Shown piece by piece: positions 1 to 64,000 of a stretch of 64,000 nt of DNA. Positions within the stretch are counted from its first letter, which is position 1. Each line of letters begins with the position of its first letter. Below the pieces are notes generated by a model. It had not been told where the DNA came from. It was given only the letters and a program-made list of their open reading frames with translations, and ran no database searches. Source of the stretch: Microbacterium sp. AK009 (GTDB taxonomy: Bacteria > Actinomycetota > Actinomycetes > Actinomycetales > Microbacteriaceae); the NCBI RefSeq assembly GCF_013410955.1, contig NZ_JACCCG010000004.1:124001-188000 (forward strand), written 5' to 3'. The position numbers and the translations under genes are program-made.

Positions 1-443
1 GCATCCATGGCCTGTTCCAGCTGGGAGTCGAGGTCCCAGGCGTCCGCGGCGTCGATCTCCTCCTGCAGCGTCCCCATCTCCGCCAGAAGGGCGTCGAAGT
101 CGGCGTCGGGATCGGCCATGAGGGCGGAGATCTCGTTGAACCGATCGAGCTTGGCCTTGATGGCGATTCCGTCCTGGATGTTCTCCAGCACCGTCTTGGA
201 CTCGTCCAGCTCGGGCTCCTGCATGAGGATCCCGACGGTGAATCCGGGACTGAGCTTCGCCTCGCCGTTGGAGGGCGTGTCCAGACCCGCCATGATCTTG
301 AGGATCGTGGATTTTCCGGCCCCGTTGGGGCCGACCATGCCGATCTTCGCCCCGGGAAGGAAGGCCATCGTGACATCGTCCAGGATCAGCTTGTCGCCGA
401 CCGCCTTGCGAGCCCGGACCATCGAGTAGATGTATTCAGCCAT
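1..443 (-). CDS. ettA: Energy-dependent translational throttle protein EttA, ABC-F ATPase (partial)
   Basis: This is the N-terminal part of an ABC-F protein; the rest lies beyond the left edge. ABC-F proteins have two ATPase domains and no membrane segment, and EttA binds the ribosomal E site and gates the first peptide bond according to ATP level. The protein starts MAEYIYSMVRARKAVGDK, has a Walker A motif GPNGAGKST near residues 38-46 and an early Q-loop (LMQEPEL). The acidic stretch after it, rich in D and E, fits the start of the inter-motif arm typical of EttA. The start codon is ATG at 443. The next gene upstream, a lipoprotein gene, is on the same strand. Confidence 0.9.
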   Translation of the reverse strand, partial: MAEYIYSMVRARKAVGDKLILDDVTMAFLPGAKIGMVGPNGAGKSTILKIMAGLDTPSNGEAKLSPGFTVGILMQEPELDESKTVLENIQDGIAIKAKLDRFNEISALMADPDADFDALLAEMGTLQEEIDAADAWDLDSQLEQAMD

Positions 444-544
444 ACCGTTCGCAGCTTCCCTTCGCGTCCGACGTCAGCGTCCCAGCCTAGCCGGTCGGTC
501 AGCACGCCCCTTGTCCACTCGGCCACGGGGGGTCGGCCGGCGAC

Positions 545-1075
545 TCACCAATCGATCGGTCGCGTCTCCCCCAGGAGGCACGCTCCGTCCGGAAGCGCCC
601 CGAGCACGGTGGTGACCGGCTCGCCGGTCGCCTCCCCCACCTGGCCGATCAGGCACTGCTCTCCCCATCGGACAGACACCTGGATGCTCTCGGCGGGATT
701 GCCCACGGTGGACGTGTCGGCAGTGACCTGCATCGCGCCCCTGTCGAATCCGCCGGCCACGAGCGCGTCGACGTATGCTCTGCCGGCGCCGCGACCGTCG
801 CCGTTCCACACCGATCGGACGATCTGGGTGAAGAAGGGCAGATTGTCCTCCGCCGACCCGTCGGGGACCAACGCCGGGCCTGCCGGGGTGGAGTCCGGCG
901 ACGGCGCCGGTTCCGCCACGGACCCCGTCGGAGTCGGAGGAGGAGCGGGCGTCTGATCCGGAGTGCACCCCGTGAGCAGGAGCACGACGGCCGCTGCGGA
1001 CAGGAGTCCCTGGGCCCGCGGGCGAGGGAGCAGCGGGCTACGGCGGGCGCGATCGTCCGGTTTCCGCAGGGGCAC
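545..1075 (-). CDS. Secreted lipoprotein, DUF6993-like
   Basis: A 176-residue protein with a signal peptide ending in a lipobox, LLLTGC, with the lipidated cysteine near residue 37. A proline/threonine/serine-rich linker follows (residues about 40-65). The C-terminal domain (residues 70-176) contains two further cysteines, CLIGQVGE and CLLGETRP, which could form a disulfide outside the membrane. It resembles the small actinobacterial lipoprotein family called DUF6993; that family name is from memory. It is expected on the outer face of the membrane and has no known function. It lies between ssb and ettA, all on the same strand. Confidence 0.75.
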   Translation of the reverse strand: MPLRKPDDRARRSPLLPRPRAQGLLSAAAVVLLLTGCTPDQTPAPPPTPTGSVAEPAPSPDSTPAGPALVPDGSAEDNLPFFTQIVRSVWNGDGRGAGRAYVDALVAGGFDRGAMQVTADTSTVGNPAESIQVSVRWGEQCLIGQVGEATGEPVTTVLGALPDGACLLGETRPIDW

Positions 1076-1120
1076 GCGCCGAGTCTACGTCGCGGCATCG
1101 ACGGCTCCCTGCGCCGGGCG

Positions 1121-1675
1121 TCAGAAAGGTGTCTCACCGGCGGCGGACAGAACCGGATCAGGGGAGCCGGCGTCGTCGGTGTCGCTCTCGGTCGAGCCCT
1201 CGCGGGCTCCCGGGACGCTCGTCGCCCACCCGTCGGTCGACGCCTCACGGGTCGTCTCCGCGGCAGCACCGGGGGTGGCCCATTCGTCCGCCGGCGCCGC
1301 GTCACCCGCGGGTCGCGACGCCGTGGAACGGGTGAAGCGCGACGTGCCGAACTTCAGGTCGTGCCCGATCGCATCGGCTTCCAGCTCCACTGCCGTCCCC
1401 CTGCGCGTTCCGTTGTCCCACTCGCGCACCTTGAGTCTGCCGGTGACGATGACGCGGTCGCCGCGACTGAGCGAGAGCACGGCATGCTCAGCCAGCTGCC
1501 GGAACAGCTGGACGGTGTAGTAGCTGGTCTCGCCGTCCACCCACCGGCCCGTCGCCCTGTCCAGGCGCCGATGGGATGTCGCCAGTCGGAAGGACGTCAC
1601 GGGGACCCCGTCGAGGATTTTCTTGTGCTCCGGGATCGTGGCGATGTTGCCGGTGAGGGTGATCGTGTCTGACAT
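1121..1675 (-). CDS. ssb: Single-stranded DNA-binding protein
   Basis: A 184-residue protein with an OB-fold domain over about residues 1-110 (MSDTITLTGNIATIPEH, TSYYTVQLFRQLAEH, GDRVIVTGRLKVREW). The C-terminal tail is long, low-complexity and acidic. The tail ends SAAGETPF, which keeps the Pro-Phe end but not the strongly acidic DDDIPF tip of canonical SSB. This is probably a secondary SSB: the replisome ssb of Actinobacteria normally sits between rpsF and rpsR, which are not here. ATG at 1675 follows AAGGAG. Its leader of about 110 bases carries a stem-loop and, further up, one copy of the two-box element also found before comM-dprA. That supports a role in protecting imported or recombining single strands (inference). 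Confidence 0.9.
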   Translation of the reverse strand: MSDTITLTGNIATIPEHKKILDGVPVTSFRLATSHRRLDRATGRWVDGETSYYTVQLFRQLAEHAVLSLSRGDRVIVTGRLKVREWDNGTRRGTAVELEADAIGHDLKFGTSRFTRSTASRPAGDAAPADEWATPGAAAETTREASTDGWATSVPGAREGSTESDTDDAGSPDPVLSAAGETPF

Positions 1676-1706
1676 GATGCTCCTTGATCGTGCGGATGTT
1701 CGGATG

Positions 1707-1739
1707 TGCCGGTGCCCGGGTGCCCGGCGAGCACCGGCA
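1707..1739 (-). promoter_or_regulatory. Stem-loop in the ssb leader
   Basis: TGCCGGTGC and GCACCGGCA form a perfect 9-base-pair stem (1707-1715 with 1731-1739), and CCGGG/CCCGG pairs inside the loop. It lies 32 bases before the ssb start, so it would be in the 5' untranslated RNA. Its role is unknown. Confidence 0.45.
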
Positions 1740-1787
1740 CGGCTCCATCGTGGCCCCGAGGAGAAAAGGGGCACCACGCAACCGGGC

Positions 1788-1831
1788 GATCGGTGGAGAA
1801 CTCCGCATGCGGCCACGCTGTGCAGGAGAGG
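1788..1831 (-). promoter_or_regulatory. Two-box upstream element, copy 1 (ssb)
   Basis: Read on the minus strand: left box CCTCTCCTGCACAGCGT (1831-1815), a 16-base gap, then right box CTCCACCGATC (1798-1788). The same arrangement with the same 16-base gap occurs before yraN, before the DUF559 gene and before the M23 gene. A 17-base core, GTCCTCTCCTGCACAGC, is identical to the yraN copy. It ends 112 bases before the ssb start and points towards ssb. It could be a dedicated promoter or an activator site; which one cannot be told from sequence. Confidence 0.65.
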
Positions 1832-1877
1832 ACGGCGATGTCGGAGGTCGCACCTATCTTCGATCTCGGAGGTAGCC

Positions 1878-2138
1878 ATGACCACTCTCATCCACTCCAC
1901 GATCCCTGTCACCGATGCGGCGGCGCGCCACGGGCTCCGTCTCGTCGACGCCGGCGCACGCATGTGGCGGGTCGTCGACCGTGCGGGACGCATCGTCGGC
2001 CACGTTCAGAGCTCTGAAGACCCGGACACGCGGCGATTCCACGCGCTTCGCTACTCAGCGCGGGTCCGGCGCTTCTTCGAACTGGGACGGTTCTGGACCC
2101 TGGATGACGCGGTGTCGTGTCTTCACTACTCCCGGTGA
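1878..2138 (+). CDS. Small conserved hypothetical protein (86 aa)
   Basis: A short gene starting ATG at 1878 with a strong ribosome site, GGAGGT, 5 bases upstream. The protein is soluble, without signal peptide or membrane segment, and rich in arginine: MTTLIHSTIPVTDAAARHG near the start and GRFWTLDDAVSCLHYSR at the end. The phrase WRVVDRAGRIVGHVQ suggests a small beta-rich fold. I do not recognise the family. It is divergent from ssb and convergent with yczR. Confidence 0.6.
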   Translation: MTTLIHSTIPVTDAAARHGLRLVDAGARMWRVVDRAGRIVGHVQSSEDPDTRRFHALRYSARVRRFFELGRFWTLDDAVSCLHYSR

Positions 2139-2143
2139 CCGAT

Positions 2144-3568
2144 TCAGACCATCACGTCGTCGCGCAGCAGCGCGGGCGGTGCGGCGCGGGAAACGGTCGA
2201 CCATGAATCGACGAGGATGTCCGCTGCCCGGATCAGGGTCTCCGGAGCTGCGGTGAAGGGCATCCGGAGGAATCGGTCGTGGCCCCCGTCGACCGAGAAG
2301 CGGGGGCCCGAGGTCAGCAGCAGTCCGCGATGGCGCGCGTCCATGACGAGCGCCGCGCTCAGGGGCGCGTCCATCTCGATCCAGAGGGAGACACCGCCCT
2401 GCGGCCGGGGCACATTCCAGTGCGGCAAGCCCTCCCGCACAGCGGCGATGATCACGTCCCGCCCCTCCCGCAGCATGTGCCGGCGCTGGGTGATGACGTC
2501 ACCGAAGCGATCGAGGACGGCCGTCGCGATGACCTGCTCCAGCTCGGGAGTTCCGAGATCCTGCGCGCTGCGCAGCGCGACGAGACGGCGGATCAGCTCC
2601 GGAGCTGCCCGGACCCACCCGACCCGGAGCCCGCCCCACACGGTCTTCCCGAGCGAGCCGATGCGCACGACCAGACCGGGATCGATCCGGCCGAAGCCGC
2701 GGTCAATGGGCCCTCGGTCGATGTCCAGATCCGCCGTGGTCTCATCGAGGATCAGCGTCGTCCCTGCGCGCTCTGCTCCGCGCGCCAGAGCATCGCGCTC
2801 CGCCCCGCTCATCGACCGACCCGTCGGATTATGGAAGTCGGGCATCACGTACGCCGCCACAGGGAGGGTCCGCTGCAAGACCTGCTCGGCACGTTCGATG
2901 TCCCATCCCTCGCGGATGGTCACAGGAACCGCCGTCAGTCGCGCCCCGGCCTGCCGCAGCGCCTCAGCCGCATGCGGATAGGTGGGAGTCTCGATGAGCA
3001 CGCGGTCGCCGCGTGAGATGAGGGCGCGAGCGAGGAGGTGGATGGCGCTCTGCGCGCCCGTGGTGATGAGGATCTCCTCCGGGGAGGTGGCGAGGCCGCG
3101 CGCAGCGTACTGCGCGGCGACCTGCCGGCGGAGCTCCACGCGCCCGATGATGTCGTAGCCCGTACGGGCGACGATCCCGGGGGCGTCCGCCACGGCGTCG
3201 GCGAGAAGACCGGCCAGGCCCGGCCACGCGGCCGGGCTCGCCTGCTGCAGATCGATGTCATCGCGGTGCACGTCGGAGGTGATGCCCGGGTCCCTCCTGA
3301 GGGGAGGGAGGGTGACACTGCCCGATCCACGCACGCTCTGGATGTGACCGGTGTCGCGCAGGCTCCGATAGGCAGCGGCCACCGTGCTGCGGCTCAGCCC
3401 CAGGACCACGGCCAGCTCCCGCTCGGCGGGCAGAGTTGTCCGCGGCGCCAGGCGGTTGTCCAGGCACAGGAGCCGGATGCCGTCGGCCAGGGCTTCATAC
3501 GTGGGCTCCCGGGTGCGCCACCCACCCAGTGCGTGGGAGAGGGAGCGCGCGGAGATGCGGGAGTCCAT
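2144..3568 (-). CDS. yczR: MocR/GntR-type transcription regulator with aminotransferase domain (YczR)
   Basis: A 474-residue regulator. Residues about 20-90 form a GntR winged helix (LPAERELAVVLGLSRSTVAAAYRSL). The rest is a class I aminotransferase fold that should bind pyridoxal phosphate, with the Schiff-base lysine in RIGSLGKTVWGGLRVGW and the substrate-clamp motif YVMPDFHNPTG. MocR proteins use the aminotransferase fold as a sensor, often for PLP or an amino acid, rather than as an enzyme. The gene diverges from yczE, the standard partner of this subfamily, which suggests it controls yczE and itself through the direct repeat in the 61-base gap. Confidence 0.85.
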   Translation of the reverse strand: MDSRISARSLSHALGGWRTREPTYEALADGIRLLCLDNRLAPRTTLPAERELAVVLGLSRSTVAAAYRSLRDTGHIQSVRGSGSVTLPPLRRDPGITSDVHRDDIDLQQASPAAWPGLAGLLADAVADAPGIVARTGYDIIGRVELRRQVAAQYAARGLATSPEEILITTGAQSAIHLLARALISRGDRVLIETPTYPHAAEALRQAGARLTAVPVTIREGWDIERAEQVLQRTLPVAAYVMPDFHNPTGRSMSGAERDALARGAERAGTTLILDETTADLDIDRGPIDRGFGRIDPGLVVRIGSLGKTVWGGLRVGWVRAAPELIRRLVALRSAQDLGTPELEQVIATAVLDRFGDVITQRRHMLREGRDVIIAAVREGLPHWNVPRPQGGVSLWIEMDAPLSAALVMDARHRGLLLTSGPRFSVDGGHDRFLRMPFTAAPETLIRAADILVDSWSTVSRAAPPALLRDDVMV

Positions 3569-3586
3569 GCATCCACTTTAGGTGAA

Positions 3587-3601
3587 TTGGCATGCTTGGC
3601 A
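3587..3601. promoter_or_regulatory. Direct repeat TTGGCA in the yczR-yczE gap, candidate YczR operator
   Basis: TTGGCA occurs at 3587-3592 and again at 3596-3601, with a 9-base period, in the 61 bases between the divergent yczR and yczE starts. A flanking ATTGG (3586-3590) and CCAAT (3606-3610) add an inverted pair. MocR regulators are known to bind direct repeats in such gaps. The assignment to YczR is inference from position. Confidence 0.5.
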
Positions 3602-3629
3602 CAGTCCAATGTAATGCTGAAATGACGGA

Positions 3630-4289
3630 GTGATGAACCGCCTGATCCGACTCCTCACCGGTCTCGTGCTCTACGGCGCCGGCTGCGCCCTCACCATCGA
3701 GGCGGGTCTGGGTGTCGACCCGTGGACCGTGTTCGCCGAGGGACTCTCTCGCCAGTCCGGCCTCGGAATCGGATGGGTGACCAATCTCGTCGGAGTCGGC
3801 GTCCTCCTGCTGTGGATCCCCCTGCGCCAGCGGCCTGGGGTCGGAACCGTCGCCAACATCCTGCTCGTCGGCACGAGTATGCAGGTCGCTCTCGGGCTCA
3901 TACCGCCCGCACCGGACCACATCGTGGCGCAGGCGGCCCTGCTCGTCGGCAGCATCCTCATCGTGGCGGTCGGGTGCGGCCTCTACATCGGCGCCCGGTT
4001 CGGACCGGGTCCGCGCGATGGTCTCATGACCGGCATGCATGCACGATTCGGCTGGCCCATCTGGGCGTGCCGCGGCGTAGTCGAACTCACCGTGCTGCTC
4101 ATCGGCTGGCTGCTCGGCGGAACGGTCGGCGTCGGCACGGTGGTGTTCGCCGTGGCGATCGGACCGCTCGTCCACCTGACGCTGCCGATGTTCGACACGG
4201 CGCGCCCGGGCAGTCCCCCGGCGCCCGCAACGGGAGACGCCGGCCACGACACGACGATCACGACGGCCGAGGCCGCACGCGACGCGTGA
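3630..4289 (+). CDS. yczE: YczE/YitT-family integral membrane protein
   Basis: About 219 residues with five or so hydrophobic helices (LTGLVLYGAGCALTIEAGLG, WVTNLVGVGVLLLWIPL, HIVAQAALLVGSILIVAVG and others) and the family phrase GLGVDPWTVFAEGLS. A short polar tail follows. The substrate is unknown. The start is GTG at 3630 or the next codon, ATG at 3633. The nearby GGAG overlaps these codons, so initiation may be leaderless or weak. It forms the usual pair with divergent yczR. Confidence 0.8.
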   Translation: MMNRLIRLLTGLVLYGAGCALTIEAGLGVDPWTVFAEGLSRQSGLGIGWVTNLVGVGVLLLWIPLRQRPGVGTVANILLVGTSMQVALGLIPPAPDHIVAQAALLVGSILIVAVGCGLYIGARFGPGPRDGLMTGMHARFGWPIWACRGVVELTVLLIGWLLGGTVGVGTVVFAVAIGPLVHLTLPMFDTARPGSPPAPATGDAGHDTTITTAEAARDA

Positions 4290-4331
4290 ACGGACGATCG
4301 CTCGCGCGGCGACGAGTCAGGCCGAGGTGAG

Positions 4332-4544
4332 TCAGTGCTCCTCGAACGTCGGCCAGGCGCTTCCCGGCCGCATCCGGGCGTGCAGGGCGTTCTTGGCGAC
4401 ATCCATGGTGGGGTAGGTGCCGGCGGTCTCCTCCGCCCCCGCCATCGTGACGGTGTAGCCCTCAGCGGTCTTGCGGATGCTCCCCACCACCCCGCTCGTC
4501 CCGTAGGCCACCCAGAGGCTCGAGTGCGTGTCGGTTGTGCTCAT
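4332..4544 (-). CDS. Small conserved hypothetical protein (70 aa)
   Basis: A soluble 70-residue protein beginning MSTTDTHSSLWVAYGTSG, with alternating hydrophobic and polar residues (GSIRKTAEGYTVTM) that suggest a small beta sheet, then a helix (TMDVAKNALHARM). AAGGAG precedes the ATG at 4544. I know of no function. It lies convergent with yczE and divergent from the tRNA-Arg/orn region. Confidence 0.6.
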   Translation of the reverse strand: MSTTDTHSSLWVAYGTSGVVGSIRKTAEGYTVTMAGAEETAGTYPTMDVAKNALHARMRPGSAWPTFEEH

Positions 4545-4652
4545 CGTCGAACTCCTTCCGATGCCTCGACGCTACGCCTCCCCCGGGCCCGCCGCCAGAT
4601 GCCGAGCGGCGATTCCCGCCCTCCTCGCTCGGCCGCTACCCTGGACTGGCAA

Positions 4653-4725
4653 CCCCCAGTAGCTCAGTGGATAGAGCAGCGGCCTTCTAATCCGCCGGTC
4701 GCACGTTCGAATCGTGCCTGGGGGA
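4653..4725 (+). tRNA. tRNA-Arg (anticodon UCU)
   Basis: A complete cloverleaf: acceptor CCCCCAG with CTGGGGG, D stem GCTC/GAGC, anticodon loop CTTCTAA with anticodon TCT, T stem GCACG/CGTGC around TTCGAAT, discriminator A. The last anticodon-stem pair is C31-U39, a mismatch; the usual form has A-U here. CCA is not encoded. It decodes AGA, a rare codon in such G+C-rich genomes. Confidence 0.95.
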
Positions 4726-4777
4726 CGGACTGTCCGTGAATCGGAGCGGGGTCTGCGCCCGTCATTAGGATGGGCCC

Positions 4778-5404
4778 ATGGTGGGTGCTTCCGAGAACGA
4801 CCGACTCGTGTGGATCGACTGCGAGATGACCGGACTCGACCTCGCGGTCGACGAGCTCGTCGAGATCGCGATCGTGGTCACCGACTTCGAGCTGCGACCG
4901 TTGGATCCGGGATTCCAGGTCGTCATCAAGCCGGACGCCTCCGCAATGGAGAACATGAGCGATTTCGTGCGCAACATGCACGAGACCTCCGGCCTTCTGG
5001 AGGAGATCCCGGGCGGGGTGAGCGTTGCCGACGCCGAGTTTCAGGCGTTGGAGTACATCCAGCGCTTCGCCCCCCAGGAGGGCAAAGCCCCCCTCGCTGG
5101 GAACACCATCGGCACCGACAGGATGTTCCTGGCCAAGTACATGCCCCGGGTCGATCGATGGCTGCACTACCGCAACGTCGATGTCTCCAGCATCAAGGAG
5201 CTCTCGCGTCGCTGGTACCCCCGTGCCTACATCCACGCGCCGGCGAAGAACGGCGGTCATCGGGCGCTCGCCGACATCCGGGAGTCCATCACCGAGTTGG
5301 CCTACTACCGCCAGGCGGTCTTCGTTCCCGAGCCCGGACCGACCAGCGACGGAGCCCGTGCGGCTGCCGCCTCCGCGGTGTCCGCGTTCTCCTCCGGCGT
5401 GTGA
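4778..5404 (+). CDS. orn: Oligoribonuclease
   Basis: A 208-residue DEDDh 3'-5' exonuclease that finishes RNA decay by cutting 2-5 base oligoribonucleotides, including pGpG from cyclic di-GMP. The first acidic pair is in WIDCEMTGLD (D14, E16), and the later motif is HRALADIRESI, with its histidine and aspartate. The C-terminal 25 residues are alanine/serine-rich and beyond the usual length of about 180 residues. The start is ATG at 4778. The gene sits between two tRNA genes, a common arrangement in Actinobacteria. Confidence 0.93.
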   Translation: MVGASENDRLVWIDCEMTGLDLAVDELVEIAIVVTDFELRPLDPGFQVVIKPDASAMENMSDFVRNMHETSGLLEEIPGGVSVADAEFQALEYIQRFAPQEGKAPLAGNTIGTDRMFLAKYMPRVDRWLHYRNVDVSSIKELSRRWYPRAYIHAPAKNGGHRALADIRESITELAYYRQAVFVPEPGPTSDGARAAAASAVSAFSSGV

Positions 5405-5440
5405 GAGAATCGATGGGTTGTCCCGCCGATGCGGGACCAC

Positions 5441-5517
5441 GGTGGCTGTAGCTCAGTCGGTAGAGCACCTGGTTGTGGTCCAGGGGGCCGCGGGTTCAAG
5501 TCCCGTCAGCCACCCCA
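5441..5517 (+). tRNA. tRNA-His (anticodon GUG), with encoded G-1 and CCA
   Basis: Acceptor GTGGCTG pairs with CAGCCAC, the anticodon loop contains GTG, and the T loop is TTCAAGT. An extra G at 5441 faces C5514, giving the G-1:C73 pair that histidyl-tRNA synthetase requires. CCA is encoded at 5515-5517. Confidence 0.95.
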
Positions 5518-5552
5518 ATCTCTCAGCCCCTCGCGGGCCGTATCGTGGAGTC

Positions 5553-5903
5553 ATGCTCGAGATGGATGCGGACGCTTTCGAGCGTCTCGTGATCGAAGAG
5601 CTCGACCTCCTCCCCGACGACATGGTCGACGGTCTGGACAACGTCGTCTTCGTGGTCGAGGACCGGCCGGAGGACCCCGCGCAGGACCTGTTCGGCCTGT
5701 ACGAGGGGTGGGCGCTGACCGAACGTGATCGGTACGGCATGGGAGAACTCCCCGACCGCATCACGCTGTACCGCGAACCCCATCTCGCCGCGTGCGCCGA
5801 CGAGCAGGCTCTGAGACATGAGGTCCATACGACCCTCGTCCATGAGATCGCCCACTTCTACGGCATCGACGACGAGAAACTGCACGAGCTCGGGTGGGCG
5901 TGA
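5553..5903 (+). CDS. Small zinc metallopeptidase family protein (minimal zincin)
   Basis: A 116-residue protein with the zinc-binding motif HEIAHFYGI, which matches the HExxH signature of the short, predicted cytoplasmic metallopeptidases (PF06262). The N-terminal part is acidic (ERLVIEELDLLPDDMVD), as usual for the family. No substrate is known. The start is ATG at 5553 or the in-frame ATG at 5562. Its stop overlaps the clpS start by one base, so it is translated together with clpS and DUF2017. Confidence 0.8.
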   Translation: MLEMDADAFERLVIEELDLLPDDMVDGLDNVVFVVEDRPEDPAQDLFGLYEGWALTERDRYGMGELPDRITLYREPHLAACADEQALRHEVHTTLVHEIAHFYGIDDEKLHELGWA

Positions 5904-6199
5904 TGGGGTCGATGACGCAGTCCCAGGAGCTCCTCGACCGCATGATCGAGGAGACGACCAGCGGTCAGTGGCAGACGGTGGTCTGGAACGATCCCGTCAA
6001 CCTCATGAGCTACGTCACCCACGTCTTCCGCGAGTACTTCGGCTTCCCCGCCGCCACTGCCGAACGCCTCATGCTCGCCGTGCACCACGATGGCCACGCC
6101 GTGGTGGCCGAAGGCGCACGGGAGCAGATGGAACTGCACACCCAGGCGATGCACGACTACGGCCTGTGGGCGACAGTACGAAGGGCTCCCAGCGTATGA
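5903..6199 (+). CDS. clpS: ClpS, adaptor of ClpAP/ClpCP protease
   Basis: About 98 residues. The ClpS core is clear: WNDPVNLMSYVTHVF binds the N-end residue, and LMLAVHHDGHAVVAEG contacts the Clp ATPase. ClpS delivers N-degron proteins to the Clp protease in the cytoplasm. ATG at 5903 overlaps the stop of the metallopeptidase gene; ATG at 5912 is an alternative. Its stop overlaps the next gene by four bases (ATGA). Confidence 0.92.
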   Translation: MGSMTQSQELLDRMIEETTSGQWQTVVWNDPVNLMSYVTHVFREYFGFPAATAERLMLAVHHDGHAVVAEGAREQMELHTQAMHDYGLWATVRRAPSV

Positions 6200-6699
6200 A
6201 CACCATCCCCCTCGTCCTGCAGATCACCCGCCTGGAAGCGACGCACCTCGGCGATCTCGTCGATCAGTTCGCCGAGCTCGTCGCCGACGATGCGGGCGAT
6301 GACCCCGCCGTGCTTCGGCTCGTTCCCGATGCGTACGCCGACGACCCCGAAGCGGCGCGTGAGTTCCGGGACGTGACCGAACGAGACCTCCTTCGTCGTC
6401 GTCGGCAGGACGCGCAACTCGTGCGGACCAGCCTCTCGCCGGCGGCGACGCTGACATCCGTCGCCATGGCGGGAGCCGAGGGGTGGGAAGAGGTCGATCT
6501 CGTCCTGGACCCCGCCACCGTGCAGGCGTGGCTGCGGACCCTGGCGGCGATCAGGCTCGTCATCGCATCCCGGCTGGGCATCACCGACGAGGATCAGCAC
6601 GACGACGATGATCCGCGGTTCGGCGTGTACGACTGGCTCGGATACCGCCTCGAAGGCCTGATCCGGGCCATCGAAACCGCGGGGGCGGCCGGGGGCTGA
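6196..6699 (+). CDS. DUF2017 family protein, clpS partner
   Basis: A 167-residue soluble, helical, acidic protein without catalytic motifs. It has the usual DUF2017 features: an N-terminal helix (ITRLEATHLGDLVDQFAELV), a RDVTERDLLRRRRQDAQLV segment and a C-terminal YDWLGYRLEGLI. Genes of this family directly follow clpS across Actinobacteria, as here with a four-base overlap, so a role in Clp-linked regulation is likely but not shown. Confidence 0.85.
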   Translation: MNTIPLVLQITRLEATHLGDLVDQFAELVADDAGDDPAVLRLVPDAYADDPEAAREFRDVTERDLLRRRRQDAQLVRTSLSPAATLTSVAMAGAEGWEEVDLVLDPATVQAWLRTLAAIRLVIASRLGITDEDQHDDDDPRFGVYDWLGYRLEGLIRAIETAGAAGG

Positions 6700-6703
6700 G
6701 CGC

Positions 6704-7297
6704 TCAGGGGATCGCGAAGACGTGGGTGGCCAGCTGGGCGGGCCCGTCATCGACCAGGTGCCGTTCCTCCTGTCGAGCCCATCGATCCCAGTGGGGCCGA
6801 TAGGTGTCGCCGTCGCGCAGGAGCGCGCGATCTCTGCGCGTACGAGCAGGGGACTCCAACCAGATGCGGATGTCACCGAGCGGCGCGGTTCCCGCTGTCA
6901 GCAGTCCTGATCCCTCGACGATGAGCGGAAGGGACGGATCGACGGCGTGCGCCTCGGCGTACTCCCCTCGCTCCCAGTCCCAGCGCTGCCAGACGCCGAT
7001 CAGACCGCGCGCGTGCGGCCGGAGTATCGCCTCCTGCGCGGTCCGCACCCCCTCCGCCAGTCCGTCCCAGCCGGGATAGATCGCATCGAGCGCGACCGAT
7101 TGGACCCGGCCGCGCAGAGGCCAGCCCGCGATGAGCTCGCGCGCGAGGGTCGTCTTCCCTGCGCCGCTGCGGCCGTCGATGAGGATGACCGGGTTGGCCG
7201 CGGCGATGGAGACGACGGCGTCACGCGTGTGCTCGACCGCCGCCGTCAGCGCCCGGCGAACCGGATCGGACTCACTTCTTGAGCGCGCGGATGACAC
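6704..7297 (-). CDS. P-loop NTPase, uridine-kinase-like
   Basis: A protein of up to 197 residues with a Walker A motif, DGRSGAGKTTLA, near residues 40-50 and a Walker-B-like strand (LPLIVEGSGLL). Basic residues near the end (ESPARTRRDRALLRDGD) resemble the lid of nucleoside and small-metabolite kinases. The phosphate acceptor cannot be told. I chose GTG at 7297, which overlaps the next gene upstream by 26 bases; a start closer to the P-loop is possible. It lies between DUF2017 (convergent) and the GerW-like gene. Confidence 0.65.
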   Translation of the reverse strand: MSSARSRSESDPVRRALTAAVEHTRDAVVSIAAANPVILIDGRSGAGKTTLARELIAGWPLRGRVQSVALDAIYPGWDGLAEGVRTAQEAILRPHARGLIGVWQRWDWERGEYAEAHAVDPSLPLIVEGSGLLTAGTAPLGDIRIWLESPARTRRDRALLRDGDTYRPHWDRWARQEERHLVDDGPAQLATHVFAIP

Positions 7298-7592
7298 GGC
7301 TGAGCGCGCGACCGGCCACCCAGACGAAGGGGATTCCGACCGCCAGGAGCGAGACGACGTTCGGCTCGAACCGCAGGTCGTCGCCGCGGCGGATGTAGGC
7401 ACCGAGCGGAATCGCGTACCCGCCACCGCCGCCACCGCCGTTTCCCGCCTCGTCGGATCCACCGCCGAAGGCGGTCCAGGTGAGGGCCACCGGGACCAGA
7501 CGGACGCCGTCGACGTCCTGCTGCTCGCCGTAGACGGATGTGACGCCGAAGTCCGCGGACTGCTTGCCGAGGTCGAGTGCGATATTGGGCAT
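7272..7592 (-). CDS. Glycine-rich GerW (YtfJ)-like small protein
   Basis: A 106-residue protein with the layout of the GerW/YtfJ family: a strand block (SVYGEQQDVDGVRLVPVAL), a glycine-rich turn region (FGGGSDEAGNGGGGGGGYAIP), then a second strand block (PLGAYIRRGDDLRFEPN). It ends with a hydrophobic segment (VVSLLAVGIPFVWVAG) and a basic tail, so it may attach to the membrane. GerW was named for spore germination in Bacillus, but homologues occur in non-spore-formers. The match is judged by eye and is moderate. Confidence 0.55.
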   Translation of the reverse strand: MPNIALDLGKQSADFGVTSVYGEQQDVDGVRLVPVALTWTAFGGGSDEAGNGGGGGGGYAIPLGAYIRRGDDLRFEPNVVSLLAVGIPFVWVAGRALSRVIRALKK

Positions 7593-7617
7593 GCCCCCAC
7601 GCTACTCGGCACCACCT

Positions 7618-8856
7618 TCATTGCCCAGCCTCGCCCCGATCCTTGACGTGGCCACCGAGAAGTGTTGCCCGAGTGATGCTTCCGCGCCCGAACTTCGCGG
7701 CAGCCCCGTCGAGGACACCCTCGACCCGTCGCCAATCCTCGTCGTCGTCCCACAGCGTCGACAGGGCGGCTGCGGAGGGTCGGAGTTTCTCCGCCCGGAC
7801 GCCGATCAGGCGGATCGGGAGGCGGCGTTCGAGAGCGTCGAACAGGTCGATGGCAGCTGCTCCGATCCGCTGTCCGACCGCCGTCGGCTCGGGCAGGGTC
7901 TGCGCACGCGTCACGGTGCTGAAGTCGGCGAAGCGCACCTTGATCGATACGGTCGCCGCGTCCCAGCCCGATTCCCTCAGACGCGCGCCGACCCGGTCGG
8001 CGAGACGGCGCAGCTCCACCCGCAGGACGCCGGGGTCGTCGATATCGTCAGCGAAGGTCTCCTCGTGTCCGACGCTCTTCTCCACCCGCGTCGTCTCGAC
8101 CTCCCGCGGGTCCACCCCGCGGGCCAGCTGGCGGACCCGCGCACCGAGTGCCGCTCCGAGGATGCGATCGATCAGCGCCGGAGGGCAGTCGATGATGTCG
8201 GCGACCGTGCGGATTCCTCGTGCCGTCAGCGCCTCGGTGGCCTTGGGGCCGACGCCCCAGAGGTCACTCACCCTGCGACCGGCGAGAAAGCGCGTTGTCG
8301 CGGCTTCGGGCACGATGAGGAGGCCATCCGGTTTGCTCAGGGTGGATGCCATCTTCGCCACGTGCTTCGTGGCCGCGGCTCCCACCGAGCAGGGCAGCCC
8401 CACTTCGTCACGCACCCGCGCGCGCAGGAGGCGCGCCACATCGCCCGGGCTTCCCCACAGTCGCCGAACCCCGCGCACATCGAGGAAGGCTTCGTCGATG
8501 GACAGGGGCTCGACCAGGGGGGTGATCTCGTGGAACAGAGCCATGACCTGCGCCGAGAGCTCGACGTATCGCGGGAAGCGCGGGGGGATGACCAGCGCGG
8601 CAGGGCACAGTCTCAGCGCCTGCGAGACCGGCATCGCCGACCGCACACCGAATCGCCGCGCCTCGTAGGAGGCGCTGGAGACGACGGAGCGGCTCTCGGG
8701 AGCTCCGATGATCAGCGGTTTGCCGCGCAGCGAAGGGTCATCCAGCACCTCCACAGACGCGTAGAACGCGTCCATGTCGACGTGGAGGATGCCCGCCCCC
8801 GTGTCATCTGCACCTTCCGGTGAGACGAGCCGGCCGCTGCCGTCACCGCGCCCCAT
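7618..8856 (-). CDS. dinB: DNA polymerase IV (Y family)
   Basis: A 412-residue translesion polymerase. The active-site acids are in HVDMDAFYASVE (D27) and PLSIDEAFLDV (D121, E122), and F31 is the expected steric gate against ribonucleotides. The thumb helix-hairpin-helix (VSDLWGVGPKATEALTARG) and the little-finger domain follow. The C-terminal end, GHVKDRGEAGQ, shows no clear beta-clamp peptide of the QLxLF type, so processivity may differ from E. coli Pol IV. ATG at 8856 comes 33 bases after the gatB stop. Confidence 0.92.
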   Translation of the reverse strand: MGRGDGSGRLVSPEGADDTGAGILHVDMDAFYASVEVLDDPSLRGKPLIIGAPESRSVVSSASYEARRFGVRSAMPVSQALRLCPAALVIPPRFPRYVELSAQVMALFHEITPLVEPLSIDEAFLDVRGVRRLWGSPGDVARLLRARVRDEVGLPCSVGAAATKHVAKMASTLSKPDGLLIVPEAATTRFLAGRRVSDLWGVGPKATEALTARGIRTVADIIDCPPALIDRILGAALGARVRQLARGVDPREVETTRVEKSVGHEETFADDIDDPGVLRVELRRLADRVGARLRESGWDAATVSIKVRFADFSTVTRAQTLPEPTAVGQRIGAAAIDLFDALERRLPIRLIGVRAEKLRPSAAALSTLWDDDEDWRRVEGVLDGAAAKFGRGSITRATLLGGHVKDRGEAGQ

Positions 8857-8864
8857 GCGTCCAT

Positions 8865-8884
8865 TGTCGGCGGTGCCGCCGACA
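8865..8884 (-). terminator. Hairpin between gatB and dinB
   Basis: TGTCGGCGG and CCGCCGACA form a 9-base-pair stem with a 2-base loop immediately after the gatB stop. There is no T tract, so it may slow or protect transcript ends rather than terminate fully. Confidence 0.4.
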
Positions 8885-8889
8885 TCCGG

Positions 8890-10404
8890 TCACTGGGACG
8901 CGCGCTCGAGGATCAGCTCGCGCACGCGCGCCGCATCCGCCTGTCCGCGCATCGCCTTCATCACCGCACCGATCACCGCGCCCGCGGCCTGGACCTTGCC
9001 GTCGCGGATCTTGTCGAGCACGTCCGGCTGCGCAGCCAGCGCCTCGTCGATCGCTGCGATCAGCGCCGTGTCGTCCGAGACGACCGCGAGTCCCCTCGAC
9101 GCCACGACCTGCGCGGGATCGCCTTCGCCGGCGATGACCCCCTCGAGCACCTGGCGCGCGAGCTTGTCGGTCAGCGTCCCCTCATCGACGAGCCGCTGGA
9201 GCTCGGCGACCTGGGCGGGGGTGACGAGCTCGCCCGGTTCACGGCCGTCGGCGTTGGCGATGCGGCTGATCTCGCTCATCCACCATTTCCGCGCCGCGGC
9301 TGGGGTCGCGCCGGCTGCGACCGTCGCCTCGACCTCGCCCAGGAGACCGGCGTTGACCACACCCCGGAACTCGATGTCGGCGAAGCCCCAGTCCGATTTC
9401 AGGCGCCGACGGCGTACGACAGGCTGCTCCGGAAGCGCTGCCCGCAGCTCCTCGATGAGAGAGTCCGCGGGGGCGACCGGAAGCAGATCCGGTTCGGGGA
9501 AGTATCGGTAGTCGTCCGCGTCGGACTTCGGTCGACCCGGCGAGGTCGTACCGGTGTCCTCATGCCAGTGGCGGGTCTCCTGCGTGATGGTGCCGCCTGC
9601 GGCGAGGATCGCCGCCTGACGCTGGATCTCGTAGCGGACGGCCCGTTCGACCGACCGCATCGAATTGACGTTCTTCGTCTCGGTGCGCGTTCCGAGCTTG
9701 TCCTGACCACGAGGACGCAGCGACACGTTGGCGTCGCAGCGGAGGTTTCCGCGCTCCATTCGCGCGTCCGAGATGCCGAGCGCCAGCACGATGTCACGGA
9801 TCGTCTGGACGTAGGCCTTGGCGATGTCGGGCGCTCGGTGCTCGGCTCCGAAGATCGGCTTGGTGACGATCTCCACCAGGGGCACGCCTGCGCGGTTGTA
9901 GTCGACGAGGGAATACTCCGCGCCCTGGATGCGACCGGTCGAACCGCCGACGTGCGTGAGCTTGCCGGCGTCCTCCTCCATGTGGGCGCGCTCGATCGGG
10001 ACGGTCACGACCGTTCCGTCCTCGAGCTCGACCTCGACCGACCCCTCGAAGGCGATCGGCTCGTCGTACTGGGAGATCTGGTAATTCTTGCCGAGGTCGG
10101 GGTAGAAGTAGTTCTTCCGCGCGAATCGGCTCGAGGGCGCGATATCGCATCCGAGGGCGAGCCCGAGGCTGATCGAGGCGCGCACGGCCTCTTCGTTGAC
10201 GACGGGCAGGGCGCCGGGAAGACCCATGTCGACCGGAGCGACCAGCGTGTTCGGCGCGGCGTCGTGGTTGGCGCTGTGCGCCGGGTTGGGCGCCGCGGAG
10301 AACATCTTCGTGCGGGTGTTCAGTTCGACGTGTACCTCGAATCCGAGCACCGGCTCGAAACGCTCGAGGGCTTCGTCGAAGTCCATCAGCTTGTCGCGAC
10401 CCAT
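8890..10404 (-). CDS. gatB: Aspartyl/glutamyl-tRNA amidotransferase subunit B
   Basis: A 504-residue protein that phosphorylates tRNA-bound glutamate (or aspartate) and transfers ammonia to it, giving Gln-tRNA or Asn-tRNA. The family signature [14 protein letters not shown] and the metal-binding catalytic core ([29 protein letters not shown]) are present. The C-terminal GatB/YqeY helical tail runs to [13 protein letters not shown] at 10404 overlaps the gatA stop by one base. It forms the gatCAB operon with gatA and gatC. Confidence 0.96.
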
Positions 10405-11927
10405 CAGGCGACCCCTCCCCGCAGCGGCATGCGGTCCAGCAGCGGACCGCCCCATTCGTCGACCAGCAGCGCCTCGACCGCAGCTCCCACCCGGTAGAGC
10501 CTGGCGTCCTCTCGCGCGGGGGCCAGGAACTGGATCCCCACCGGCAGCCCGTCCTCCGGGGCGAGGCCCGCAGGGATGGAGATGCCAGGCACGCCCGCGA
10601 GGTTCGCCGGAATGGTGGTGACGTCGTTGAGATACATCTGGAGCGGATCGTCGAGCTTCTCGCCGAGCCGGAATGCCGTCGTGGGGGCCGAGGGCGTGGC
10701 CAGCACGTCGACCTGAGCGAAGGCGGCGTCGAAGTCCGACTGGATGAGGGTGCGAACCTTCTGGGCGCTGCCGTAGTAGGCGTCGTAGTAGCCCGCGGAC
10801 AGCGCATAGGTGCCGAGGATGACGCGGCGCTTCACCTCTTCGCCGAACCCTGCTTCGCGCGTGGCTGCCATGACCTCTTCGACGGTCGCCCCGGCGTGGG
10901 GGATCACGCGCATACCGAACCGGACCGAGTCGAACTTCGCCAGGTTGCTCGATGCCTCTGCGGGGAGGATGAGGTAGTAGGCGGCGACCCCGTACTCGAA
11001 GTGCGGGGCGCTGACCTCCACGATCTCGGCACCCTGCGCCGCCATGGCGTCCAGGGCGGCGCGGAAGCGCGAGGACACTCCGGGCTGGAATCCGCTGTCG
11101 GGCAGCTCGGAGATGACGCCCACACGCAGTCCACGCAGGACCTCCCCCGACGCGCCGTCGCGCGCCGCGGCGGCGAAGGACGGCCAGCTCTCCTCCAGCG
11201 ATGTGGCATCGTGCGGGTCGTGACCGCCGATGACGTCGTGAAGGAGGCCGGCGTCCAGAACCGTCCGCGTCACGGGGCCGACCTGGTCGAGGCTCGAGGC
11301 CAGCGCGATGGCGCCGTAGCGGGACACTCCGCCGTAGGTGGGCTTCATCCCCACCGTTCCCGTGACGTGCGCGGGCTGGCGGATGGAGCCACCGGTGTCG
11401 GATCCGAGCGCGAGGGGTGCCTCGAATGCGGCCACCGCTGCGGCCGAGCCGCCGCCGGACCCGCCGGGAATCCGCTCGAGGTCCCAGGGGTTGCGGGTGG
11501 GTCCGTACGCGGAGTGCTCCGTGGAGGAGCCCATGGCGAACTCGTCCATGTTGGTCTTGCCGAGCGGCACCAGGCCGGCGGCGCGCGAGCGCGCCACCAC
11601 CGTGGCGTCGTAGGGGGACATGTACCCCTCGAGGATCCGTGATCCGCTGGTGGAGGGCATGTCGGTCGTGACGAGGACGTCCTTGATCGCCAGGGGCACA
11701 CCCGCCAGCGGCCCGAGCTCCTCACCCGCGGCTCGCCGGCGGTCGATGTCGGCTGCCACCTCGAGGGCGCGCTCGTTGACGTGGAGGAAGGCATGCACGT
11801 CGCCGTCGACCTCGCGGATGCGGTCGAGATGCGCACGGGTCGCCTCGACGCTGGACATTTCGCCGCCGCTCAGCCGCGCCGCCAGATCAGCGGCGGTGAG
11901 ACGGATGATCTCGTCGGAGGCGCTCAC
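10404..11927 (-). CDS. gatA: Aspartyl/glutamyl-tRNA amidotransferase subunit A
   Basis: A 507-residue amidase-signature enzyme that hydrolyses glutamine and channels ammonia to GatB. The Ser-cisSer-Lys triad is visible: K82 in LAIKDVL, S157 in GGSGGGSAA and S181 in [11 protein letters not shown]; the 24-residue gap between the serines is standard. The start is GTG at 11927, and it overlaps the gatC stop by four bases (GTGA). Confidence 0.96.
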
Positions 11928-12223
11928 TGCTCCTCCCCCAGGATGGCGGTGACCCGGAAGCGGTTGTCGGCCGCCTCGGGGGCGTTCTGGAGGACCTGCT
12001 CGATGGTCAGGACATCGGCGGGGACATCCTCACGGAAGACGTTCTGCAGAGGAATGGGGTGGCTGGTGGCCACGACATCGGCGGTCGCGACCTCGGAAAC
12101 CTTCGCGATGTTGTCGACGATCACGTCGAGCTGGCCGGTGAGGCGCGCCACCTCCCCTTCGCTCAGCTGGATGCGGGCGAGCACGCCGAGATGGCGGACG
12201 AGATCGGGTGTGATTTCAGACAC
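11924..12223 (-). CDS. gatC: Aspartyl/glutamyl-tRNA amidotransferase subunit C
   Basis: A 99-residue clamp protein that wraps the GatA-GatB interface. The N-terminal helix [20 protein letters not shown] and the proline-bearing loop ([17 protein letters not shown]) are typical, as is the end [12 protein letters not shown]. First gene of gatCAB, with ATG at 12223, divergent from the acyl-CoA ligase gene. Confidence 0.94.
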
Positions 12224-12308
12224 CCGAACAGTTTAGGTGCTCGCTCCTGCGGCCTCCCGCCCGCGGCGGGCGACGAAGGTGCCCTCTCACCGCCGTAGAG
12301 TGTCGGGC

Positions 12309-14021
12309 GTGACGACGTACGACCCGCCCCGTCCGTGGATCGCCAGCTACGCCGAGGGGGTTCCCGCAGATCTCCCGGATGTCTCGGGGTCGCTCGTCGA
12401 CATCATCGACACCGCGGCTCGGGAGAACCCCGATGCGCCGGCGCTGGAGTTCTTCGGCCGGGAGACGACCTACCGCCAGCTCCACGCGCAGATCGACGCC
12501 GCCGCCGAGGGATTGCGTCGTCGCGGTGTGAAGGCGGGAGATGCGGTGGCGATCGTGCTGCCGAACTGCCCGCAGCACATCATCGCCTTCTACGCCGTCC
12601 TTCGGCTCGGTGCGGTGGTCGTGGAGCACAACCCGCTGTACACCGCGCGGGAGTTGCGCACCCAGTTCCAGGATCACGGCGCTCGCCACGCGATCGTGTG
12701 GAGCAAGGTCGTCGACACCGTCCGCGCGTTCCCCGACGATCTCGGGGTCCAGACGCTGGTGTCGGTGGAGATCCGTCGCGCCATGCCGTGGCGCACCAGG
12801 GTCGCGCTGCGCCTTCCGGTCGCGCGAGCGCGGGAGGCGAGGGCGGCACTGGATTCCCGTCACCCGCGGCGGACGGCGTCGGTGGACCGGTGGGAGGACC
12901 TGATCACCGCGGGTCCGCTCGCCCCCGACCACGCGGGTCCGGCGACCGACGATCTCGCGATCCTGCAGTACACCAGCGGCACGACCGGTTCGCCCAAGGG
13001 CGTGCGACTCACTCACCGCAACCTCCTCGCCAATGCCGCACAGGCCCGGGCCTGGGTGCCGGGAATCACCCGGGGAGAGGGATGCGTCGTCTACGCCGTC
13101 CTCCCGATGTTCCACGCGTATGGTCTGACGCTGTGCGTCACCTTCGCCATGTCGATGGCCGCGCGCCTGGTCCTGTTCCCCCGTTTCGATCCCCAGCTCG
13201 TGCTGGAGGTGACGAAGAAGCGTCCCGCGACCTTCCTTCCCCTCGTCCCCCCGATCGCCGAACGACTGCTCTCGGCGGCCGAATCGGCCGGAGTCTCGCT
13301 GGAGGGGACGCAGGTCGCCATCTCAGGCGCCATGGCTCTCCCCCACGAACTGGTCGTCCCCTTCGAGCGAGCCAGCGGCGGATACCTCGTCGAAGGCTAC
13401 GGGCTCAGCGAGTGCTCCCCGGTCCTCATGGCCAACCCCGTCGCGACCCACAGGAAGCCCGGAACGGTGGGTCTTCCCCTGCCGGGTACCCAGTGCCGGG
13501 TCGTGGACCCCGACGACCCTCGCACCGACGTGGCGCAGGGCCAGCCCGGCGAGCTCGTCGTGCGGGGACCTCAGGTGTTCGACGGGTACCACGGACGGCC
13601 GGAGGAGACCGAGCAGGTCTTCGTCGACGGCTGGTTCCGCACCGGCGATATCGTCACGATCGACGACGACGGATTCGTGAGGATCGTCGACCGGATCAAG
13701 GAGCTCATCATCACGGGTGGTTTCAATGTGGCCCCCACCGAGGTCGAGAACGTCCTGCGTCAGCATCCTCGGGTGAGCGACGCGGCCGTGGTGGGTCTCC
13801 CCTCGCGTCACTCAGGTGAGGATGTCGTCGCCGCCGTGGTCGTGTCGGGCGACACTCCGCTGGACCCCGAGGAGGTTCGCGACTTCGCGAGAGGGATCCT
13901 CACCGCCTACAAGGTGCCGCGCCGGGTCATCGTCGTCGACGAACTGCCGCGATCGCTCATCGGCAAGGTGCAGCGACGCCAGGTGCGGGCGCAGCTTCTC
14001 CAGACGTCGGACGCAGGCTGA
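12309..14021 (+). CDS. Long-chain fatty acid-CoA ligase (FadD-type AMP-forming enzyme)
   Basis: A 570-residue member of the ANL superfamily. It should activate a fatty acid with ATP and then load it on CoA. Motifs: P-loop YTSGTTGSPKG (A3), EGYGLSECSP (A5), GWFRTGDIVTIDDDG (A7), IVDRIKELIITGGFNV (A8) and the catalytic lysine near the end, PRSLIGKVQRR. No signal peptide. The chain-length preference cannot be told. GTG at 12309 fits the conserved beginning TTYDPPRPW; GTG at 12300 is possible. Confidence 0.88.
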   Translation: MTTYDPPRPWIASYAEGVPADLPDVSGSLVDIIDTAARENPDAPALEFFGRETTYRQLHAQIDAAAEGLRRRGVKAGDAVAIVLPNCPQHIIAFYAVLRLGAVVVEHNPLYTARELRTQFQDHGARHAIVWSKVVDTVRAFPDDLGVQTLVSVEIRRAMPWRTRVALRLPVARAREARAALDSRHPRRTASVDRWEDLITAGPLAPDHAGPATDDLAILQYTSGTTGSPKGVRLTHRNLLANAAQARAWVPGITRGEGCVVYAVLPMFHAYGLTLCVTFAMSMAARLVLFPRFDPQLVLEVTKKRPATFLPLVPPIAERLLSAAESAGVSLEGTQVAISGAMALPHELVVPFERASGGYLVEGYGLSECSPVLMANPVATHRKPGTVGLPLPGTQCRVVDPDDPRTDVAQGQPGELVVRGPQVFDGYHGRPEETEQVFVDGWFRTGDIVTIDDDGFVRIVDRIKELIITGGFNVAPTEVENVLRQHPRVSDAAVVGLPSRHSGEDVVAAVVVSGDTPLDPEEVRDFARGILTAYKVPRRVIVVDELPRSLIGKVQRRQVRAQLLQTSDAG

Positions 14022-14036
14022 GCCGACGCCGTCCGA

Positions 14037-16352
<2,316 letters not shown>

Positions 16353-16386
16353 CTAGGCAGTGCCTCCGACACCGCAGCGGCGACGG

Positions 16387-17493
16387 TCAGGAGACGGCGG
16401 TCTCGACGGGGGCCGCCGACACCGTGCGCGCGATGGTCAACTGACCGACGACCCGGGTGCCCTCGTAGAGCACGGCGGTCTGCCCGGGGGCGACGCCGTC
16501 GAACGGCTCGTTCGGGGTGATCTCGATCTCGCTGCCGTCGAACCGGCCGCGGGCGGGAACCGGATCGGCATGCGCGCGGATCTGCACGTCGCACGAGAAC
16601 GATCCGACCGCCGGCGGCTCAGTGGTCCAGCTGAAGCGGTCGCCGGCGATGCGGGCGGTGGCCAGCGCCTCCTTCGGGCCCACGACGACGGTGTTCGAGA
16701 CGGGCCGCACTTCCAGGACGAATCGGGGCTTGCCGTCGGCGGCGGGGACGCCCAGCGCCAACCCCCGGCGTTGCCCGACCGTGTAGGCATGGGCGCCGTC
16801 GTGGCGGCCGACCACCTGGCCGGCGCGGTCGACGATGTCGCCGGCGGTCGCCCCAACCCGCTCGGCGAGCCAGCCACGCGTGTCGCCGTCGGGGATGAAG
16901 CAGATGTCGTAGCTGTCGGGCTTGTGCGCCACGGTCAGCCCGCGGCGCTCCGCCTCGGCGCGCACGACGGCCTTGGACGGAGTGTCCCCGAGGGGGAAGA
17001 GCGAATGGGCGAGCTGGTCGGGGGTGAGGACCCCGAGCACGTACGACTGATCCTTGGCGGCATCCGAGGCCCGGTGGAGCTCCCGCCCGGCGGGCGTGTC
17101 CACGATCCGCGCGTAGTGTCCCGTGCACACCGCGTCGAAGCCGAGCTCGACGGCCCGCTCGAGCAGCGCGGCGAACTTGATGCGCTCGTTGCACCGCATG
17201 CACGGATTCGGGGTACGACCGGCCCGGTACTCGGTGACGAAGTCCTCGATCACGTCGTCGCGGAACCGCTCGGAGAAGTCCCACACGTAGAACGGGAACC
17301 CGAGCAGATCCGCCGCCCGGCGGGCGTCCATCGCATCCTCGATGGTGCAGCAGCCCCGGCTCCCGGTGCGGAGGGTCCCGCCCGCGCGCGAGAGCGCGAG
17401 GTGCACGCCGACGACGTCGTGGCCCGCATCGACCATGCGGGCCGCCGCAACGGCCGAATCCACGCCGCCGCTCATCGCCGCCAGTACTCGCAT
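16387..17493 (-). CDS. mnmA: tRNA-uridine 2-sulfurtransferase
   Basis: A 368-residue enzyme that 2-thiolates uridine 34 of tRNA-Lys, -Glu and -Gln. The ATP pyrophosphatase loop MSGGVDS (residues 7-13) and both catalytic cysteines, C98 in NPCMRC and C198 in YDICFIPDG, are present. The C-terminal beta barrels end near [11 protein letters not shown]. It lies ten bases after the cysteine desulfurase gene on the same strand, which is its likely sulfur donor. Confidence 0.95.
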
Positions 17494-17502
17494 CCGTCCA
17501 GT

Positions 17503-18702
17503 CTACGAAGGGCTCGCTGAGCGGATTCCGGATGCCGCGCGTGCGCGTTCCACCGCCTGCGGCAGGTGCCGGAGCACCGCGTCGACATCCGTCGGCGTGC
17601 TCGTCCTCCCCAGCGAGAATCGCAGCACCTGGCGCGCTTCGTCGGCACTCCGGCCGAGGGCCAGGACGACGTGCGACGGCTCGGCGACCCCCGCCTGGCA
17701 GGCCGATCCGGTCGACACCGCGATCCCCGCCTGGTCCAGGAGGAACAGCAGCGTCTCCCCCGCCGCCCCGGGGAAGAGCACGTGGACGTTGCCCGCGAGG
17801 CGCGCGGTCGAACCGTCTGCCGGTGGGCCGAGGACCTCCGCGCCGGTGACCGTCGCACGGATGCCGCGGACCAGGCGGTCCGAGAGTTCCCGCACGCGCT
17901 CCTGCTCGTACCCACGCTCTGCCTCCGCAGCATCCAGCGCCGCGGCGAAGGCCACACTGCCGGCGACGTCCTGGGTACCGGCTCGGAGTCCCCGCTGCTG
18001 ACCGCCGCCGTGAAGGAGAGGCTCGATCCGCGCGTGACGCGAGACGACCAGCGCACCCACACCGGCCGGTCCTCCCACCTTGTGCGCGGCGACGCTGAGG
18101 GCCACCAGGCCCGCAGAGCCGGTCGCCGCGCCGCGCCAGGAGCGGAACGACACCGGCACGCGTCCCAGCGCCGCGATGGCGTCCACGTGGAACGGGACGC
18201 CCGCCGCGGATGCCTCGGCAGCGAGGGCGGCGACGTCGTTGACCGCGCCGACCTCGTTGTTGGCCGCAAGGGCCGTCGCCACAGCCGCGCCTCCGGCGGC
18301 GGCGGCGAACTCGCTCACATCGATGCGCCCCATCCCATCGAGCGGCACGGCTCGTACCTGCGCTTCCTGGAAGCGCGACAGCCATTCGACCGCGTCGAGG
18401 GTCGCGTGATGCTCGCCGTCGGGCAGGACGACGGCCTCAGCGCCGGCGGACCTGGCCCACCACAGTCCCTTGAGAGCCAGATTCACCGCCTCGGTTCCCC
18501 CTGACGTGAACACGACCTCGATCGGATCGGCATCGAGGAGATCCGCGACGCGCTCCCTGGCATCCTCGAGGAGGCGACGCGCGGCCTGCCCGGAGCCGTG
18601 AATGGACGACGGATTGCCGACGACCTCGTGCGCCCGCAGCCACGCGTCGCGCGCTTCGGGCCGCAGAGGGGTCGTCGCCGCGTGATCGAGATACACCGTC
18701 AC
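17503..18702 (-). CDS. Cysteine desulfurase (NifS/IscS family)
   Basis: A 399-residue PLP enzyme that removes sulfur from cysteine. It has the PLP lysine K208 in SVAAHKVGGPAG, D173 in FHVDAIAALG, the early motif YLDHAATTPL, and the persulfide cysteine C335 in STGSACQAGVAEPSH. The direct link to mnmA suggests it serves tRNA thiolation. Other sulfur users, such as lipA, may draw on it. GTG or ATG choice is not in doubt: MTVYLDHAATT is the usual beginning. Confidence 0.92.
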   Translation of the reverse strand: MTVYLDHAATTPLRPEARDAWLRAHEVVGNPSSIHGSGQAARRLLEDARERVADLLDADPIEVVFTSGGTEAVNLALKGLWWARSAGAEAVVLPDGEHHATLDAVEWLSRFQEAQVRAVPLDGMGRIDVSEFAAAAGGAAVATALAANNEVGAVNDVAALAAEASAAGVPFHVDAIAALGRVPVSFRSWRGAATGSAGLVALSVAAHKVGGPAGVGALVVSRHARIEPLLHGGGQQRGLRAGTQDVAGSVAFAAALDAAEAERGYEQERVRELSDRLVRGIRATVTGAEVLGPPADGSTARLAGNVHVLFPGAAGETLLFLLDQAGIAVSTGSACQAGVAEPSHVVLALGRSADEARQVLRFSLGRTSTPTDVDAVLRHLPQAVERARAASGIRSASPS

Positions 18703-18773
18703 CGCAGAGCACCTCCCTCCCGTCAGGACGAGCCGTGATCTCCGGGATACACGCGCTCACTATCGTAGTTCGC

Positions 18774-20861
18774 ATGGTCAGCATCGACCCCCTCGCCCCC
18801 ACCTCCCCCTCCGCCTCCCTCCTGAGCCCGCACCTGGACGATCTGGGCGTGACACAGGGCCCCGACGGGGGAACCCTCCGCATCTGGTCCGCGCACGCCG
18901 AGGCCGTCGAGCTCGTGCTCTTCGATCGCGACGACATCGACTGGATCGTCGCCACCGCCCCACTCGTCCCCGAGGGTGGTGGTGTCTGGGCTGTGACCAC
19001 ACCGCTGCTCCACCCCGGTGCCCGGTACGCCCTTCGTGTGGACGGCCCGGTCGCACCCGGCAGCGTCTTCAACAGCGCCACCCTGCTCACCGATCCGTAC
19101 GCGCGCGGCGTCATCGGGAGCGGCCTCGAGGACTGGCGCTGCGTCGTCGTGGACGGCGGGTTCGACTGGGGCGGCGTGCCCAAACCGGGCATCCCTCTCG
19201 ATCGCACCGTCATCTACGAGGGTCATGTCAAGGGCCTGACCAAACGTCATCCGGGTATTCCCGCCGCTCTCCACGGCACCTATGCGGGGCTCGCCCACCC
19301 GGCGATGATCGAGCACCTGCTGAGCCTGGGGGTGACGAGCGTCGAGCTGCTCCCCATCCACGCCTTCGCCTCCGAGCCGCGCCTGCTGCAGCACGGGCTG
19401 TCGAACTACTGGGGCTACAACACCGTCAACTTCTTCAGCCCGCATGCCGCCTACGCCACCCTCGAGGCTCAGCGCCAGGGTCCCGAAGCGGTGCTGCGCG
19501 AGGTGAAGGGCATGGTGCGCCTGCTGCACGAGGCCGGCATCGAGGTGCTGCTCGACGTCGTCTACAACCACACCGCCGAGGAGGGCATCGGCGGGCCCCG
19601 TTCGAGTCTGCGCGGCATCGACAACCGGTCGTACTACCGCCAGCAGGACGACGGCACGTACATCGATGTCACCGGGTGCGGGAACAGCGTGAACACCTCG
19701 ACGGATGCCGCGGCTCGACTGGTGCTCGATTCCCTCCGCTACTGGGCGCGCGACGTGCAGATCGACGGGTTCCGCTTCGATCTGGCGGTGACCCTGGGGC
19801 GCGATGCCGGGCACGCCTTCGCCGCCGATCATCCGCTCCTCCAGGCCATCCTCGACGATCCGGCGCTGGCGGACGTGAAGAAGATCGTCGAACCGTGGGA
19901 CGTCGGTCTGGGGGGCTGGCAGACGGGCAACTTCGCTCCCGGCTGGCACGAGTGGAATGACCGCTACCGAGACCGCGTCCGCAACTTCTGGCTGAGCGAC
20001 ATCGATTACGCCAGACGCGCCTCGACATCGCCGGTCGGCATCGGCGGTTTCGCCACCCGACTGGCCGGCTCGTCGAACACCTTTAGCGAGGAGCGCGGAC
20101 CGCTCGCAAGTGTCAACTTCGTCACCGCGCACGACGGCTTCACCCTCCGCGACCTGGTGTCCTACGACGTCAAGCACAATCTCGGCAACGGTGAGCAGAA
20201 CCGCGACGGCGCCGACACGAACCGCTCGTTCAACCACGGTGCGGAAGGGCGCACCGACGACCAGGCGATCCTCGCCACCCGCCGTCGCGCGATGCGCAAC
20301 CTCCTGGGCACCCTCCTGCTGTCGGCGGGCATCCCGATGCTGACGGCGGGAGATGAGTTCGGCCGTACGCAGCGGGGGAACAACAACGCCTACTGTCACG
20401 ATTCGCCGCTGACCTGGCTGTCCTGGGAGCACGCCCCGTGGCAGGAGGACCTCCTCGCCCACGTGCGGACCCTCACGCGGCTCCGTCGAGAGAACCCGGC
20501 GCTGCGTCCGATCCGGTTCGCCCGGCTGGGCGAGCGCATCCCTTCGGCCTCGGTGATGGAGTGGTACGACGAGAACGGCCAGACCATGTCGCCGGAGCGG
20601 TGGACCGACCCCGGCCACCGGACGTTGCAGTATGTCGCCGCCTCGACCCCCGAGAACGAACCGTTCAACCGGGTGCTTCTCGTCATCCACGGTGTGGAGC
20701 GCCCGACGACGGTCACCCTTCCCGAGCTCGAGGAGGCCGAGCGCTTCGTCTCGCTCTGGTCGAGCGCCGACGAGGATCCTTCCGTGAACGAGGGTGTCTT
20801 CCGGCCCGGTGACGAACTGGAGATCTCCCCGACGAGCATGCGGCTGTTGCGCGTGGAGTGA
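18774..20861 (+). CDS. glgX: Glycogen debranching enzyme GlgX, first copy
   Basis: A 695-residue isoamylase-type enzyme of family GH13. It cuts alpha-1,6 branches from glycogen. Order: N-terminal CBM48-like domain (TLRIWSAHAEAVELVLFD), TIM barrel with the nucleophile in DGFRFDLAVTLG, the acid in KKIVEPWDVGLGGWQ and the third acid in VNFVTAHDGFTLRDL, and a C-terminal beta domain. TATCGT ends 7 bases before the ATG at 18774, so the mRNA is probably leaderless. It starts the cluster glgX-glgE-glgB. A second copy at 49263 differs in length and neighbours. Confidence 0.92.
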   Translation: MVSIDPLAPTSPSASLLSPHLDDLGVTQGPDGGTLRIWSAHAEAVELVLFDRDDIDWIVATAPLVPEGGGVWAVTTPLLHPGARYALRVDGPVAPGSVFNSATLLTDPYARGVIGSGLEDWRCVVVDGGFDWGGVPKPGIPLDRTVIYEGHVKGLTKRHPGIPAALHGTYAGLAHPAMIEHLLSLGVTSVELLPIHAFASEPRLLQHGLSNYWGYNTVNFFSPHAAYATLEAQRQGPEAVLREVKGMVRLLHEAGIEVLLDVVYNHTAEEGIGGPRSSLRGIDNRSYYRQQDDGTYIDVTGCGNSVNTSTDAAARLVLDSLRYWARDVQIDGFRFDLAVTLGRDAGHAFAADHPLLQAILDDPALADVKKIVEPWDVGLGGWQTGNFAPGWHEWNDRYRDRVRNFWLSDIDYARRASTSPVGIGGFATRLAGSSNTFSEERGPLASVNFVTAHDGFTLRDLVSYDVKHNLGNGEQNRDGADTNRSFNHGAEGRTDDQAILATRRRAMRNLLGTLLLSAGIPMLTAGDEFGRTQRGNNNAYCHDSPLTWLSWEHAPWQEDLLAHVRTLTRLRRENPALRPIRFARLGERIPSASVMEWYDENGQTMSPERWTDPGHRTLQYVAASTPENEPFNRVLLVIHGVERPTTVTLPELEEAERFVSLWSSADEDPSVNEGVFRPGDELEISPTSMRLLRVE

Positions 20862-20915
20862 TCTGCGGCCCGAGCGCAAGCCCTGTGGCCCTCCGATGGT
20901 GCGCGGTAGGTTCGA

Positions 20916-23006
20916 GTGGTGGCCACGACGACTCGTTCCCCCCGCCCCCGTCCCTGGCGCTCGGCATCGGCGATTCCGGTGCGCGCCGTCCTCCCCACCA
21001 CCGCGCCGGCGCCCACGGTGACGCCCCGCATCCCCCTGGCGCTCCCCTCTCCCCGCGTGCCCGGTGGCCGGTACCGGCCGTCCGCGTACGTCGGCGACGC
21101 CGTCCCCTTCACCGTGACCGCCTTCCGCGAAGGGCACGACGCGATCGGCGTGCAGGTACGCCTCTTCTCCCCCTCGGGGGATGAGTCCCTCCACCGGCTC
21201 ACCCCCCTGAACGATGGCTTCGACCGCTGGACCACGACCGTCGCGCCCCTCGAGACCGGGGTGTGGCGCTTCCGGTTCGAAGCTTTCAGCGACGACTTCG
21301 CCACCTGGCAGCACGCTGCCGACATCAAGCTCGCCGCCGGCCTCGACCCCTTCGTGATGCGCGAATCCGGAGCGCGCCTGTTCGACAGCGCCGCCGCGGA
21401 GAAGGGCCGCAGCGCCGCCGAGCGCAAGCTGCTGGCAGCCTCCGCCGCGCGGTTGCGCGATGCCGAGGTCTCCGACGCGGAGACCCTGGACATCGTCCGC
21501 GACGAGCGCATCGCTGCGCTGTTCGCCTCCCGTCCGACCTCGGCGATCGTCAGCGCCGGCGACGAGATGGAACTCCTCGTCGAGCGCGAGCGAGCCGGCG
21601 TCGGGTCCTGGTACGAGTTCTTCCCGCGTTCCGAGGGCGCCACGCGCAATGACGACGGCTCGGTCACCAGTGGAACGCTGCGAACCGCCATCGACCGGCT
21701 CCCGGGCGTAGCCGGCATGGGGTTCGACGTCATCTACCTGCCGCCGATCCATCCGATCGGAACCACGAACCGCAAAGGCAGGAACAACAGCCTCACCTCC
21801 GAGCCGGGCGACCCCGGCTCGCCGTACGCCATCGGATCGCACGAGGGCGGCCACGACGCCATCCACCCCGACCTCGGCACGGAGGCCGACTTCGTCGCGT
21901 TCGTCGACGCGGCGCGCGGGCACGGCCTCGACGTCGCGCTCGACCTCGCGCTGAACGCCTCCCCCGACCATCCGTGGGTCGCCGAGCACCCGGAGTGGTT
22001 CACCACCCTGCCCGACGGATCGATCGCCTTCGCAGAGAACCCCCCCAAGAAGTACCAGGACATCTATCCACCGAACTTCGACAACGACCCGGCGGGGATC
22101 TACGCGGAGATCCTGCGCGTCGTCCAGCACTGGGTGGGGCTCGGAGTGAAGATCTTCCGGGTCGACAACCCCCACACCAAGCCCGTGCAGTTCTGGGAGT
22201 GGCTGATCGGAACGGTGAATGAGGCCGACCCGGACGTCATCTTCCTCTCCGAGGCGTTCACCCGTCCGGCGATGATGCGGGGCCTGGCGATGGCGGGGTT
22301 CCAGCAGAGCTACACGTACTTCACCTGGCGGAACACCAAGGCGGAGCTCGAGGAGTTCTTCACGTCGATCTCGCATGAGACGTCGGACTTCATGCGGCCG
22401 AACCTCTTCGTCAACACCCACGACATCCTCACGGAGTACCTGCAGTACGGCGGACGACCGGGATACCGGATCCGCGCCGCCCTGGCCGCCACGGCGTCGC
22501 CGACCTGGGGCGTCTACGCCGGGTACGAGCTGTTCGAGAACGTCGCCCGTCCGGGCTCGGAGGAGAACATCGACAACGAGAAGTACGAGTACAAGTTCCG
22601 TGACTGGGACGGCGCCGAGGCCCGCGGCGAGTCCCTCGCGCCGTGGCTGCGGCGCTTGAACGAGATCCGGCGCGCGCATCCGGCGCTCCGCCAGCTGCGC
22701 AACCTCGAGGTGCACTGGAGCGATGACGACGCCATCCTGGTCTATTCCAAGCATCTTGATGCGGCGCTGTCGCCGACCGGTGAATCCGACACCATCCTCG
22801 TGGTGATCAACGTCGACCCTCACTCCGCCCGCCAGACCATGGTTCACCTCGACACCCGCGTGTGGGGCGTCGCACCCGGCGATCCCTTCGAGGTCGAGGA
22901 TCTCGTGACCGGGGCGCGCTGGACGTGGTCGGATCACAACTTCGTGCGCCTGGACGCCTTCACCGAACCCGTGCACATCCTCCACATCGCAAAGGACCGC
23001 GCATGA
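20916..23006 (+). CDS. glgE: Alpha-1,4-glucan:maltose-1-phosphate maltosyltransferase
   Basis: About 696 residues. GlgE adds maltose from maltose-1-phosphate to alpha-glucan ends. The family GH13 nucleophile is D417 in [13 protein letters not shown] and the acid is E446 in [21 protein letters not shown] and [10 protein letters not shown] are family signatures. The N terminus has an extra basic, proline-rich stretch before the domain. Two GTG codons in a row (20916, 20919) follow TAGGTT by a few bases, so initiation may be leaderless. Its stop overlaps glgB by four bases. No treS or pep2 gene is in the window to supply maltose-1-phosphate. Confidence 0.95.
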
Positions 23007-25189
23007 CCCTCACGCCCCCTGCCCTCGACGCCGGCCTCCTCGACGCCGTCTCCCACGGTGCGCATCACGATCCGCATTCCGTTCTCGGCATCCACGCGCT
23101 GGGCGCCGACGCGCGGGGATGGGTGATCCGCACCCGCCGGCCGTTGGCCGACAGCGTCGTCGCGGTGTCGGACGACGGCACGCGGGTGCCACTGACCCAT
23201 CGGCATGCCGGCATCTGGGAGGGCGTGCTCACCTCGCGACCGGGCGGGTACGTGATCACCGCGACCTACCCGGACGGTTCGGAGTACACCGCCGACGATC
23301 CCTATCGGCACGGCCCGACGATCGGCGAGCTCGACCTCCACCTCGTCGGAGAAGGCCGGCACGAAGAACTGTGGAACGCCCTCGGCGCTCATCTACGCAC
23401 CCACGAGGGCGTCGCCGGTGCCTCTTTCGCCGTCTGGGCGCCGAACGCCCAGGCCGTCCGCGTGGTTGGCGACTTCAACAGCTGGGACGGCACCGGCCAT
23501 TCGATGCGGTCGATGGGCGGCAGCGGGGTCTGGGAGCTGTTCGTTCCGGGCCTGGGCGCCGGCGTCCGCTACAAGTTCGAGATCCTCCCCCGTCACGGCG
23601 CCTGGGTGATGAAGGCCGACCCGATGGCGCGGCGCGCGGAGGTCGCCCCCGGTACGGCCTCGATCATCGAGGAGTCCTCCTTCTCGTGGGGCGACGGCGC
23701 GTGGATGAAGGAGCGTGCCGCATCGCGCCCGGCAGACAGCGCGATGTCGATCTACGAGCTCCACTTCGGCTCGTGGCGTCCCGGGCTGTCCTATCGCGAC
23801 GCGGCCGATCCGCTCATCGAATACCTGACGGAGCAGGGCTTCACGCACGTCGAGTTCATGCCGCTCGCGGAGCATCCCTTCGGCGGATCCTGGGGATACC
23901 AGGTCACCGGGTACTTCGCGCCCACGGGTCGCTTCGGGACGCCGGATGATCTGCGGTATCTGATCGATCGCCTGCACCAGGCGAACATCGGCGTCATCAT
24001 GGACTGGGTCCCCGGCCACTTCCCCAAGGACGAGTGGGCTCTGGCTCGCTTCGACGGCGAGGCCCTGTACGAGCACGCCGACCCCCGGCGCGGCGAGCAT
24101 AAGGACTGGGGCACCTACATCTTCGATTACGGCCGACGCGAGGTGCGCAACTTCCTCGTCGCCAACGCCCTCTACTGGCTGCAGGAGTTCCACGTCGACG
24201 GTCTCCGTGTCGACGCCGTCGCCTCGATGCTGTACCTCGACTATTCGCGCAATGAGGGTGAATGGCTCCCCAACATCTACGGTGGGCGCGAGAACCTCGA
24301 TGCCATCGCGTTCCTCCAGGAGGTCAACGCCACCGCCTACCGGCGCTACCCCGGAATCTCGATGATCGCGGAGGAGTCCACCAGCTTCCCGGGCGTGACA
24401 GCGCCAACCAGTCATGCCGGCCTCGGGTTCGGATTCAAGTGGAACATGGGCTGGATGAACGATTCGCTGCAGTACATCGCCCGGGACCCGATGTACCGGA
24501 GCCACCACGAGGGCGAGATGTCGTTCTCCTTCGTCTACGCGTTCAGCGAGAACTACATCCTGCCGATCAGCCACGACGAGGTCGTCCACGGCAAGGGGAG
24601 CCTCTTCCAGCGCATGCCGGGCGATCACTGGCAGAAGCTGGCGAACATGCGCGCCTACCTCGCGTACATGTGGGGCCATCCCGGCAAGCAGCTGCTGTTC
24701 ATGGGCCAGGAGTTCGGTCAGCTCTCCGAATGGTCGGAGTCACGTGGCTTGGACTGGTGGCTGCTCGAGCAGCCGCCGCACCGGCAGCTGCAGGACTTCG
24801 TGGCCCAGCTGAATCGGCAGTACCGTGCCCACTCGGCACTGTGGTCGCGGGATGCTGACGGGTCGGCATTCCACCGCCTGGGCGCCCCGTCGTGGGACCC
24901 CAACGTGATCGCGTTCTCGCGCCGCGATCACCACGGCAACACCGTCGCCGTGATCGCCAACTTCTCGGGTGCGCCTGTTCAGCCGTTCACCCTCGATCTG
25001 CCCGCCGCCGGGGTGTGGGAGGAAGTCCTCAACTCGGACGCCGCTGAGTACGGCGGTTCGGGCGTCGGGAACATGGGCATCGTGCACGCCGACGACAACG
25101 GCCGCGCGACCATGGTGCTCCCCCCGCTCGGCGTGCTGTGGCTCCGCCACCGCACACCCGCACACATCCCCTCCCCGACCCGGGGCTGA
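23003..25189 (+). CDS. glgB: 1,4-alpha-glucan branching enzyme
   Basis: A 728-residue enzyme that makes alpha-1,6 branches. Order: an extra N-terminal CBM48-like module, the standard CBM48 ([20 protein letters not shown]), the GH13 barrel with nucleophile D404 in [18 protein letters not shown] and acid E457 in [12 protein letters not shown], then [13 protein letters not shown] and a C-terminal beta domain. ATG at 23003 overlaps the glgE stop (ATGA). A strong hairpin ends the transcript. Confidence 0.96.
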
Positions 25190-25191
25190 CG

Positions 25192-25227
25192 CCCCGAAGG
25201 GGCGGGCAGACGCCCGCCCCTTCGGGG
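25192..25227. terminator. Strong bidirectional terminator hairpin
   Basis: A perfect 16-base-pair stem: CCCCGAAGGGGCGGGC (25192-25207) with GCCCGCCCCTTCGGGG (25212-25227) and a 4-base loop. It lies between glgB and the convergent thioredoxin-TPR gene, so it can serve both. Confidence 0.8.
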
Positions 25228-25248
25228 TGTCGATCGATACGCCCTCTC

Positions 25249-26208
25249 TCAGAAGAGGAGGGATGCGAGCCGCCCGCGCGCGCGGATGACGCGGGGGTCG
25301 GCGTCGCCGATCACCCCGAACAGCTCGAGCAGACGCTCGCGAACCGGTACCCGCTCGTCGTCGGGCAGGACGGCGAACAGATCCAGCAGGCGCGCGAAGG
25401 CGTCATCGACGTGGCCGCCGGCGATGTCGAGGTCGGCCACGGCGAACTGCGCGTCGAGATCTCGCGGCGCTGCCGCGGCGGCGTCGCGGGCGGTGACGAG
25501 GTCCAGACCCTGCACACGCTGGAGAAGGCGGACTTGGCCCAGTGCGGCGCGAGCCTCGGCGTCGCGCGGGTTCTCGGCCAGAGCACGCTCGTACGCGCTG
25601 ACGGCCGTCGCGTAGTCGCCTGCCTCGATCGCGGCAGCTGCTTCGGCATGGAGCGGAGGGAGCTCCGGCTCGACCGGCCCGTCGGATTCGGCGCCATCGG
25701 CGTCCGCCGCCACCGTTCCGGTGACACCGTTCTGAGCCGCCAGCTGCAGGAACTGGGCGAAGACCTCGCGCACCTGCTGCTCGGGCACCGCGCCCGTGAA
25801 CAACGGCACCGGCTGGCCGGCCACGACACCCACGACCATCGGGATCGACTGCGCCCGGAACGCCTGCGCGAGCTGGGGGTTGGCGTCGACGTCGACTTTG
25901 GCGAGCACGATCCGGCCGTTCAGTTCACGGACCACGCGCTCCAGTGCCGGGCTGAGCTGCTTGCAGGGTCCGCACCACTCGGCCCAAAGGTCGACGACGA
26001 CGGGAACCGTGCGTGACAGCTCCAGAACCTGACCGAACGACGCGTCGGTGACGTCCACGACGAGAGACGGGACGCGCCCCGACGGCGTCGGCTCGGTGCC
26101 GTCGGCGCTCGGTGCGGCGGACCCGCCGGAGGGCGTCGCGGGGCGGTTTCGGAGCGAGGAGAGGTCGACGGCGCCCCGCAGGGTCGCGCCGGGAGAGACG
26201 TCGGTCAC
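25249..26208 (-). CDS. Thioredoxin-fold protein with TPR-like tail (CnoX/YbbN-like)
   Basis: A 319-residue cytoplasmic protein. A variable N terminus of about 50 residues is followed by a thioredoxin domain with an intact WCGPC site (VDLWAEWCGPCKQLSP) and, from about residue 185, helical repeats (AAAAIEAGDYATAVSAYERALAE). CnoX/YbbN proteins act as redox-linked holdases that pass clients to GroEL; E. coli CnoX lacks a full CxxC, while this one keeps it. GTG at 26208 overlaps the stop of the upstream gene by four bases. Confidence 0.8.
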   Translation of the reverse strand: MTDVSPGATLRGAVDLSSLRNRPATPSGGSAAPSADGTEPTPSGRVPSLVVDVTDASFGQVLELSRTVPVVVDLWAEWCGPCKQLSPALERVVRELNGRIVLAKVDVDANPQLAQAFRAQSIPMVVGVVAGQPVPLFTGAVPEQQVREVFAQFLQLAAQNGVTGTVAADADGAESDGPVEPELPPLHAEAAAAIEAGDYATAVSAYERALAENPRDAEARAALGQVRLLQRVQGLDLVTARDAAAAAPRDLDAQFAVADLDIAGGHVDDAFARLLDLFAVLPDDERVPVRERLLELFGVIGDADPRVIRARGRLASLLF

Positions 26209-28085
26209 GGAATCACCTTCGCGTTGAGGATGTCGGATGCATACCCGAGCAGTCGGATCTTCTCCGTCGATCCCTGGCCGGGCACGTAGAAGAAGAGTTG
26301 ATCGGTGTAGGTCGTGGTGAAGCCCGTCGACGACTGTTCAGCACCCGAGAGCGTGCGGACCGTAGGGTTGTTCTCGAGCTTGATCACCGCGTCGGGGTTG
26401 GTGGGCTTGACGGTGTCGATCTCGTCGATGTTCACCGCGACGATCGCGCCGCTCTCGAGCGTCGCGAGAGCCAACGGGTCGTACGCGCCGGGTGCGGCCT
26501 GGAAGGTCAGCTCGCCCGTGGAGGCGCCCGTCTGATTGAACTCGTCGAGACGCTTCTGACGGTCCCCCGCCACACTCACGCGGAACTGGTCGCTGGCGAC
26601 GTCGAAGAGCTCGAAGTACTGGCTCTGTTCACCGTTGTTCAAGATGTCGGCGTATGCCTCGGCGAGCTGCGCGGGAGGCAGCAGAAGGAACGGCGAGTCC
26701 GGCGCAGGCTGGATGGCACCGATGTACGCCGGCGCGACGACCGGAAGCTCCGTGGCCGCTTCGAGGCTCGCCAGATACGTCAACTTGTACGGTGACCACT
26801 GGTCCTGCTGCGTGAGCATCATGATGCTGGAGGTGTTGGAGTCGGTGTCGTCGACGACCCCCACGATGGAACGCGGCCACTCGTCGAACGCCTGGGGCAG
26901 CACGAGCGTCAGCGGCTCGGCCGGCAGTGCAGCGGGAGCGGGATAGTCGCCGATCGCCCCGCGCAGCGCGTAGTTGGTCGAACGGGCGGCGAGCACGGCG
27001 CCGTCCAGGCGTGTGGCGGCCAGAGCTTCGTCGGCTGCCTCGTCGGCGGCGGCGACCGTCTCTGCGACCCGCGTCCAGATGCGATCCGCCTGGGCTTCGG
27101 TCACCGCCGGAGCCTGCTGACCCTCCGGAACGATGACGGACGCGGACGGCGAGGGCGAGGGTGAGGGGGCGAACTGCGGCCACGCCTCGGACGAGCACCC
27201 GGCGAACAGCAGCGCGGACACCGCGACGGCCGGGACCACGACGAGGCGACGACGGCCACCGGCGAGCGCGCGACGACCGCTGGCGCTGATCACGCCCTTG
27301 CGCTTGCCTTCGACGGCGAGGTCGATCGGTTCCGTGACAGGGACGGGAAGACCCTTGCGGCGAGGACCACGAGAGCGTCGCAGATGACGGATCGCGAGGA
27401 TGTACAGGAACACCCCCACGGCCATCATGAGACCACCGGCGACGATGAGAGGCCCCGCCCACGGAGTGGCGTTGACGATCGGCCACGACACCCTGATGTC
27501 GGCCGGTGCCGGCTCCACGCCGTCCGCCGCGACCAGCACGCTCATGTCTTCGGGCAGCTGCAGCGGGGCGATCAGCACATCCTCCTGCTGGAACTCGTCC
27601 AGCCAGAGATCCGACCCCACCGGACTGCGGACATCGTCCGTGGTTCCCTCGTCGCCGGCGGCGGCGTCCTCAGCGGGCGCTTCGGCCTCCGTGCCCTCCG
27701 CGGGAGCGGGCTCAGCAGGCGCCGATCCCGTGTCATCCCCGGTCTCGTCCGAGACGGCGAGACTCGGGGTGACCTGCTCGGCCTCGAGCGCACCCTCCTG
27801 GTCGACGGTCACCCGGGTGTAGCCGGTGTCCGAGAGCCAGGCTTCGAGATCAGCCGTCCGACCGTATGCCGCGAAGATGGTTCCCTCACCCTGCGCGCGA
27901 AGGGTCTGCGCGCCCGGGCGGCTGTTGAGCACCTCGCCCTCGACGAGGATGTACGGTGCGTCCTCCTCGAGGGAGACGGCGGCGGTCTCGGTGTCCGGCC
28001 CCTGGAAGACCGTGCGCTGGGCGATGCCCGCGCCGATCATCAGAGCGGCCAGGACGAAGGCCGCGACAGCCCACACGAAACGCAC
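26205..28085 (-). CDS. Membrane protein fused to a lipoprotein-like domain
   Basis: A 626-residue protein of unknown function. A first membrane helix spans residues 3-23 (VWAVAAFVLAALMIGAG). A largely acidic outside region (24-205) follows, then a second helix (211-232) and a basic cytoplasmic segment (RHLRRSRGPRRKG to GGRRR). A third hydrophobic stretch (281-296) ends in a lipobox-like LLFAGC with C297. The rest (about 330 residues) looks extracellular and begins with a proline/serine linker. It reads like a two-helix protein joined in frame to a complete lipoprotein. GTG at 28085 is chosen because GAGAGGTGAGG lies just upstream. Confidence 0.7.
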   Translation of the reverse strand: MRFVWAVAAFVLAALMIGAGIAQRTVFQGPDTETAAVSLEEDAPYILVEGEVLNSRPGAQTLRAQGEGTIFAAYGRTADLEAWLSDTGYTRVTVDQEGALEAEQVTPSLAVSDETGDDTGSAPAEPAPAEGTEAEAPAEDAAAGDEGTTDDVRSPVGSDLWLDEFQQEDVLIAPLQLPEDMSVLVAADGVEPAPADIRVSWPIVNATPWAGPLIVAGGLMMAVGVFLYILAIRHLRRSRGPRRKGLPVPVTEPIDLAVEGKRKGVISASGRRALAGGRRRLVVVPAVAVSALLFAGCSSEAWPQFAPSPSPSPSASVIVPEGQQAPAVTEAQADRIWTRVAETVAAADEAADEALAATRLDGAVLAARSTNYALRGAIGDYPAPAALPAEPLTLVLPQAFDEWPRSIVGVVDDTDSNTSSIMMLTQQDQWSPYKLTYLASLEAATELPVVAPAYIGAIQPAPDSPFLLLPPAQLAEAYADILNNGEQSQYFELFDVASDQFRVSVAGDRQKRLDEFNQTGASTGELTFQAAPGAYDPLALATLESGAIVAVNIDEIDTVKPTNPDAVIKLENNPTVRTLSGAEQSSTGFTTTYTDQLFFYVPGQGSTEKIRLLGYASDILNAKVIP

Positions 28086-28277
28086 GAATGCCTCACCTCT
28101 CCTCGCTCCGGAACCGCTCCAGGACGCGGTGGAGCGCAAAACTCGACGTTCCAGACTACCGAAGGGCGCCTGGATGTCGCCCGGGAGCGAGTGATGCCGG
28201 GAGTGACGACCGCCTATCAGTATCCTGACAGGGCCGGACGTCTCTGCGCCGGTTCAGCCGAGAGAGGGCCTGCGCCG

Positions 28278-29351
28278 ATGAAGATCCACAATCCGTTCCG
28301 CGTGGCGCTCGTCGCCACTCTCGGGGTGGGTCTGGGACTCCTGCTCATCGCGAGCATTCAGACGCTCTCGACGATCCTGCTCTATGTCGGGACGGCGCTG
28401 TTCCTGTCGCTGGGACTGGACCCGATCATCTCCTGGTTGGAGCGACGGGGTCTCCCTCGCTGGGCGGCCGTGCTCATCACGATCCTCGGGGTGCTCGGGA
28501 TCTTCGCCGGCATCGTGCTCATGGTCGTGCCGATCATCGTCGCGCAGGTGGCGCAGCTGATCGCCGCGATCCAGGACCTCTTCTCGACCATGACCTGGGA
28601 GGAGTTCATCGGCGGAATCCTCGGCTGGGCGCAGGACGCCTTTCCAGGCATCCGGGTGGATGAGGTGTGGAGCTACATCGAGGACTGGTACACCTCGCTG
28701 GATCTCGGGTCCATCGGCAGCACGATCGGCGAGGGCGTCCTCGGAACAGTCGGGGCCGTGATCGCCGGATTCGGCGGCGCCTTCATCGTCCTCATCCTGA
28801 CGATCTACTTCACCGCCTCGACCCCGAACCTGAAGAAGGCCGTGTACCAGCTGGTGCCGGCGTCCAAGCGCCCCCGCTTCATCGACCTCGCCGAGCAGAT
28901 CACCGCCTCGGTGGGCTTCTACGTGATCGGTCAGCTGAGCCTGGGCGTGACCAACGGCATCCTGAGCTTCATCTTCCTGTCGATCATCCAGGCGCCCTTC
29001 CCCGCCGTCCTCGCCGTCATCGCCTTCTTCTTCTCGCTGATCCCGCTCGTGGGGACCCTGACCGGTTCGACGATCATCGTGCTGACCTGTCTGATTCCCG
29101 GGCTCGGGTCGCCGACGACGGCGCTCATCGCGGCCATCTACTACCTCATCTACATGCAGATCGAGGCGTACATCATCTCCCCCCGCATCATGAACCGTGC
29201 GGTGTCGATCCCAGGGGCCGTCGTGGTCATCGCGGCCCTCGCCGGCGGGTCGCTCCTGGGCCTCCTGGGCGCGCTCGTCGCGATCCCCGTCGCCGCCAGC
29301 ATCCTCATCATCTACCGGCAGGTGATCATCCCGCGACAGAACGAGCTGTGA
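28278..29351 (+). CDS. AI-2E family transporter
   Basis: A 357-residue membrane protein with about seven or eight helices and the family layout: two N-terminal helices (FRVALVATLGVGLGLLLIAS), a soluble loop (TWEEFIGGILGWAQDAF), then the core (FFFSLIPLVGTLTGSTI, MQIEAYIISPRIMNRAVSIPG). Members are permeases or antiporters, and a role in autoinducer-2 export is shown for only a few, so the substrate is unknown. ATG at 28278. Convergent with the hydrolase gene. Confidence 0.85.
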   Translation: MKIHNPFRVALVATLGVGLGLLLIASIQTLSTILLYVGTALFLSLGLDPIISWLERRGLPRWAAVLITILGVLGIFAGIVLMVVPIIVAQVAQLIAAIQDLFSTMTWEEFIGGILGWAQDAFPGIRVDEVWSYIEDWYTSLDLGSIGSTIGEGVLGTVGAVIAGFGGAFIVLILTIYFTASTPNLKKAVYQLVPASKRPRFIDLAEQITASVGFYVIGQLSLGVTNGILSFIFLSIIQAPFPAVLAVIAFFFSLIPLVGTLTGSTIIVLTCLIPGLGSPTTALIAAIYYLIYMQIEAYIISPRIMNRAVSIPGAVVVIAALAGGSLLGLLGALVAIPVAASILIIYRQVIIPRQNEL

Positions 29352-29362
29352 CCGGCGTTCGA

Positions 29363-30091
29363 TCACGCGGGGTCCGCGAGAGGACCCTCCCATTCCACCG
29401 GCAGCGGCAGTGCGTCGGGGTTGACCACGGCGACGATCTCGGTGAGCACACGACGCGTCTGATTCTCACCGACCCACAGGTGCTTCCCGCCCTCGACGGC
29501 GATGAGGGTCGCATGCGGAATCGCGGCGAAGCGCTCTCGCGCCGCATCCGGACGCAGATAGTCGTCGAACTCGGGGACGAGCGCGATGACCGGCCGGAGA
29601 TCTCCGGCCCAGCCGGCGAGGTCTTCCTCGGTCGCGCGATGCAACGGCGGTGAGAGGAGGATGATGCCTTCGACGTCGTGGTCGCGTCCGTACTTCAGTG
29701 CCAGCTCGGTGCCGAAGGACCAGCCCACGAGCCAGGGCCGGGGCAATCCGCGCTCCCGCACGAGATCCATCGCGGCGGCGACGTCGAACGCTTCGTTGCG
29801 ACCGCCGTCGAAGCTCCCCTCGCTCGTGCCGCGAGCCGACGTGGTCCCCCGGGTGTTGAACCTCAGCACCGCGAGGTCGGCCAGCGCGGGCAGACGTCCT
29901 GCGGCCTTGCGGAGGATATGCGAATCCATGAACCCGCCCGCGGTCGGGAGCGGATGAAGCGTCACGAGCGTGGCCACCGGCGCTGCATCCTCCGGGACGG
30001 CGAGCTCTCCCACCAGGGTCAGGCCGTCCACGGTGCGAAGGTTAACATCCTCTCGGCGTGCCGGCAGCAGGACGGGTCCGCGAATCTCCAT
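29363..30091 (-). CDS. Alpha/beta hydrolase
   Basis: A 242-residue hydrolase with the nucleophile elbow GWSFGTE (serine), preceded by FNTRGTTSARGTSEG, which resembles the oxyanion region of the bacterial serine hydrolases with the RGxG pattern. The acid and base are plausible in EFDDYLRPDAARE and EGGKHLWVGE (histidine). No signal peptide. The substrate is unknown. ATG at 30091 overlaps the stop of the upstream zinc-ribbon gene by one base. Confidence 0.8.
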   Translation of the reverse strand: MEIRGPVLLPARREDVNLRTVDGLTLVGELAVPEDAAPVATLVTLHPLPTAGGFMDSHILRKAAGRLPALADLAVLRFNTRGTTSARGTSEGSFDGGRNEAFDVAAAMDLVRERGLPRPWLVGWSFGTELALKYGRDHDVEGIILLSPPLHRATEEDLAGWAGDLRPVIALVPEFDDYLRPDAARERFAAIPHATLIAVEGGKHLWVGENQTRRVLTEIVAVVNPDALPLPVEWEGPLADPA

Positions 30092-30375
30092 CAGCCGATC
30101 CTCCAACAGTGGGTGTGCCAATGGCGACGATCGGCGAGAGCCGCGGCGTCGCCCAGGATGCCGTCGGCGCGCCACACCACCACGTGAGCGGTCGCCGGGG
30201 GGATCTCCTGCGAGCATCCGGGGCACACGTAGGACTTGGCGGCCTGTCCTGCCGACACGGGCTGCACGGTCCAGGTTGCGCCGCGGCGCTCCTCGGTGCG
30301 CTTCCAGCCGGCGAGCAGCCGTTCGAAGGAGTCGTCGCGTTCGGGATCAGGGCGACGACGGTGCGAGCGCGGCAT
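30091..30375 (-). CDS. Small zinc-ribbon-like protein
   Basis: A 94-residue basic protein. A CPGC pair in SYVCPGCSQEIPPATAH and a HTHC end (RHWHTHCWRIG) form a plausible four-ligand zinc site. The N terminus is arginine-rich (MPRSHRRRPDPERDDSF). I do not recognise a characterised family. Stop/start overlap with the hydrolase gene suggests joint translation. Confidence 0.65.
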   Translation of the reverse strand: MPRSHRRRPDPERDDSFERLLAGWKRTEERRGATWTVQPVSAGQAAKSYVCPGCSQEIPPATAHVVVWRADGILGDAAALADRRHWHTHCWRIG

Positions 30376-30379
30376 CAGA

Positions 30380-31177
30380 TCAGTACCACCCGGTGCGGGT
30401 CGAGTGGTCCCATGCCCCGCAGGGTGTGCCGTAGCGTCCGGCGATGTAACCCAGGCCCCACGTGATCTGCGTGGCAGGGTTGGTCTCCCAGTCGGCGCCG
30501 GCGGAGGCCATCTTGTTGCCGGGGAGCGACTGGGGAATGCCGTAGGCACCGCTGGAGGCGTTGTACGCGTTCACCCGCCAGCCGGATTCCTTGTTCCACA
30601 AAGCCACGAGGCAGCTGAACTGGTCGTCGCCCCAACCTCGCGCCATCACCATCTCGTAGGCGATCGCCTGGGCGCTGCCCGGATCCGGCGTGACGAAGGG
30701 CGGCACCCAGCCGCCCGAGCCCGAGGAGGACGCCGACGCGGCCGAGCGGGTGGGCGTGGGCGTCGGCGTCGGGGTGGGGGTGACGTAGACGGTGTAGCCG
30801 CTGCGATCGAGTGACGCGGACTCGGCGGCGGTGTCGCCCTCCGCGGTCACCGACTGCACGTCGCCGAGGGTGCTGGCGTACAGCGAGATCGGCGGCACCT
30901 CCTCAGCGCTCGCGCTCGACAGCGCCGCGCCGGTGGGGCCGATCCAGGCCGCCGCGAACGCCACGGCGGCGAATGCCGCGAAGGTCGCCGATGTGCTCCG
31001 CCGCCGGGACCAGCGCGCGGCGGGACCCGGCGGGGTCCGCCGCGCCGTTGTTTGCCGAGCGGGCGCCCGATCGACAGCGGCGACGTCACGCCTCCGTGTC
31101 GGGACGACGCCGCGCGTCTGTCCGGCATCGTCGTTCGCTGCCGGCAGATCATGCACAACGGGGCCGTCGGGAGTCAC
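30380..31177 (-). CDS. Lytic transglycosylase-like secreted protein
   Basis: A 265-residue protein. A basic N-terminal region and a hydrophobic segment (ATFAAFAAVAFAAAWIGP, about residues 64-82) direct export. A linker follows with a YVTPTPTPTPTPTRS repeat and a serine/glycine stretch. The C-terminal domain (about 165-265) has the catalytic glutamate in LWNKESGWRVNAYN, with GAYGIPQSLPG and WGLGYIAGRYG, as in transglycosylase SLT-like domains that cut peptidoglycan. Two cysteines (CLVALW, PCGAW) may pair. Start GTG at 31177 is the most upstream candidate; a later start is possible. Confidence 0.75.
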   Translation of the reverse strand: MTPDGPVVHDLPAANDDAGQTRGVVPTRRRDVAAVDRAPARQTTARRTPPGPAARWSRRRSTSATFAAFAAVAFAAAWIGPTGAALSSASAEEVPPISLYASTLGDVQSVTAEGDTAAESASLDRSGYTVYVTPTPTPTPTPTRSAASASSSGSGGWVPPFVTPDPGSAQAIAYEMVMARGWGDDQFSCLVALWNKESGWRVNAYNASSGAYGIPQSLPGNKMASAGADWETNPATQITWGLGYIAGRYGTPCGAWDHSTRTGWY

Positions 31178-31234
31178 AGTGCCGCCGAGTCTACCGACCC
31201 GGTTCCCGTCGTGCCATGAGCGTCGAGCAGGCCG

Positions 31235-31828
31235 TCACGATACCGCGAGCATGACCTCGACGACGGCGTCGAGCACGGCGTCGACCTGCTGCTCCCGGTA
31301 CCCGCCGCGCTGCATGCGGAAGGCCACCGCGCGCACCTGTTCGACAGTGACCGTCTGGCCGGATTCCAGGTAGCGGCTGATGCGGTCGGCCACCAGATCC
31401 ACCTCATCGATCCGGTACCCGAAGCGGAGGACGCTGACACGGTCGAAGCGCCGACCCTCCGGACGCGACAGCCGGTCCAGGACCTCCTGGGCGAGGTCGC
31501 GGGTCCGCCCCACCCACCCGGCGGCGCCGAGGCGGCCGACCTCGGCCTCCCGCTCACGCGCGGCGAAGGCGTCCTCGATGCGGCCGAGGGCGGAATCGAC
31601 GGCGTCGATGGCGTACCCGCCGCGCACCAGAGCGAACGCGGCGTGGCGGACGTCCCACGAGGTCACAGGATCGGGCGTCCGCCCTTCGAAGGACTCGCGC
31701 GCGCGCAGGAGAAATTCGTCGACCGCATCTCGGTCGTACCCTTTCTCGCGGCCGCGAGTGATCGGGAACGCCGCTCGCTCGTGCGGCTGGTCCGCCGCGG
31801 CCGTGTCTGAGCGTCGAGTATCGGTCAT
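31235..31828 (-). CDS. DivIVA-domain repeat protein
   Basis: A 197-residue soluble protein with two or more copies of the short DivIVA motif F/Y-x-x-x-x-V-D: GREKGYDRDAVDEFL and RFGYRIDEVD, alternating with RGGYAIDAVDSALGRIEDAF and RGGYREQQVDAVLDAV. It lacks the long coiled coil of true Wag31/DivIVA, so it is probably an adaptor and not the polar scaffold itself. ATG at 31828 overlaps the cdsA stop by four bases. Confidence 0.75.
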   Translation of the reverse strand: MTDTRRSDTAAADQPHERAAFPITRGREKGYDRDAVDEFLLRARESFEGRTPDPVTSWDVRHAAFALVRGGYAIDAVDSALGRIEDAFAAREREAEVGRLGAAGWVGRTRDLAQEVLDRLSRPEGRRFDRVSVLRFGYRIDEVDLVADRISRYLESGQTVTVEQVRAVAFRMQRGGYREQQVDAVLDAVVEVMLAVS

Positions 31829-32874
31829 GAGACTCCCAGCGGGGAGAGCAGGTAGTACAGCGCGAGCGCTGCGGTCGTGGAGGGGAGGATCGAATCGAGG
31901 CGGTCGAGCACTCCCCCGTGCCCGGGCAGCCAGGAGCTCATGTCCTTGATCCCGAGATCGCGCTTGATCATCGATTCGCCGAGGTCACCGGCCGTCGCCG
32001 TGCCGAGGATCACCAATCCGATGATGACACCGGTCCACACCGGCAGACCGAGCATCAGCGGAGCGAGCAGGAGACCGGCGATGACCGCGGCCACGGCGGC
32101 CCCCGCGAACCCCTCCCACGTCTTCTTCGGACTGATCCGCGGCGCCATCGGATGACGGCCGCCCCGTCCGAGGGTGAGTCCCGACACGTAGGCGCCGGTG
32201 TCGGAGACGACCGCCACGATGATGAAGGCCAGGACCCACCACTGGCCGCCGTCCTGGGCGAGGAGGGCGACGCAGAGACTGGCGAAGAAGGGGACGTAGA
32301 GCTGGACGAGGGCGGCGATCAGCACGTCGCCGAGGACGAGCACGTGCGGTCTTCCGTCGTCGGCGAAGAGCTGCGCCACCAGCCGCCACACCACGACGAG
32401 AGCGACCGCCGCGAACGCGCCGATCCAGTGCAACCACGGCTGGAGGAAGAAGCCGGCGAGAACCAGAAGCGTTCCCGCGACCAGCTGGGCGACGACATCG
32501 ACCCGGCGGCCCGACGCGCGCAGCGCGCGGCTGAACTCGAACGTGCCAAGAGTGCTGGCGGCCAGGGCGAACAGCACGAACAGCTGCTTGAAGAAGATGA
32601 GGGATGCCAGGACCACGACGCCGATCGCCAGGCCGATGAGGATCGCGAGGATGAGGTTGCGTCCCGTACGCTGCGTGATCCTGGCGTTGGCCTCTTCGAA
32701 CTCGGCGCGCGCATGTGCCAGCTGAGTCTCCAACTCGCTCCGCGCAGCGCGCACGTGCGTCTGAAATCCGGGTTCTCCGACGACGGGTGCCCGTCGGGCG
32801 GCAGCGGCCTCGCGACGGGTCGCGGGAACCGCAGGGGCGTCGCTGCCCTGCTCTCCACCCGCGGTGTCTGTCAT
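31825..32874 (-). CDS. cdsA: Phosphatidate cytidylyltransferase
   Basis: A 349-residue membrane enzyme that makes CDP-diacylglycerol, the branch point of phospholipid synthesis. A long soluble N terminus with a helical, charged stretch (ELETQLAHARAEFEEANARI) precedes eight or so helices. The family signature is present: SDTGAYVSGLTLGR, then MAPRISPKKTWEGFAG and SMIKRDLGIKDMSSWLPGHGG. ATG at 32874 is 7 bases past the frr stop. It forms an operon with pyrH and frr upstream. Confidence 0.92.
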   Translation of the reverse strand: MTDTAGGEQGSDAPAVPATRREAAAARRAPVVGEPGFQTHVRAARSELETQLAHARAEFEEANARITQRTGRNLILAILIGLAIGVVVLASLIFFKQLFVLFALAASTLGTFEFSRALRASGRRVDVVAQLVAGTLLVLAGFFLQPWLHWIGAFAAVALVVVWRLVAQLFADDGRPHVLVLGDVLIAALVQLYVPFFASLCVALLAQDGGQWWVLAFIIVAVVSDTGAYVSGLTLGRGGRHPMAPRISPKKTWEGFAGAAVAAVIAGLLLAPLMLGLPVWTGVIIGLVILGTATAGDLGESMIKRDLGIKDMSSWLPGHGGVLDRLDSILPSTTAALALYYLLSPLGVS

Positions 32875-32881
32875 GACCGGC

Positions 32882-33436
32882 TCACACTTCGAGCAGCTCA
32901 GCCTCTTTGCGCTTGAGCGCGTCATCGATGGCGTCGACGTGCGTGCGCGTCAGGGCGTCGAGCTCCTTCTCACCACGGGAGATCTCATCCTCGCCGACCT
33001 CGCTCTTGAGCGCATCGAGGTCGTCCTTGGCCTTGCGGCGGATCCCGCGGACATGCACCTTGGCATCCTCGCCCTTGGCGCGGACGATCTTGACGAACTC
33101 CTTGCGTCGCTCCTGCGTGAGCTCGGGCAGCGTGACACGCACGATGTTGCCGTCGTTGGTGGGGTTGGCTCCGAGGTTCGGGGTGTCGCGGATCGCCTGC
33201 TCGATGGCCTTCAGCGCCGACTTGTCGTAGGGCGTCACCACGAGGGTGCGGGCCTCGGTGTTGTTCAGCGAGGCGAGCTGAGCGAGCGGCGTAGGAGAGC
33301 CGTAATAGTCGACCATGATCTTCTGGAACAGCTGGGGGTTGGCGCGGCCGGTGCGCACGGTCGCGAAGTCCTCCTTCGCGGCCTCGACCGCACGGTCCAT
33401 GCGGGAAGCGGCATCTGCCAGTACGTCGGCGATCAC
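32882..33436 (-). CDS. frr: Ribosome recycling factor
   Basis: A 184-residue protein that, with EF-G, splits the ribosome after termination. It begins [19 protein letters not shown] and has the conserved [14 protein letters not shown] and [20 protein letters not shown]. Length is normal. It lies between pyrH and cdsA on the same strand, the usual order. Confidence 0.96.
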
Positions 33437-33523
33437 AGGAACTCCATTCTCCGAATCATCAGAAGTCTAGTGCGCCGCCCCGGTGGCCCCGGGTAGCGCA
33501 CCGTGGCGGTGGGCAGGTCGGCG

Positions 33524-34243
33524 TCAGACGGTCACCAGGGTGCCGATGGAGTCGCCCAGAAGGGCACGGGTGACGTTGCCCTCCGGCTCCATCCCGAACA
33601 CGCGCATGTCCATGCCGTTGTCCATGCAGAGGCTGAAGGCGGTCGAGTCCACGACCTTCAGACCGCGCTGCAGCGCGTCGATGTAGGTGATGCGGTCGAT
33701 ACGGGTCGCGGTGGCGTCCTTGCGCGGGTCGGCGGTGTACACGCCGTCGACTCCGTTCTTGGCGACCAGCACCTCCACCGCGCCGATCTCGAGGGCCCGC
33801 TGGGCAGCGACGGTGTCTGTGGAGAAGTAGGGCAGCCCCGCGCCGGCGCCGAAGATGACGACGCGGCCCTTCTCCATGTGACGCTCTGCGCGGCGCGGGA
33901 TGTAGGGCTCCGCGACCTGGGTCATCGAGATCGCCGACTGGACGCGCGTGGCGGCGCCGGCCTGCTCGAGGAAATCCTGCAGGGCGAGCGCGTTCATCAC
34001 GGTGCCGAGCATGCCCATGTAGTCGGCGCGCCCCCGGTCCATCCCCCGCTGGCTCAGCTCGGCCCCGCGGAAGAAGTTCCCGCCGCCGACGACGACGGCG
34101 ATCTCGACCCGATCGACCGCGGCGGCGATCTCGCGGGCGATCTGACTGACGATGTCGGGATTGACCCCGAGCTGTCCTCCGCCGAATGCCTCCCCGGACA
34201 GCTTCAGCAGAACACGACGGCGGTGGCTCGTCTCATCGATCAC
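33524..34243 (-). CDS. pyrH: UMP kinase
   Basis: A 239-residue hexameric bacterial UMP kinase that makes UDP. The motifs are [33 protein letters not shown] and [22 protein letters not shown] at 34243 is the first codon (GTG ATC GAT GAG). A possible -10 box, TAGTCT, lies about 25 bases upstream, so pyrH-frr-cdsA may have its own promoter after the tsf terminator. Confidence 0.95.
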
Positions 34244-34286
34244 GGATCATCCTCTCGTCCAACGCAGACTATCGAAGCGTGAGAAA

Positions 34287-34319
34287 GGGCCCGCATCGAC
34301 GGGTGGTCGATGCGGGCCC
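34287..34319 (-). terminator. Terminator after tsf
   Basis: GGGCCCGCATCGAC (34287-34300) pairs perfectly with GTCGATGCGGGCCC (34306-34319), giving 14 base pairs and a 5-base loop. Read on the minus strand it is followed by TTTCTC. It lies 11 bases after the tsf stop and should end the rpsB-tsf transcript. Confidence 0.8.
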
Positions 34320-34329
34320 CGCAGCGGTC

Positions 34330-35157
34330 TCAGGCTCCGACCTTGAACCGGGCGAACCCGGTGAGGGTCAGACCCGCGTCCTTGGCGACCTGGGCCACCG
34401 ACAGCTTGTTGTCGCGGGCGTAGTCCTGGTCCAGGAGCGACACCTGCTTGAAGAAGGCGTTGACGCGCCCCTCGACGATCTTGGGCAGCGCCGCCTCGGG
34501 CTTGCCCTCGTTGCGCGAGATCTCCGTGACGATCTGACGCTCCTTGTCGACGTCCTCCTCGGGCACCTCGTCACGCGACAGGTACGAGGGGTTGGCGAAG
34601 GAGATGTGCTGCGCGAGGCTGCGCGCGGTCTCGGCGTCATCACCCGAGTAGGCCAGGACCACACCGACCTGCGGGGGCAGGTCTTTGTTGGTCTTGTGCA
34701 GGTAGACCTCGAAGTTGTCACCGGCCAGCGTGCGCACGCGACGCAGCTCGACCTTCTCGCCGATGATCGCTGCCTCGTCGGAGATGAGCTCGGCGACGGT
34801 CTGCGAGCCCGCGGGTGCCGCGAGCGCGGCGTCGACGGAGTCGGCGCCGGCCGTGGCCGCGGCCTCGACGACCTTCTCGGCCAGAGCGACGAAGCGGTCG
34901 TTCTTGGCGACGAAGTCGGTCTCGCAGGCGAGCTCGATCATGGTGACCTTGCCGTCCTGCTCGCGGGCAGCGATGAGGCCCTCGCTCGTGGAACGGTCGG
35001 CGCGCTTGGCGTTGCCCTTCGCGCCCTTCAGACGCAGGATCTCGACGGCCTTCTCGACATCGCCGTCGGCCTCTTCGAGGGCCTTCTTGGTGTCGACCAT
35101 TCCGGTGCCGAGCTGCTCGCGCAGAGCCTTGATGTCGGCGATGGTGAAGTTTGCCAT
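34330..35157 (-). CDS. tsf: Elongation factor Ts
   Basis: A 275-residue exchange factor for EF-Tu. The N-terminal UBA-like domain (IADIKALREQLGTGMVDTKKALEEADGD) and the TDFVAKND motif that inserts into EF-Tu are present. Length is normal for Actinobacteria. It follows rpsB on the same strand, as in most bacteria. Confidence 0.96.
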   Translation of the reverse strand: MANFTIADIKALREQLGTGMVDTKKALEEADGDVEKAVEILRLKGAKGNAKRADRSTSEGLIAAREQDGKVTMIELACETDFVAKNDRFVALAEKVVEAAATAGADSVDAALAAPAGSQTVAELISDEAAIIGEKVELRRVRTLAGDNFEVYLHKTNKDLPPQVGVVLAYSGDDAETARSLAQHISFANPSYLSRDEVPEEDVDKERQIVTEISRNEGKPEAALPKIVEGRVNAFFKQVSLLDQDYARDNKLSVAQVAKDAGLTLTGFARFKVGA

Positions 35158-35201
35158 GGGTGGCGGCTCCTTATGTGACGGGTGCTGTCGTGTGCATGCG
35201 T

Positions 35202-35243
35202 GTTCCTCCGGGGCGAGGAGTTCCCACCCCGCCCCGGAGGAAC
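35202..35243 (-). promoter_or_regulatory. Hairpin between rpsB and tsf
   Basis: GTTCCTCCGGGGCG (35202-35215) and CGCCCCGGAGGAAC (35230-35243) form a 14-base-pair stem with a 14-base loop, just after the rpsB stop. There is no T tract on the minus strand, so partial termination or RNA processing that sets the rpsB:tsf ratio is more likely than full termination. Confidence 0.6.
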
Positions 35244-35249
35244 GACGGC

Positions 35250-36176
35250 TTACTTCTCGGTGGCCTCGTCGGCGACGGCTTCCTCTGTGGCCTCAGCAGC
35301 CTCGGGGGCCTCGGCCGTCTCGACGGCGACAGCCTCTTCGGCTGCGGCGGAACCGGCCTCGTCCGCGGCGGTCTCGGTCGCGGCGACCGAGACGTCGGCG
35401 GCACCGGTGACCGTGGTGCCCTGCTCGAGAAGCTCGCGCTCCCACTCGGCCAGCGGCTCGGCGGCCTCGTCGGCGTCTGCCGGCTGGTGACGCTGGATGA
35501 GGCCCTCGGCAGCGGCGTCGGCGATGATGCGCGTCAACAGAGACACCGAACGGATGGCGTCGTCGTTGCCGGGGATCGGGTACTGGAACTCGTCGGGGTC
35601 GGCGTTGGTGTCGAGGATGCCGATGATCGGGATGCCGAGCTTCGTCGCCTCATCGACGGCGAGGTGCTCGCGCTTGGCGTCCACGACCCAGATCGCGGAG
35701 GGCGTCTTGGACATGTTGCGGATACCGCCGAGGGACTTATGCAGCTTGTCGAGCTCGCGCTTCTTCAGCAGCAGCTCCTTCTTGGTGAAACCGCTGTCGG
35801 CCGGGTTGTCGTAATCGAGCTCCTCGAGCTCCTTCATGCGGGCCAGGCGCTTGGACACCGTCTGGAAGTTGGTGAGGAGTCCGCCGAGCCAGCGCTGGTT
35901 GACGTAGGGCTGGCCGACGCGGGTCGCCTGCTCGGCGATGACTTCCTGGGCCTGCTTCTTCGTTCCGACGAAGAGGATCGTGCCGCCGTGGGCGACGGTC
36001 TCCTTGACGAACTCGTAGGCCTTGTCGATGTACGACAGCGACTGCTGCAGGTCGATGATGTGGATGCCACTGCGCTCCGTGAGGATGAAGCGCTTGACCT
36101 TCGGATTCCACCGGCGGGTCTGGTGTCCGAAGTGCACGCCGCTGTCGAGCAGCTGGCGGATGGTGACGACGGCCAT
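35250..36176 (-). CDS. rpsB: Ribosomal protein uS2
   Basis: A 308-residue small-subunit protein. The core ([25 protein letters not shown] to [17 protein letters not shown]) is normal. The last 70 or so residues are alanine/glutamate-rich and add to the usual length. Start ATG at 36176 is preceded by AGGAGAACGGCC. A leader of about 200 bases carries a hairpin (see 36358-36389) that may be the site of autoregulation by S2. Confidence 0.95.
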
Positions 36177-36357
36177 GGCCGTTCTCCTTCTCTGGCGCGT
36201 TCGCGCCGTTTCGGTTTTCCTCCCGGTCGATCGACCGGTGGTGCCTGGTACCCGACCGCCCTCCGCTCGCACACGACGATGTCGGGTGGAGACCGTGGGA
36301 AGGATGCCGCGCACCGCGGGACCGGGGTCGCCGCAGCGCGCTGAGGGCACGCGTAGT

Positions 36358-36389
36358 CACCCCGAGGTCGGGGTGCACCGGAGAGTCTA
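36358..36389 (-). promoter_or_regulatory. Candidate rpsB promoter -10 box and leader hairpin
   Basis: On the minus strand a TAGACT box (36389-36384) is followed by CACCCCGA/TCGGGGTG (36375-36358), an 8-base inverted repeat with a 2-base centre. If the box is a -10 element, the transcript starts around the hairpin and has about 200 untranslated bases. The -35 sequence is weak, so this is tentative. Confidence 0.4.
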
Positions 36390-36410
36390 TCAGCGTCATC
36401 GCTTCTGCGT

Positions 36411-36454
36411 CCTCTCCTCCCCACCGGGGAAGACACAACAGGTGTCCACAGATC
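36411..36454 (+). promoter_or_regulatory. Two-box upstream element, copy 4 (M23 gene)
   Basis: Left box CCTCTCCTCCCCACCGG (36411-36427), a 16-base gap, right box GTCCACAGATC (36444-36454). The right box is identical to the copy before the DUF559 gene, and 15 of the 17 left-box bases match that copy. It ends 48 bases before the M23 start codon and points to it. Confidence 0.6.
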
Positions 36455-36502
36455 GGTTCGGGCCGGGAACCCGACCTGCCCGGGTGAGGGAGCCTTGCCA
36501 CC

Positions 36503-37072
36503 ATGGCTCCGCGTACGCCGGCTGGTGGACGGCACCCGACGAACCGGCGGGAAGGACTCCGGCTGGCCGTCGTCCTCGGCGTCGTGCTCGCCGTCGTGGC
36601 CGGTCTCGGTCCTGCAGGTGCGGCCGCTCCAGACGGCGGTGCCGCGATCCCGCACACGGAGGAGTGGGGATGGCCGCTGGAGCCGTTCCGGCTCGTACGT
36701 CCCTACATCGCGCCCGCGCACGAGTATGCGCCGGGCCATCGGGGCATCGACATCGCCCCGGTCGGGTCAAGGTCATCGCCCGATATCGTCGCGCCCGCAG
36801 AAGGGGTGATCGTCTTCAGCGGACAGGTGGCCGGGCGGCCGGTGATCACGATCGATCACGGGGCAGGGCTCGTCTCGACGCTGGAACCCGCCGCCGGCGT
36901 TCTCCCTCCGGGAACGGCGGTCGGTCGCGGGGATGTCGTCGCCGCCCTGTCGGCGGGCGGTCACAGCGCGCCGGGCACGCTCCATTTCGGCGTGCGGCGG
37001 GACGGCGCCTACATCAATCCGATGCTGCTCCTCGGGGGCGTTCCGCGTGCGGTCCTCCTCCCGTGCTGCTGA
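36503..37072 (+). CDS. Exported M23/LytM-like peptidase domain protein, catalytic motif altered
   Basis: A 189-residue protein with a signal peptide (LRLAVVLGVVLAVVAGLGPAGAAAP). The LytM-like domain has the zinc-binding HRGIDIAP and the second-half signature as APGTLHFGVRRDGAYINP. In active M23 enzymes this is HLHF or similar; here the first histidine is threonine, so the catalytic base may be missing or replaced. It may bind peptidoglycan or regulate another hydrolase. ATG at 36503. A copy of the two-box element found before ssb and yraN-comM-dprA lies 48 bases upstream. Convergent with xerC. Confidence 0.8.
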   Translation: MAPRTPAGGRHPTNRREGLRLAVVLGVVLAVVAGLGPAGAAAPDGGAAIPHTEEWGWPLEPFRLVRPYIAPAHEYAPGHRGIDIAPVGSRSSPDIVAPAEGVIVFSGQVAGRPVITIDHGAGLVSTLEPAAGVLPPGTAVGRGDVVAALSAGGHSAPGTLHFGVRRDGAYINPMLLLGGVPRAVLLPCC

Positions 37073-37084
37073 GGCTCCGGCGAG

Positions 37085-37999
37085 TCACGCTCGAGGGTGC
37101 GCCAGACGGTAGGACGCGGTCAGACGCTCGTGTGAGACGTGAGTGTAGATCTGCGTCGTCCCGAGGCTCTCGTGACCGAGGATCTCTTGGACGCTGCGCA
37201 GGTCGGCACCGCCGTCGAGCAGGTGGGTGGCGGCGCTGTGCCGGAGGGCGTGCGGGCCGACGGGTCGTCCGACGAGCGGGCCGATCGTCCGCGCGACGAG
37301 GTCGTACACGGTACGCGGACCGAGCCGTCGGCCGCGCGCCCCGAGGAAGAGCGCGGCATCCTCGCCGAGCCGGTCATCTCGCCGCGCGAGGAGGATGGGC
37401 CGCGCCCGGATGGACCATGCGTCGAGGGCCGCCGCGGCTGGTCCGCCGAAGGGCACGACGCGCTCCTTGGCCCCTTTCCCCCACACCCGGACGGTGCGCC
37501 GCTCGTGATCGACGTCGTCGGTGTCGAGACCGCAGAGTTCGGACACCCGGATACCCGCCCCGTACAGCAGCTCGAGGATCGCGTGGTCGCGCAGCGCGAG
37601 AGGGTCGCCGGTCTCCGTCGCTGAAGCCCCGCGATCGGCGAGCACCTCAGCGAGTGCGTCGGCGGGTGCCACCGTCGGCAGGGACCGTCCGCGCCGGGGA
37701 GTGACGAGCCGTGCGGCGGGGTCGGTCGAGACGGCGCCGGCGGCCACCGCCCAGGCGAACAGTCCGCGCGCCGACGCTGCCCGCCGGGCGAGGGTCGCGC
37801 GCGACGCGCCGCTCTGCTGAACGCGCCAGAGCCATTCGCGCAGATCCTCGCGGGTGATCTCGCCGATGTCGGGGTCGTCGAGGATGTCTGCGAGGTCGCG
37901 CAGATCAGCGCGGTAGGCGCGGACCGTCGCCGGAGACAGCCGCCGGACGTCGCGCAGATGCGCCAAGTGACGCTCGATGACCGCGGAGAGCCGCATCAC
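37085..37999 (-). CDS. xerC: Tyrosine recombinase XerC
   Basis: A 304-residue recombinase that, with XerD, resolves chromosome dimers at dif. The N-terminal SAM-like domain (AVIERHLAHLRDVRRLSPATVRAY) is followed by the catalytic set: R in GIRVSELCGL, K in GKGAKERVVPFG, H and R in HALRHSAATHLL, H in LGHESLGTTQ, Y in IYTHVS. The start is GTG at 37999 directly followed by ATG. It lies 51 bases after dprA, probably in the same operon. Confidence 0.93.
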   Translation of the reverse strand: MMRLSAVIERHLAHLRDVRRLSPATVRAYRADLRDLADILDDPDIGEITREDLREWLWRVQQSGASRATLARRAASARGLFAWAVAAGAVSTDPAARLVTPRRGRSLPTVAPADALAEVLADRGASATETGDPLALRDHAILELLYGAGIRVSELCGLDTDDVDHERRTVRVWGKGAKERVVPFGGPAAAALDAWSIRARPILLARRDDRLGEDAALFLGARGRRLGPRTVYDLVARTIGPLVGRPVGPHALRHSAATHLLDGGADLRSVQEILGHESLGTTQIYTHVSHERLTASYRLAHPRA

Positions 38000-38050
38000 T
38001 ACAGAATGCCCGATGCGCTCCCAGCGCCACGCCGCCGCGCGGCGCTGTGT

Positions 38051-39241
38051 TCATCTCGTCCGGGAAGCGATCCGGCGCCACCCGATCGTGCCGCGCTCCG
38101 CTCCGCCGCAGAGGGCGAGGATCCCGAGCTCCGCCTCGACCTCGGCCGGGGCGAGGCCGCAGGATCGTGCGATCTGAGAGAGGTCCTTCTCGGTGCGCAC
38201 GCTCAGTGCGTCGAGGACGCGCGTGGTCCGGTCGGTGCGGTCCCCGCTCGTCGCGGGGAGGAGCGTCCCGTCCTCCCAGCCGAGAAGCTCACGGACATCG
38301 TCAGCGGAGGTGATGCAGCGCGCGTCGTACTCCCGCAGGAGCCGATGGCAACCCGCCGACGCGGTGCTGGTGATCGGGCCGGGCACCGCACCGAGCGGTC
38401 GCCCCAGGGACGCGGCATGGCCGGCCGTGTTGAGTGAGCCGCTGCGCCACCCCGCCTCGACGACCACGGTCGCATCGGAGATCGCCGCGATCAAGCGGTT
38501 CCGCTGAAGGAACCGCCATTTCGTCGGCGCCGCACCGCACGGGGCTTCACTGACGATCGCGCCCGAGTCGGCGATCCGATCGATCAGCCGGCTGTGCCCG
38601 GCAGGGTACGCACGATCCGCACCGCCGGCGAGGAAAGCCACGGTGGCGCCGCCGAGGGTGAGCGCGGCGCGGTGAGCGGCGCCGTCGATGCCGTACGCCG
38701 CGCCCGAGACCACCGTCACCCCCGAACCGGCGAGGTCGGCGGCGAGCTCGCCGGCGACGTGCTCGCCGTAGCCGGTCGCCGCCCGAGCGCCGACCAGCGC
38801 GACAGCACCGCCCGCCGGACGCAGCAGCGCGCCGCTTCCGCGGACCCACAGAGCGACAGGCCGATGCGGGCCGAGGTCGTCCACGGCCGCGGGCCACGCC
38901 GGGTCGCCCGGGACGATCAGCCGCACACCGGCTCGGACTGCGGCAGCACACGCCGCAGCGACGCCCTCCGGCCGCCACCGCGGCATCCAGCGCTCCCGGC
39001 CTCTCTCGATGTCTGCCGAAAGGTCCACGGGGGCGGGGAGCCCCGACACGGTGATCTCGAGCGCACGAGAGGCGCCGAGCACCGAGATGAGACGACCGGC
39101 AGCCCCGTCGCCGGGTTCGGTGAGAAGGTTCCACGCCACCCTCGCCCATGTGTCCGCCACGTCGGAATCGGACGTGTCCGCACCCCGGACGCCCGCCAGC
39201 TCGCGTGTCGCGATGTCGCGGGACTGAGGCCACCGGCTCAC
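38051..39241 (-). CDS. dprA: DNA-processing protein DprA
   Basis: A 396-residue protein that binds incoming single-stranded DNA and loads RecA in natural transformation. Order: N-terminal SAM-like region, Rossmann domain with GARAATGYGEHVAGELAADLAGSGVTVVSGAAYGIDGAAHR split over two conserved blocks, later GSLNTAGHAASLGRPLGAVPGP, and a C-terminal winged helix (VRTEKDLSQIARSCGLAPAEVE). GTG at 39241 overlaps the comM stop by four bases. The operon yraN-comM-dprA(-xerC) is preceded by the two-box element. Confidence 0.93.
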   Translation of the reverse strand: MSRWPQSRDIATRELAGVRGADTSDSDVADTWARVAWNLLTEPGDGAAGRLISVLGASRALEITVSGLPAPVDLSADIERGRERWMPRWRPEGVAAACAAAVRAGVRLIVPGDPAWPAAVDDLGPHRPVALWVRGSGALLRPAGGAVALVGARAATGYGEHVAGELAADLAGSGVTVVSGAAYGIDGAAHRAALTLGGATVAFLAGGADRAYPAGHSRLIDRIADSGAIVSEAPCGAAPTKWRFLQRNRLIAAISDATVVVEAGWRSGSLNTAGHAASLGRPLGAVPGPITSTASAGCHRLLREYDARCITSADDVRELLGWEDGTLLPATSGDRTDRTTRVLDALSVRTEKDLSQIARSCGLAPAEVEAELGILALCGGAERGTIGWRRIASRTR

Positions 39242-40764
39242 GCGGTCACCCCCTTCTTCAGAAACAGCGCCCGTCCGATGTCTTCGACGCTCAGTTGGGG
39301 GCGACCGCCGAGATCAGCCAGGGACCAGGCGACCCGCAGGACCCGGTCGTAGCCGCGGAGGGTCAGCGCGCCGCGATGGAGGGCGGCATCCAGCGGTCGG
39401 CGGATGACGGGCGACGGCGCGGCCGGCCCTCGTCGGAGCCAGCTTCCCGACACGTCGGCATTCGTTCGCCACGGGGTGTCGCGCAGGCGGTGCGCAGCCC
39501 GCGCCCGTGCCTCGCGTACCTGAGCGTGCGCGACCGCGGTCGTGGTGCCGCCGGCATCGCCCTGTCCGGGCGCGACGGAAACGCGACGCATCTGCAGTTC
39601 GATGTCGATGCGGTCGAGCAGCGGGCCGGAGAGCCGTCCGAGGTATCGGCGGATGGCGATCGGGGGGCAGACGCACGCTCCGCCGGGCACGGCGAACTGT
39701 CCGCAGGGGCAGGGGTTGGTCGCGGCCACGAGCTGGAAACGCGCCGGGAACTCCGCTACCGCTCCGGCCCGGTGGATGGTGATCCGGCCGCTTTCCAGTG
39801 GCTGGCGCAGTGCGTCCAGAGCGTGCGCAGGAAACTCCCCCGCCTCATCGAGGAACAGGATGCCGGTCGCCGCCCGGGCGATCGCTCCCGGACGGATGAT
39901 GCGCGATCCGCCGCCCACCAGGGCAGCCACGCTCGCACTGTGATGAGGGGCCTCGAAGGGCGGAGTCCGGCGAAGCGCCGACACGGCTTCGCCTCCGAGT
40001 GACCGGACGGAGGCTGCCAGGAGAGCAGCCTCCTCGTCGAGAGGCGGCAGGATGCCGGGAAGCCGCCTCGCCAGCATCGTCTTGCCCGCTCCCGGTGGTC
40101 CGCTCATCAGGATGTGGTGGGCGCCCGCAGCGGCGACGATGAGCGCCGTGACCGCTTCAGGCTGTCCCACCACGTCCGCCAGTTCGGGCACCTCCCCCGT
40201 CTTGTCCTCGGGGCACTCGGACGCAACCGCGGGCTGCTCGGGCACCGCGACGGATCCGCCGTGGAAGGCGACCACCTCCGCGATGTTGACGGCGCCGAGA
40301 ACCTTCATACCGGTCACCAGCCTCGCCTCCTCCCCGTTGGCATGTGGCACCACCGCACGCCGGATGCCCTTGCGGGCAGCGGCGAGGACCGCGGGGAGCA
40401 CTCCGGGAACAGGACGAAGGCGTCCGTCCAATCCCAGTTCGCCGATGTGCACGGTGGCGTCGAGCGACTCCCGTGACAGAGGGAGCTCGGTGGCGATGGC
40501 TGCGACTGCGATCGCGACATCGAACCCGGAGCCGTTCTTGGGCAGGCTCGCGGGCGACAGATTGACGGTGAGCTTGCGCCGCGGAAGCGCCAACCCGTTG
40601 TTCGCGCAGGCGTTGTGCACCCGCTGGACAGCCTCTCCGAGCGACTTGTCGGGCAGGCCGATGATCCGGAAATCAGGAGTCTGCTGCGAGAGGTCGGCTT
40701 CGACCTCGACGAGAGCCCCATCCAGTCCCGTCAGGGCGACCGCCCGGGTGCGCACGACGGTCAC
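39238..40764 (-). CDS. comM: ComM/YifB family AAA+ ATPase
   Basis: A 508-residue hexameric branch-migration helicase family member; ComM aids integration of donor DNA in transformation. Order: N-terminal Lon-protease-like fold (VNLSPASLPKNGSGFDVAIAV), AAA+ module with Walker A GPPGAGKTMLA and Walker B ILFLDEAGEF, a CxC pair in NPCPCGQF, and the C-terminal Mg-chelatase helical part. GTG at 40764 overlaps the yraN stop by four bases. Confidence 0.92.
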   Translation of the reverse strand: MTVVRTRAVALTGLDGALVEVEADLSQQTPDFRIIGLPDKSLGEAVQRVHNACANNGLALPRRKLTVNLSPASLPKNGSGFDVAIAVAAIATELPLSRESLDATVHIGELGLDGRLRPVPGVLPAVLAAARKGIRRAVVPHANGEEARLVTGMKVLGAVNIAEVVAFHGGSVAVPEQPAVASECPEDKTGEVPELADVVGQPEAVTALIVAAAGAHHILMSGPPGAGKTMLARRLPGILPPLDEEAALLAASVRSLGGEAVSALRRTPPFEAPHHSASVAALVGGGSRIIRPGAIARAATGILFLDEAGEFPAHALDALRQPLESGRITIHRAGAVAEFPARFQLVAATNPCPCGQFAVPGGACVCPPIAIRRYLGRLSGPLLDRIDIELQMRRVSVAPGQGDAGGTTTAVAHAQVREARARAAHRLRDTPWRTNADVSGSWLRRGPAAPSPVIRRPLDAALHRGALTLRGYDRVLRVAWSLADLGGRPQLSVEDIGRALFLKKGVTA

Positions 40765-41123
40765 CGCAGATCCCGCAGATGCTCGATCGTGGCGGTTCGA
40801 GGATCGGGCCCCAGCACGGCCACGGCGTCGAGCCTCAGCCGGCGCCCCTGGGCCTGTTCGGGGTGCGCCGCGATCCACGCCATCGCCAGGCGCCACAGCC
40901 GCATGCGTTTGCGCGCGTCCACCGCTTCGAACGGGTGCCCGAAACCCTCGCCGCGCCGGGTCTTCACCTCGACGATGACGAGGTCCGGACCATCCTCGGC
41001 GACGACATCGATCTCTCCGGCGGCGCACCGCCAGTTGCGGGCGATCAGGCGCCATCCCTGCTCGTGGAGATACGCCGCTGCACGCTCTTCGCCGGCCCTG
41101 CCGACCTCGTCCTTGACTGCCAT
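40761..41123 (-). CDS. yraN: YraN family nuclease-fold protein (UPF0102)
   Basis: A 120-residue protein with the restriction-endonuclease-like core: GRAGEERAAAYLHEQGW, then GEIDVVAEDG and VIVEVKTRRGEGFG, which hold the D-(E)xK catalytic set. The family is often linked to comM and dprA, and its biochemical role is not settled. First gene of yraN-comM-dprA. ATG at 41123; the two-box element ends 47 bases upstream. Confidence 0.9.
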   Translation of the reverse strand: MAVKDEVGRAGEERAAAYLHEQGWRLIARNWRCAAGEIDVVAEDGPDLVIVEVKTRRGEGFGHPFEAVDARKRMRLWRLAMAWIAAHPEQAQGRRLRLDAVAVLGPDPRTATIEHLRDLR

Positions 41124-41170
41124 GCTCCGATCGTGATCGGTCGAGGCAGCCCGCCGCGGCCGCGTCGGTG

Positions 41171-41214
41171 CATCCGTGTACAGAGTCCGGAAGGGGCCTG
41201 CTGTGCAGGAGAGG
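41171..41214 (-). promoter_or_regulatory. Two-box upstream element, copy 2 (yraN-comM-dprA)
   Basis: Minus strand: left box CCTCTCCTGCACAGCAG (41214-41198), 16-base gap, right box GTACACGGATG (41181-41171). GTCCTCTCCTGCACAGC is identical in the ssb copy. It lies in the 102 bases between the DUF2469 stop and yraN, and so gives the comM-dprA operon a start site separate from the rplS-lepB-rnhB genes. Confidence 0.65.
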
Positions 41215-41225
41215 ACGCGGGCGCG

Positions 41226-41549
41226 TCAGCTGTCGAGGGAGAGTTCCTCAGGAAGCTGGAAATCGCGTCGGGAGAGCTCCTCGACGTTGACGTCCTTGAA
41301 GGTCAGCACCCGCACGGCCTTCACGAAGCGATCGGCGCGGTAGATGTCCCACACCCAGACGTCGTTCATCGTGATCTCGAAGTAGAAGTCGTGCTCGGTG
41401 TCGCGGCGCACCACATTGACCTCGTTCGCGAGGTAGAAGCGCCGCTCCGTCTCGATCACGTACGCGAACTGACCCACGACGTCGCGGTACTCGCGGTACA
41501 GTGCCAGCTCGAGCTCGCGGTCGTAGTCTTCGAATACCTCGTCGTCCAT
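41226..41549 (-). CDS. DUF2469 family protein
   Basis: A 107-residue, highly acidic soluble protein, conserved in Actinobacteria between rnhB and yraN. It contains EDYDRELELALYREYRDVV and a YRADRFVKAVRVLTFKDVN stretch, all typical. The function is unknown. ATG at 41549. Confidence 0.88.
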   Translation of the reverse strand: MDDEVFEDYDRELELALYREYRDVVGQFAYVIETERRFYLANEVNVVRRDTEHDFYFEITMNDVWVWDIYRADRFVKAVRVLTFKDVNVEELSRRDFQLPEELSLDS

Positions 41550-41610
41550 GGTGAGTCCACTCTAGATCGCCCGCGGCGGATCCACGCTCCGACGGCCGGC
41601 GGCGACGGTG

Positions 41611-42270
41611 TCAGAACAGCGTCGGCGCGTCCGCGATCGACCAGGACGACCGGTGATGCCTGCTCAGGCCGTGGGCGCGGATCGCCGCTCGATGCTCAGG
41701 GCTCGCATACCCCTTGTTGCGCGACCACCGATACGCCGGCGTCTCGTCGTGCAGGCCCGTCATCAGCGTGTCGCGGGCGACCTTGGCGATGACGGACGCC
41801 GCGGCGGCGCTCGCGCAGTCGCGATCGGCCTTGATCACCGGGCGCACCCGCAGGCCACTCGCACCCGCCGGCGTGATGTAGTCGTAGTTCCCGTCGAGGA
41901 TGACGATCGCCTCCGAGGCGTCCACCCCGTGGGCGCGCAGATCCGCCAGGGCGCGGATCGTGGCAAGGCCCAGAGCGCGCATGATGCCGATCTCGTCGAT
42001 CTCATCGGCCGACGCCCATCCGACCGCGCTGGCGGACACCCACGAGGCCGCTCGCGCCGCAACGACCGGCCGCAGGTGCTCGGGCACGAGCTTGGAATCA
42101 CGAAGACCCTGCGGCACGCGCTTGCGCGATCGCGGCGCGTCGACGGCGACAGCGCCGACCGCGACCGGCCCCGCGAGTGCCCCACGCCCGACCTCATCGC
42201 AGGCGATGACGACCGGATGCTCCCGGAGCAGCCGGCGCTCGAGGGTGAGGCGCGGTTCGATCACTGTCAT
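41611..42270 (-). CDS. rnhB: Ribonuclease HII
   Basis: A 219-residue enzyme that nicks RNA-DNA hybrids and single ribonucleotides in DNA. Metal ligands: D and E in IACDEVGRGALAGP, D in AIVILDGNYDYI and D in KADRDCASAAAASVIAKV. The family motif DSKLVPE appears as DSKLVPEHLRP. Start is ATG at 42270, ten bases after lepB. Confidence 0.94.
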   Translation of the reverse strand: MTVIEPRLTLERRLLREHPVVIACDEVGRGALAGPVAVGAVAVDAPRSRKRVPQGLRDSKLVPEHLRPVVAARAASWVSASAVGWASADEIDEIGIMRALGLATIRALADLRAHGVDASEAIVILDGNYDYITPAGASGLRVRPVIKADRDCASAAAASVIAKVARDTLMTGLHDETPAYRWSRNKGYASPEHRAAIRAHGLSRHHRSSWSIADAPTLF

Positions 42271-42280
42271 GGCCGGTCCC

Positions 42281-43042
42281 TCACGGCTGGTCGGCGGGCT
42301 CCGGAACCCCCGCGAAGACCTCGTGGTGGAAGTCCAGCAGCCCGAACCGGGACAGCGGCCACGTCGTCAGGAACGCCCGGCCGACCACGTTCTCGAGCGG
42401 CACGAAGCCCTCACCCGGCTGGTCCTGGTTGAAACGGGAGTCCCGTGAGCTGTTGCGGTTGTCACCGAGCACCCACAGACGATCCTCGGGCACGGTGACA
42501 TCGAAATCCTCGGCCGAGGCGCGACTGACCCCGCCGGGGAGCTTGAGGTAGTCCATCTCATCGATGGGGACGTCGTTGATCGTGATCTGCCCGAGGGTGT
42601 TGCAGCACACCACGTGGTCGCCGGGGAGGCCGATGATGCGCTTGACGAGATGATCGTCGCTGTCCGGTGCAGCCAGACCGATGAGAGAAAGGACCCACTC
42701 CACGCCGTCGACGATCGGGCCGCGGCTCGGTGTCTCCGAGGGCGGCAGCCACCCGCCCGGATCGCGGAACACCACGATGTCCCCCCGTTCGTATCCCCCG
42801 AACCGCGGCGTCAGCTCGTCCACGAGAATGCGGTCGTTGACGTTCAGGGTGTTCTCCATCGATCCCGACGGGATGTAGAACGATCGGACGATGAAGGTCT
42901 TGACGAGGAAGGACACCACGAGCGCGATCAAGACGATGATCAGGACGTCCCGGAGGAAGGTGCCCCACCCCCGCTTGCGACCCTCGGGCTGGGATCTCCG
43001 GGAGGGGAAGCGGTCGGCCGTCGCGTGCTGCTCGGTGGTCAT
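42281..43042 (-). CDS. lepB: Signal peptidase I
   Basis: A 253-residue membrane peptidase. A basic cytoplasmic N terminus, one clear helix (FLRDVLIIVLIALVVSFLV), the catalytic serine in FYIPSGSMENTL and the lysine in DDHLVKRIIGLPGDHV. The box GDNRNSSRDSR near the end is diagnostic. It releases exported proteins, such as the lipid-free secreted proteins here. ATG at 43042. Confidence 0.94.
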   Translation of the reverse strand: MTTEQHATADRFPSRRSQPEGRKRGWGTFLRDVLIIVLIALVVSFLVKTFIVRSFYIPSGSMENTLNVNDRILVDELTPRFGGYERGDIVVFRDPGGWLPPSETPSRGPIVDGVEWVLSLIGLAAPDSDDHLVKRIIGLPGDHVVCCNTLGQITINDVPIDEMDYLKLPGGVSRASAEDFDVTVPEDRLWVLGDNRNSSRDSRFNQDQPGEGFVPLENVVGRAFLTTWPLSRFGLLDFHHEVFAGVPEPADQP

Positions 43043-43149
43043 CGGATCCTTCTCGGGGCCTTCCGCCCCGGACGGTGCGGCGTCCTACCAGGGTGACACA
43101 CTCGCGCGGAGTCGTCGGTCTGCCGTCGCGAGGAATTCCCCCGGAACGA

Positions 43150-43179
43150 CGAACGCCCCGGCGATGACCGGGGCGTTCG
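43150..43179 (-). terminator. Terminator after rplS
   Basis: CGAACGCCCCGG (43150-43161) pairs with CCGGGGCGTTCG (43168-43179): 12 base pairs, 6-base loop. It lies between the rplS stop and lepB on the minus strand. The T tract is short, so some read-through into lepB is possible. Confidence 0.7.
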
Positions 43180-43193
43180 GGGGTTCGGCGCGC

Positions 43194-43541
43194 TCAGCTG
43201 TCGCGCTTCTCCTTGATCTTGGCCTTCTTGCCGCGGAGGGCGCGGAGGTAGTAAAGCTTGGCGCGGCGCACATCGCCGCGGGTGACGACCTCGATGTGGT
43301 CGATCACCGGGCTGTGCACCGGGAACGTACGCTCCACACCGACCTGGAAGCTGATCTTCCGCACGGTGAAGGTCTCGCGGATGCCATCTCCCGAGCGGCC
43401 GATGACGACGCCCTGGAAGATCTGGATGCGCGAGCGGTTGCCCTCGGTGATGTTGACGTGCACCTTGACGGTGTCACCGGGGCCGAAGTCGGGGATGTCG
43501 GAGCGCAGCGACGCTGCGTCGACGGAGTCGAGGATCTGCAT
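43194..43541 (-). CDS. rplS: Ribosomal protein bL19
   Basis: A 115-residue large-subunit protein at the 30S-50S interface. It has [40 protein letters not shown] and the end [11 protein letters not shown]. Normal length. It has its own promoter and a leader of about 125 bases with a hairpin. Confidence 0.96.
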
Positions 43542-43606
43542 GAGGGATCACTTCCTGCGGCCGCCACAGGTCGACCGCGTCACGATGACGGGATGGTGTG
43601 CCCGAA

Positions 43607-43630
43607 CCGTTCGCGATGTGGAGCGAACGG
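43607..43630 (-). promoter_or_regulatory. Hairpin in the rplS leader
   Basis: CCGTTCGC (43607-43614) and GCGAACGG (43623-43630) form an 8-base-pair stem with an 8-base loop in the untranslated RNA before rplS. A role in L19 feedback is possible by analogy with other ribosomal leaders. Confidence 0.4.
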
Positions 43631-43671
43631 CGTGCTCCCCTGAGGCAGAGCCGTGCAGGGCACAAACAGCC

Positions 43672-43699
43672 ATTCTGCCATGGATCGCGATGCCGGCAA
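43672..43699 (-). promoter_or_regulatory. rplS promoter
   Basis: Minus strand: -35 TTGCCG (43699-43694), 16-base spacer, -10 CAGAAT (43677-43672), about 130 bases before the rplS start. Match to the housekeeping consensus is fair. Confidence 0.5.
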
Positions 43700-43713
43700 A
43701 AACGCCGCCGGCA
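43691..43713 (-). terminator. Hairpin after the four-helix membrane protein gene
   Basis: TGCCGGC (43691-43697) and GCCGGCA (43707-43713) pair, with a T-rich loop on the minus strand, directly after the stop at 43718. It overlaps the rplS -35 box, so termination here may compete with rplS initiation. Confidence 0.4.
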
Positions 43714-43717
43714 CCGG

Positions 43718-44206
43718 TCAGCGCAGTTCGCTGCGCTCCTCGATCACGACGACGTCGGACGGTCGTGGTCGCGCGGACGTCGACCCTTCGCCGAGGTACG
43801 CCGACGACGTGGTCCGGAACGACACGAACCCGGCGGGTCGCGCTTCGCGCCACAGCTGCCACAGCTGCGCCCAGAACAGCGCCAGGGCGACGGCGATGGT
43901 CAGGCCGAACGCCCCACCCCACCACCAGGTGCCGAAGAACCCGAGCGACACGGTCAGCGCATGGAGCACCGCGAAGCCCACGACATCCAGCCACGACACC
44001 GCACGCTCGGCGCGCACCGTGCCACGGGCTCGGACGAGCAAGGTCAGGATGATCTGCCCGATGAAGACCGACGGGATGCCCAGGAGAAGCACCCAGAGAA
44101 AGGCCCACCCGCCGGCCTCGAAGACGCCCCAGCCGATGAGCAGCCAGAGCGGCAGGACGAAGGCCGCCGGAAACAGCCACCGGTAGACCGCGCGTCGGAG
44201 CACCAT
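43718..44206 (-). CDS. Four-helix integral membrane protein, unknown function
   Basis: A 162-residue protein with four predicted helices: LFPAAFVLPLWLLIGWGVFE, WAFLWVLLLGIPSVFIGQII, VVGFAVLHALTVSLGFFG and GAFGLTIAVALALFWAQLW. The C-terminal tail (about 40 residues) is polar and cytoplasmic. No family recognised. It lies between rplS and the divergent map gene, inside a region that breaks the usual trmD-rplS order. Confidence 0.7.
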   Translation of the reverse strand: MVLRRAVYRWLFPAAFVLPLWLLIGWGVFEAGGWAFLWVLLLGIPSVFIGQIILTLLVRARGTVRAERAVSWLDVVGFAVLHALTVSLGFFGTWWWGGAFGLTIAVALALFWAQLWQLWREARPAGFVSFRTTSSAYLGEGSTSARPRPSDVVVIEERSELR

Positions 44207-44314
44207 ATGCCGATGCTACGCCGGTCTCGCAGCCGCGGGCAGGGTGTCCCAGGCCCCGGACGGCCATCTCCCAGCCCGCACTCCGCGAGAATGGAGCGTG
44301 ACGGAAGGAAATGG

Positions 44315-45097
44315 ATGATCGAGTTGCGCACCCCGGCCGAGGTCGAGGCGATGAGACCCGCGGGCCGGTTCGTGGCGGAGGTCCTGGCGACCCTCCGCGA
44401 TGACGCGAGGGTGGGCACGAATCTCCTCGCGCTCGATCAGAGGGCCCACGAGATGATCCGTCGGGCCGGGGCGGAGTCCTGCTACATCGACTATCACCCG
44501 TCGTTCGGGGCGTCGCCGTTCGGGAAGGTGCTCTGCACCTCGATCAACGACGCCGTCCTTCACGGACTCCCCTTCGATTACGCGCTCCGCGACGGCGACC
44601 TGGTGTCGTTGGACTTCGCCGCCGCCGTAGACGGGTGGGTTGCCGACTCCGCGGTCTCCTTCGTCGTCGGCACGCCTCGCGACGAGGATCTCGCACTGAT
44701 CGACACGACGCAGCGTGCGCTCTCCGCCGCGATCGACGCTGCACAGACCGGTCGCCGCATCGGCGACATCTCCGCCGCGGTCGCCGCGGTGGCCCGTGCG
44801 GACGGCTACCTCATCAACACCGATTTCGGTGGGCACGGGGTAGGCCGGACGATGCACGGCGACCCGCACGTGCCCAACGACGGCAAGGCCGGCCGCGGCT
44901 ACCCGCTTCGCGCCGGCCTCGTCCTGGCTCTCGAACCGTGGTTCCTCGCCTCCACCGACCGGCTGATCACCGATCCCGACGGCTGGACTCTGCGAAGCGC
45001 GGACGGTTCACGGGGAGCCCATTCCGAGCACACCGTCGCCATCACCGAAGACGGTCTGATCGTCCTCACCGACCGGAGCTTCCTCGGGGTGGACTGA
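44315..45097 (+). CDS. map: Methionine aminopeptidase, type I
   Basis: A 260-residue enzyme that removes N-terminal methionine. The five metal ligands can be seen: two D in LDFAAAVDGWVADSAV, H in GGHGVGRTMHGDPHV, E in LALEPWF and E in HSEHTVAI. Start ATG at 44315 is preceded by GGAAGGAAATGG. This may be a second map copy, since the usual one is near secY-adk-infA. It is convergent with treZ. Confidence 0.92.
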   Translation: MIELRTPAEVEAMRPAGRFVAEVLATLRDDARVGTNLLALDQRAHEMIRRAGAESCYIDYHPSFGASPFGKVLCTSINDAVLHGLPFDYALRDGDLVSLDFAAAVDGWVADSAVSFVVGTPRDEDLALIDTTQRALSAAIDAAQTGRRIGDISAAVAAVARADGYLINTDFGGHGVGRTMHGDPHVPNDGKAGRGYPLRAGLVLALEPWFLASTDRLITDPDGWTLRSADGSRGAHSEHTVAITEDGLIVLTDRSFLGVD

Positions 45098-45103
45098 GCG
45101 CAC

Positions 45104-46831
45104 TCAGCGGGTCGTCACCGCGGCGCTGCGCCCCGGAAGGGTGATCCCCGCGCCGTCGACCGACACCGCATCATCCGTGGTCAGCAGCACGCGGGCTGCC
45201 TCCCCCCGCGGGAGCGTCACCGCGTCGGTGCCGAAGTTCACGAGGACGTCGACGCCACCGCGATGCAGCACGAACGTGCGCGCCTCCTCATCGGCCTCGG
45301 CGGACAGGGCTCCGAAATCGGGGTCGGTGAAGTCGGGAATCTCCCGGCGCAGCCGCGCGAGCCGCCGGTAGAGGTCGAGCGTGCGGCGATGCCGGGGGTC
45401 GGCGGCGTCGGACGACGCCTCGGCCCAATCGAGGCGCGAACGCTCGAAAGTGGCGGGATCCTGCGGATCGGGGACGACGGATTCATCCCATCCCATGGCT
45501 TCGAATTCCGCCAGTCGCCCGTCGGCCGTCGCCTTGGCGAGCTCCGGCTCGGGATGCGACGTGAAGAACTGCCACGGCGTGCTCGCCGCCCACTCCTCGC
45601 CCATGAAGAGCATGGGGGTGAACGGCGCGAGCAGAGTGAGCACCGCGCCGATGCGCAGGCCCCCTTCATCCAGCGACTGAGAGAGCCGGTCGCCGGCCGC
45701 CCGGTTCCCGATCTGATCGTGGTCCTGGCTGTAGGTCACCAGGCGCCAGGTCGGAATGCGCGGGTCGATGGGCCGGCCGTGTTCGCGTTCGCGGAACGAC
45801 GACCACGTCCCATCGTGGAAGAACCCTCGCGTCGCGGCCTTCACCAGAGCGGACAGGGGCGCGAAATCCGCGTAGTACCCGACGGTCTCACCGGTGAGTG
45901 CGACGTGGAGGGCATGGTGGTAGTCATCGCTCCACTGCGCGGTGAGGCCATAGCCGCCGGCTTCGCGAGCGGAGATCAGCGTCGCGTCGTTCATGTCGGA
46001 TTCGGCGATGAGCGTCAGCGGGCGTCCGAGGTGCGCACTCAGAGCGTCGGTCTCCTCGGCGATCTCCTGCAGGATATGGCGGTCGGTGCGGTCCAGCAGG
46101 GCGTGGACGGCGTCCAGGCGCAGCCCGTCGACGTGGTAGTCCCGCATCCACATCAGCGCGTTGTCGACGATGAACGACCGCACCGCCGGCTCGTCGAGGT
46201 TCACCGACGACCCCCACGTGTTGCGTTCCGCGTCGCGGAGGTAGGGACCGTACTCGGGGAGGTAGTTCCCACTCGGACCGAGGTGGTTGTAGACCACATC
46301 CTGGATGACGGCGAGCCCGCGCCCATGGCAGGCGTCGACGAATCGCTGGTACGCGGCAGGACCGCCGTACGCCTCGTGCACCGTGTACCACAGCACTCCG
46401 TCGTAGCCCCAGTTCCAGACGCCGTTGAACCCGTTCACCGGGAGGAGCTCCACGTGGGTCACGCCGAGGTCGACGAGGTGGTCGAGGCGTGCGACGGCCG
46501 CGTCCAACGTGCCTTCGGGCGTGAAGGTGCCCACATGCAGCTCGTACACGACGCCGCCGGCGAGCTGGCGGCCTGTCCACGCCTGATCGTTCCACTCGTA
46601 TCCGTCGGCGTCGAACCAGGAGGACGGTTCGTGCACCCCCTCCGGCTGACGACGCGAGCGCGGATCAGGGCGCACGGCGTCGCCGTCATCGAGCACGAAG
46701 CCGTACCGGTCACCGTCCGCCAGCGCCACCTCACCGCGCCACCAGCCGTCCGCTGCTGCCTGCATCTCGGAGTCTCCCCCGCCATGCCGCAGTCGGACGC
46801 GGGAGGCCCGGGGGGCCCACAGTTCGATCAT
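45104..46831 (-). CDS. treZ: Malto-oligosyltrehalose trehalohydrolase
   Basis: A 575-residue GH13 enzyme that cuts trehalose from maltooligosyl trehalose. N-terminal CBM48-like domain ([18 protein letters not shown]), barrel with nucleophile D in [12 protein letters not shown], acid E in [14 protein letters not shown], then [17 protein letters not shown], and a C-terminal beta domain. ATG at 46831 overlaps the treY stop by one base. Last gene of glgX-treY-treZ. Confidence 0.94.
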
Positions 46832-49262
46832 CAGGGTGTTCCTTCCTCGATCCGGTCGGCGTCGACCAGGAGCGCCACCGGATAGGTCTGCAGAATCTGT
46901 GACAGCGGGATCCCGCCGCCGCCGAACCGTCGTCCCGTCAGCACGTCGACCACGTCCCGAGACGGAAGCAGGATGGTCGTCCCGCCCCAGCCGCCCCGGT
47001 CGGCGAGTCCGGCGGGCAAACGGGTGACGACCGTCGTCGCCCCGCCGCGATCGAACGCGACGGCGTGATCGGATGCCTCACCGACGACGGTGACAGGGCG
47101 ATGGGCGGTGAAGAGGTCCGGTCGATCGCGGCGGAGGCGCAGCGCCCGGGAGGTCACCAGCATCTTCGCCCGGGCGGTGGCGTCCACCGGCGGAAGCTCG
47201 CCACGGTCGAACGCCGCGTCGAGGTCCTTCAGCATCCGCTGCCGGAGCGCGAAATCCACCGGGCGACGGTTGTCGGGATCGACCAGAGACATCTCCCACA
47301 GCTCGGAGCCCTGGTAGACGTCCGGAGAGCCCGGTGCGGTGAGCTGCACCAGCTTCGCGCCGAGGGAATTGCTCCACCCGAACGCGGAGATCTCGGCGAC
47401 GAACTCCTCGACCAGCGCACGAGCCTGCGTGGACGCAGCGTCCACGAGCGCATGCATCCTCGTCTCGAAGTCCTCGTCGGGGTCCCACCACCCCGTCGCC
47501 TCCGCCGCCTCGCGAGCCGCCTTTTCGGCGTACGCGTGAAGACGGTCGGGGGAGGCGGGCCATGCCCCGACGATCGCCTGCCAGAGAAGTGCGTCGAACG
47601 GGCCGTGACCCGTGGTGGCCACAGCGCGAAGGCTCTCCAACACCTCTGCCCAGCGCCCGGGGATCTCCGCGAGCACGTTCAGGCGCGCGCGCACGTCCTC
47701 GCCGCGCTTGGTGTCGTGGGTCGACAGCGCCGTCATCGCGTGCGGCCAGGCAGCGAGGCGGCGCTGCTGCGCGAGGTGGAACTCCGCCGGCGTCATCGAG
47801 AAGACCGCCGGGTCGCCACCCACCTCCGTGAGCGAGCCGAGGCGGGTGAACCGGTAGAAGGCGGTGTCCTCGACGCCCTTCGCCATCACCGGCCCGGTCG
47901 TCTGCTGGAAGCGACGCGAGACCTCCAGCGACGGATCCCGGAGGATCTCGCCCAACGCATGGAGGCTGGGTCCGAGGTCGGGGCGACGACGCGTCGCCTC
48001 GGCCGTCGCCCGCGCAAGTTGCTCCTCACCCGCCGGAAGATACGACCGGTACACGGGGAAGCAGGCGAGGAGTTCGGCGAAAGCGTCGGAGGCGTGGTCA
48101 ACCGGCGCGGGCAGGCACCGCACGAGCCGCGCGATCTCCGCCCGCTGGATGGTGTCGCCGATCATCCGCTTGGTGGTGTGGATGAGATCGGACCACCCGC
48201 TGCCCGGCACGCCGGTCTCGGCGCGCAGCCGCGCATCGAGGTCGTCGAGGCGGGCCTCGCCTTCGGGGTCGATGAAGAGCCGGTCGATCTCCCCCATGGC
48301 GTCGTACCCCGTCGTACCGGCCGTACGCCACCAGGACGGCAGATCCTCCCCGTGCTCGAGGATCTTCTCCACGAGCACGTGCGTCGGCGCTCCGCGCGCT
48401 TCACGCGCGGCCTCGGCCAACTGCTCGAGATAGGCGCCGGGATCGAGCAGACCATCCGGGTGGTCCACACGCAGCCCGTCGGCTAGGCCTTCGCGCAACC
48501 AGCGGAGGATCTCGGCGTGGGTGGCCTCGAAGATCTCCGGTATCTCCACCCGCACACCGGCGAGGGTGGTGACGGCGAAGAATCGGCGGTAGTTCAGGTC
48601 GTCGGCCTCCGTGCGCCAGAACGCCAGACGGTAGTGCTGGCGCGACAGCACCTCGCGGACCACCGCCGGGTCCGAGGTCTCACTCTCGGGCGCGGAACCC
48701 TCAGCCAGGGGGAACGCGTGCTCGAAGTACCGCAGGGAGCCGAAGGGGAACAGGGCGGGGTCGTCGGTCTCGGGCGCTACGGTGATCTCGCCTCCCTCGA
48801 CGACGGTGTCGACATCGCCGCCGAGGATCGGGACCAGAACGCGACCCTCCCCGAAGTCCCAGTCGATGTCGAACGCGCCGGCGTGCACCGAGCCGGTGCC
48901 CCGGAGGAGCACATCCCACCACCAGCCGTTCTGGGCGGGCGCCGAGATGCCCATGTGGTTGGGGACGATGTCGACGAGGATGCCGAGGTCGGCGTTCCGA
49001 GCCGCGCCCGCGAACCTCGCCAACCCCTCGGGGCCGCCCCGCTCGGGGTCGATCCGCGAGACGTCGACCACGTCGTATCCGTGGTCCGACCCCGAGGTGG
49101 CAGCGAGAAGCGGCGAGAGGTAGGCCCACGACACCCCGAGGTCGCGCAGGTAGCCGACCACGCCCGCGGCATCATCGAGGTCGAAGGAACGCCGGATCTG
49201 GAGCCGATAGGTCGACGCGGGATGCCGGCGGTCCGGCGCCGAAGCGGAAACCTCGGCCGAGG

Positions 49263-49266
<4 letters not shown>
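46831..49266 (-). CDS. treY: Malto-oligosyltrehalose synthase
   Basis: An 811-residue GH13 enzyme that turns the reducing end of maltooligosaccharides into a trehalose unit. It has [17 protein letters not shown] near the start, the nucleophile D in [16 protein letters not shown], and E in [15 protein letters not shown]. The long helical insertion of the family is present. GTG at 49266 overlaps the glgX stop by four bases (GTGA). Confidence 0.94.
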
Positions 49267-51473
<2,207 letters not shown>

Positions 51474-51608
51474 CCGTGTCCTTTCACGGTCGCGCGCACG
51501 CCGCACGACCAGTTACGAAGGTCCTGAGCATATCGAGGACGGATGACACGCCGGTGCCCCTTGACGCCGAGACACCGGGAGGGGGTCTGCCGCGGCATCC
51601 GATCCGGA

Positions 51609-52286
51609 TCAGTCCAGCAGGTCGGGTCGGTGGGCGCGCGTGCGGGCGAGGCTCTGCTCGTGGCGCCACCGCGCGATCGCGCCGTGATTGCCGCTCAGGA
51701 GCACCGGGGGAACCTCCCGCCCGCGCCACGAGGCGGGTTTGGTGTAACTCGGGTACTCCAGGAGGCCTGCTTCGTGCGATTCTTCGACAAGGCTCTCGGG
51801 GTTGCCGACCACACCCGGGACCAGGCGCGAGACGGCCTCGACGATCGCCATGGCCGCGACCTCGCCGCCGTTGAGGACGTAGTCGCCGAGACTGATCAAC
51901 CGCACCCGATGGCTCGAGGAGTAGTGATCGATGACGCGCTGATCGATGCCCTCGTACCGTCCGCAGGCGAAGACGATGTGGGCCTCCTCGGCGAGGGCGC
52001 GCGCACCGGGCTGAGCGAAGCGCTCCCCTGCCGGCGACGGAACGATGAGCAGGGCGTCGGGGGTGAGTACCTCGTCGAGTGCCTCACCCCACGGTTCGGG
52101 CTTCATCACCATGCCCGCTCCCCCGCCGTAGGGGGTGTCGTCGACGGTGCGATGGCGGTCGTGCGTCCACGAGCGCAGGTCGTGGACGCGGATGTCGAGG
52201 AGGCCCCGATCACGGGCCTTGCCGATCAGCGAGACGTCGAGGACGTCGAAGAACGCCGGGAAGATCGTGATGATGTCGACGCGCAT
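51609..52286 (-). CDS. trmD: tRNA (guanine37-N1)-methyltransferase
   Basis: A 225-residue SPOUT enzyme. It begins [17 protein letters not shown] and has [15 protein letters not shown] and the SAM-binding trefoil knot [17 protein letters not shown]. Dimeric, acts on tRNAs with G36G37 and prevents frameshifts. ATG at 52286 lies one base past the rimM stop. Confidence 0.95.
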
Positions 52287-52287
52287 G

Positions 52288-52938
52288 TCAGGGGGCGTCC
52301 GGCGGGCCGTCCTCGGCTCCGCCGTCGGGCGCTTCCGCATCCTCCGGGTCACCGGGCAGATCTTCGAACAGCCCGGGAGGCGGGGTCACGGTGACGCGGC
52401 CCGCCGCGATGTCGACCTCGGGGACGATCGCCGAGACGAACGGGACGAGCAGTTCTCGGTCGCCGTCGCCGGTGGGTCGCACGATCAGAAGGTCTTGCGC
52501 GGGAAGGTGGTCGACCCGGATCACCCGCCCGACGACGTGTCCATCGCGGACCACGTCGAGACCGACGAGCTGGTGGTCGTACCATGCGTCGGGTTCGGTC
52601 GACGAAGCGGTCGCGTCCTCATCGATCCAGAGGATGGCGCGGACGAGTCCTTCCGCCGTGGTGCGGTCGTCCACGCCCTCGAAGAACGCGACGGGGTGGG
52701 AGTTCATCCACCGGAACTCGCGGACGGTGAGGGGCTTTCCGTGCCACGGGGAGGTCTCGGGAACCTGCAGCGTGAAGGTCGCACCCGGGACGAACCGCCC
52801 GTCCGGGTCGTCGGTGTACAGCTCGATCTTCAGCGCACCCTTGAGCCCATGGGCCTTGACCAGGCGGCCGACGCGGAGCTGCGTCCGTTCACCCGCACGC
52901 GTGCGCGGAGCGGATGCGGCGGAGCCGTCGGTGGGCAC
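52288..52938 (-). CDS. rimM: Ribosome maturation factor RimM
   Basis: A 216-residue factor for 16S 3' domain assembly with uS19. N-terminal beta barrel ([19 protein letters not shown]), PRC-barrel domain ([31 protein letters not shown]). An N-terminal extension of some 20 residues and an acidic proline-rich tail exceed the usual length. GTG at 52938 fits best; an upstream start would overlap khpA. Confidence 0.92.
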
Positions 52939-52939
52939 G

Positions 52940-53170
52940 TCAGTCGTCCGCGACGTCGACGCGCACACGGCGTCCGTCTGCAAGAGCGGCGATGAGGGTG
53001 CGAAGGGCCTTGGCCGTGCGGCCACCGCGCCCGATCACCCGTCCGCGATCCTCGGGGTGCACGTGCACCTCGAGCAGGTCGCCGCGAGGCGACGTGGACG
53101 ACTGGATGCGGACGTCGTCAGGGTGATCGACGATCCCCTTGACGATGTGTTCGAGCGCGGCGGCGAGCAC
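52940..53170 (-). CDS. khpA: KH-domain RNA-binding protein KhpA
   Basis: A 76-residue single KH domain with the GRxG-type loop HPEDRGRVIGRGGRTAKAL. KhpA pairs with KhpB in Gram-positives. The position between rpsP and rimM is conserved. Start GTG at 53170, with no strong ribosome site; coupling to rpsP, 13 bases away, is likely. Confidence 0.9.
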   Translation of the reverse strand: MLAAALEHIVKGIVDHPDDVRIQSSTSPRGDLLEVHVHPEDRGRVIGRGGRTAKALRTLIAALADGRRVRVDVADD

Positions 53171-53183
53171 GGCGATGAGGTGC

Positions 53184-53606
53184 TTACTCGGCGGCGGCGT
53201 CGGCGGGAGCCTCGGCCTCGGCGGCGGGAGCCTCGGCGGACTCCGCAGCCTTCTTCTCGGCCTTGGGCTTCACGACGGAGGACTTCGACGAGTCCAGCTC
53301 GAAAGCCGGCTTGTCCTCACGCGTCTTCACCGTCGAGGTCGCGTCCTTGTCGCCCTTGAAGGTGCCCCAGTCGCCGGTCAGCTTGAGGATCGCGCGCACC
53401 TGCTCGGTCGGCTGGGCGCCGACACCGAGCCAGTACTGTGCCCGCTCGGAGTCGACCTCGATGAACGAGGGCTCCTCGGTGGGGTGGTACTTGCCGATCT
53501 CTTCGATGACACGACCGTCGCGCTTGGTGCGCGAGTCGGCGACGACGATGCGGTAGTAGGGCGCGCGGATCTTTCCCAGGCGCTTCAGACGGATCTTGAC
53601 AGCCAC
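53184..53606 (-). CDS. rpsP: Ribosomal protein bS16
   Basis: A 140-residue protein. The S16 core ([36 protein letters not shown]) spans about 85 residues; the remaining tail is alanine/glutamate/lysine-rich, as with S2 in this genome. GTG at 53606 has AGGAGAATC upstream. A 33-base inverted-repeat region lies in its leader. Confidence 0.95.
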
Positions 53607-53697
53607 GATTCTCCTGAATGTGTGGAAGGGATGAACTGGTCGACCGGGAGGTGGGGTGCAACACCCGGTGGAAGCTCTATGGAGGACGGCGGGCTGG

Positions 53698-53730
53698 ATA
53701 GAGGGTCGAGTCCGGCGTCCGACCCTCTAT
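53698..53730. repeat. Perfect 11-base inverted repeat before rpsP and ybdK
   Basis: ATAGAGGGTCG (53698-53708) and CGACCCTCTAT (53720-53730), 11-base spacer, in the 189-base divergent gap. A CAGAAT box for rpsP (minus strand) overlaps its right edge, so it can form a hairpin at the very start of the rpsP RNA or act as an operator. Confidence 0.6.
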
Positions 53731-53795
53731 TCTGCCAGACGACACGAACAGTCGCGAACCGTCGAGCCGTCGTGTCGGCGTGCCACACTGGGCGC

Positions 53796-54965
53796 ATGAC
53801 GGAGCCCTTCGCCCGGTCGGCCCGGTCCACCGTGGGGATCGAATGGGAGCTGATGCTCGCCGACGGCGAGACGGGCGACCTCGTGCCCCGGGCGCCCGAG
53901 GTTCTCGATGCGCTGGGCGAGGACGCAGCGCTCGAGCGTTACACCATCACCCAAGAGCTTCTGACGAACACGATCGAACTCACCAGCGGGATCGGCGACA
54001 CCGTCGCCGCCGCCGTCGATGACATCGGCGATGCGATCGCGGCGGTGCGGACGGCCACCGACCCCCGGGGCATCGAGCTGCTGTGCGCGGGCAGTCACCC
54101 GTTCGCGCAGTGGTACAACCAGGAGGTCACCGACAAGACCCGCTACCACAGCCTCATCGAGCGCACCCAGTGGTGGGGCCGGAACATGATGATCTGGGGC
54201 ATCCACGTGCATGTCGGCGTGGAGGACGTGGCCAAGGTCTTCCCGATCATCAATGCGCTGACCGTGTACCTTCCGCACCTGCAGGCACTTTCCGCCTCCT
54301 CCCCCTTCTGGGCCGGGGAGCGCACAGGGTACGCCTCGAACCGGGCGCTGGTCTTCCAGCAGCTGCCGACGGCGGGGCTGCCGTGGCCGCTTCCCGACTG
54401 GGCGGCGTTCGAGCACTACCTGGACGACATGATCTCCACGGGGGTGATGGAGGATGCCACCGAGGTGCGCTGGGACATCCGACCCGCGCCCCGCTGGGGG
54501 ACCATCGAGGTGCGGGCCTGCGACGGCATGTCGACGCTTCCCGAGCTCGCCGCGGTGGCCGCATTCGTGCAGGTCATGGTCGAGCACTTCTCGCGCGTTC
54601 TCGACGCGGGCGGAGAACTCACCGGCATCCAGCCGTGGTTCGTGCGGGAGAACAAATGGCGCGCCGCGCGCTATGGACTGGACGCGCGGGTCATCGTCGA
54701 CCGCGAGGGCACCCAGGTGCCCGTGCGCGATCATCTGGCGGCCACGCTCGACGAGGTGGCCGAGATCGCCGTCGAACTCAAGTGCGCGCGGGAATTCGCG
54801 GGGCTCGAGCGCATCCTCGCCGGCGGTGCCAGCTACGCCCGTCAGCTGCTGGTCGCCGAGGCCGCCGGCGGCGATCTGCGGGAGGTCGTGCATCACCTCA
54901 TCCGGGAGTTCCGCGCCGGTCCGACGCTGCGCGAGCACCTGGCCTCACTGAGCGTCGGCGGTTGA
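53796..54965 (+). CDS. Glutamate-cysteine ligase family 2 (YbdK-type carboxylate-amine ligase)
   Basis: A 389-residue enzyme of the GCS2 family, with TVGIEWELMLAD near the start, ICLCAGSHPFA-type strand (here IELLCAGSHPFAQW), GIHVHVGVEDV and RPAPRWGTIEVRACDGM. Family members form gamma-glutamyl bonds weakly; the true substrate is unknown. ATG at 53796; CACACT 6 bases upstream suggests a leaderless transcript. Its insertion separates rpsP from ffh. Confidence 0.82.
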   Translation: MTEPFARSARSTVGIEWELMLADGETGDLVPRAPEVLDALGEDAALERYTITQELLTNTIELTSGIGDTVAAAVDDIGDAIAAVRTATDPRGIELLCAGSHPFAQWYNQEVTDKTRYHSLIERTQWWGRNMMIWGIHVHVGVEDVAKVFPIINALTVYLPHLQALSASSPFWAGERTGYASNRALVFQQLPTAGLPWPLPDWAAFEHYLDDMISTGVMEDATEVRWDIRPAPRWGTIEVRACDGMSTLPELAAVAAFVQVMVEHFSRVLDAGGELTGIQPWFVRENKWRAARYGLDARVIVDREGTQVPVRDHLAATLDEVAEIAVELKCAREFAGLERILAGGASYARQLLVAEAAGGDLREVVHHLIREFRAGPTLREHLASLSVGG

Positions 54966-54977
54966 ACGGTCGTCGGC

Positions 54978-55844
54978 TCACGCCGGACGGTGGCGCCCCT
55001 GTGCCACGGCGGTCACGATGGCATCGAGGACCGTCGGCCAGGCGAAGAGGATCTGCGCGTAGTCGAACCGCAGGACGGTGTAGCCGCGGAGGACCAGACG
55101 TGCGTCACCCGCGATGTCACGTCGTCGCTGCACCGGGTCGAGGTGGTGCTTCCCGTCGATCTGGACCACCAGACGCTCACCGATGAGGAGGTCGACGGGA
55201 CGTCCGTCCAGAACCGCCTGCTGCGTCATGCGCAGCCCGAGGGGGCGCAGCCGGTGCACGACGAACGTCTCCAGCCCGGAGTCGGACAGGATCACCGCGG
55301 CGTCGACCAGTGCACGGGCTGACGCTGATCGCCATGTCACCGCGCGCAGCACCTCGACGGTCGTCAGTCCGCGGTTCAGGGCGGACTCCCACACGCTCAG
55401 CGCCTCCGCGCGCGGCTGACAGCCCGCGACGTGGAACAGCATGTTGACGAGCGACTCCACGACCGTCCGGGAAGATTCCGGAGCCGGTCCGATCGACCAG
55501 TGCAGGATCAGCCCGCTGCTCTCGAGGCGCGACGCGTTCGGTGGCACCGCCACGTGGGCGCCGGGTGCGTCCGGCACCCAGAGCCCGGCGCGTCGGGCGG
55601 CACTGATACACGCCACTCTCCCGCCCACGCGGACGGCCGCCAGCTCCTCCGCCTCCGCCTTCCGCGTGTACAGCCAGACTCGTCGGAGTCGTCGGACGAG
55701 GTCTCGCGCGCCGGCACCATCCACGGCCCGACGCCCGAAACCGGCCTCGCGCACGTCCGTGGCGTGAGCAAGTCCACCGCGGTCGTCGATCCACCGTTCG
55801 AGTCGCCGTGCGTGATCCACGTCGTCAGCGTGCCGCGCACGCAC
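54978..55844 (-). CDS. DUF559-type nuclease with N-terminal AbiEi-like winged helix
   Basis: A 288-residue protein. The N terminus (residues about 20-60) looks like the AbiEi/Sir2-type winged helix (GLAHATDVREAGFGRRAVDG). The C terminus (about 205-285) is a Vsr-like PD-(D/E)xK domain: RPVDLLIGERLVVQIDGKHH, then RRRDIAGDARLVLRGYTVLRF. Such proteins are common and multi-copy in Microbacteriaceae and their role is unknown. The start is GTG at 55844 or an in-frame GTG at 55820. The two-box element ends 22 bases upstream, which groups it with the DNA-uptake genes. Confidence 0.75.
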   Translation of the reverse strand: MRARHADDVDHARRLERWIDDRGGLAHATDVREAGFGRRAVDGAGARDLVRRLRRVWLYTRKAEAEELAAVRVGGRVACISAARRAGLWVPDAPGAHVAVPPNASRLESSGLILHWSIGPAPESSRTVVESLVNMLFHVAGCQPRAEALSVWESALNRGLTTVEVLRAVTWRSASARALVDAAVILSDSGLETFVVHRLRPLGLRMTQQAVLDGRPVDLLIGERLVVQIDGKHHLDPVQRRRDIAGDARLVLRGYTVLRFDYAQILFAWPTVLDAIVTAVAQGRHRPA

Positions 55845-55866
55845 CGCCTCCCGCGGCCCGGGGGCG

Positions 55867-55910
55867 GATCTGTGGACGAGTCGGCTCGACGAGCCGGTGT
55901 GCAGGAGAGG
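55867..55910 (-). promoter_or_regulatory. Two-box upstream element, copy 3 (DUF559 gene)
   Basis: Minus strand: left box CCTCTCCTGCACACCGG (55910-55894), 16-base gap, right box GTCCACAGATC (55877-55867). The right box and the CACCGG end are shared with the M23 copy; the CCTCTCCTGCACA core is shared with the ssb and yraN copies. Confidence 0.65.
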
Positions 55911-56052
55911 TGGCAGCCGTCCGTGGGCTCGCAGCCGGCGTGCGCCGTTTCGTGCGTACGTCAGAACAGGAAGGTCGCGCGAGATCAGGCGGAATCACCG
56001 CGGATCATCCTGATCCGACGCTCATCTCCTGTTCTCGTGCCCGGGCCAGGGG

Positions 56053-56093
56053 GTGAGGGCGAGGGTGAGGGGTGAGGGGTGAGGGGTGAGGGG
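56053..56093. repeat. TGAGGGG tandem repeat after ffh
   Basis: Four perfect head-to-tail TGAGGGG units at 56066-56093, preceded by degenerate ones. The strand is G-rich and could form a G-quadruplex. It lies 6 bases from the ffh stop, in the 255-base gap between ffh and the DUF559 gene. Confidence 0.75.
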
Positions 56094-56099
56094 ACGGGG

Positions 56100-57677
56100 T
56101 CAGCCCCGGCCGAGGAGCTTCTGGAGTTCGGCGAGATCCTCGGCGCTCGGCGTGCCGCCCGCTCCTCCGGCGCCGGCCCCGCCGCCCAGGCCGAACCCGG
56201 TCCCCGTGGGCGAGGCGGGTGCCGACGCGGCGATCCCCGCGTTCTCGGCCGCCCGCTTCGCGGGGTTCCCCGACCGCGACCCCTTCTGCTTCTGCTGCTT
56301 GCCGCGTTTGGCCGACGCGCCGGGGCGCCCCGCGCCCGGCACCGGGCCCATGCCCGGGATGTTGGGCACACCGCCGCGGGCGACGGTCTTCATCATCTTC
56401 GCGGCCTGCTCGAAGCGCTGGACGAGCTGGTTGACGTCGGTGACCGTCATCCCCGACCCTCGGGCGATGCGCAGACGCCGGGAACCGTTGAGGACCTTCG
56501 GATTGCGCCGCTCCCCCGGTGTCATGGAACGGATGATCGCCTCGGTGCGATCGATCTCACGCTCGTCGAAGTCGTCGAGCTGCTGCTTCATTCCCCCCAT
56601 GCCCGGGAGCATCCCGAGCATCTTCTTCATCGAGCCCATCTTCTTGAGCTGCTGCATCTGCTCCAGGAAGTCCTCGAGGGTGAACTGCTCGGTCGCGATC
56701 TTCTCCGCGACCTTGCGCGCCTCCTCTTCGTCGAACGCCTGCTGCGCCTGCTCGATGAGGGTGAGGATGTCACCGAGATCGAGGATCCGCGAGGCCATCC
56801 GGTCGGGGTGGAACGCTTCGACGTCGTCGAGTCCTTCTCCGGTCGAGGCGAAGATGATGGGCCGGCCGGTGACGGATGCGACGGACAGGGCCGCGCCGCC
56901 TCGCGCGTCGCCATCGAGCTTGGACAGGACGACACCGGTGAAGTCCACGCCGTCCTGGAAGGCCTTGGCGGTGTTGACCGCATCCTGTCCGATCATCGCG
57001 TCGATGACGAAGAGGACCTCGTCGGGGTCGGTGGCCCGGCGGATGTTCGCCGCCTGCTTCATGAGCTCCGCATCCACACCGAGGCGGCCCGCGGTGTCGA
57101 TGATCACCACGTCGTGCTGCTGGCGCCGCGCGACCTCGACCCCGTCGGTCGCGACCCGCACGGGGTCGCCCACGCCGTTGCCGGGCTCGGGGGCGTACAC
57201 CGCGGCGCCGGCCTGGCGTCCGACGACCTGCAGCTGGTTCACGGCGTTCGGTCGCTGCAGGTCGGCGGCGACGAGAAGCGGCGTGTGCCCGTCCTTCTCG
57301 AGCATCCTGGCCAGCTTGCCGGCGAAGGTCGTCTTCCCCGATCCCTGCAGGCCCGCAAGCATGATGACCGTGGGCGGGTTCTTGGCGAACTGCAGCCGAC
57401 GCTGCTGGCCGCCGAGGATGCCGATGAGCTCCTCATTGACGATCTGCACCACCTGCTGGGCGGGGTTCAGCGCGCGATTGACCTCGTCGCCCAGGGCGCG
57501 TTCGCGGATCTTCGCGGTGAACTCCTTGACCACCGGGAGCGCGACGTCGGCGTCCAGAAGCGCCCGGCGGATCTCCCGCACCGTCCCATCGACATCAGCG
57601 GGGGTGAGCTTGCCCTTCGTGCGCAGATTGCGGAAGGTCTCAGTGAGCCGGTCGGAGAGCGTGCCGAAGGTAGCCAT
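56100..57677 (-). CDS. ffh: Signal recognition particle protein Ffh
   Basis: A 525-residue SRP GTPase. N domain, G domain with GLQGSGKTTFAGKLA, DTAGRLGVDAELM and KLDGDARGGAA, then the methionine-rich M domain (MQQLKKMGSMKKMLGMLPGM), which binds signal peptides and SRP RNA. The C-terminal glycine/alanine-rich tail is a typical actinobacterial addition. ATG at 57677. Partner FtsY is at 61459. Confidence 0.96.
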   Translation of the reverse strand: MATFGTLSDRLTETFRNLRTKGKLTPADVDGTVREIRRALLDADVALPVVKEFTAKIRERALGDEVNRALNPAQQVVQIVNEELIGILGGQQRRLQFAKNPPTVIMLAGLQGSGKTTFAGKLARMLEKDGHTPLLVAADLQRPNAVNQLQVVGRQAGAAVYAPEPGNGVGDPVRVATDGVEVARRQQHDVVIIDTAGRLGVDAELMKQAANIRRATDPDEVLFVIDAMIGQDAVNTAKAFQDGVDFTGVVLSKLDGDARGGAALSVASVTGRPIIFASTGEGLDDVEAFHPDRMASRILDLGDILTLIEQAQQAFDEEEARKVAEKIATEQFTLEDFLEQMQQLKKMGSMKKMLGMLPGMGGMKQQLDDFDEREIDRTEAIIRSMTPGERRNPKVLNGSRRLRIARGSGMTVTDVNQLVQRFEQAAKMMKTVARGGVPNIPGMGPVPGAGRPGASAKRGKQQKQKGSRSGNPAKRAAENAGIAASAPASPTGTGFGLGGGAGAGGAGGTPSAEDLAELQKLLGRG

Positions 57678-57738
57678 GGTCCGGCAATTCTACGCCGTGG
57701 GTCGGCGGCGCCCTCGCGCGCGGGAGTCGCCGGTGACC

Positions 57739-58710
57739 TCACTCGGGGCCGAGCTCCTGGAACACCGTGAGCTGCACGCCGTCGGGGCCCCGGAGCCGTG
57801 CGTTGCGGGAGCGCCACGGGGTCTCGGTGGGCGGGGCCTCCAGACGGGCGCCGGCGTGCACGAGCGCCTGCGTCTCCGCTTCGACATCGCCGACTTCGAG
57901 TGCCACGCGCATCCCGTCGCTCTCCACGCCGTCGGTTTCGACCGCATCGATGAGGCGCACCTGCGCCGTATTCGCCAGCTCCAGCGTCGCCCGGCCAGCG
58001 TCGAGGATCGCCACGCGTGCGCCGTCCGGGCCTTCGAACGCCTCAGCCTCGGGCATCCCGAGCACGTCACGGTAGAACGACAGCGCCCCGTCGAGATCGG
58101 CCGAGCGGACGACCAACCGGAGTTGACGCACACCCCCCTGCGCCGGCAGCAGGGGCGCGACGACCCCGACGGCGTCATCGAGGGTCCGCGAGAGCGAGGT
58201 GCGCCCCGGACCCGCGGCCGCCCATGCGCGCACCGCGGCGAGCACCGCTCCCCCGACAGCGGCTCCGACGACGTCTGCCGCGAGCGGGTCGGCCCCGGAC
58301 TGCAGCGCAGCGGATACCGATCGGCCGATGCGCGCCGCACGAACGGCCGACTCGCGATCCAACTCGTCCTCGAGTCCCATCGCTCTCGCGTTGGCCATCG
58401 CGAGCGCCAGGGTGTCGGGGGCGAATCCCGCCGCGAACGCGCGCAAGGCCGTCCGCACATGCGGCGCGCCCGACTCCCCCGCATCGAGACGGGTGCGAAG
58501 GGCGTCCACCCGCGCGTCGAAACTCGACCAGAGGATGTCCGATTTGGACGTGAAGTAGTTGAAGAAGCTCGACCGCGAGACACCGGCACGCAAGGCGATG
58601 TCGACGATGGATGTCGCCTCGTAGCCGCGCTCGAAGAACAGCTCGCACGCGGCCTCGGCGATGGTCGCAGGAGACGAGAGCTTCGGACGCCCGGCGCGCG
58701 GCTCAGTCAT
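57739..58710 (-). CDS. TetR-family regulator fused to a VOC (glyoxalase-like) domain
   Basis: A 323-residue protein. Residues about 10-60 are a TetR helix-turn-helix (IAEAACELFFERGYEATSI, AGVSRSSFFNYFTSK), followed by the helical ligand domain to about residue 190. From about residue 200 to the end is a VOC domain (VRQLRLVVRSADLDGALSFY, LGMPEAEAFEGPDGARVAIL, LRGPDGVQLTVFQ). VOC folds bind small molecules or metals, so this could be a second sensor or a resistance domain. It diverges from lipB, with a perfect palindrome between them. ATG at 58710. Confidence 0.88.
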   Translation of the reverse strand: MTEPRAGRPKLSSPATIAEAACELFFERGYEATSIVDIALRAGVSRSSFFNYFTSKSDILWSSFDARVDALRTRLDAGESGAPHVRTALRAFAAGFAPDTLALAMANARAMGLEDELDRESAVRAARIGRSVSAALQSGADPLAADVVGAAVGGAVLAAVRAWAAAGPGRTSLSRTLDDAVGVVAPLLPAQGGVRQLRLVVRSADLDGALSFYRDVLGMPEAEAFEGPDGARVAILDAGRATLELANTAQVRLIDAVETDGVESDGMRVALEVGDVEAETQALVHAGARLEAPPTETPWRSRNARLRGPDGVQLTVFQELGPE

Positions 58711-58753
58711 GACTTCACCCTAGAACGCGCGGGCACGCTGCATAGGAAGCGTA

Positions 58754-58774
58754 TTGTTGGACGCGGTCCAACAA
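58754..58774. promoter_or_regulatory. Perfect 21-base palindrome, candidate TetR-VOC operator
   Basis: TTGTTGGAC (58754-58762), GCG, GTCCAACAA (58766-58774) in the 77-base gap between the TetR-VOC and lipB genes. The size and symmetry are right for a TetR dimer. It ends 13 bases before lipB and 43 bases before the regulator, so it probably overlaps both promoters. Confidence 0.75.
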
Positions 58775-58787
58775 GAAAGGCGCCTCC

Positions 58788-59426
58788 GTGCTCGAAACGA
58801 TGACCGTGGGGCTCGACCCCGACTTCGTCCCCTACGCCGACGCGTGGCACCTGCAGCGGCGTATCCACGCGGAGGTGGTGCGCGCAGAGCGGGCGGACAC
58901 CCTGCTGCTGCTCGAGCACGAGCCGGTCTTCACCGCCGGCAGGCGCACCGAACCGCAGGAGCGCCCCACCGACGGCACCCCTGTCATCGACGTCGACCGC
59001 GGCGGCAAGATCACGTGGCACGGCCCCGGTCAACTCGTCGGGTATCCCATCGTCCGCCTCCCGGAGCCCGTCGATGTCGTGGCCCACGTCCGGCGCCTCG
59101 AGCGCCTCCTCATCACGGCCCTCGCTCGCCTCGGCGTCGAAGGATTTCAGGTGGACGGTCGAAGCGGGGTGTGGGTCAGGCGGCCCCTCTCGACCGACAA
59201 GGTGGCCGCCATCGGCGTCCGCGTCGAGCGCGGGGTCACCATGCACGGGTTCGCGATCAACTGCGACAACTCCCTCGCACCCTTCCGTCAGATCATCCCC
59301 TGCGGCATCGCCGACGCCGGAGTGACGACCATCAGCGAGGTCACCGGGGTGGAGACGTCGCCCCGCGACATCCTTCCGACCGTCACCGAGGTCTTCCTCG
59401 CCGCCGAGCAGGCGGTGGCGGCATGA
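58788..59426 (+). CDS. lipB: Octanoyl-ACP:protein N-octanoyltransferase
   Basis: A 212-residue enzyme that moves octanoate from ACP to lipoyl domains of 2-oxo-acid dehydrogenases and glycine cleavage H. The catalytic cysteine is in [14 protein letters not shown] and the lysine in [28 protein letters not shown] is conserved. GTG at 58788 has AAAGG upstream; ATG at 58800 is possible. Overlaps lipA by four bases. Confidence 0.95.
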
Positions 59427-60424
59427 GCGCGGCGGCACCCGACGGCCGGCGCCTCCTGCGACTGGAGGTGCGCAACGCCCAGACGCCGATCGAGCGGAAG
59501 CCCGAGTGGATCCGCACGAAGGCGAAGATGGGTCCGGAGTACACCGCCCTGCAGGGGCTGGTGAAGGACGAGGGCCTGCACACCGTGTGCCAGGAGGCGG
59601 GCTGCCCGAACATCTACGAGTGCTGGGAGGATCGCGAGGCCACCTTCCTCATCGGTGGCTCGCAGTGCACCCGTCGGTGCGACTTCTGTCAGATCGACAC
59701 GGGGAAGCCAGCCGATTACGACACCGACGAGCCCCGGCGCGTCGCGGAGAGCGTGCAGCGGATGCAGCTGCGCTACGCCACGGTGACCGGGGTCGCCCGT
59801 GACGACCTTCCGGACGGCGGTGCCTGGCTCCACGCCGAGACCGTGCGCCGCATCCATGCCGACAATCCCGGAACGGGCGTCGAGATCCTCGCCACGGACT
59901 TCAACGGTGTACCGAGTCTGCTGGAGGAGGTGTTCGACTCCCGCCCGGAGGTCTTCGCACACAACGTCGAGACGGTCCCCCGGATCTTCAAGCGGATCCG
60001 TCCGGCGTTCCGCTACGAACGTTCCCTCGGCGTTCTGACGATGGCGCGCGAGTCGGGGCTGATCACGAAGTCGAACCTCATCCTCGGAATGGGTGAGACG
60101 CCCGGCGAAGTCCTGGAGGCGCTGCAGGATCTGCACGATGCCGGCACCGACATCATCACGATCACGCAGTATCTCCGTCCCTCGCCCCGACACCTTCCGG
60201 TGGACCGCTGGGTCAAGCCCGACGAGTTCGTCGAGTTCAAGCAGGCTGCGGAGGAGATCGGCTTCCTCGGTGTGCTGGCGGGACCCCTCGTGCGCTCGTC
60301 GTATCGGGCGGGTCGCCTGTGGGCGCAGTCGATGATCTCCAAAGGCCGCGAGATACCTGCCGTTCTCGCCCACCTCGCGCGCGATATCGCCTCGGAGGGG
60401 GTGTCCTTCGCGCAAGCGGTGTGA
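59423..60424 (+). CDS. lipA: Lipoyl synthase
   Basis: A 333-residue radical-SAM enzyme that inserts two sulfurs into octanoyl chains. The auxiliary cluster cysteines are in [12 protein letters not shown], and the radical-SAM cysteines are in [20 protein letters not shown] near the end holds the conserved serine that binds the auxiliary cluster. ATG at 59423 overlaps lipB. Confidence 0.96.
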
Positions 60425-60431
60425 GCCCGCC

Positions 60432-60860
60432 TCAACGCGGCCAGATGTAGGGGAGATCGTCGGGGATATCGCCGAAGAAGGGCCGGTAGTGTTCGGGGTC
60501 CTTCCGCATCAGGTTGGATCGGTGCGCGAGGTGGAACGCCTCATCGCCGAGCCAGGGCGGCATCGGGATCGCGTCCTGGGGCAGGCCTTCGACCTCGGGC
60601 GCGAAGGCGAGGACGAGCGGCCGCACGGTGTCTGATCCGCCGCCCGCGATCCACGTATCCGTGATGATCAGCCCGTACGCGACCAGGGCGGGGAGGTGGT
60701 CGCGCCACATCCGTGCCGCCGGGTGGTTCCGCCACCCGTAATCGGGAATCGTGACGGCGCGGAGCAGCTGCAGGGTCTCCACCCGCTGCTTCCCCAGCCG
60801 CCGGCGATCGAGGACCCGGGCCGATTCGACGAACCCCGGGTAAGAAAGGAAGGTCTGCAC
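60432..60860 (-). CDS. MSMEG_6728/TIGR02328 family protein
   Basis: A 142-residue soluble protein starting MQTFLSYPGFVESARVLDR and RRLGKQRVETLQLLRA, with FHLAHRSNLMRKDPEHYRP near the end. These motifs match a family distantly similar to pyrimidine-dimer glycosylases of the T4 endonuclease V type; activity is unproven. Start GTG at 60860. Confidence 0.75.
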   Translation of the reverse strand: MQTFLSYPGFVESARVLDRRRLGKQRVETLQLLRAVTIPDYGWRNHPAARMWRDHLPALVAYGLIITDTWIAGGGSDTVRPLVLAFAPEVEGLPQDAIPMPPWLGDEAFHLAHRSNLMRKDPEHYRPFFGDIPDDLPYIWPR

Positions 60861-60881
60861 GAGGCCAGCGTGACGGCGACG

Positions 60882-61382
60882 TCAGTCGGCGCTGGTGACC
60901 GAGAGCACGTCGCCCGCGGAATCCAGGTTCACCAGCAGCACGTCGTCGGTGGCGTCGGGATCCAGCGCGTACTCCAGGACGGCGAACGGGTCGGAGCCGC
61001 CGTGTTCGTCCGCGAGGATCGTCATGCTCATCAGCTGCAGAGACCGAATCACGTCGATCCGGATATCCCCGGAGACGTCGACCAGCAGATTCCCGATGTC
61101 CTCCCCGAGTGTCTCCTGCTGCTGGAGGATGTACTCCGTCACTTCGCTGGTGCGGTCATCGAGCTCGGAGACCATGCCGTTGCGCGCCGTCCGGTCGATC
61201 GCCTCGAGGGAGGACACCAGGCTCGCGGCGATGTCGAGGGCCGCCTGGGACACATCGTCCTGATCCGGCGCCGTCAGATCCACCGTGACGGACTGGTCCC
61301 CGAGTTCGACGTTCTCCGACCAGAAGATCGAACCGTCCGGACCCGACTCGAGGAGTCCGAAGAAATCGTGCTCGATCGCCAT
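60882..61382 (-). CDS. DUF2004-like conserved protein
   Basis: A 166-residue acidic soluble protein (MAIEHDFFGLLESGPDGS, later LVDVSGDIRIDVIRSLQLMSM). It resembles the DUF2004 family; no known function. ATG at 61382 chosen because the upstream in-frame region is proline-rich and unlike coding sequence. The upstream neighbour is ftsY. Confidence 0.65.
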   Translation of the reverse strand: MAIEHDFFGLLESGPDGSIFWSENVELGDQSVTVDLTAPDQDDVSQAALDIAASLVSSLEAIDRTARNGMVSELDDRTSEVTEYILQQQETLGEDIGNLLVDVSGDIRIDVIRSLQLMSMTILADEHGGSDPFAVLEYALDPDATDDVLLVNLDSAGDVLSVTSAD

Positions 61383-61458
61383 ACGCCCATGAAACCAGCC
61401 TCCCGGCCGGTGCGATAGACCCGGACCGCGCGTCGGCCGGATCGGGTCCGGAACCCGC

Positions 61459-62331
61459 TCAGTCCACGAGGGCGGCGGCGAAAACGTGGGGGGTGAATCC
61501 GGTGAGATCACCGATTCCCTCGCCCTGACCGAGGAGCTTCACCGGGATGCCGGTGCGTTCCTGCACCGCGAGCACGAATCCGCCCTTGGCCGAGCCGTCG
61601 AGTTTGGTGAGCACGAGTCCGGTCACTCCCGCGTGCTGGAGGAACGCCTCGGCCTGCATGAGGCCGTTCTGTCCCGTCGTCGCATCCAGAACGAGCAGCA
61701 CCTCGCTGATCGGCGCCTGCTTCTCGATGACACGGCGGATCTTGCCCAGCTCGTCCATGAGGCCGCCCTTGGTGTGCAGCCTTCCGGCGGTGTCCACCAG
61801 CACGATCTCGGTTCCGGTGCGTTTGGCGTAGTCGATCGTCTGAAATGCCACGGAGGCGGGGTCCTGCCCCTCCTGCTGCGGCCGGACGATCGCCGCGCCG
61901 CCGCGCTCGGCCCAGGTCGCGAGCTGGTCGACCGCGGCTGCGCGGAAGGTGTCGGCCGCGCCGACGACCACGGAGCGCCCGTAGCGCTGCAGGAACTTCG
62001 CGAACTTTCCGATCGTGGTGGTCTTCCCGACGCCGTTGACCCCCACGACCAGGACGACCGCGGGACGCTCGGTCAATCGCAGGGTCGTGTCGAAGCGCGC
62101 GAAGTGCTCCTCGAGGGTCTCTTTGAGCATCCGCTGCAGATCACGCGGGTCGGTCGTGCGGTATCGATCGACCTTCTCCCGGAGCTCGTCGACGATGCGC
62201 TCGGTGATGTCGGGGCCGAAGTCCGCGGTGAGCAGTGCCGTCTCGAGGTCGTCCCACGTCTGCTCGTCGATCGTGGGCTTGACGAACATGCCGCGCAACG
62301 CGCGACCCAACGACCAGGAGCTCTCCGCCAT
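61459..62331 (-). CDS. ftsY: Signal recognition particle receptor FtsY, short form
   Basis: A 290-residue SRP receptor GTPase. N domain (TIDEQTWDDLETALLTADFG) and G domain (GVNGVGKTTTIGKFAKF, DTAGRLHTKGGLMDEL, KLDGSAKGG). The acidic A domain present in most FtsY is missing; the protein begins MAESSWSLGRALRGMFVKP, which could be an amphipathic membrane anchor. Next to smc, the common order. Confidence 0.94.
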   Translation of the reverse strand: MAESSWSLGRALRGMFVKPTIDEQTWDDLETALLTADFGPDITERIVDELREKVDRYRTTDPRDLQRMLKETLEEHFARFDTTLRLTERPAVVLVVGVNGVGKTTTIGKFAKFLQRYGRSVVVGAADTFRAAAVDQLATWAERGGAAIVRPQQEGQDPASVAFQTIDYAKRTGTEIVLVDTAGRLHTKGGLMDELGKIRRVIEKQAPISEVLLVLDATTGQNGLMQAEAFLQHAGVTGLVLTKLDGSAKGGFVLAVQERTGIPVKLLGQGEGIGDLTGFTPHVFAAALVD

Positions 62332-62368
62332 GAGTCCAGCCTACGGGCGCGGGCGTGCCGGCCTCCGC

Positions 62369-64000
62369 TCAGCTCGCCGCCCGCTCGCCGTCGATGGCCC
62401 GACCCAGTCGCTGCCCGACGACGGCCGACACACCGTCCTGCCGCATCGAGACGCCGTACAGGGCGTCGGCGATCTCCATCGTCCGCTTCTGGTGCGTGAT
62501 GACGATGAGCTGGCTGCTCTCGCGCAGCTGCTCGAACACACCGAGAAGCCGCCCCAGGTTGGCGTCGTCGAGGGCCGCCTCCACCTCGTCGAGGATGTAG
62601 AACGGACTCGGGCGCGCTTTGAAGATCGCCACCAGGAGCGCCACCGCCGCCAACGAGCGTTCACCACCGGAGAGCAGAGAGAGGCGTTCGATCTTCTTTC
62701 CGACCGGTCGCACCGTCACCTCGATACCGGTCGTGAGGGCGTCGTCGGGCTTGGTCAACTCGATGCTCCCCGAGCCGCCGGGGAAGAGAACGGGGAAGAC
62801 CTCGTCGAACGCGCGCTGGGTGTCGGCGAACGCGTCGAGGAAGATCGTCCGCATCCGGTCGTCGAGCTCCTCGATGATCGTCAGCAGATCCTTGCGGGTC
62901 CGGCTCAGGTCATCGAGCTGCTCGGTCAGGAAGGCATGCCGTTGCTCGAGTGCCGAAAACTCCTCCAGCGCGAGCGGGTTCACCCGGCCGAGCTGCGCCA
63001 GCGTCCGCTCGGCGTCGGCGAGCCTTCGCTCCTGAACGGCGCGATCGAAGGGCGTGCCCTCCCCGTCCGGGTCGTTCGGGTCTGGAATCGGCTGGTCAGG
63101 GCCATATTCCGAGATCAGAATATCCTCCTCGAGTCCCAGCTCCGACACGGCGCGATCGCGGAGGGAGCCGGCCTGCAACCGACGTTCGTGGATGCGCAGC
63201 TCGAGGCCGTGCACGTCCTCGGTTACCGCAGACAGCCGTTCCCGCACTCGCGCGTCCTCCCGGCGCAGATCGCCGAGCTCTGCGGTGACCGCAGTACGCG
63301 CGGTCTCGGCGGCGGCGAGCTCGTCGCGGGCCTCCGCGAGGGATCGGGCGACGGCGTCGAGGACCGGGGGAATCCTCCCCGCCACGTCCGCCGCGGCGTC
63401 GCGCTGGCGCTTGCGCATGACGGCCCGCCGCGCCGCTTCCGCCGCCGCCGCCTGCTCCCGCTCACGCTGTTTCTCGAGCTGCACGACCCGCGACTCCTGA
63501 GCGCGGATCCGCTCTCGGAGGGTCTCCACATCCAGTCGCGCGCGCATCTCGGTCTCGCGCGCGGCGTCGAGCGCGGCGAGCAGGCCCTCGCGCGCCGATG
63601 CATCGAGGATGGGACGCGGGGATTCCAGGGCCGCCGTCAGCTGCTCATCGGCGACGCGCGACGCATCGGACGCCTCATCGACGCCGGCTCGGGCCTGAGC
63701 CAGCGCCGACGCCAGGCGCTCGCACTCCGCCGACGCCGCCTCGAAGCGCACGGTCGCCCGGTTGACCTCCTCGGCTCGCGCCGACACCGCCGCGTCGTGG
63801 GCACGCATCGCCTCCAGCGCCGATCGCACGCGACGCCGCTTGTCGTCGAGGTCGGCCGCGGCGCCCGCTCGCGCCTCGCGGAGGGAGTCGACGATCACCA
63901 TGAGCTCGTCCCGCCGGGCCGCGGCATCGTCCCGCTCGGCCACGAGTTCCAAGCGAGAACGGGAAGCGCCCGATCCCGCGCGCAGCCGATTCACGCGACA
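62369..64000 (-). CDS. smc: Chromosome segregation protein SMC (partial)
   Basis: The C-terminal half of an SMC protein; the rest is beyond the right edge. It has a long coiled coil (visible as heptad-rich, E/R/A-rich sequence), and the C-terminal ATPase lobe with signature LLSGGERSLAAVALL and Walker B FYILDEVEAALDD. It ends QRLGRAIDGERAAS. Works with ScpA and ScpB in chromosome folding. Adjacent to ftsY. Confidence 0.94.
   Translation of the reverse strand, partial: CRVNRLRAGSGASRSRLELVAERDDAAARRDELMVIVDSLREARAGAAADLDDKRRRVRSALEAMRAHDAAVSARAEEVNRATVRFEAASAECERLASALAQARAGVDEASDASRVADEQLTAALESPRPILDASAREGLLAALDAARETEMRARLDVETLRERIRAQESRVVQLEKQREREQAAAAEAARRAVMRKRQRDAAADVAGRIPPVLDAVARSLAEARDELAAAETARTAVTAELGDLRREDARVRERLSAVTEDVHGLELRIHERRLQAGSLRDRAVSELGLEEDILISEYGPDQPIPDPNDPDGEGTPFDRAVQERRLADAERTLAQLGRVNPLALEEFSALEQRHAFLTEQLDDLSRTRKDLLTIIEELDDRMRTIFLDAFADTQRAFDEVFPVLFPGGSGSIELTKPDDALTTGIEVTVRPVGKKIERLSLLSGGERSLAAVALLVAIFKARPSPFYILDEVEAALDDANLGRLLGVFEQLRESSQLIVITHQKRTMEIADALYGVSMRQDGVSAVVGQRLGRAIDGERAAS

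Follow-up and report, generated by a model that had tools for sequence, protein, structure and literature searches.

The window (the whole stretch of DNA analysed, 64,000 nucleotides) encodes a TetR regulator fused to a VOC domain, which is likely to be an autoregulating repressor of lipBA acting at a palindrome on the lipB promoter, with the VOC domain as an optional second module. This reading comes from the comparison of sequences across genomes and concerns the following features:

57739–58710, minus strand: tetR-VOC fusion gene encoding 323 aa, a single intact ORF with an ATG start (Pfam; same architecture in at least 68 of the 247 genomes of the genus)
58150–58710, minus strand: TetR part, residues 1–187, with an MftR-like fold (Pfam HTH at residues 17–60; AF2 helices at 14–187)
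57751–58131, minus strand: VOC part, residues 194–320 (Pfam; AF2 strands and helices at 196–319; fold match to Mrd, 1kmz)
58754–58774, no strand: perfect 21-bp palindrome TTGTTGGAC-N3-GTCCAACAA, predicted operator (sequence, genome search, conserved footprint)
58752–58776, no strand: 25-bp conserved footprint around the palindrome (87 aligned loci)
58788–59426, plus strand: lipB, octanoyltransferase, predicted target (NCBIfam PRK14345, 310.9 bits for a cut-off of 155)
59423–60424, plus strand: lipA, with a start overlapping the lipB stop (ATGA), adjoining lipB in the relatives' loci read
56100–57677, minus strand: ffh, the usual Microbacterium neighbour on the far side of tetR

Both domain matches of the fusion exceed the Pfam gathering score: TetR_N at residues 17–60 (PF00440, 58.1 bits for a cut-off of 24, E 7.7e-16) and Glyoxalase/VOC at residues 198–314 (PF00903, 49.5 bits for a cut-off of 20.6, E 6.7e-13). 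The N-terminal HTH, above the curated cut-off, places the protein in the TetR family, and its tail is assigned to the VOC superfamily by both the Pfam domain and the VOC fold. The AF2 model, for which 40 fusions were used, has a pLDDT of 89.7 and a pTM of 0.69. M. kunmingense encodes a protein 81% identical to the fusion, and PADLOC gave no match. The single 323-aa ORF bears out the first-pass annotation, which had described a TetR and a VOC domain joined in one protein. That annotation had also named a frameshift error as a possible source of the VOC domain; we reject this artefact because at least 68 of the 247 Microbacterium genomes share the same two-domain frame, uninterrupted by an internal stop.

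The gap between tetR and lipB spans 77 bases (58711–58787), and the perfect palindrome that had been claimed for it is present: TTGTTGGACGCGGTCCAACAA, at 58754–58774, has perfect arms. With up to 3 mismatches allowed, it is the window's only site (0.01 expected from shuffles), and the search elsewhere in the genome, proposed along with the claim, found no other at this tolerance in 3.46 Mb, as would be expected of a dedicated regulator. Across 18 genomes, sites with no more than 3 mismatches were about as frequent as in a backwards control, and we therefore draw no wider regulon from that search. Across the 87 loci, the information content around the 25-bp footprint does not exceed 0.66 bits in the flanks, and within it is 1–2.6 bits in most columns, the latter values being inflated because sites were chosen by their likeness to the consensus. 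Conservation is lower in the right arm than in the left (pairs 5–21 and 6–20 are complementary in 38 and 40 of the 87 loci, respectively), and among the 110 loci described below all 9 arm pairs are found only at the window's own site (L002), those of its relatives being imperfect. The first six bases of the footprint, TATTGT, could by eye be the -10 hexamer of lipB. The promoter scan gave no sigma-70-like site, and one terminator-like site was found versus 0.5 expected.

The PRK14345 score, above the NCBIfam cut-off, identifies the gene beyond this gap as lipB. Because the lipA start overlaps its stop, lipB and lipA very likely form one operon. On the other side of tetR, ffh is outside the proposed regulator–lipBA circuit.

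To compare the arrangement across the genus we read 110 Microbacterium loci: 68 with the fusion, whose ORFs were rebuilt, and 42 with TetR only, taken from 175 lower-scoring genomes and mostly the best-scoring TetR-only ones. The 25-bp motif was counted as present at 15/22 or more, the motif and E-value thresholds having been fixed after first looks at the data. Shuffled upstream regions, which keep base content only, scored 10–11/22 on average, with single maxima up to 15. When tetR and lipB are less than 300 bp apart, the motif is present in 93 of the 95 gaps, with or without the VOC domain (57 of 59 fusion gaps and 36 of 36 TetR-only gaps); the two low-scoring fusion gaps, L026 and L031, carry a diverged form. 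These counts answer the question of whether a like palindrome stands beside orthologues. They also split the earlier proposal: genome comparison favours the palindrome as the operator and lipBA as the target, but not the VOC domain as the tie to the lipoate genes. Since TetR-only orthologues keep a like site in 36 of 36 adjacent cases, the VOC domain is ruled out as the cause of the link to lipB.

The loci in which the two genes have parted are informative on the partner of the site. In 15 loci lipB is not adjacent to tetR, and the motif is found in only one of the 15 tetR upstream regions (L037, genome G183). We sought lipB in these 15 genomes and in 4 without a strong TetR match, and found it in 13 of the 19 (11/15 and 2/4). 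The motif lies 19–35 bases before lipB in all 13 (scores of 16–20/22), including 11 of the 11 parted genomes that keep lipB. Hence, when tetR and lipB part, the site goes with lipB. Two genomes, G003 and G165 (94% and 99% complete), keep the lipB site and have no close TetR (best identity 35% and 32%, respectively). Both are small, and ffh is now close upstream of lipB (L117, L120), a position suggestive of a loss of the regulator gene. A LipB match at E<=1e-20 is absent from G183, G085, G119, and G031, as well as from two incomplete genomes, G132 and G163. G085, G119, and G031 also lack the site, though they keep the regulator; G183 has both site and regulator. These four nearly complete genomes (loci L056, L098, L102, and L037 for G085, G119, G031, and G183), of which G119 and G031 have the VOC domain, may belong to organisms that scavenge lipoate and whose regulator is orphaned.

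The association between site and regulator extends to other genera of the Microbacteriaceae. From 150 family genomes we dropped 45 without a LipB match and then, among the remaining 105, 2 of Microbacterium, which left 103. The core TTGGACN3GTCCAA, at 10/12 or more, was sought in a stretch of about 170 bases that covers the lipB start and the region before it. The core is present at lipB in 20 of the 103 genomes, compared with a single one of 102 control stretches taken from farther upstream, and a match to the TetR half at E<=1e-20 is present in 50 of the 103. All 20 genomes with the lipB site are TetR-positive, whereas the 83 site-less ones include 30 positives and 53 negatives (Fisher p 4.6e-8); the site thus occurs in 0 of 53 TetR-negative genomes. 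Genomes are not independent, and the count by genus, a coarse control, gives 14 genera with both, 0 with the site only, 22 with TetR only, and 29 with neither (p 1e-4). Neighbouring thresholds gave Fisher p values from 0.0014 to 2.2e-10. Two counts speak against repression of lipBA by this regulator: the lipB site (>=10) is missing in 30 of the 50 TetR-positive genomes of these genera, and the core is absent from the genome's own tetR in 9 of the 20 that have it at lipB.

We read the homologous tetR locus in 44 of the 50 TetR-positive genomes. The core (>=10) is found in the homologue's own upstream region in 24 of these 44 loci. None of 9 weaker paralogues has it, and of 926 control windows it occurs in 1. 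The core stands at both tetR and lipB in 11 genomes, at tetR only in 13, at lipB only in 9, and at neither in 11. In the 11 genomes with both sites, tetR and lipB occupy different contigs or are separated by over 100 kb, so that a shared gap cannot explain the two sites. The conserved palindrome, apparently at the regulator's own or a neighbouring promoter, agrees with membership of the TetR family. With a crude gene caller, 28 of the 44 tetR homologues are divergent from one of two transporter-like clusters, 21 from a peptide-type ABC substrate-binding protein and 7 from what is, by eye, an MFS-like carrier. One peptide-type ABC member best matches NCBIfam TIGR04028, with 222.9 bits, below the cut-off of 468.5; at L235:1356-6578 and other loci the TetR gene is divergent from a TIGR04028-like ABC importer, and several of these have the palindrome core in between. 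An isoleucyl-tRNA-synthetase-like gene (by eye) is frequently downstream of tetR in these genera. That the neighbour of the regulator elsewhere is often a transporter, not a lipid gene, weighs against our preferred reading. The unlinked position of tetR, next to transporters, makes its pairing with lipBA look like a Microbacterium arrangement of an older link between regulator and lipB, which was probably trans-acting. Within the 60 bases upstream of lipB, many other genera show, by eye, a TAGACT-like hexamer shortly ahead of the start codon; lipB transcripts may therefore be leaderless in those genera.

We propose the following mechanism. The TetR half would act as a dimeric one-component repressor that binds the 21–25 bp palindrome on the lipB promoter. 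Sitting over or next to the -10 region, it would hold down lipBA, and in the arrangement of the window the same site could govern the regulator's own gene. A ligand in the C-terminal pocket of the TetR half would release the repressor from DNA. The VOC half, whose fold is that of drug-sequestering VOC proteins, would serve as a second, optional binding module and probably provides another input or makes the dimer more stable. As far as genome comparison goes, it is a dispensable add-on, not needed for the choice of operator or target. The anatomy, its conservation, the co-occurrence of site and regulator, and the site staying with lipB in parted genomes are shown by the data; from these we infer binding to DNA, a negative rather than a positive control, the ligand, and what the VOC half does.

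The closest solved fold to the VOC half is the mitomycin-binding protein Mrd (1kmz; Z 15.1, rmsd 2.0, 113 residues); the enzymes hydroxymandelate synthase and methylmalonyl-CoA epimerase are also VOC fold matches, with Z of about 12–13. Foldseek ranks TnmS1 first, by E-value, and Mrd third. Metal-dependent VOC enzymes of the glyoxalase I type have His/Glu metal ligands on their central strands. By eye, from the AF2 strands and the aligned columns of 40 of the 68 rebuilt fusion ORFs, the strands usual for the metal-binding His carry invariant Arg198 and Arg268, and Glu244 is also invariant. The arginines on these strands would favour a binding rather than a catalytic role, and the model of the VOC half resembles drug-binding VOC proteins. 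This resemblance fits the suggestion of the first-pass annotation that the VOC part may sense or hold a toxic compound, although enzymes of the superfamily rank close behind among the fold matches. Genes for free-standing VOC proteins with about 45–67% identity to the VOC half are found in other genera and more widely in the phylum. In the 44 Microbacterium genomes without the fusion (42 TetR-only and 2 without TetR), there is a close free copy in 2 (G183, G208), a more distant VOC paralogue in 5, a weak match in 1, and none in 36. A second VOC family (L190–L194, L196, L197, L199), about 46–52% identical to the fused domain, is free-standing and patchy in Microbacterium. No neighbour cluster recurs in more than 3 of 19 neighbourhoods of free VOC homologues (8–10 kb; two of them around the distant paralogue), and these genes thus give no clue to function.

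Other explanations account for parts of these observations. The palindrome could be the lipB operator of another regulator, with the TetR gene merely its neighbour, and this would fit both the site following lipB rather than tetR when the genes part and the two genomes, G003 and G165, that bear it without this TetR. We regard this as unlikely, given the core at the unlinked tetR in 24/44 loci against 1/926 control windows and the 20/20 lipB sites in TetR-positive genomes of other genera. Alternatively, the regulator might act on itself alone, the overlap with the lipB promoter being due to the short gap. TetR proteins commonly autoregulate, and the gap is just 77 bp, but the parted Microbacterium genomes have the site at lipB in 11/11 and do not have it upstream of tetR in 14/15, which makes this the least probable of the explanations.

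The sense of the regulation and the role of the VOC half could also differ from our proposal: the TetR half might activate lipBA, or the VOC half might be a detoxifying enzyme served by a switch of its own, the TetR half. VOC proteins (PF00903) do include glyoxalases and dioxygenases, and the epimerase and synthase named above are among the fold matches. Yet the site lies, by eye, at or near the expected -10 region, the place of a repressor; the invariant arginines occupy, also by eye, the usual His strands; and the top fold match of the VOC half is the drug-binding Mrd. We therefore hold either version to be very unlikely, and retain repression of lipBA by the TetR half as the preferred reading.

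The fusion itself is present in at least 68 of the 247 Microbacterium genomes. A match at E<=1e-20 is found in 243 of the 247, the other matches listed being mainly to the TetR part. Scans of the family (398 genomes) and of the phylum (396), with at most 5 candidates scored in each genome, gave full-length fusions only in Microbacterium among the matches listed. In one family genome outside Microbacterium, query residues 104–322 are matched in one 246-aa frame (G345:C6:5279-5932), which may be a VOC match extended by chance or a different type of fusion. The tree test did not reject the fused VOC domains as one clade (p 0.78; the constrained tree scored above the unconstrained one) but rejected the fused TetR parts as one clade (p 0.005). 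In our reading, a single old fusion preceded several losses of the VOC domain, a scenario that fits these trees, whose few alignment columns limit their power; transfer or repeated fusion may be the alternative.

These elements can be assembled into a wider picture, possible if rather doubtful, of a dedicated regulator of lipoate homeostasis in the Microbacteriaceae. An MftR-like TetR would sense a lipoyl- or octanoyl-derived compound and jointly control lipB and, where it is apart from lipB, the divergent TIGR04028-like ABC importer or MFS-like carrier, possibly importing lipoyl compounds. It would have moved beside lipBA in Microbacterium, where a single old fusion would have supplied the VOC domain as an additional sensor, and many species would have lost it since. 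For the study of lipoate control, a direct entry is offered by a candidate for a dedicated repressor, one whose site is mapped and which is seen across a family. The fusion and its TetR-only counterparts, with a like operator and target, provide a natural comparison for the effect of an added ligand-binding module on a one-component regulator.

The titles and abstract openings among the literature matches listed, a scope outside which most subscription journals lie, contain no TetR-VOC fusion and no TetR regulator of lipB. For the VOC half, the nearest known systems are the Mrd/TnmS-type drug-binding proteins. These are 21–28% identical to it and free-standing, whereas the VOC domain here is the tail of a regulator. 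TnmS1 (PDB 5umq) has a weak sequence match (E 0.0091), and its Foldseek alignment an rmsd of 11.2.

For the TetR half, the nearest system is MftR, both by fold (8x0a; Z 15.3, rmsd 3.1, 170 residues; jointly with SCO0337, Z 15.3) and by the best NCBIfam match of the fusion, TIGR03968. This match scores 87.6 bits, far below the equivalog cut-off of 224.9, and thus does not assign the fusion to MftR. The 8x0a chain has 184 residues; MftR is therefore without a VOC domain. According to one study, MftR is a TetR repressor with the palindromic operator T-N2-GGCA-N5-TGCC-N2-A and responds to long-chain acyl-CoA (PMC8728441). This operator differs from the TTGGAC-N3-GTCCAA of the window, which does not match the MftR type, and MftR targets the mycofactocin genes whereas the predicted target of the fusion is lipBA. 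The likeness to an acyl-CoA responder suggests an acyl-type ligand, and by this analogy our best guess is an acyl, octanoyl, or lipoyl species. The guess of acyl-CoA is weakened by Arg67 of the fusion, which seemingly aligns, by eye, with the effector residue His68 of MftR.

The genetic control of lipoate synthesis was called poorly understood in 2015, in a study reporting that cAMP-CRP controls lipBA in Shewanella (PMC4398509). That system shares with the one predicted here the transcriptional control of lipBA. However, cAMP-CRP is a global regulator, whereas the single genomic occurrence of the palindrome of the window, with up to 3 mismatches allowed, is the pattern of a dedicated one.
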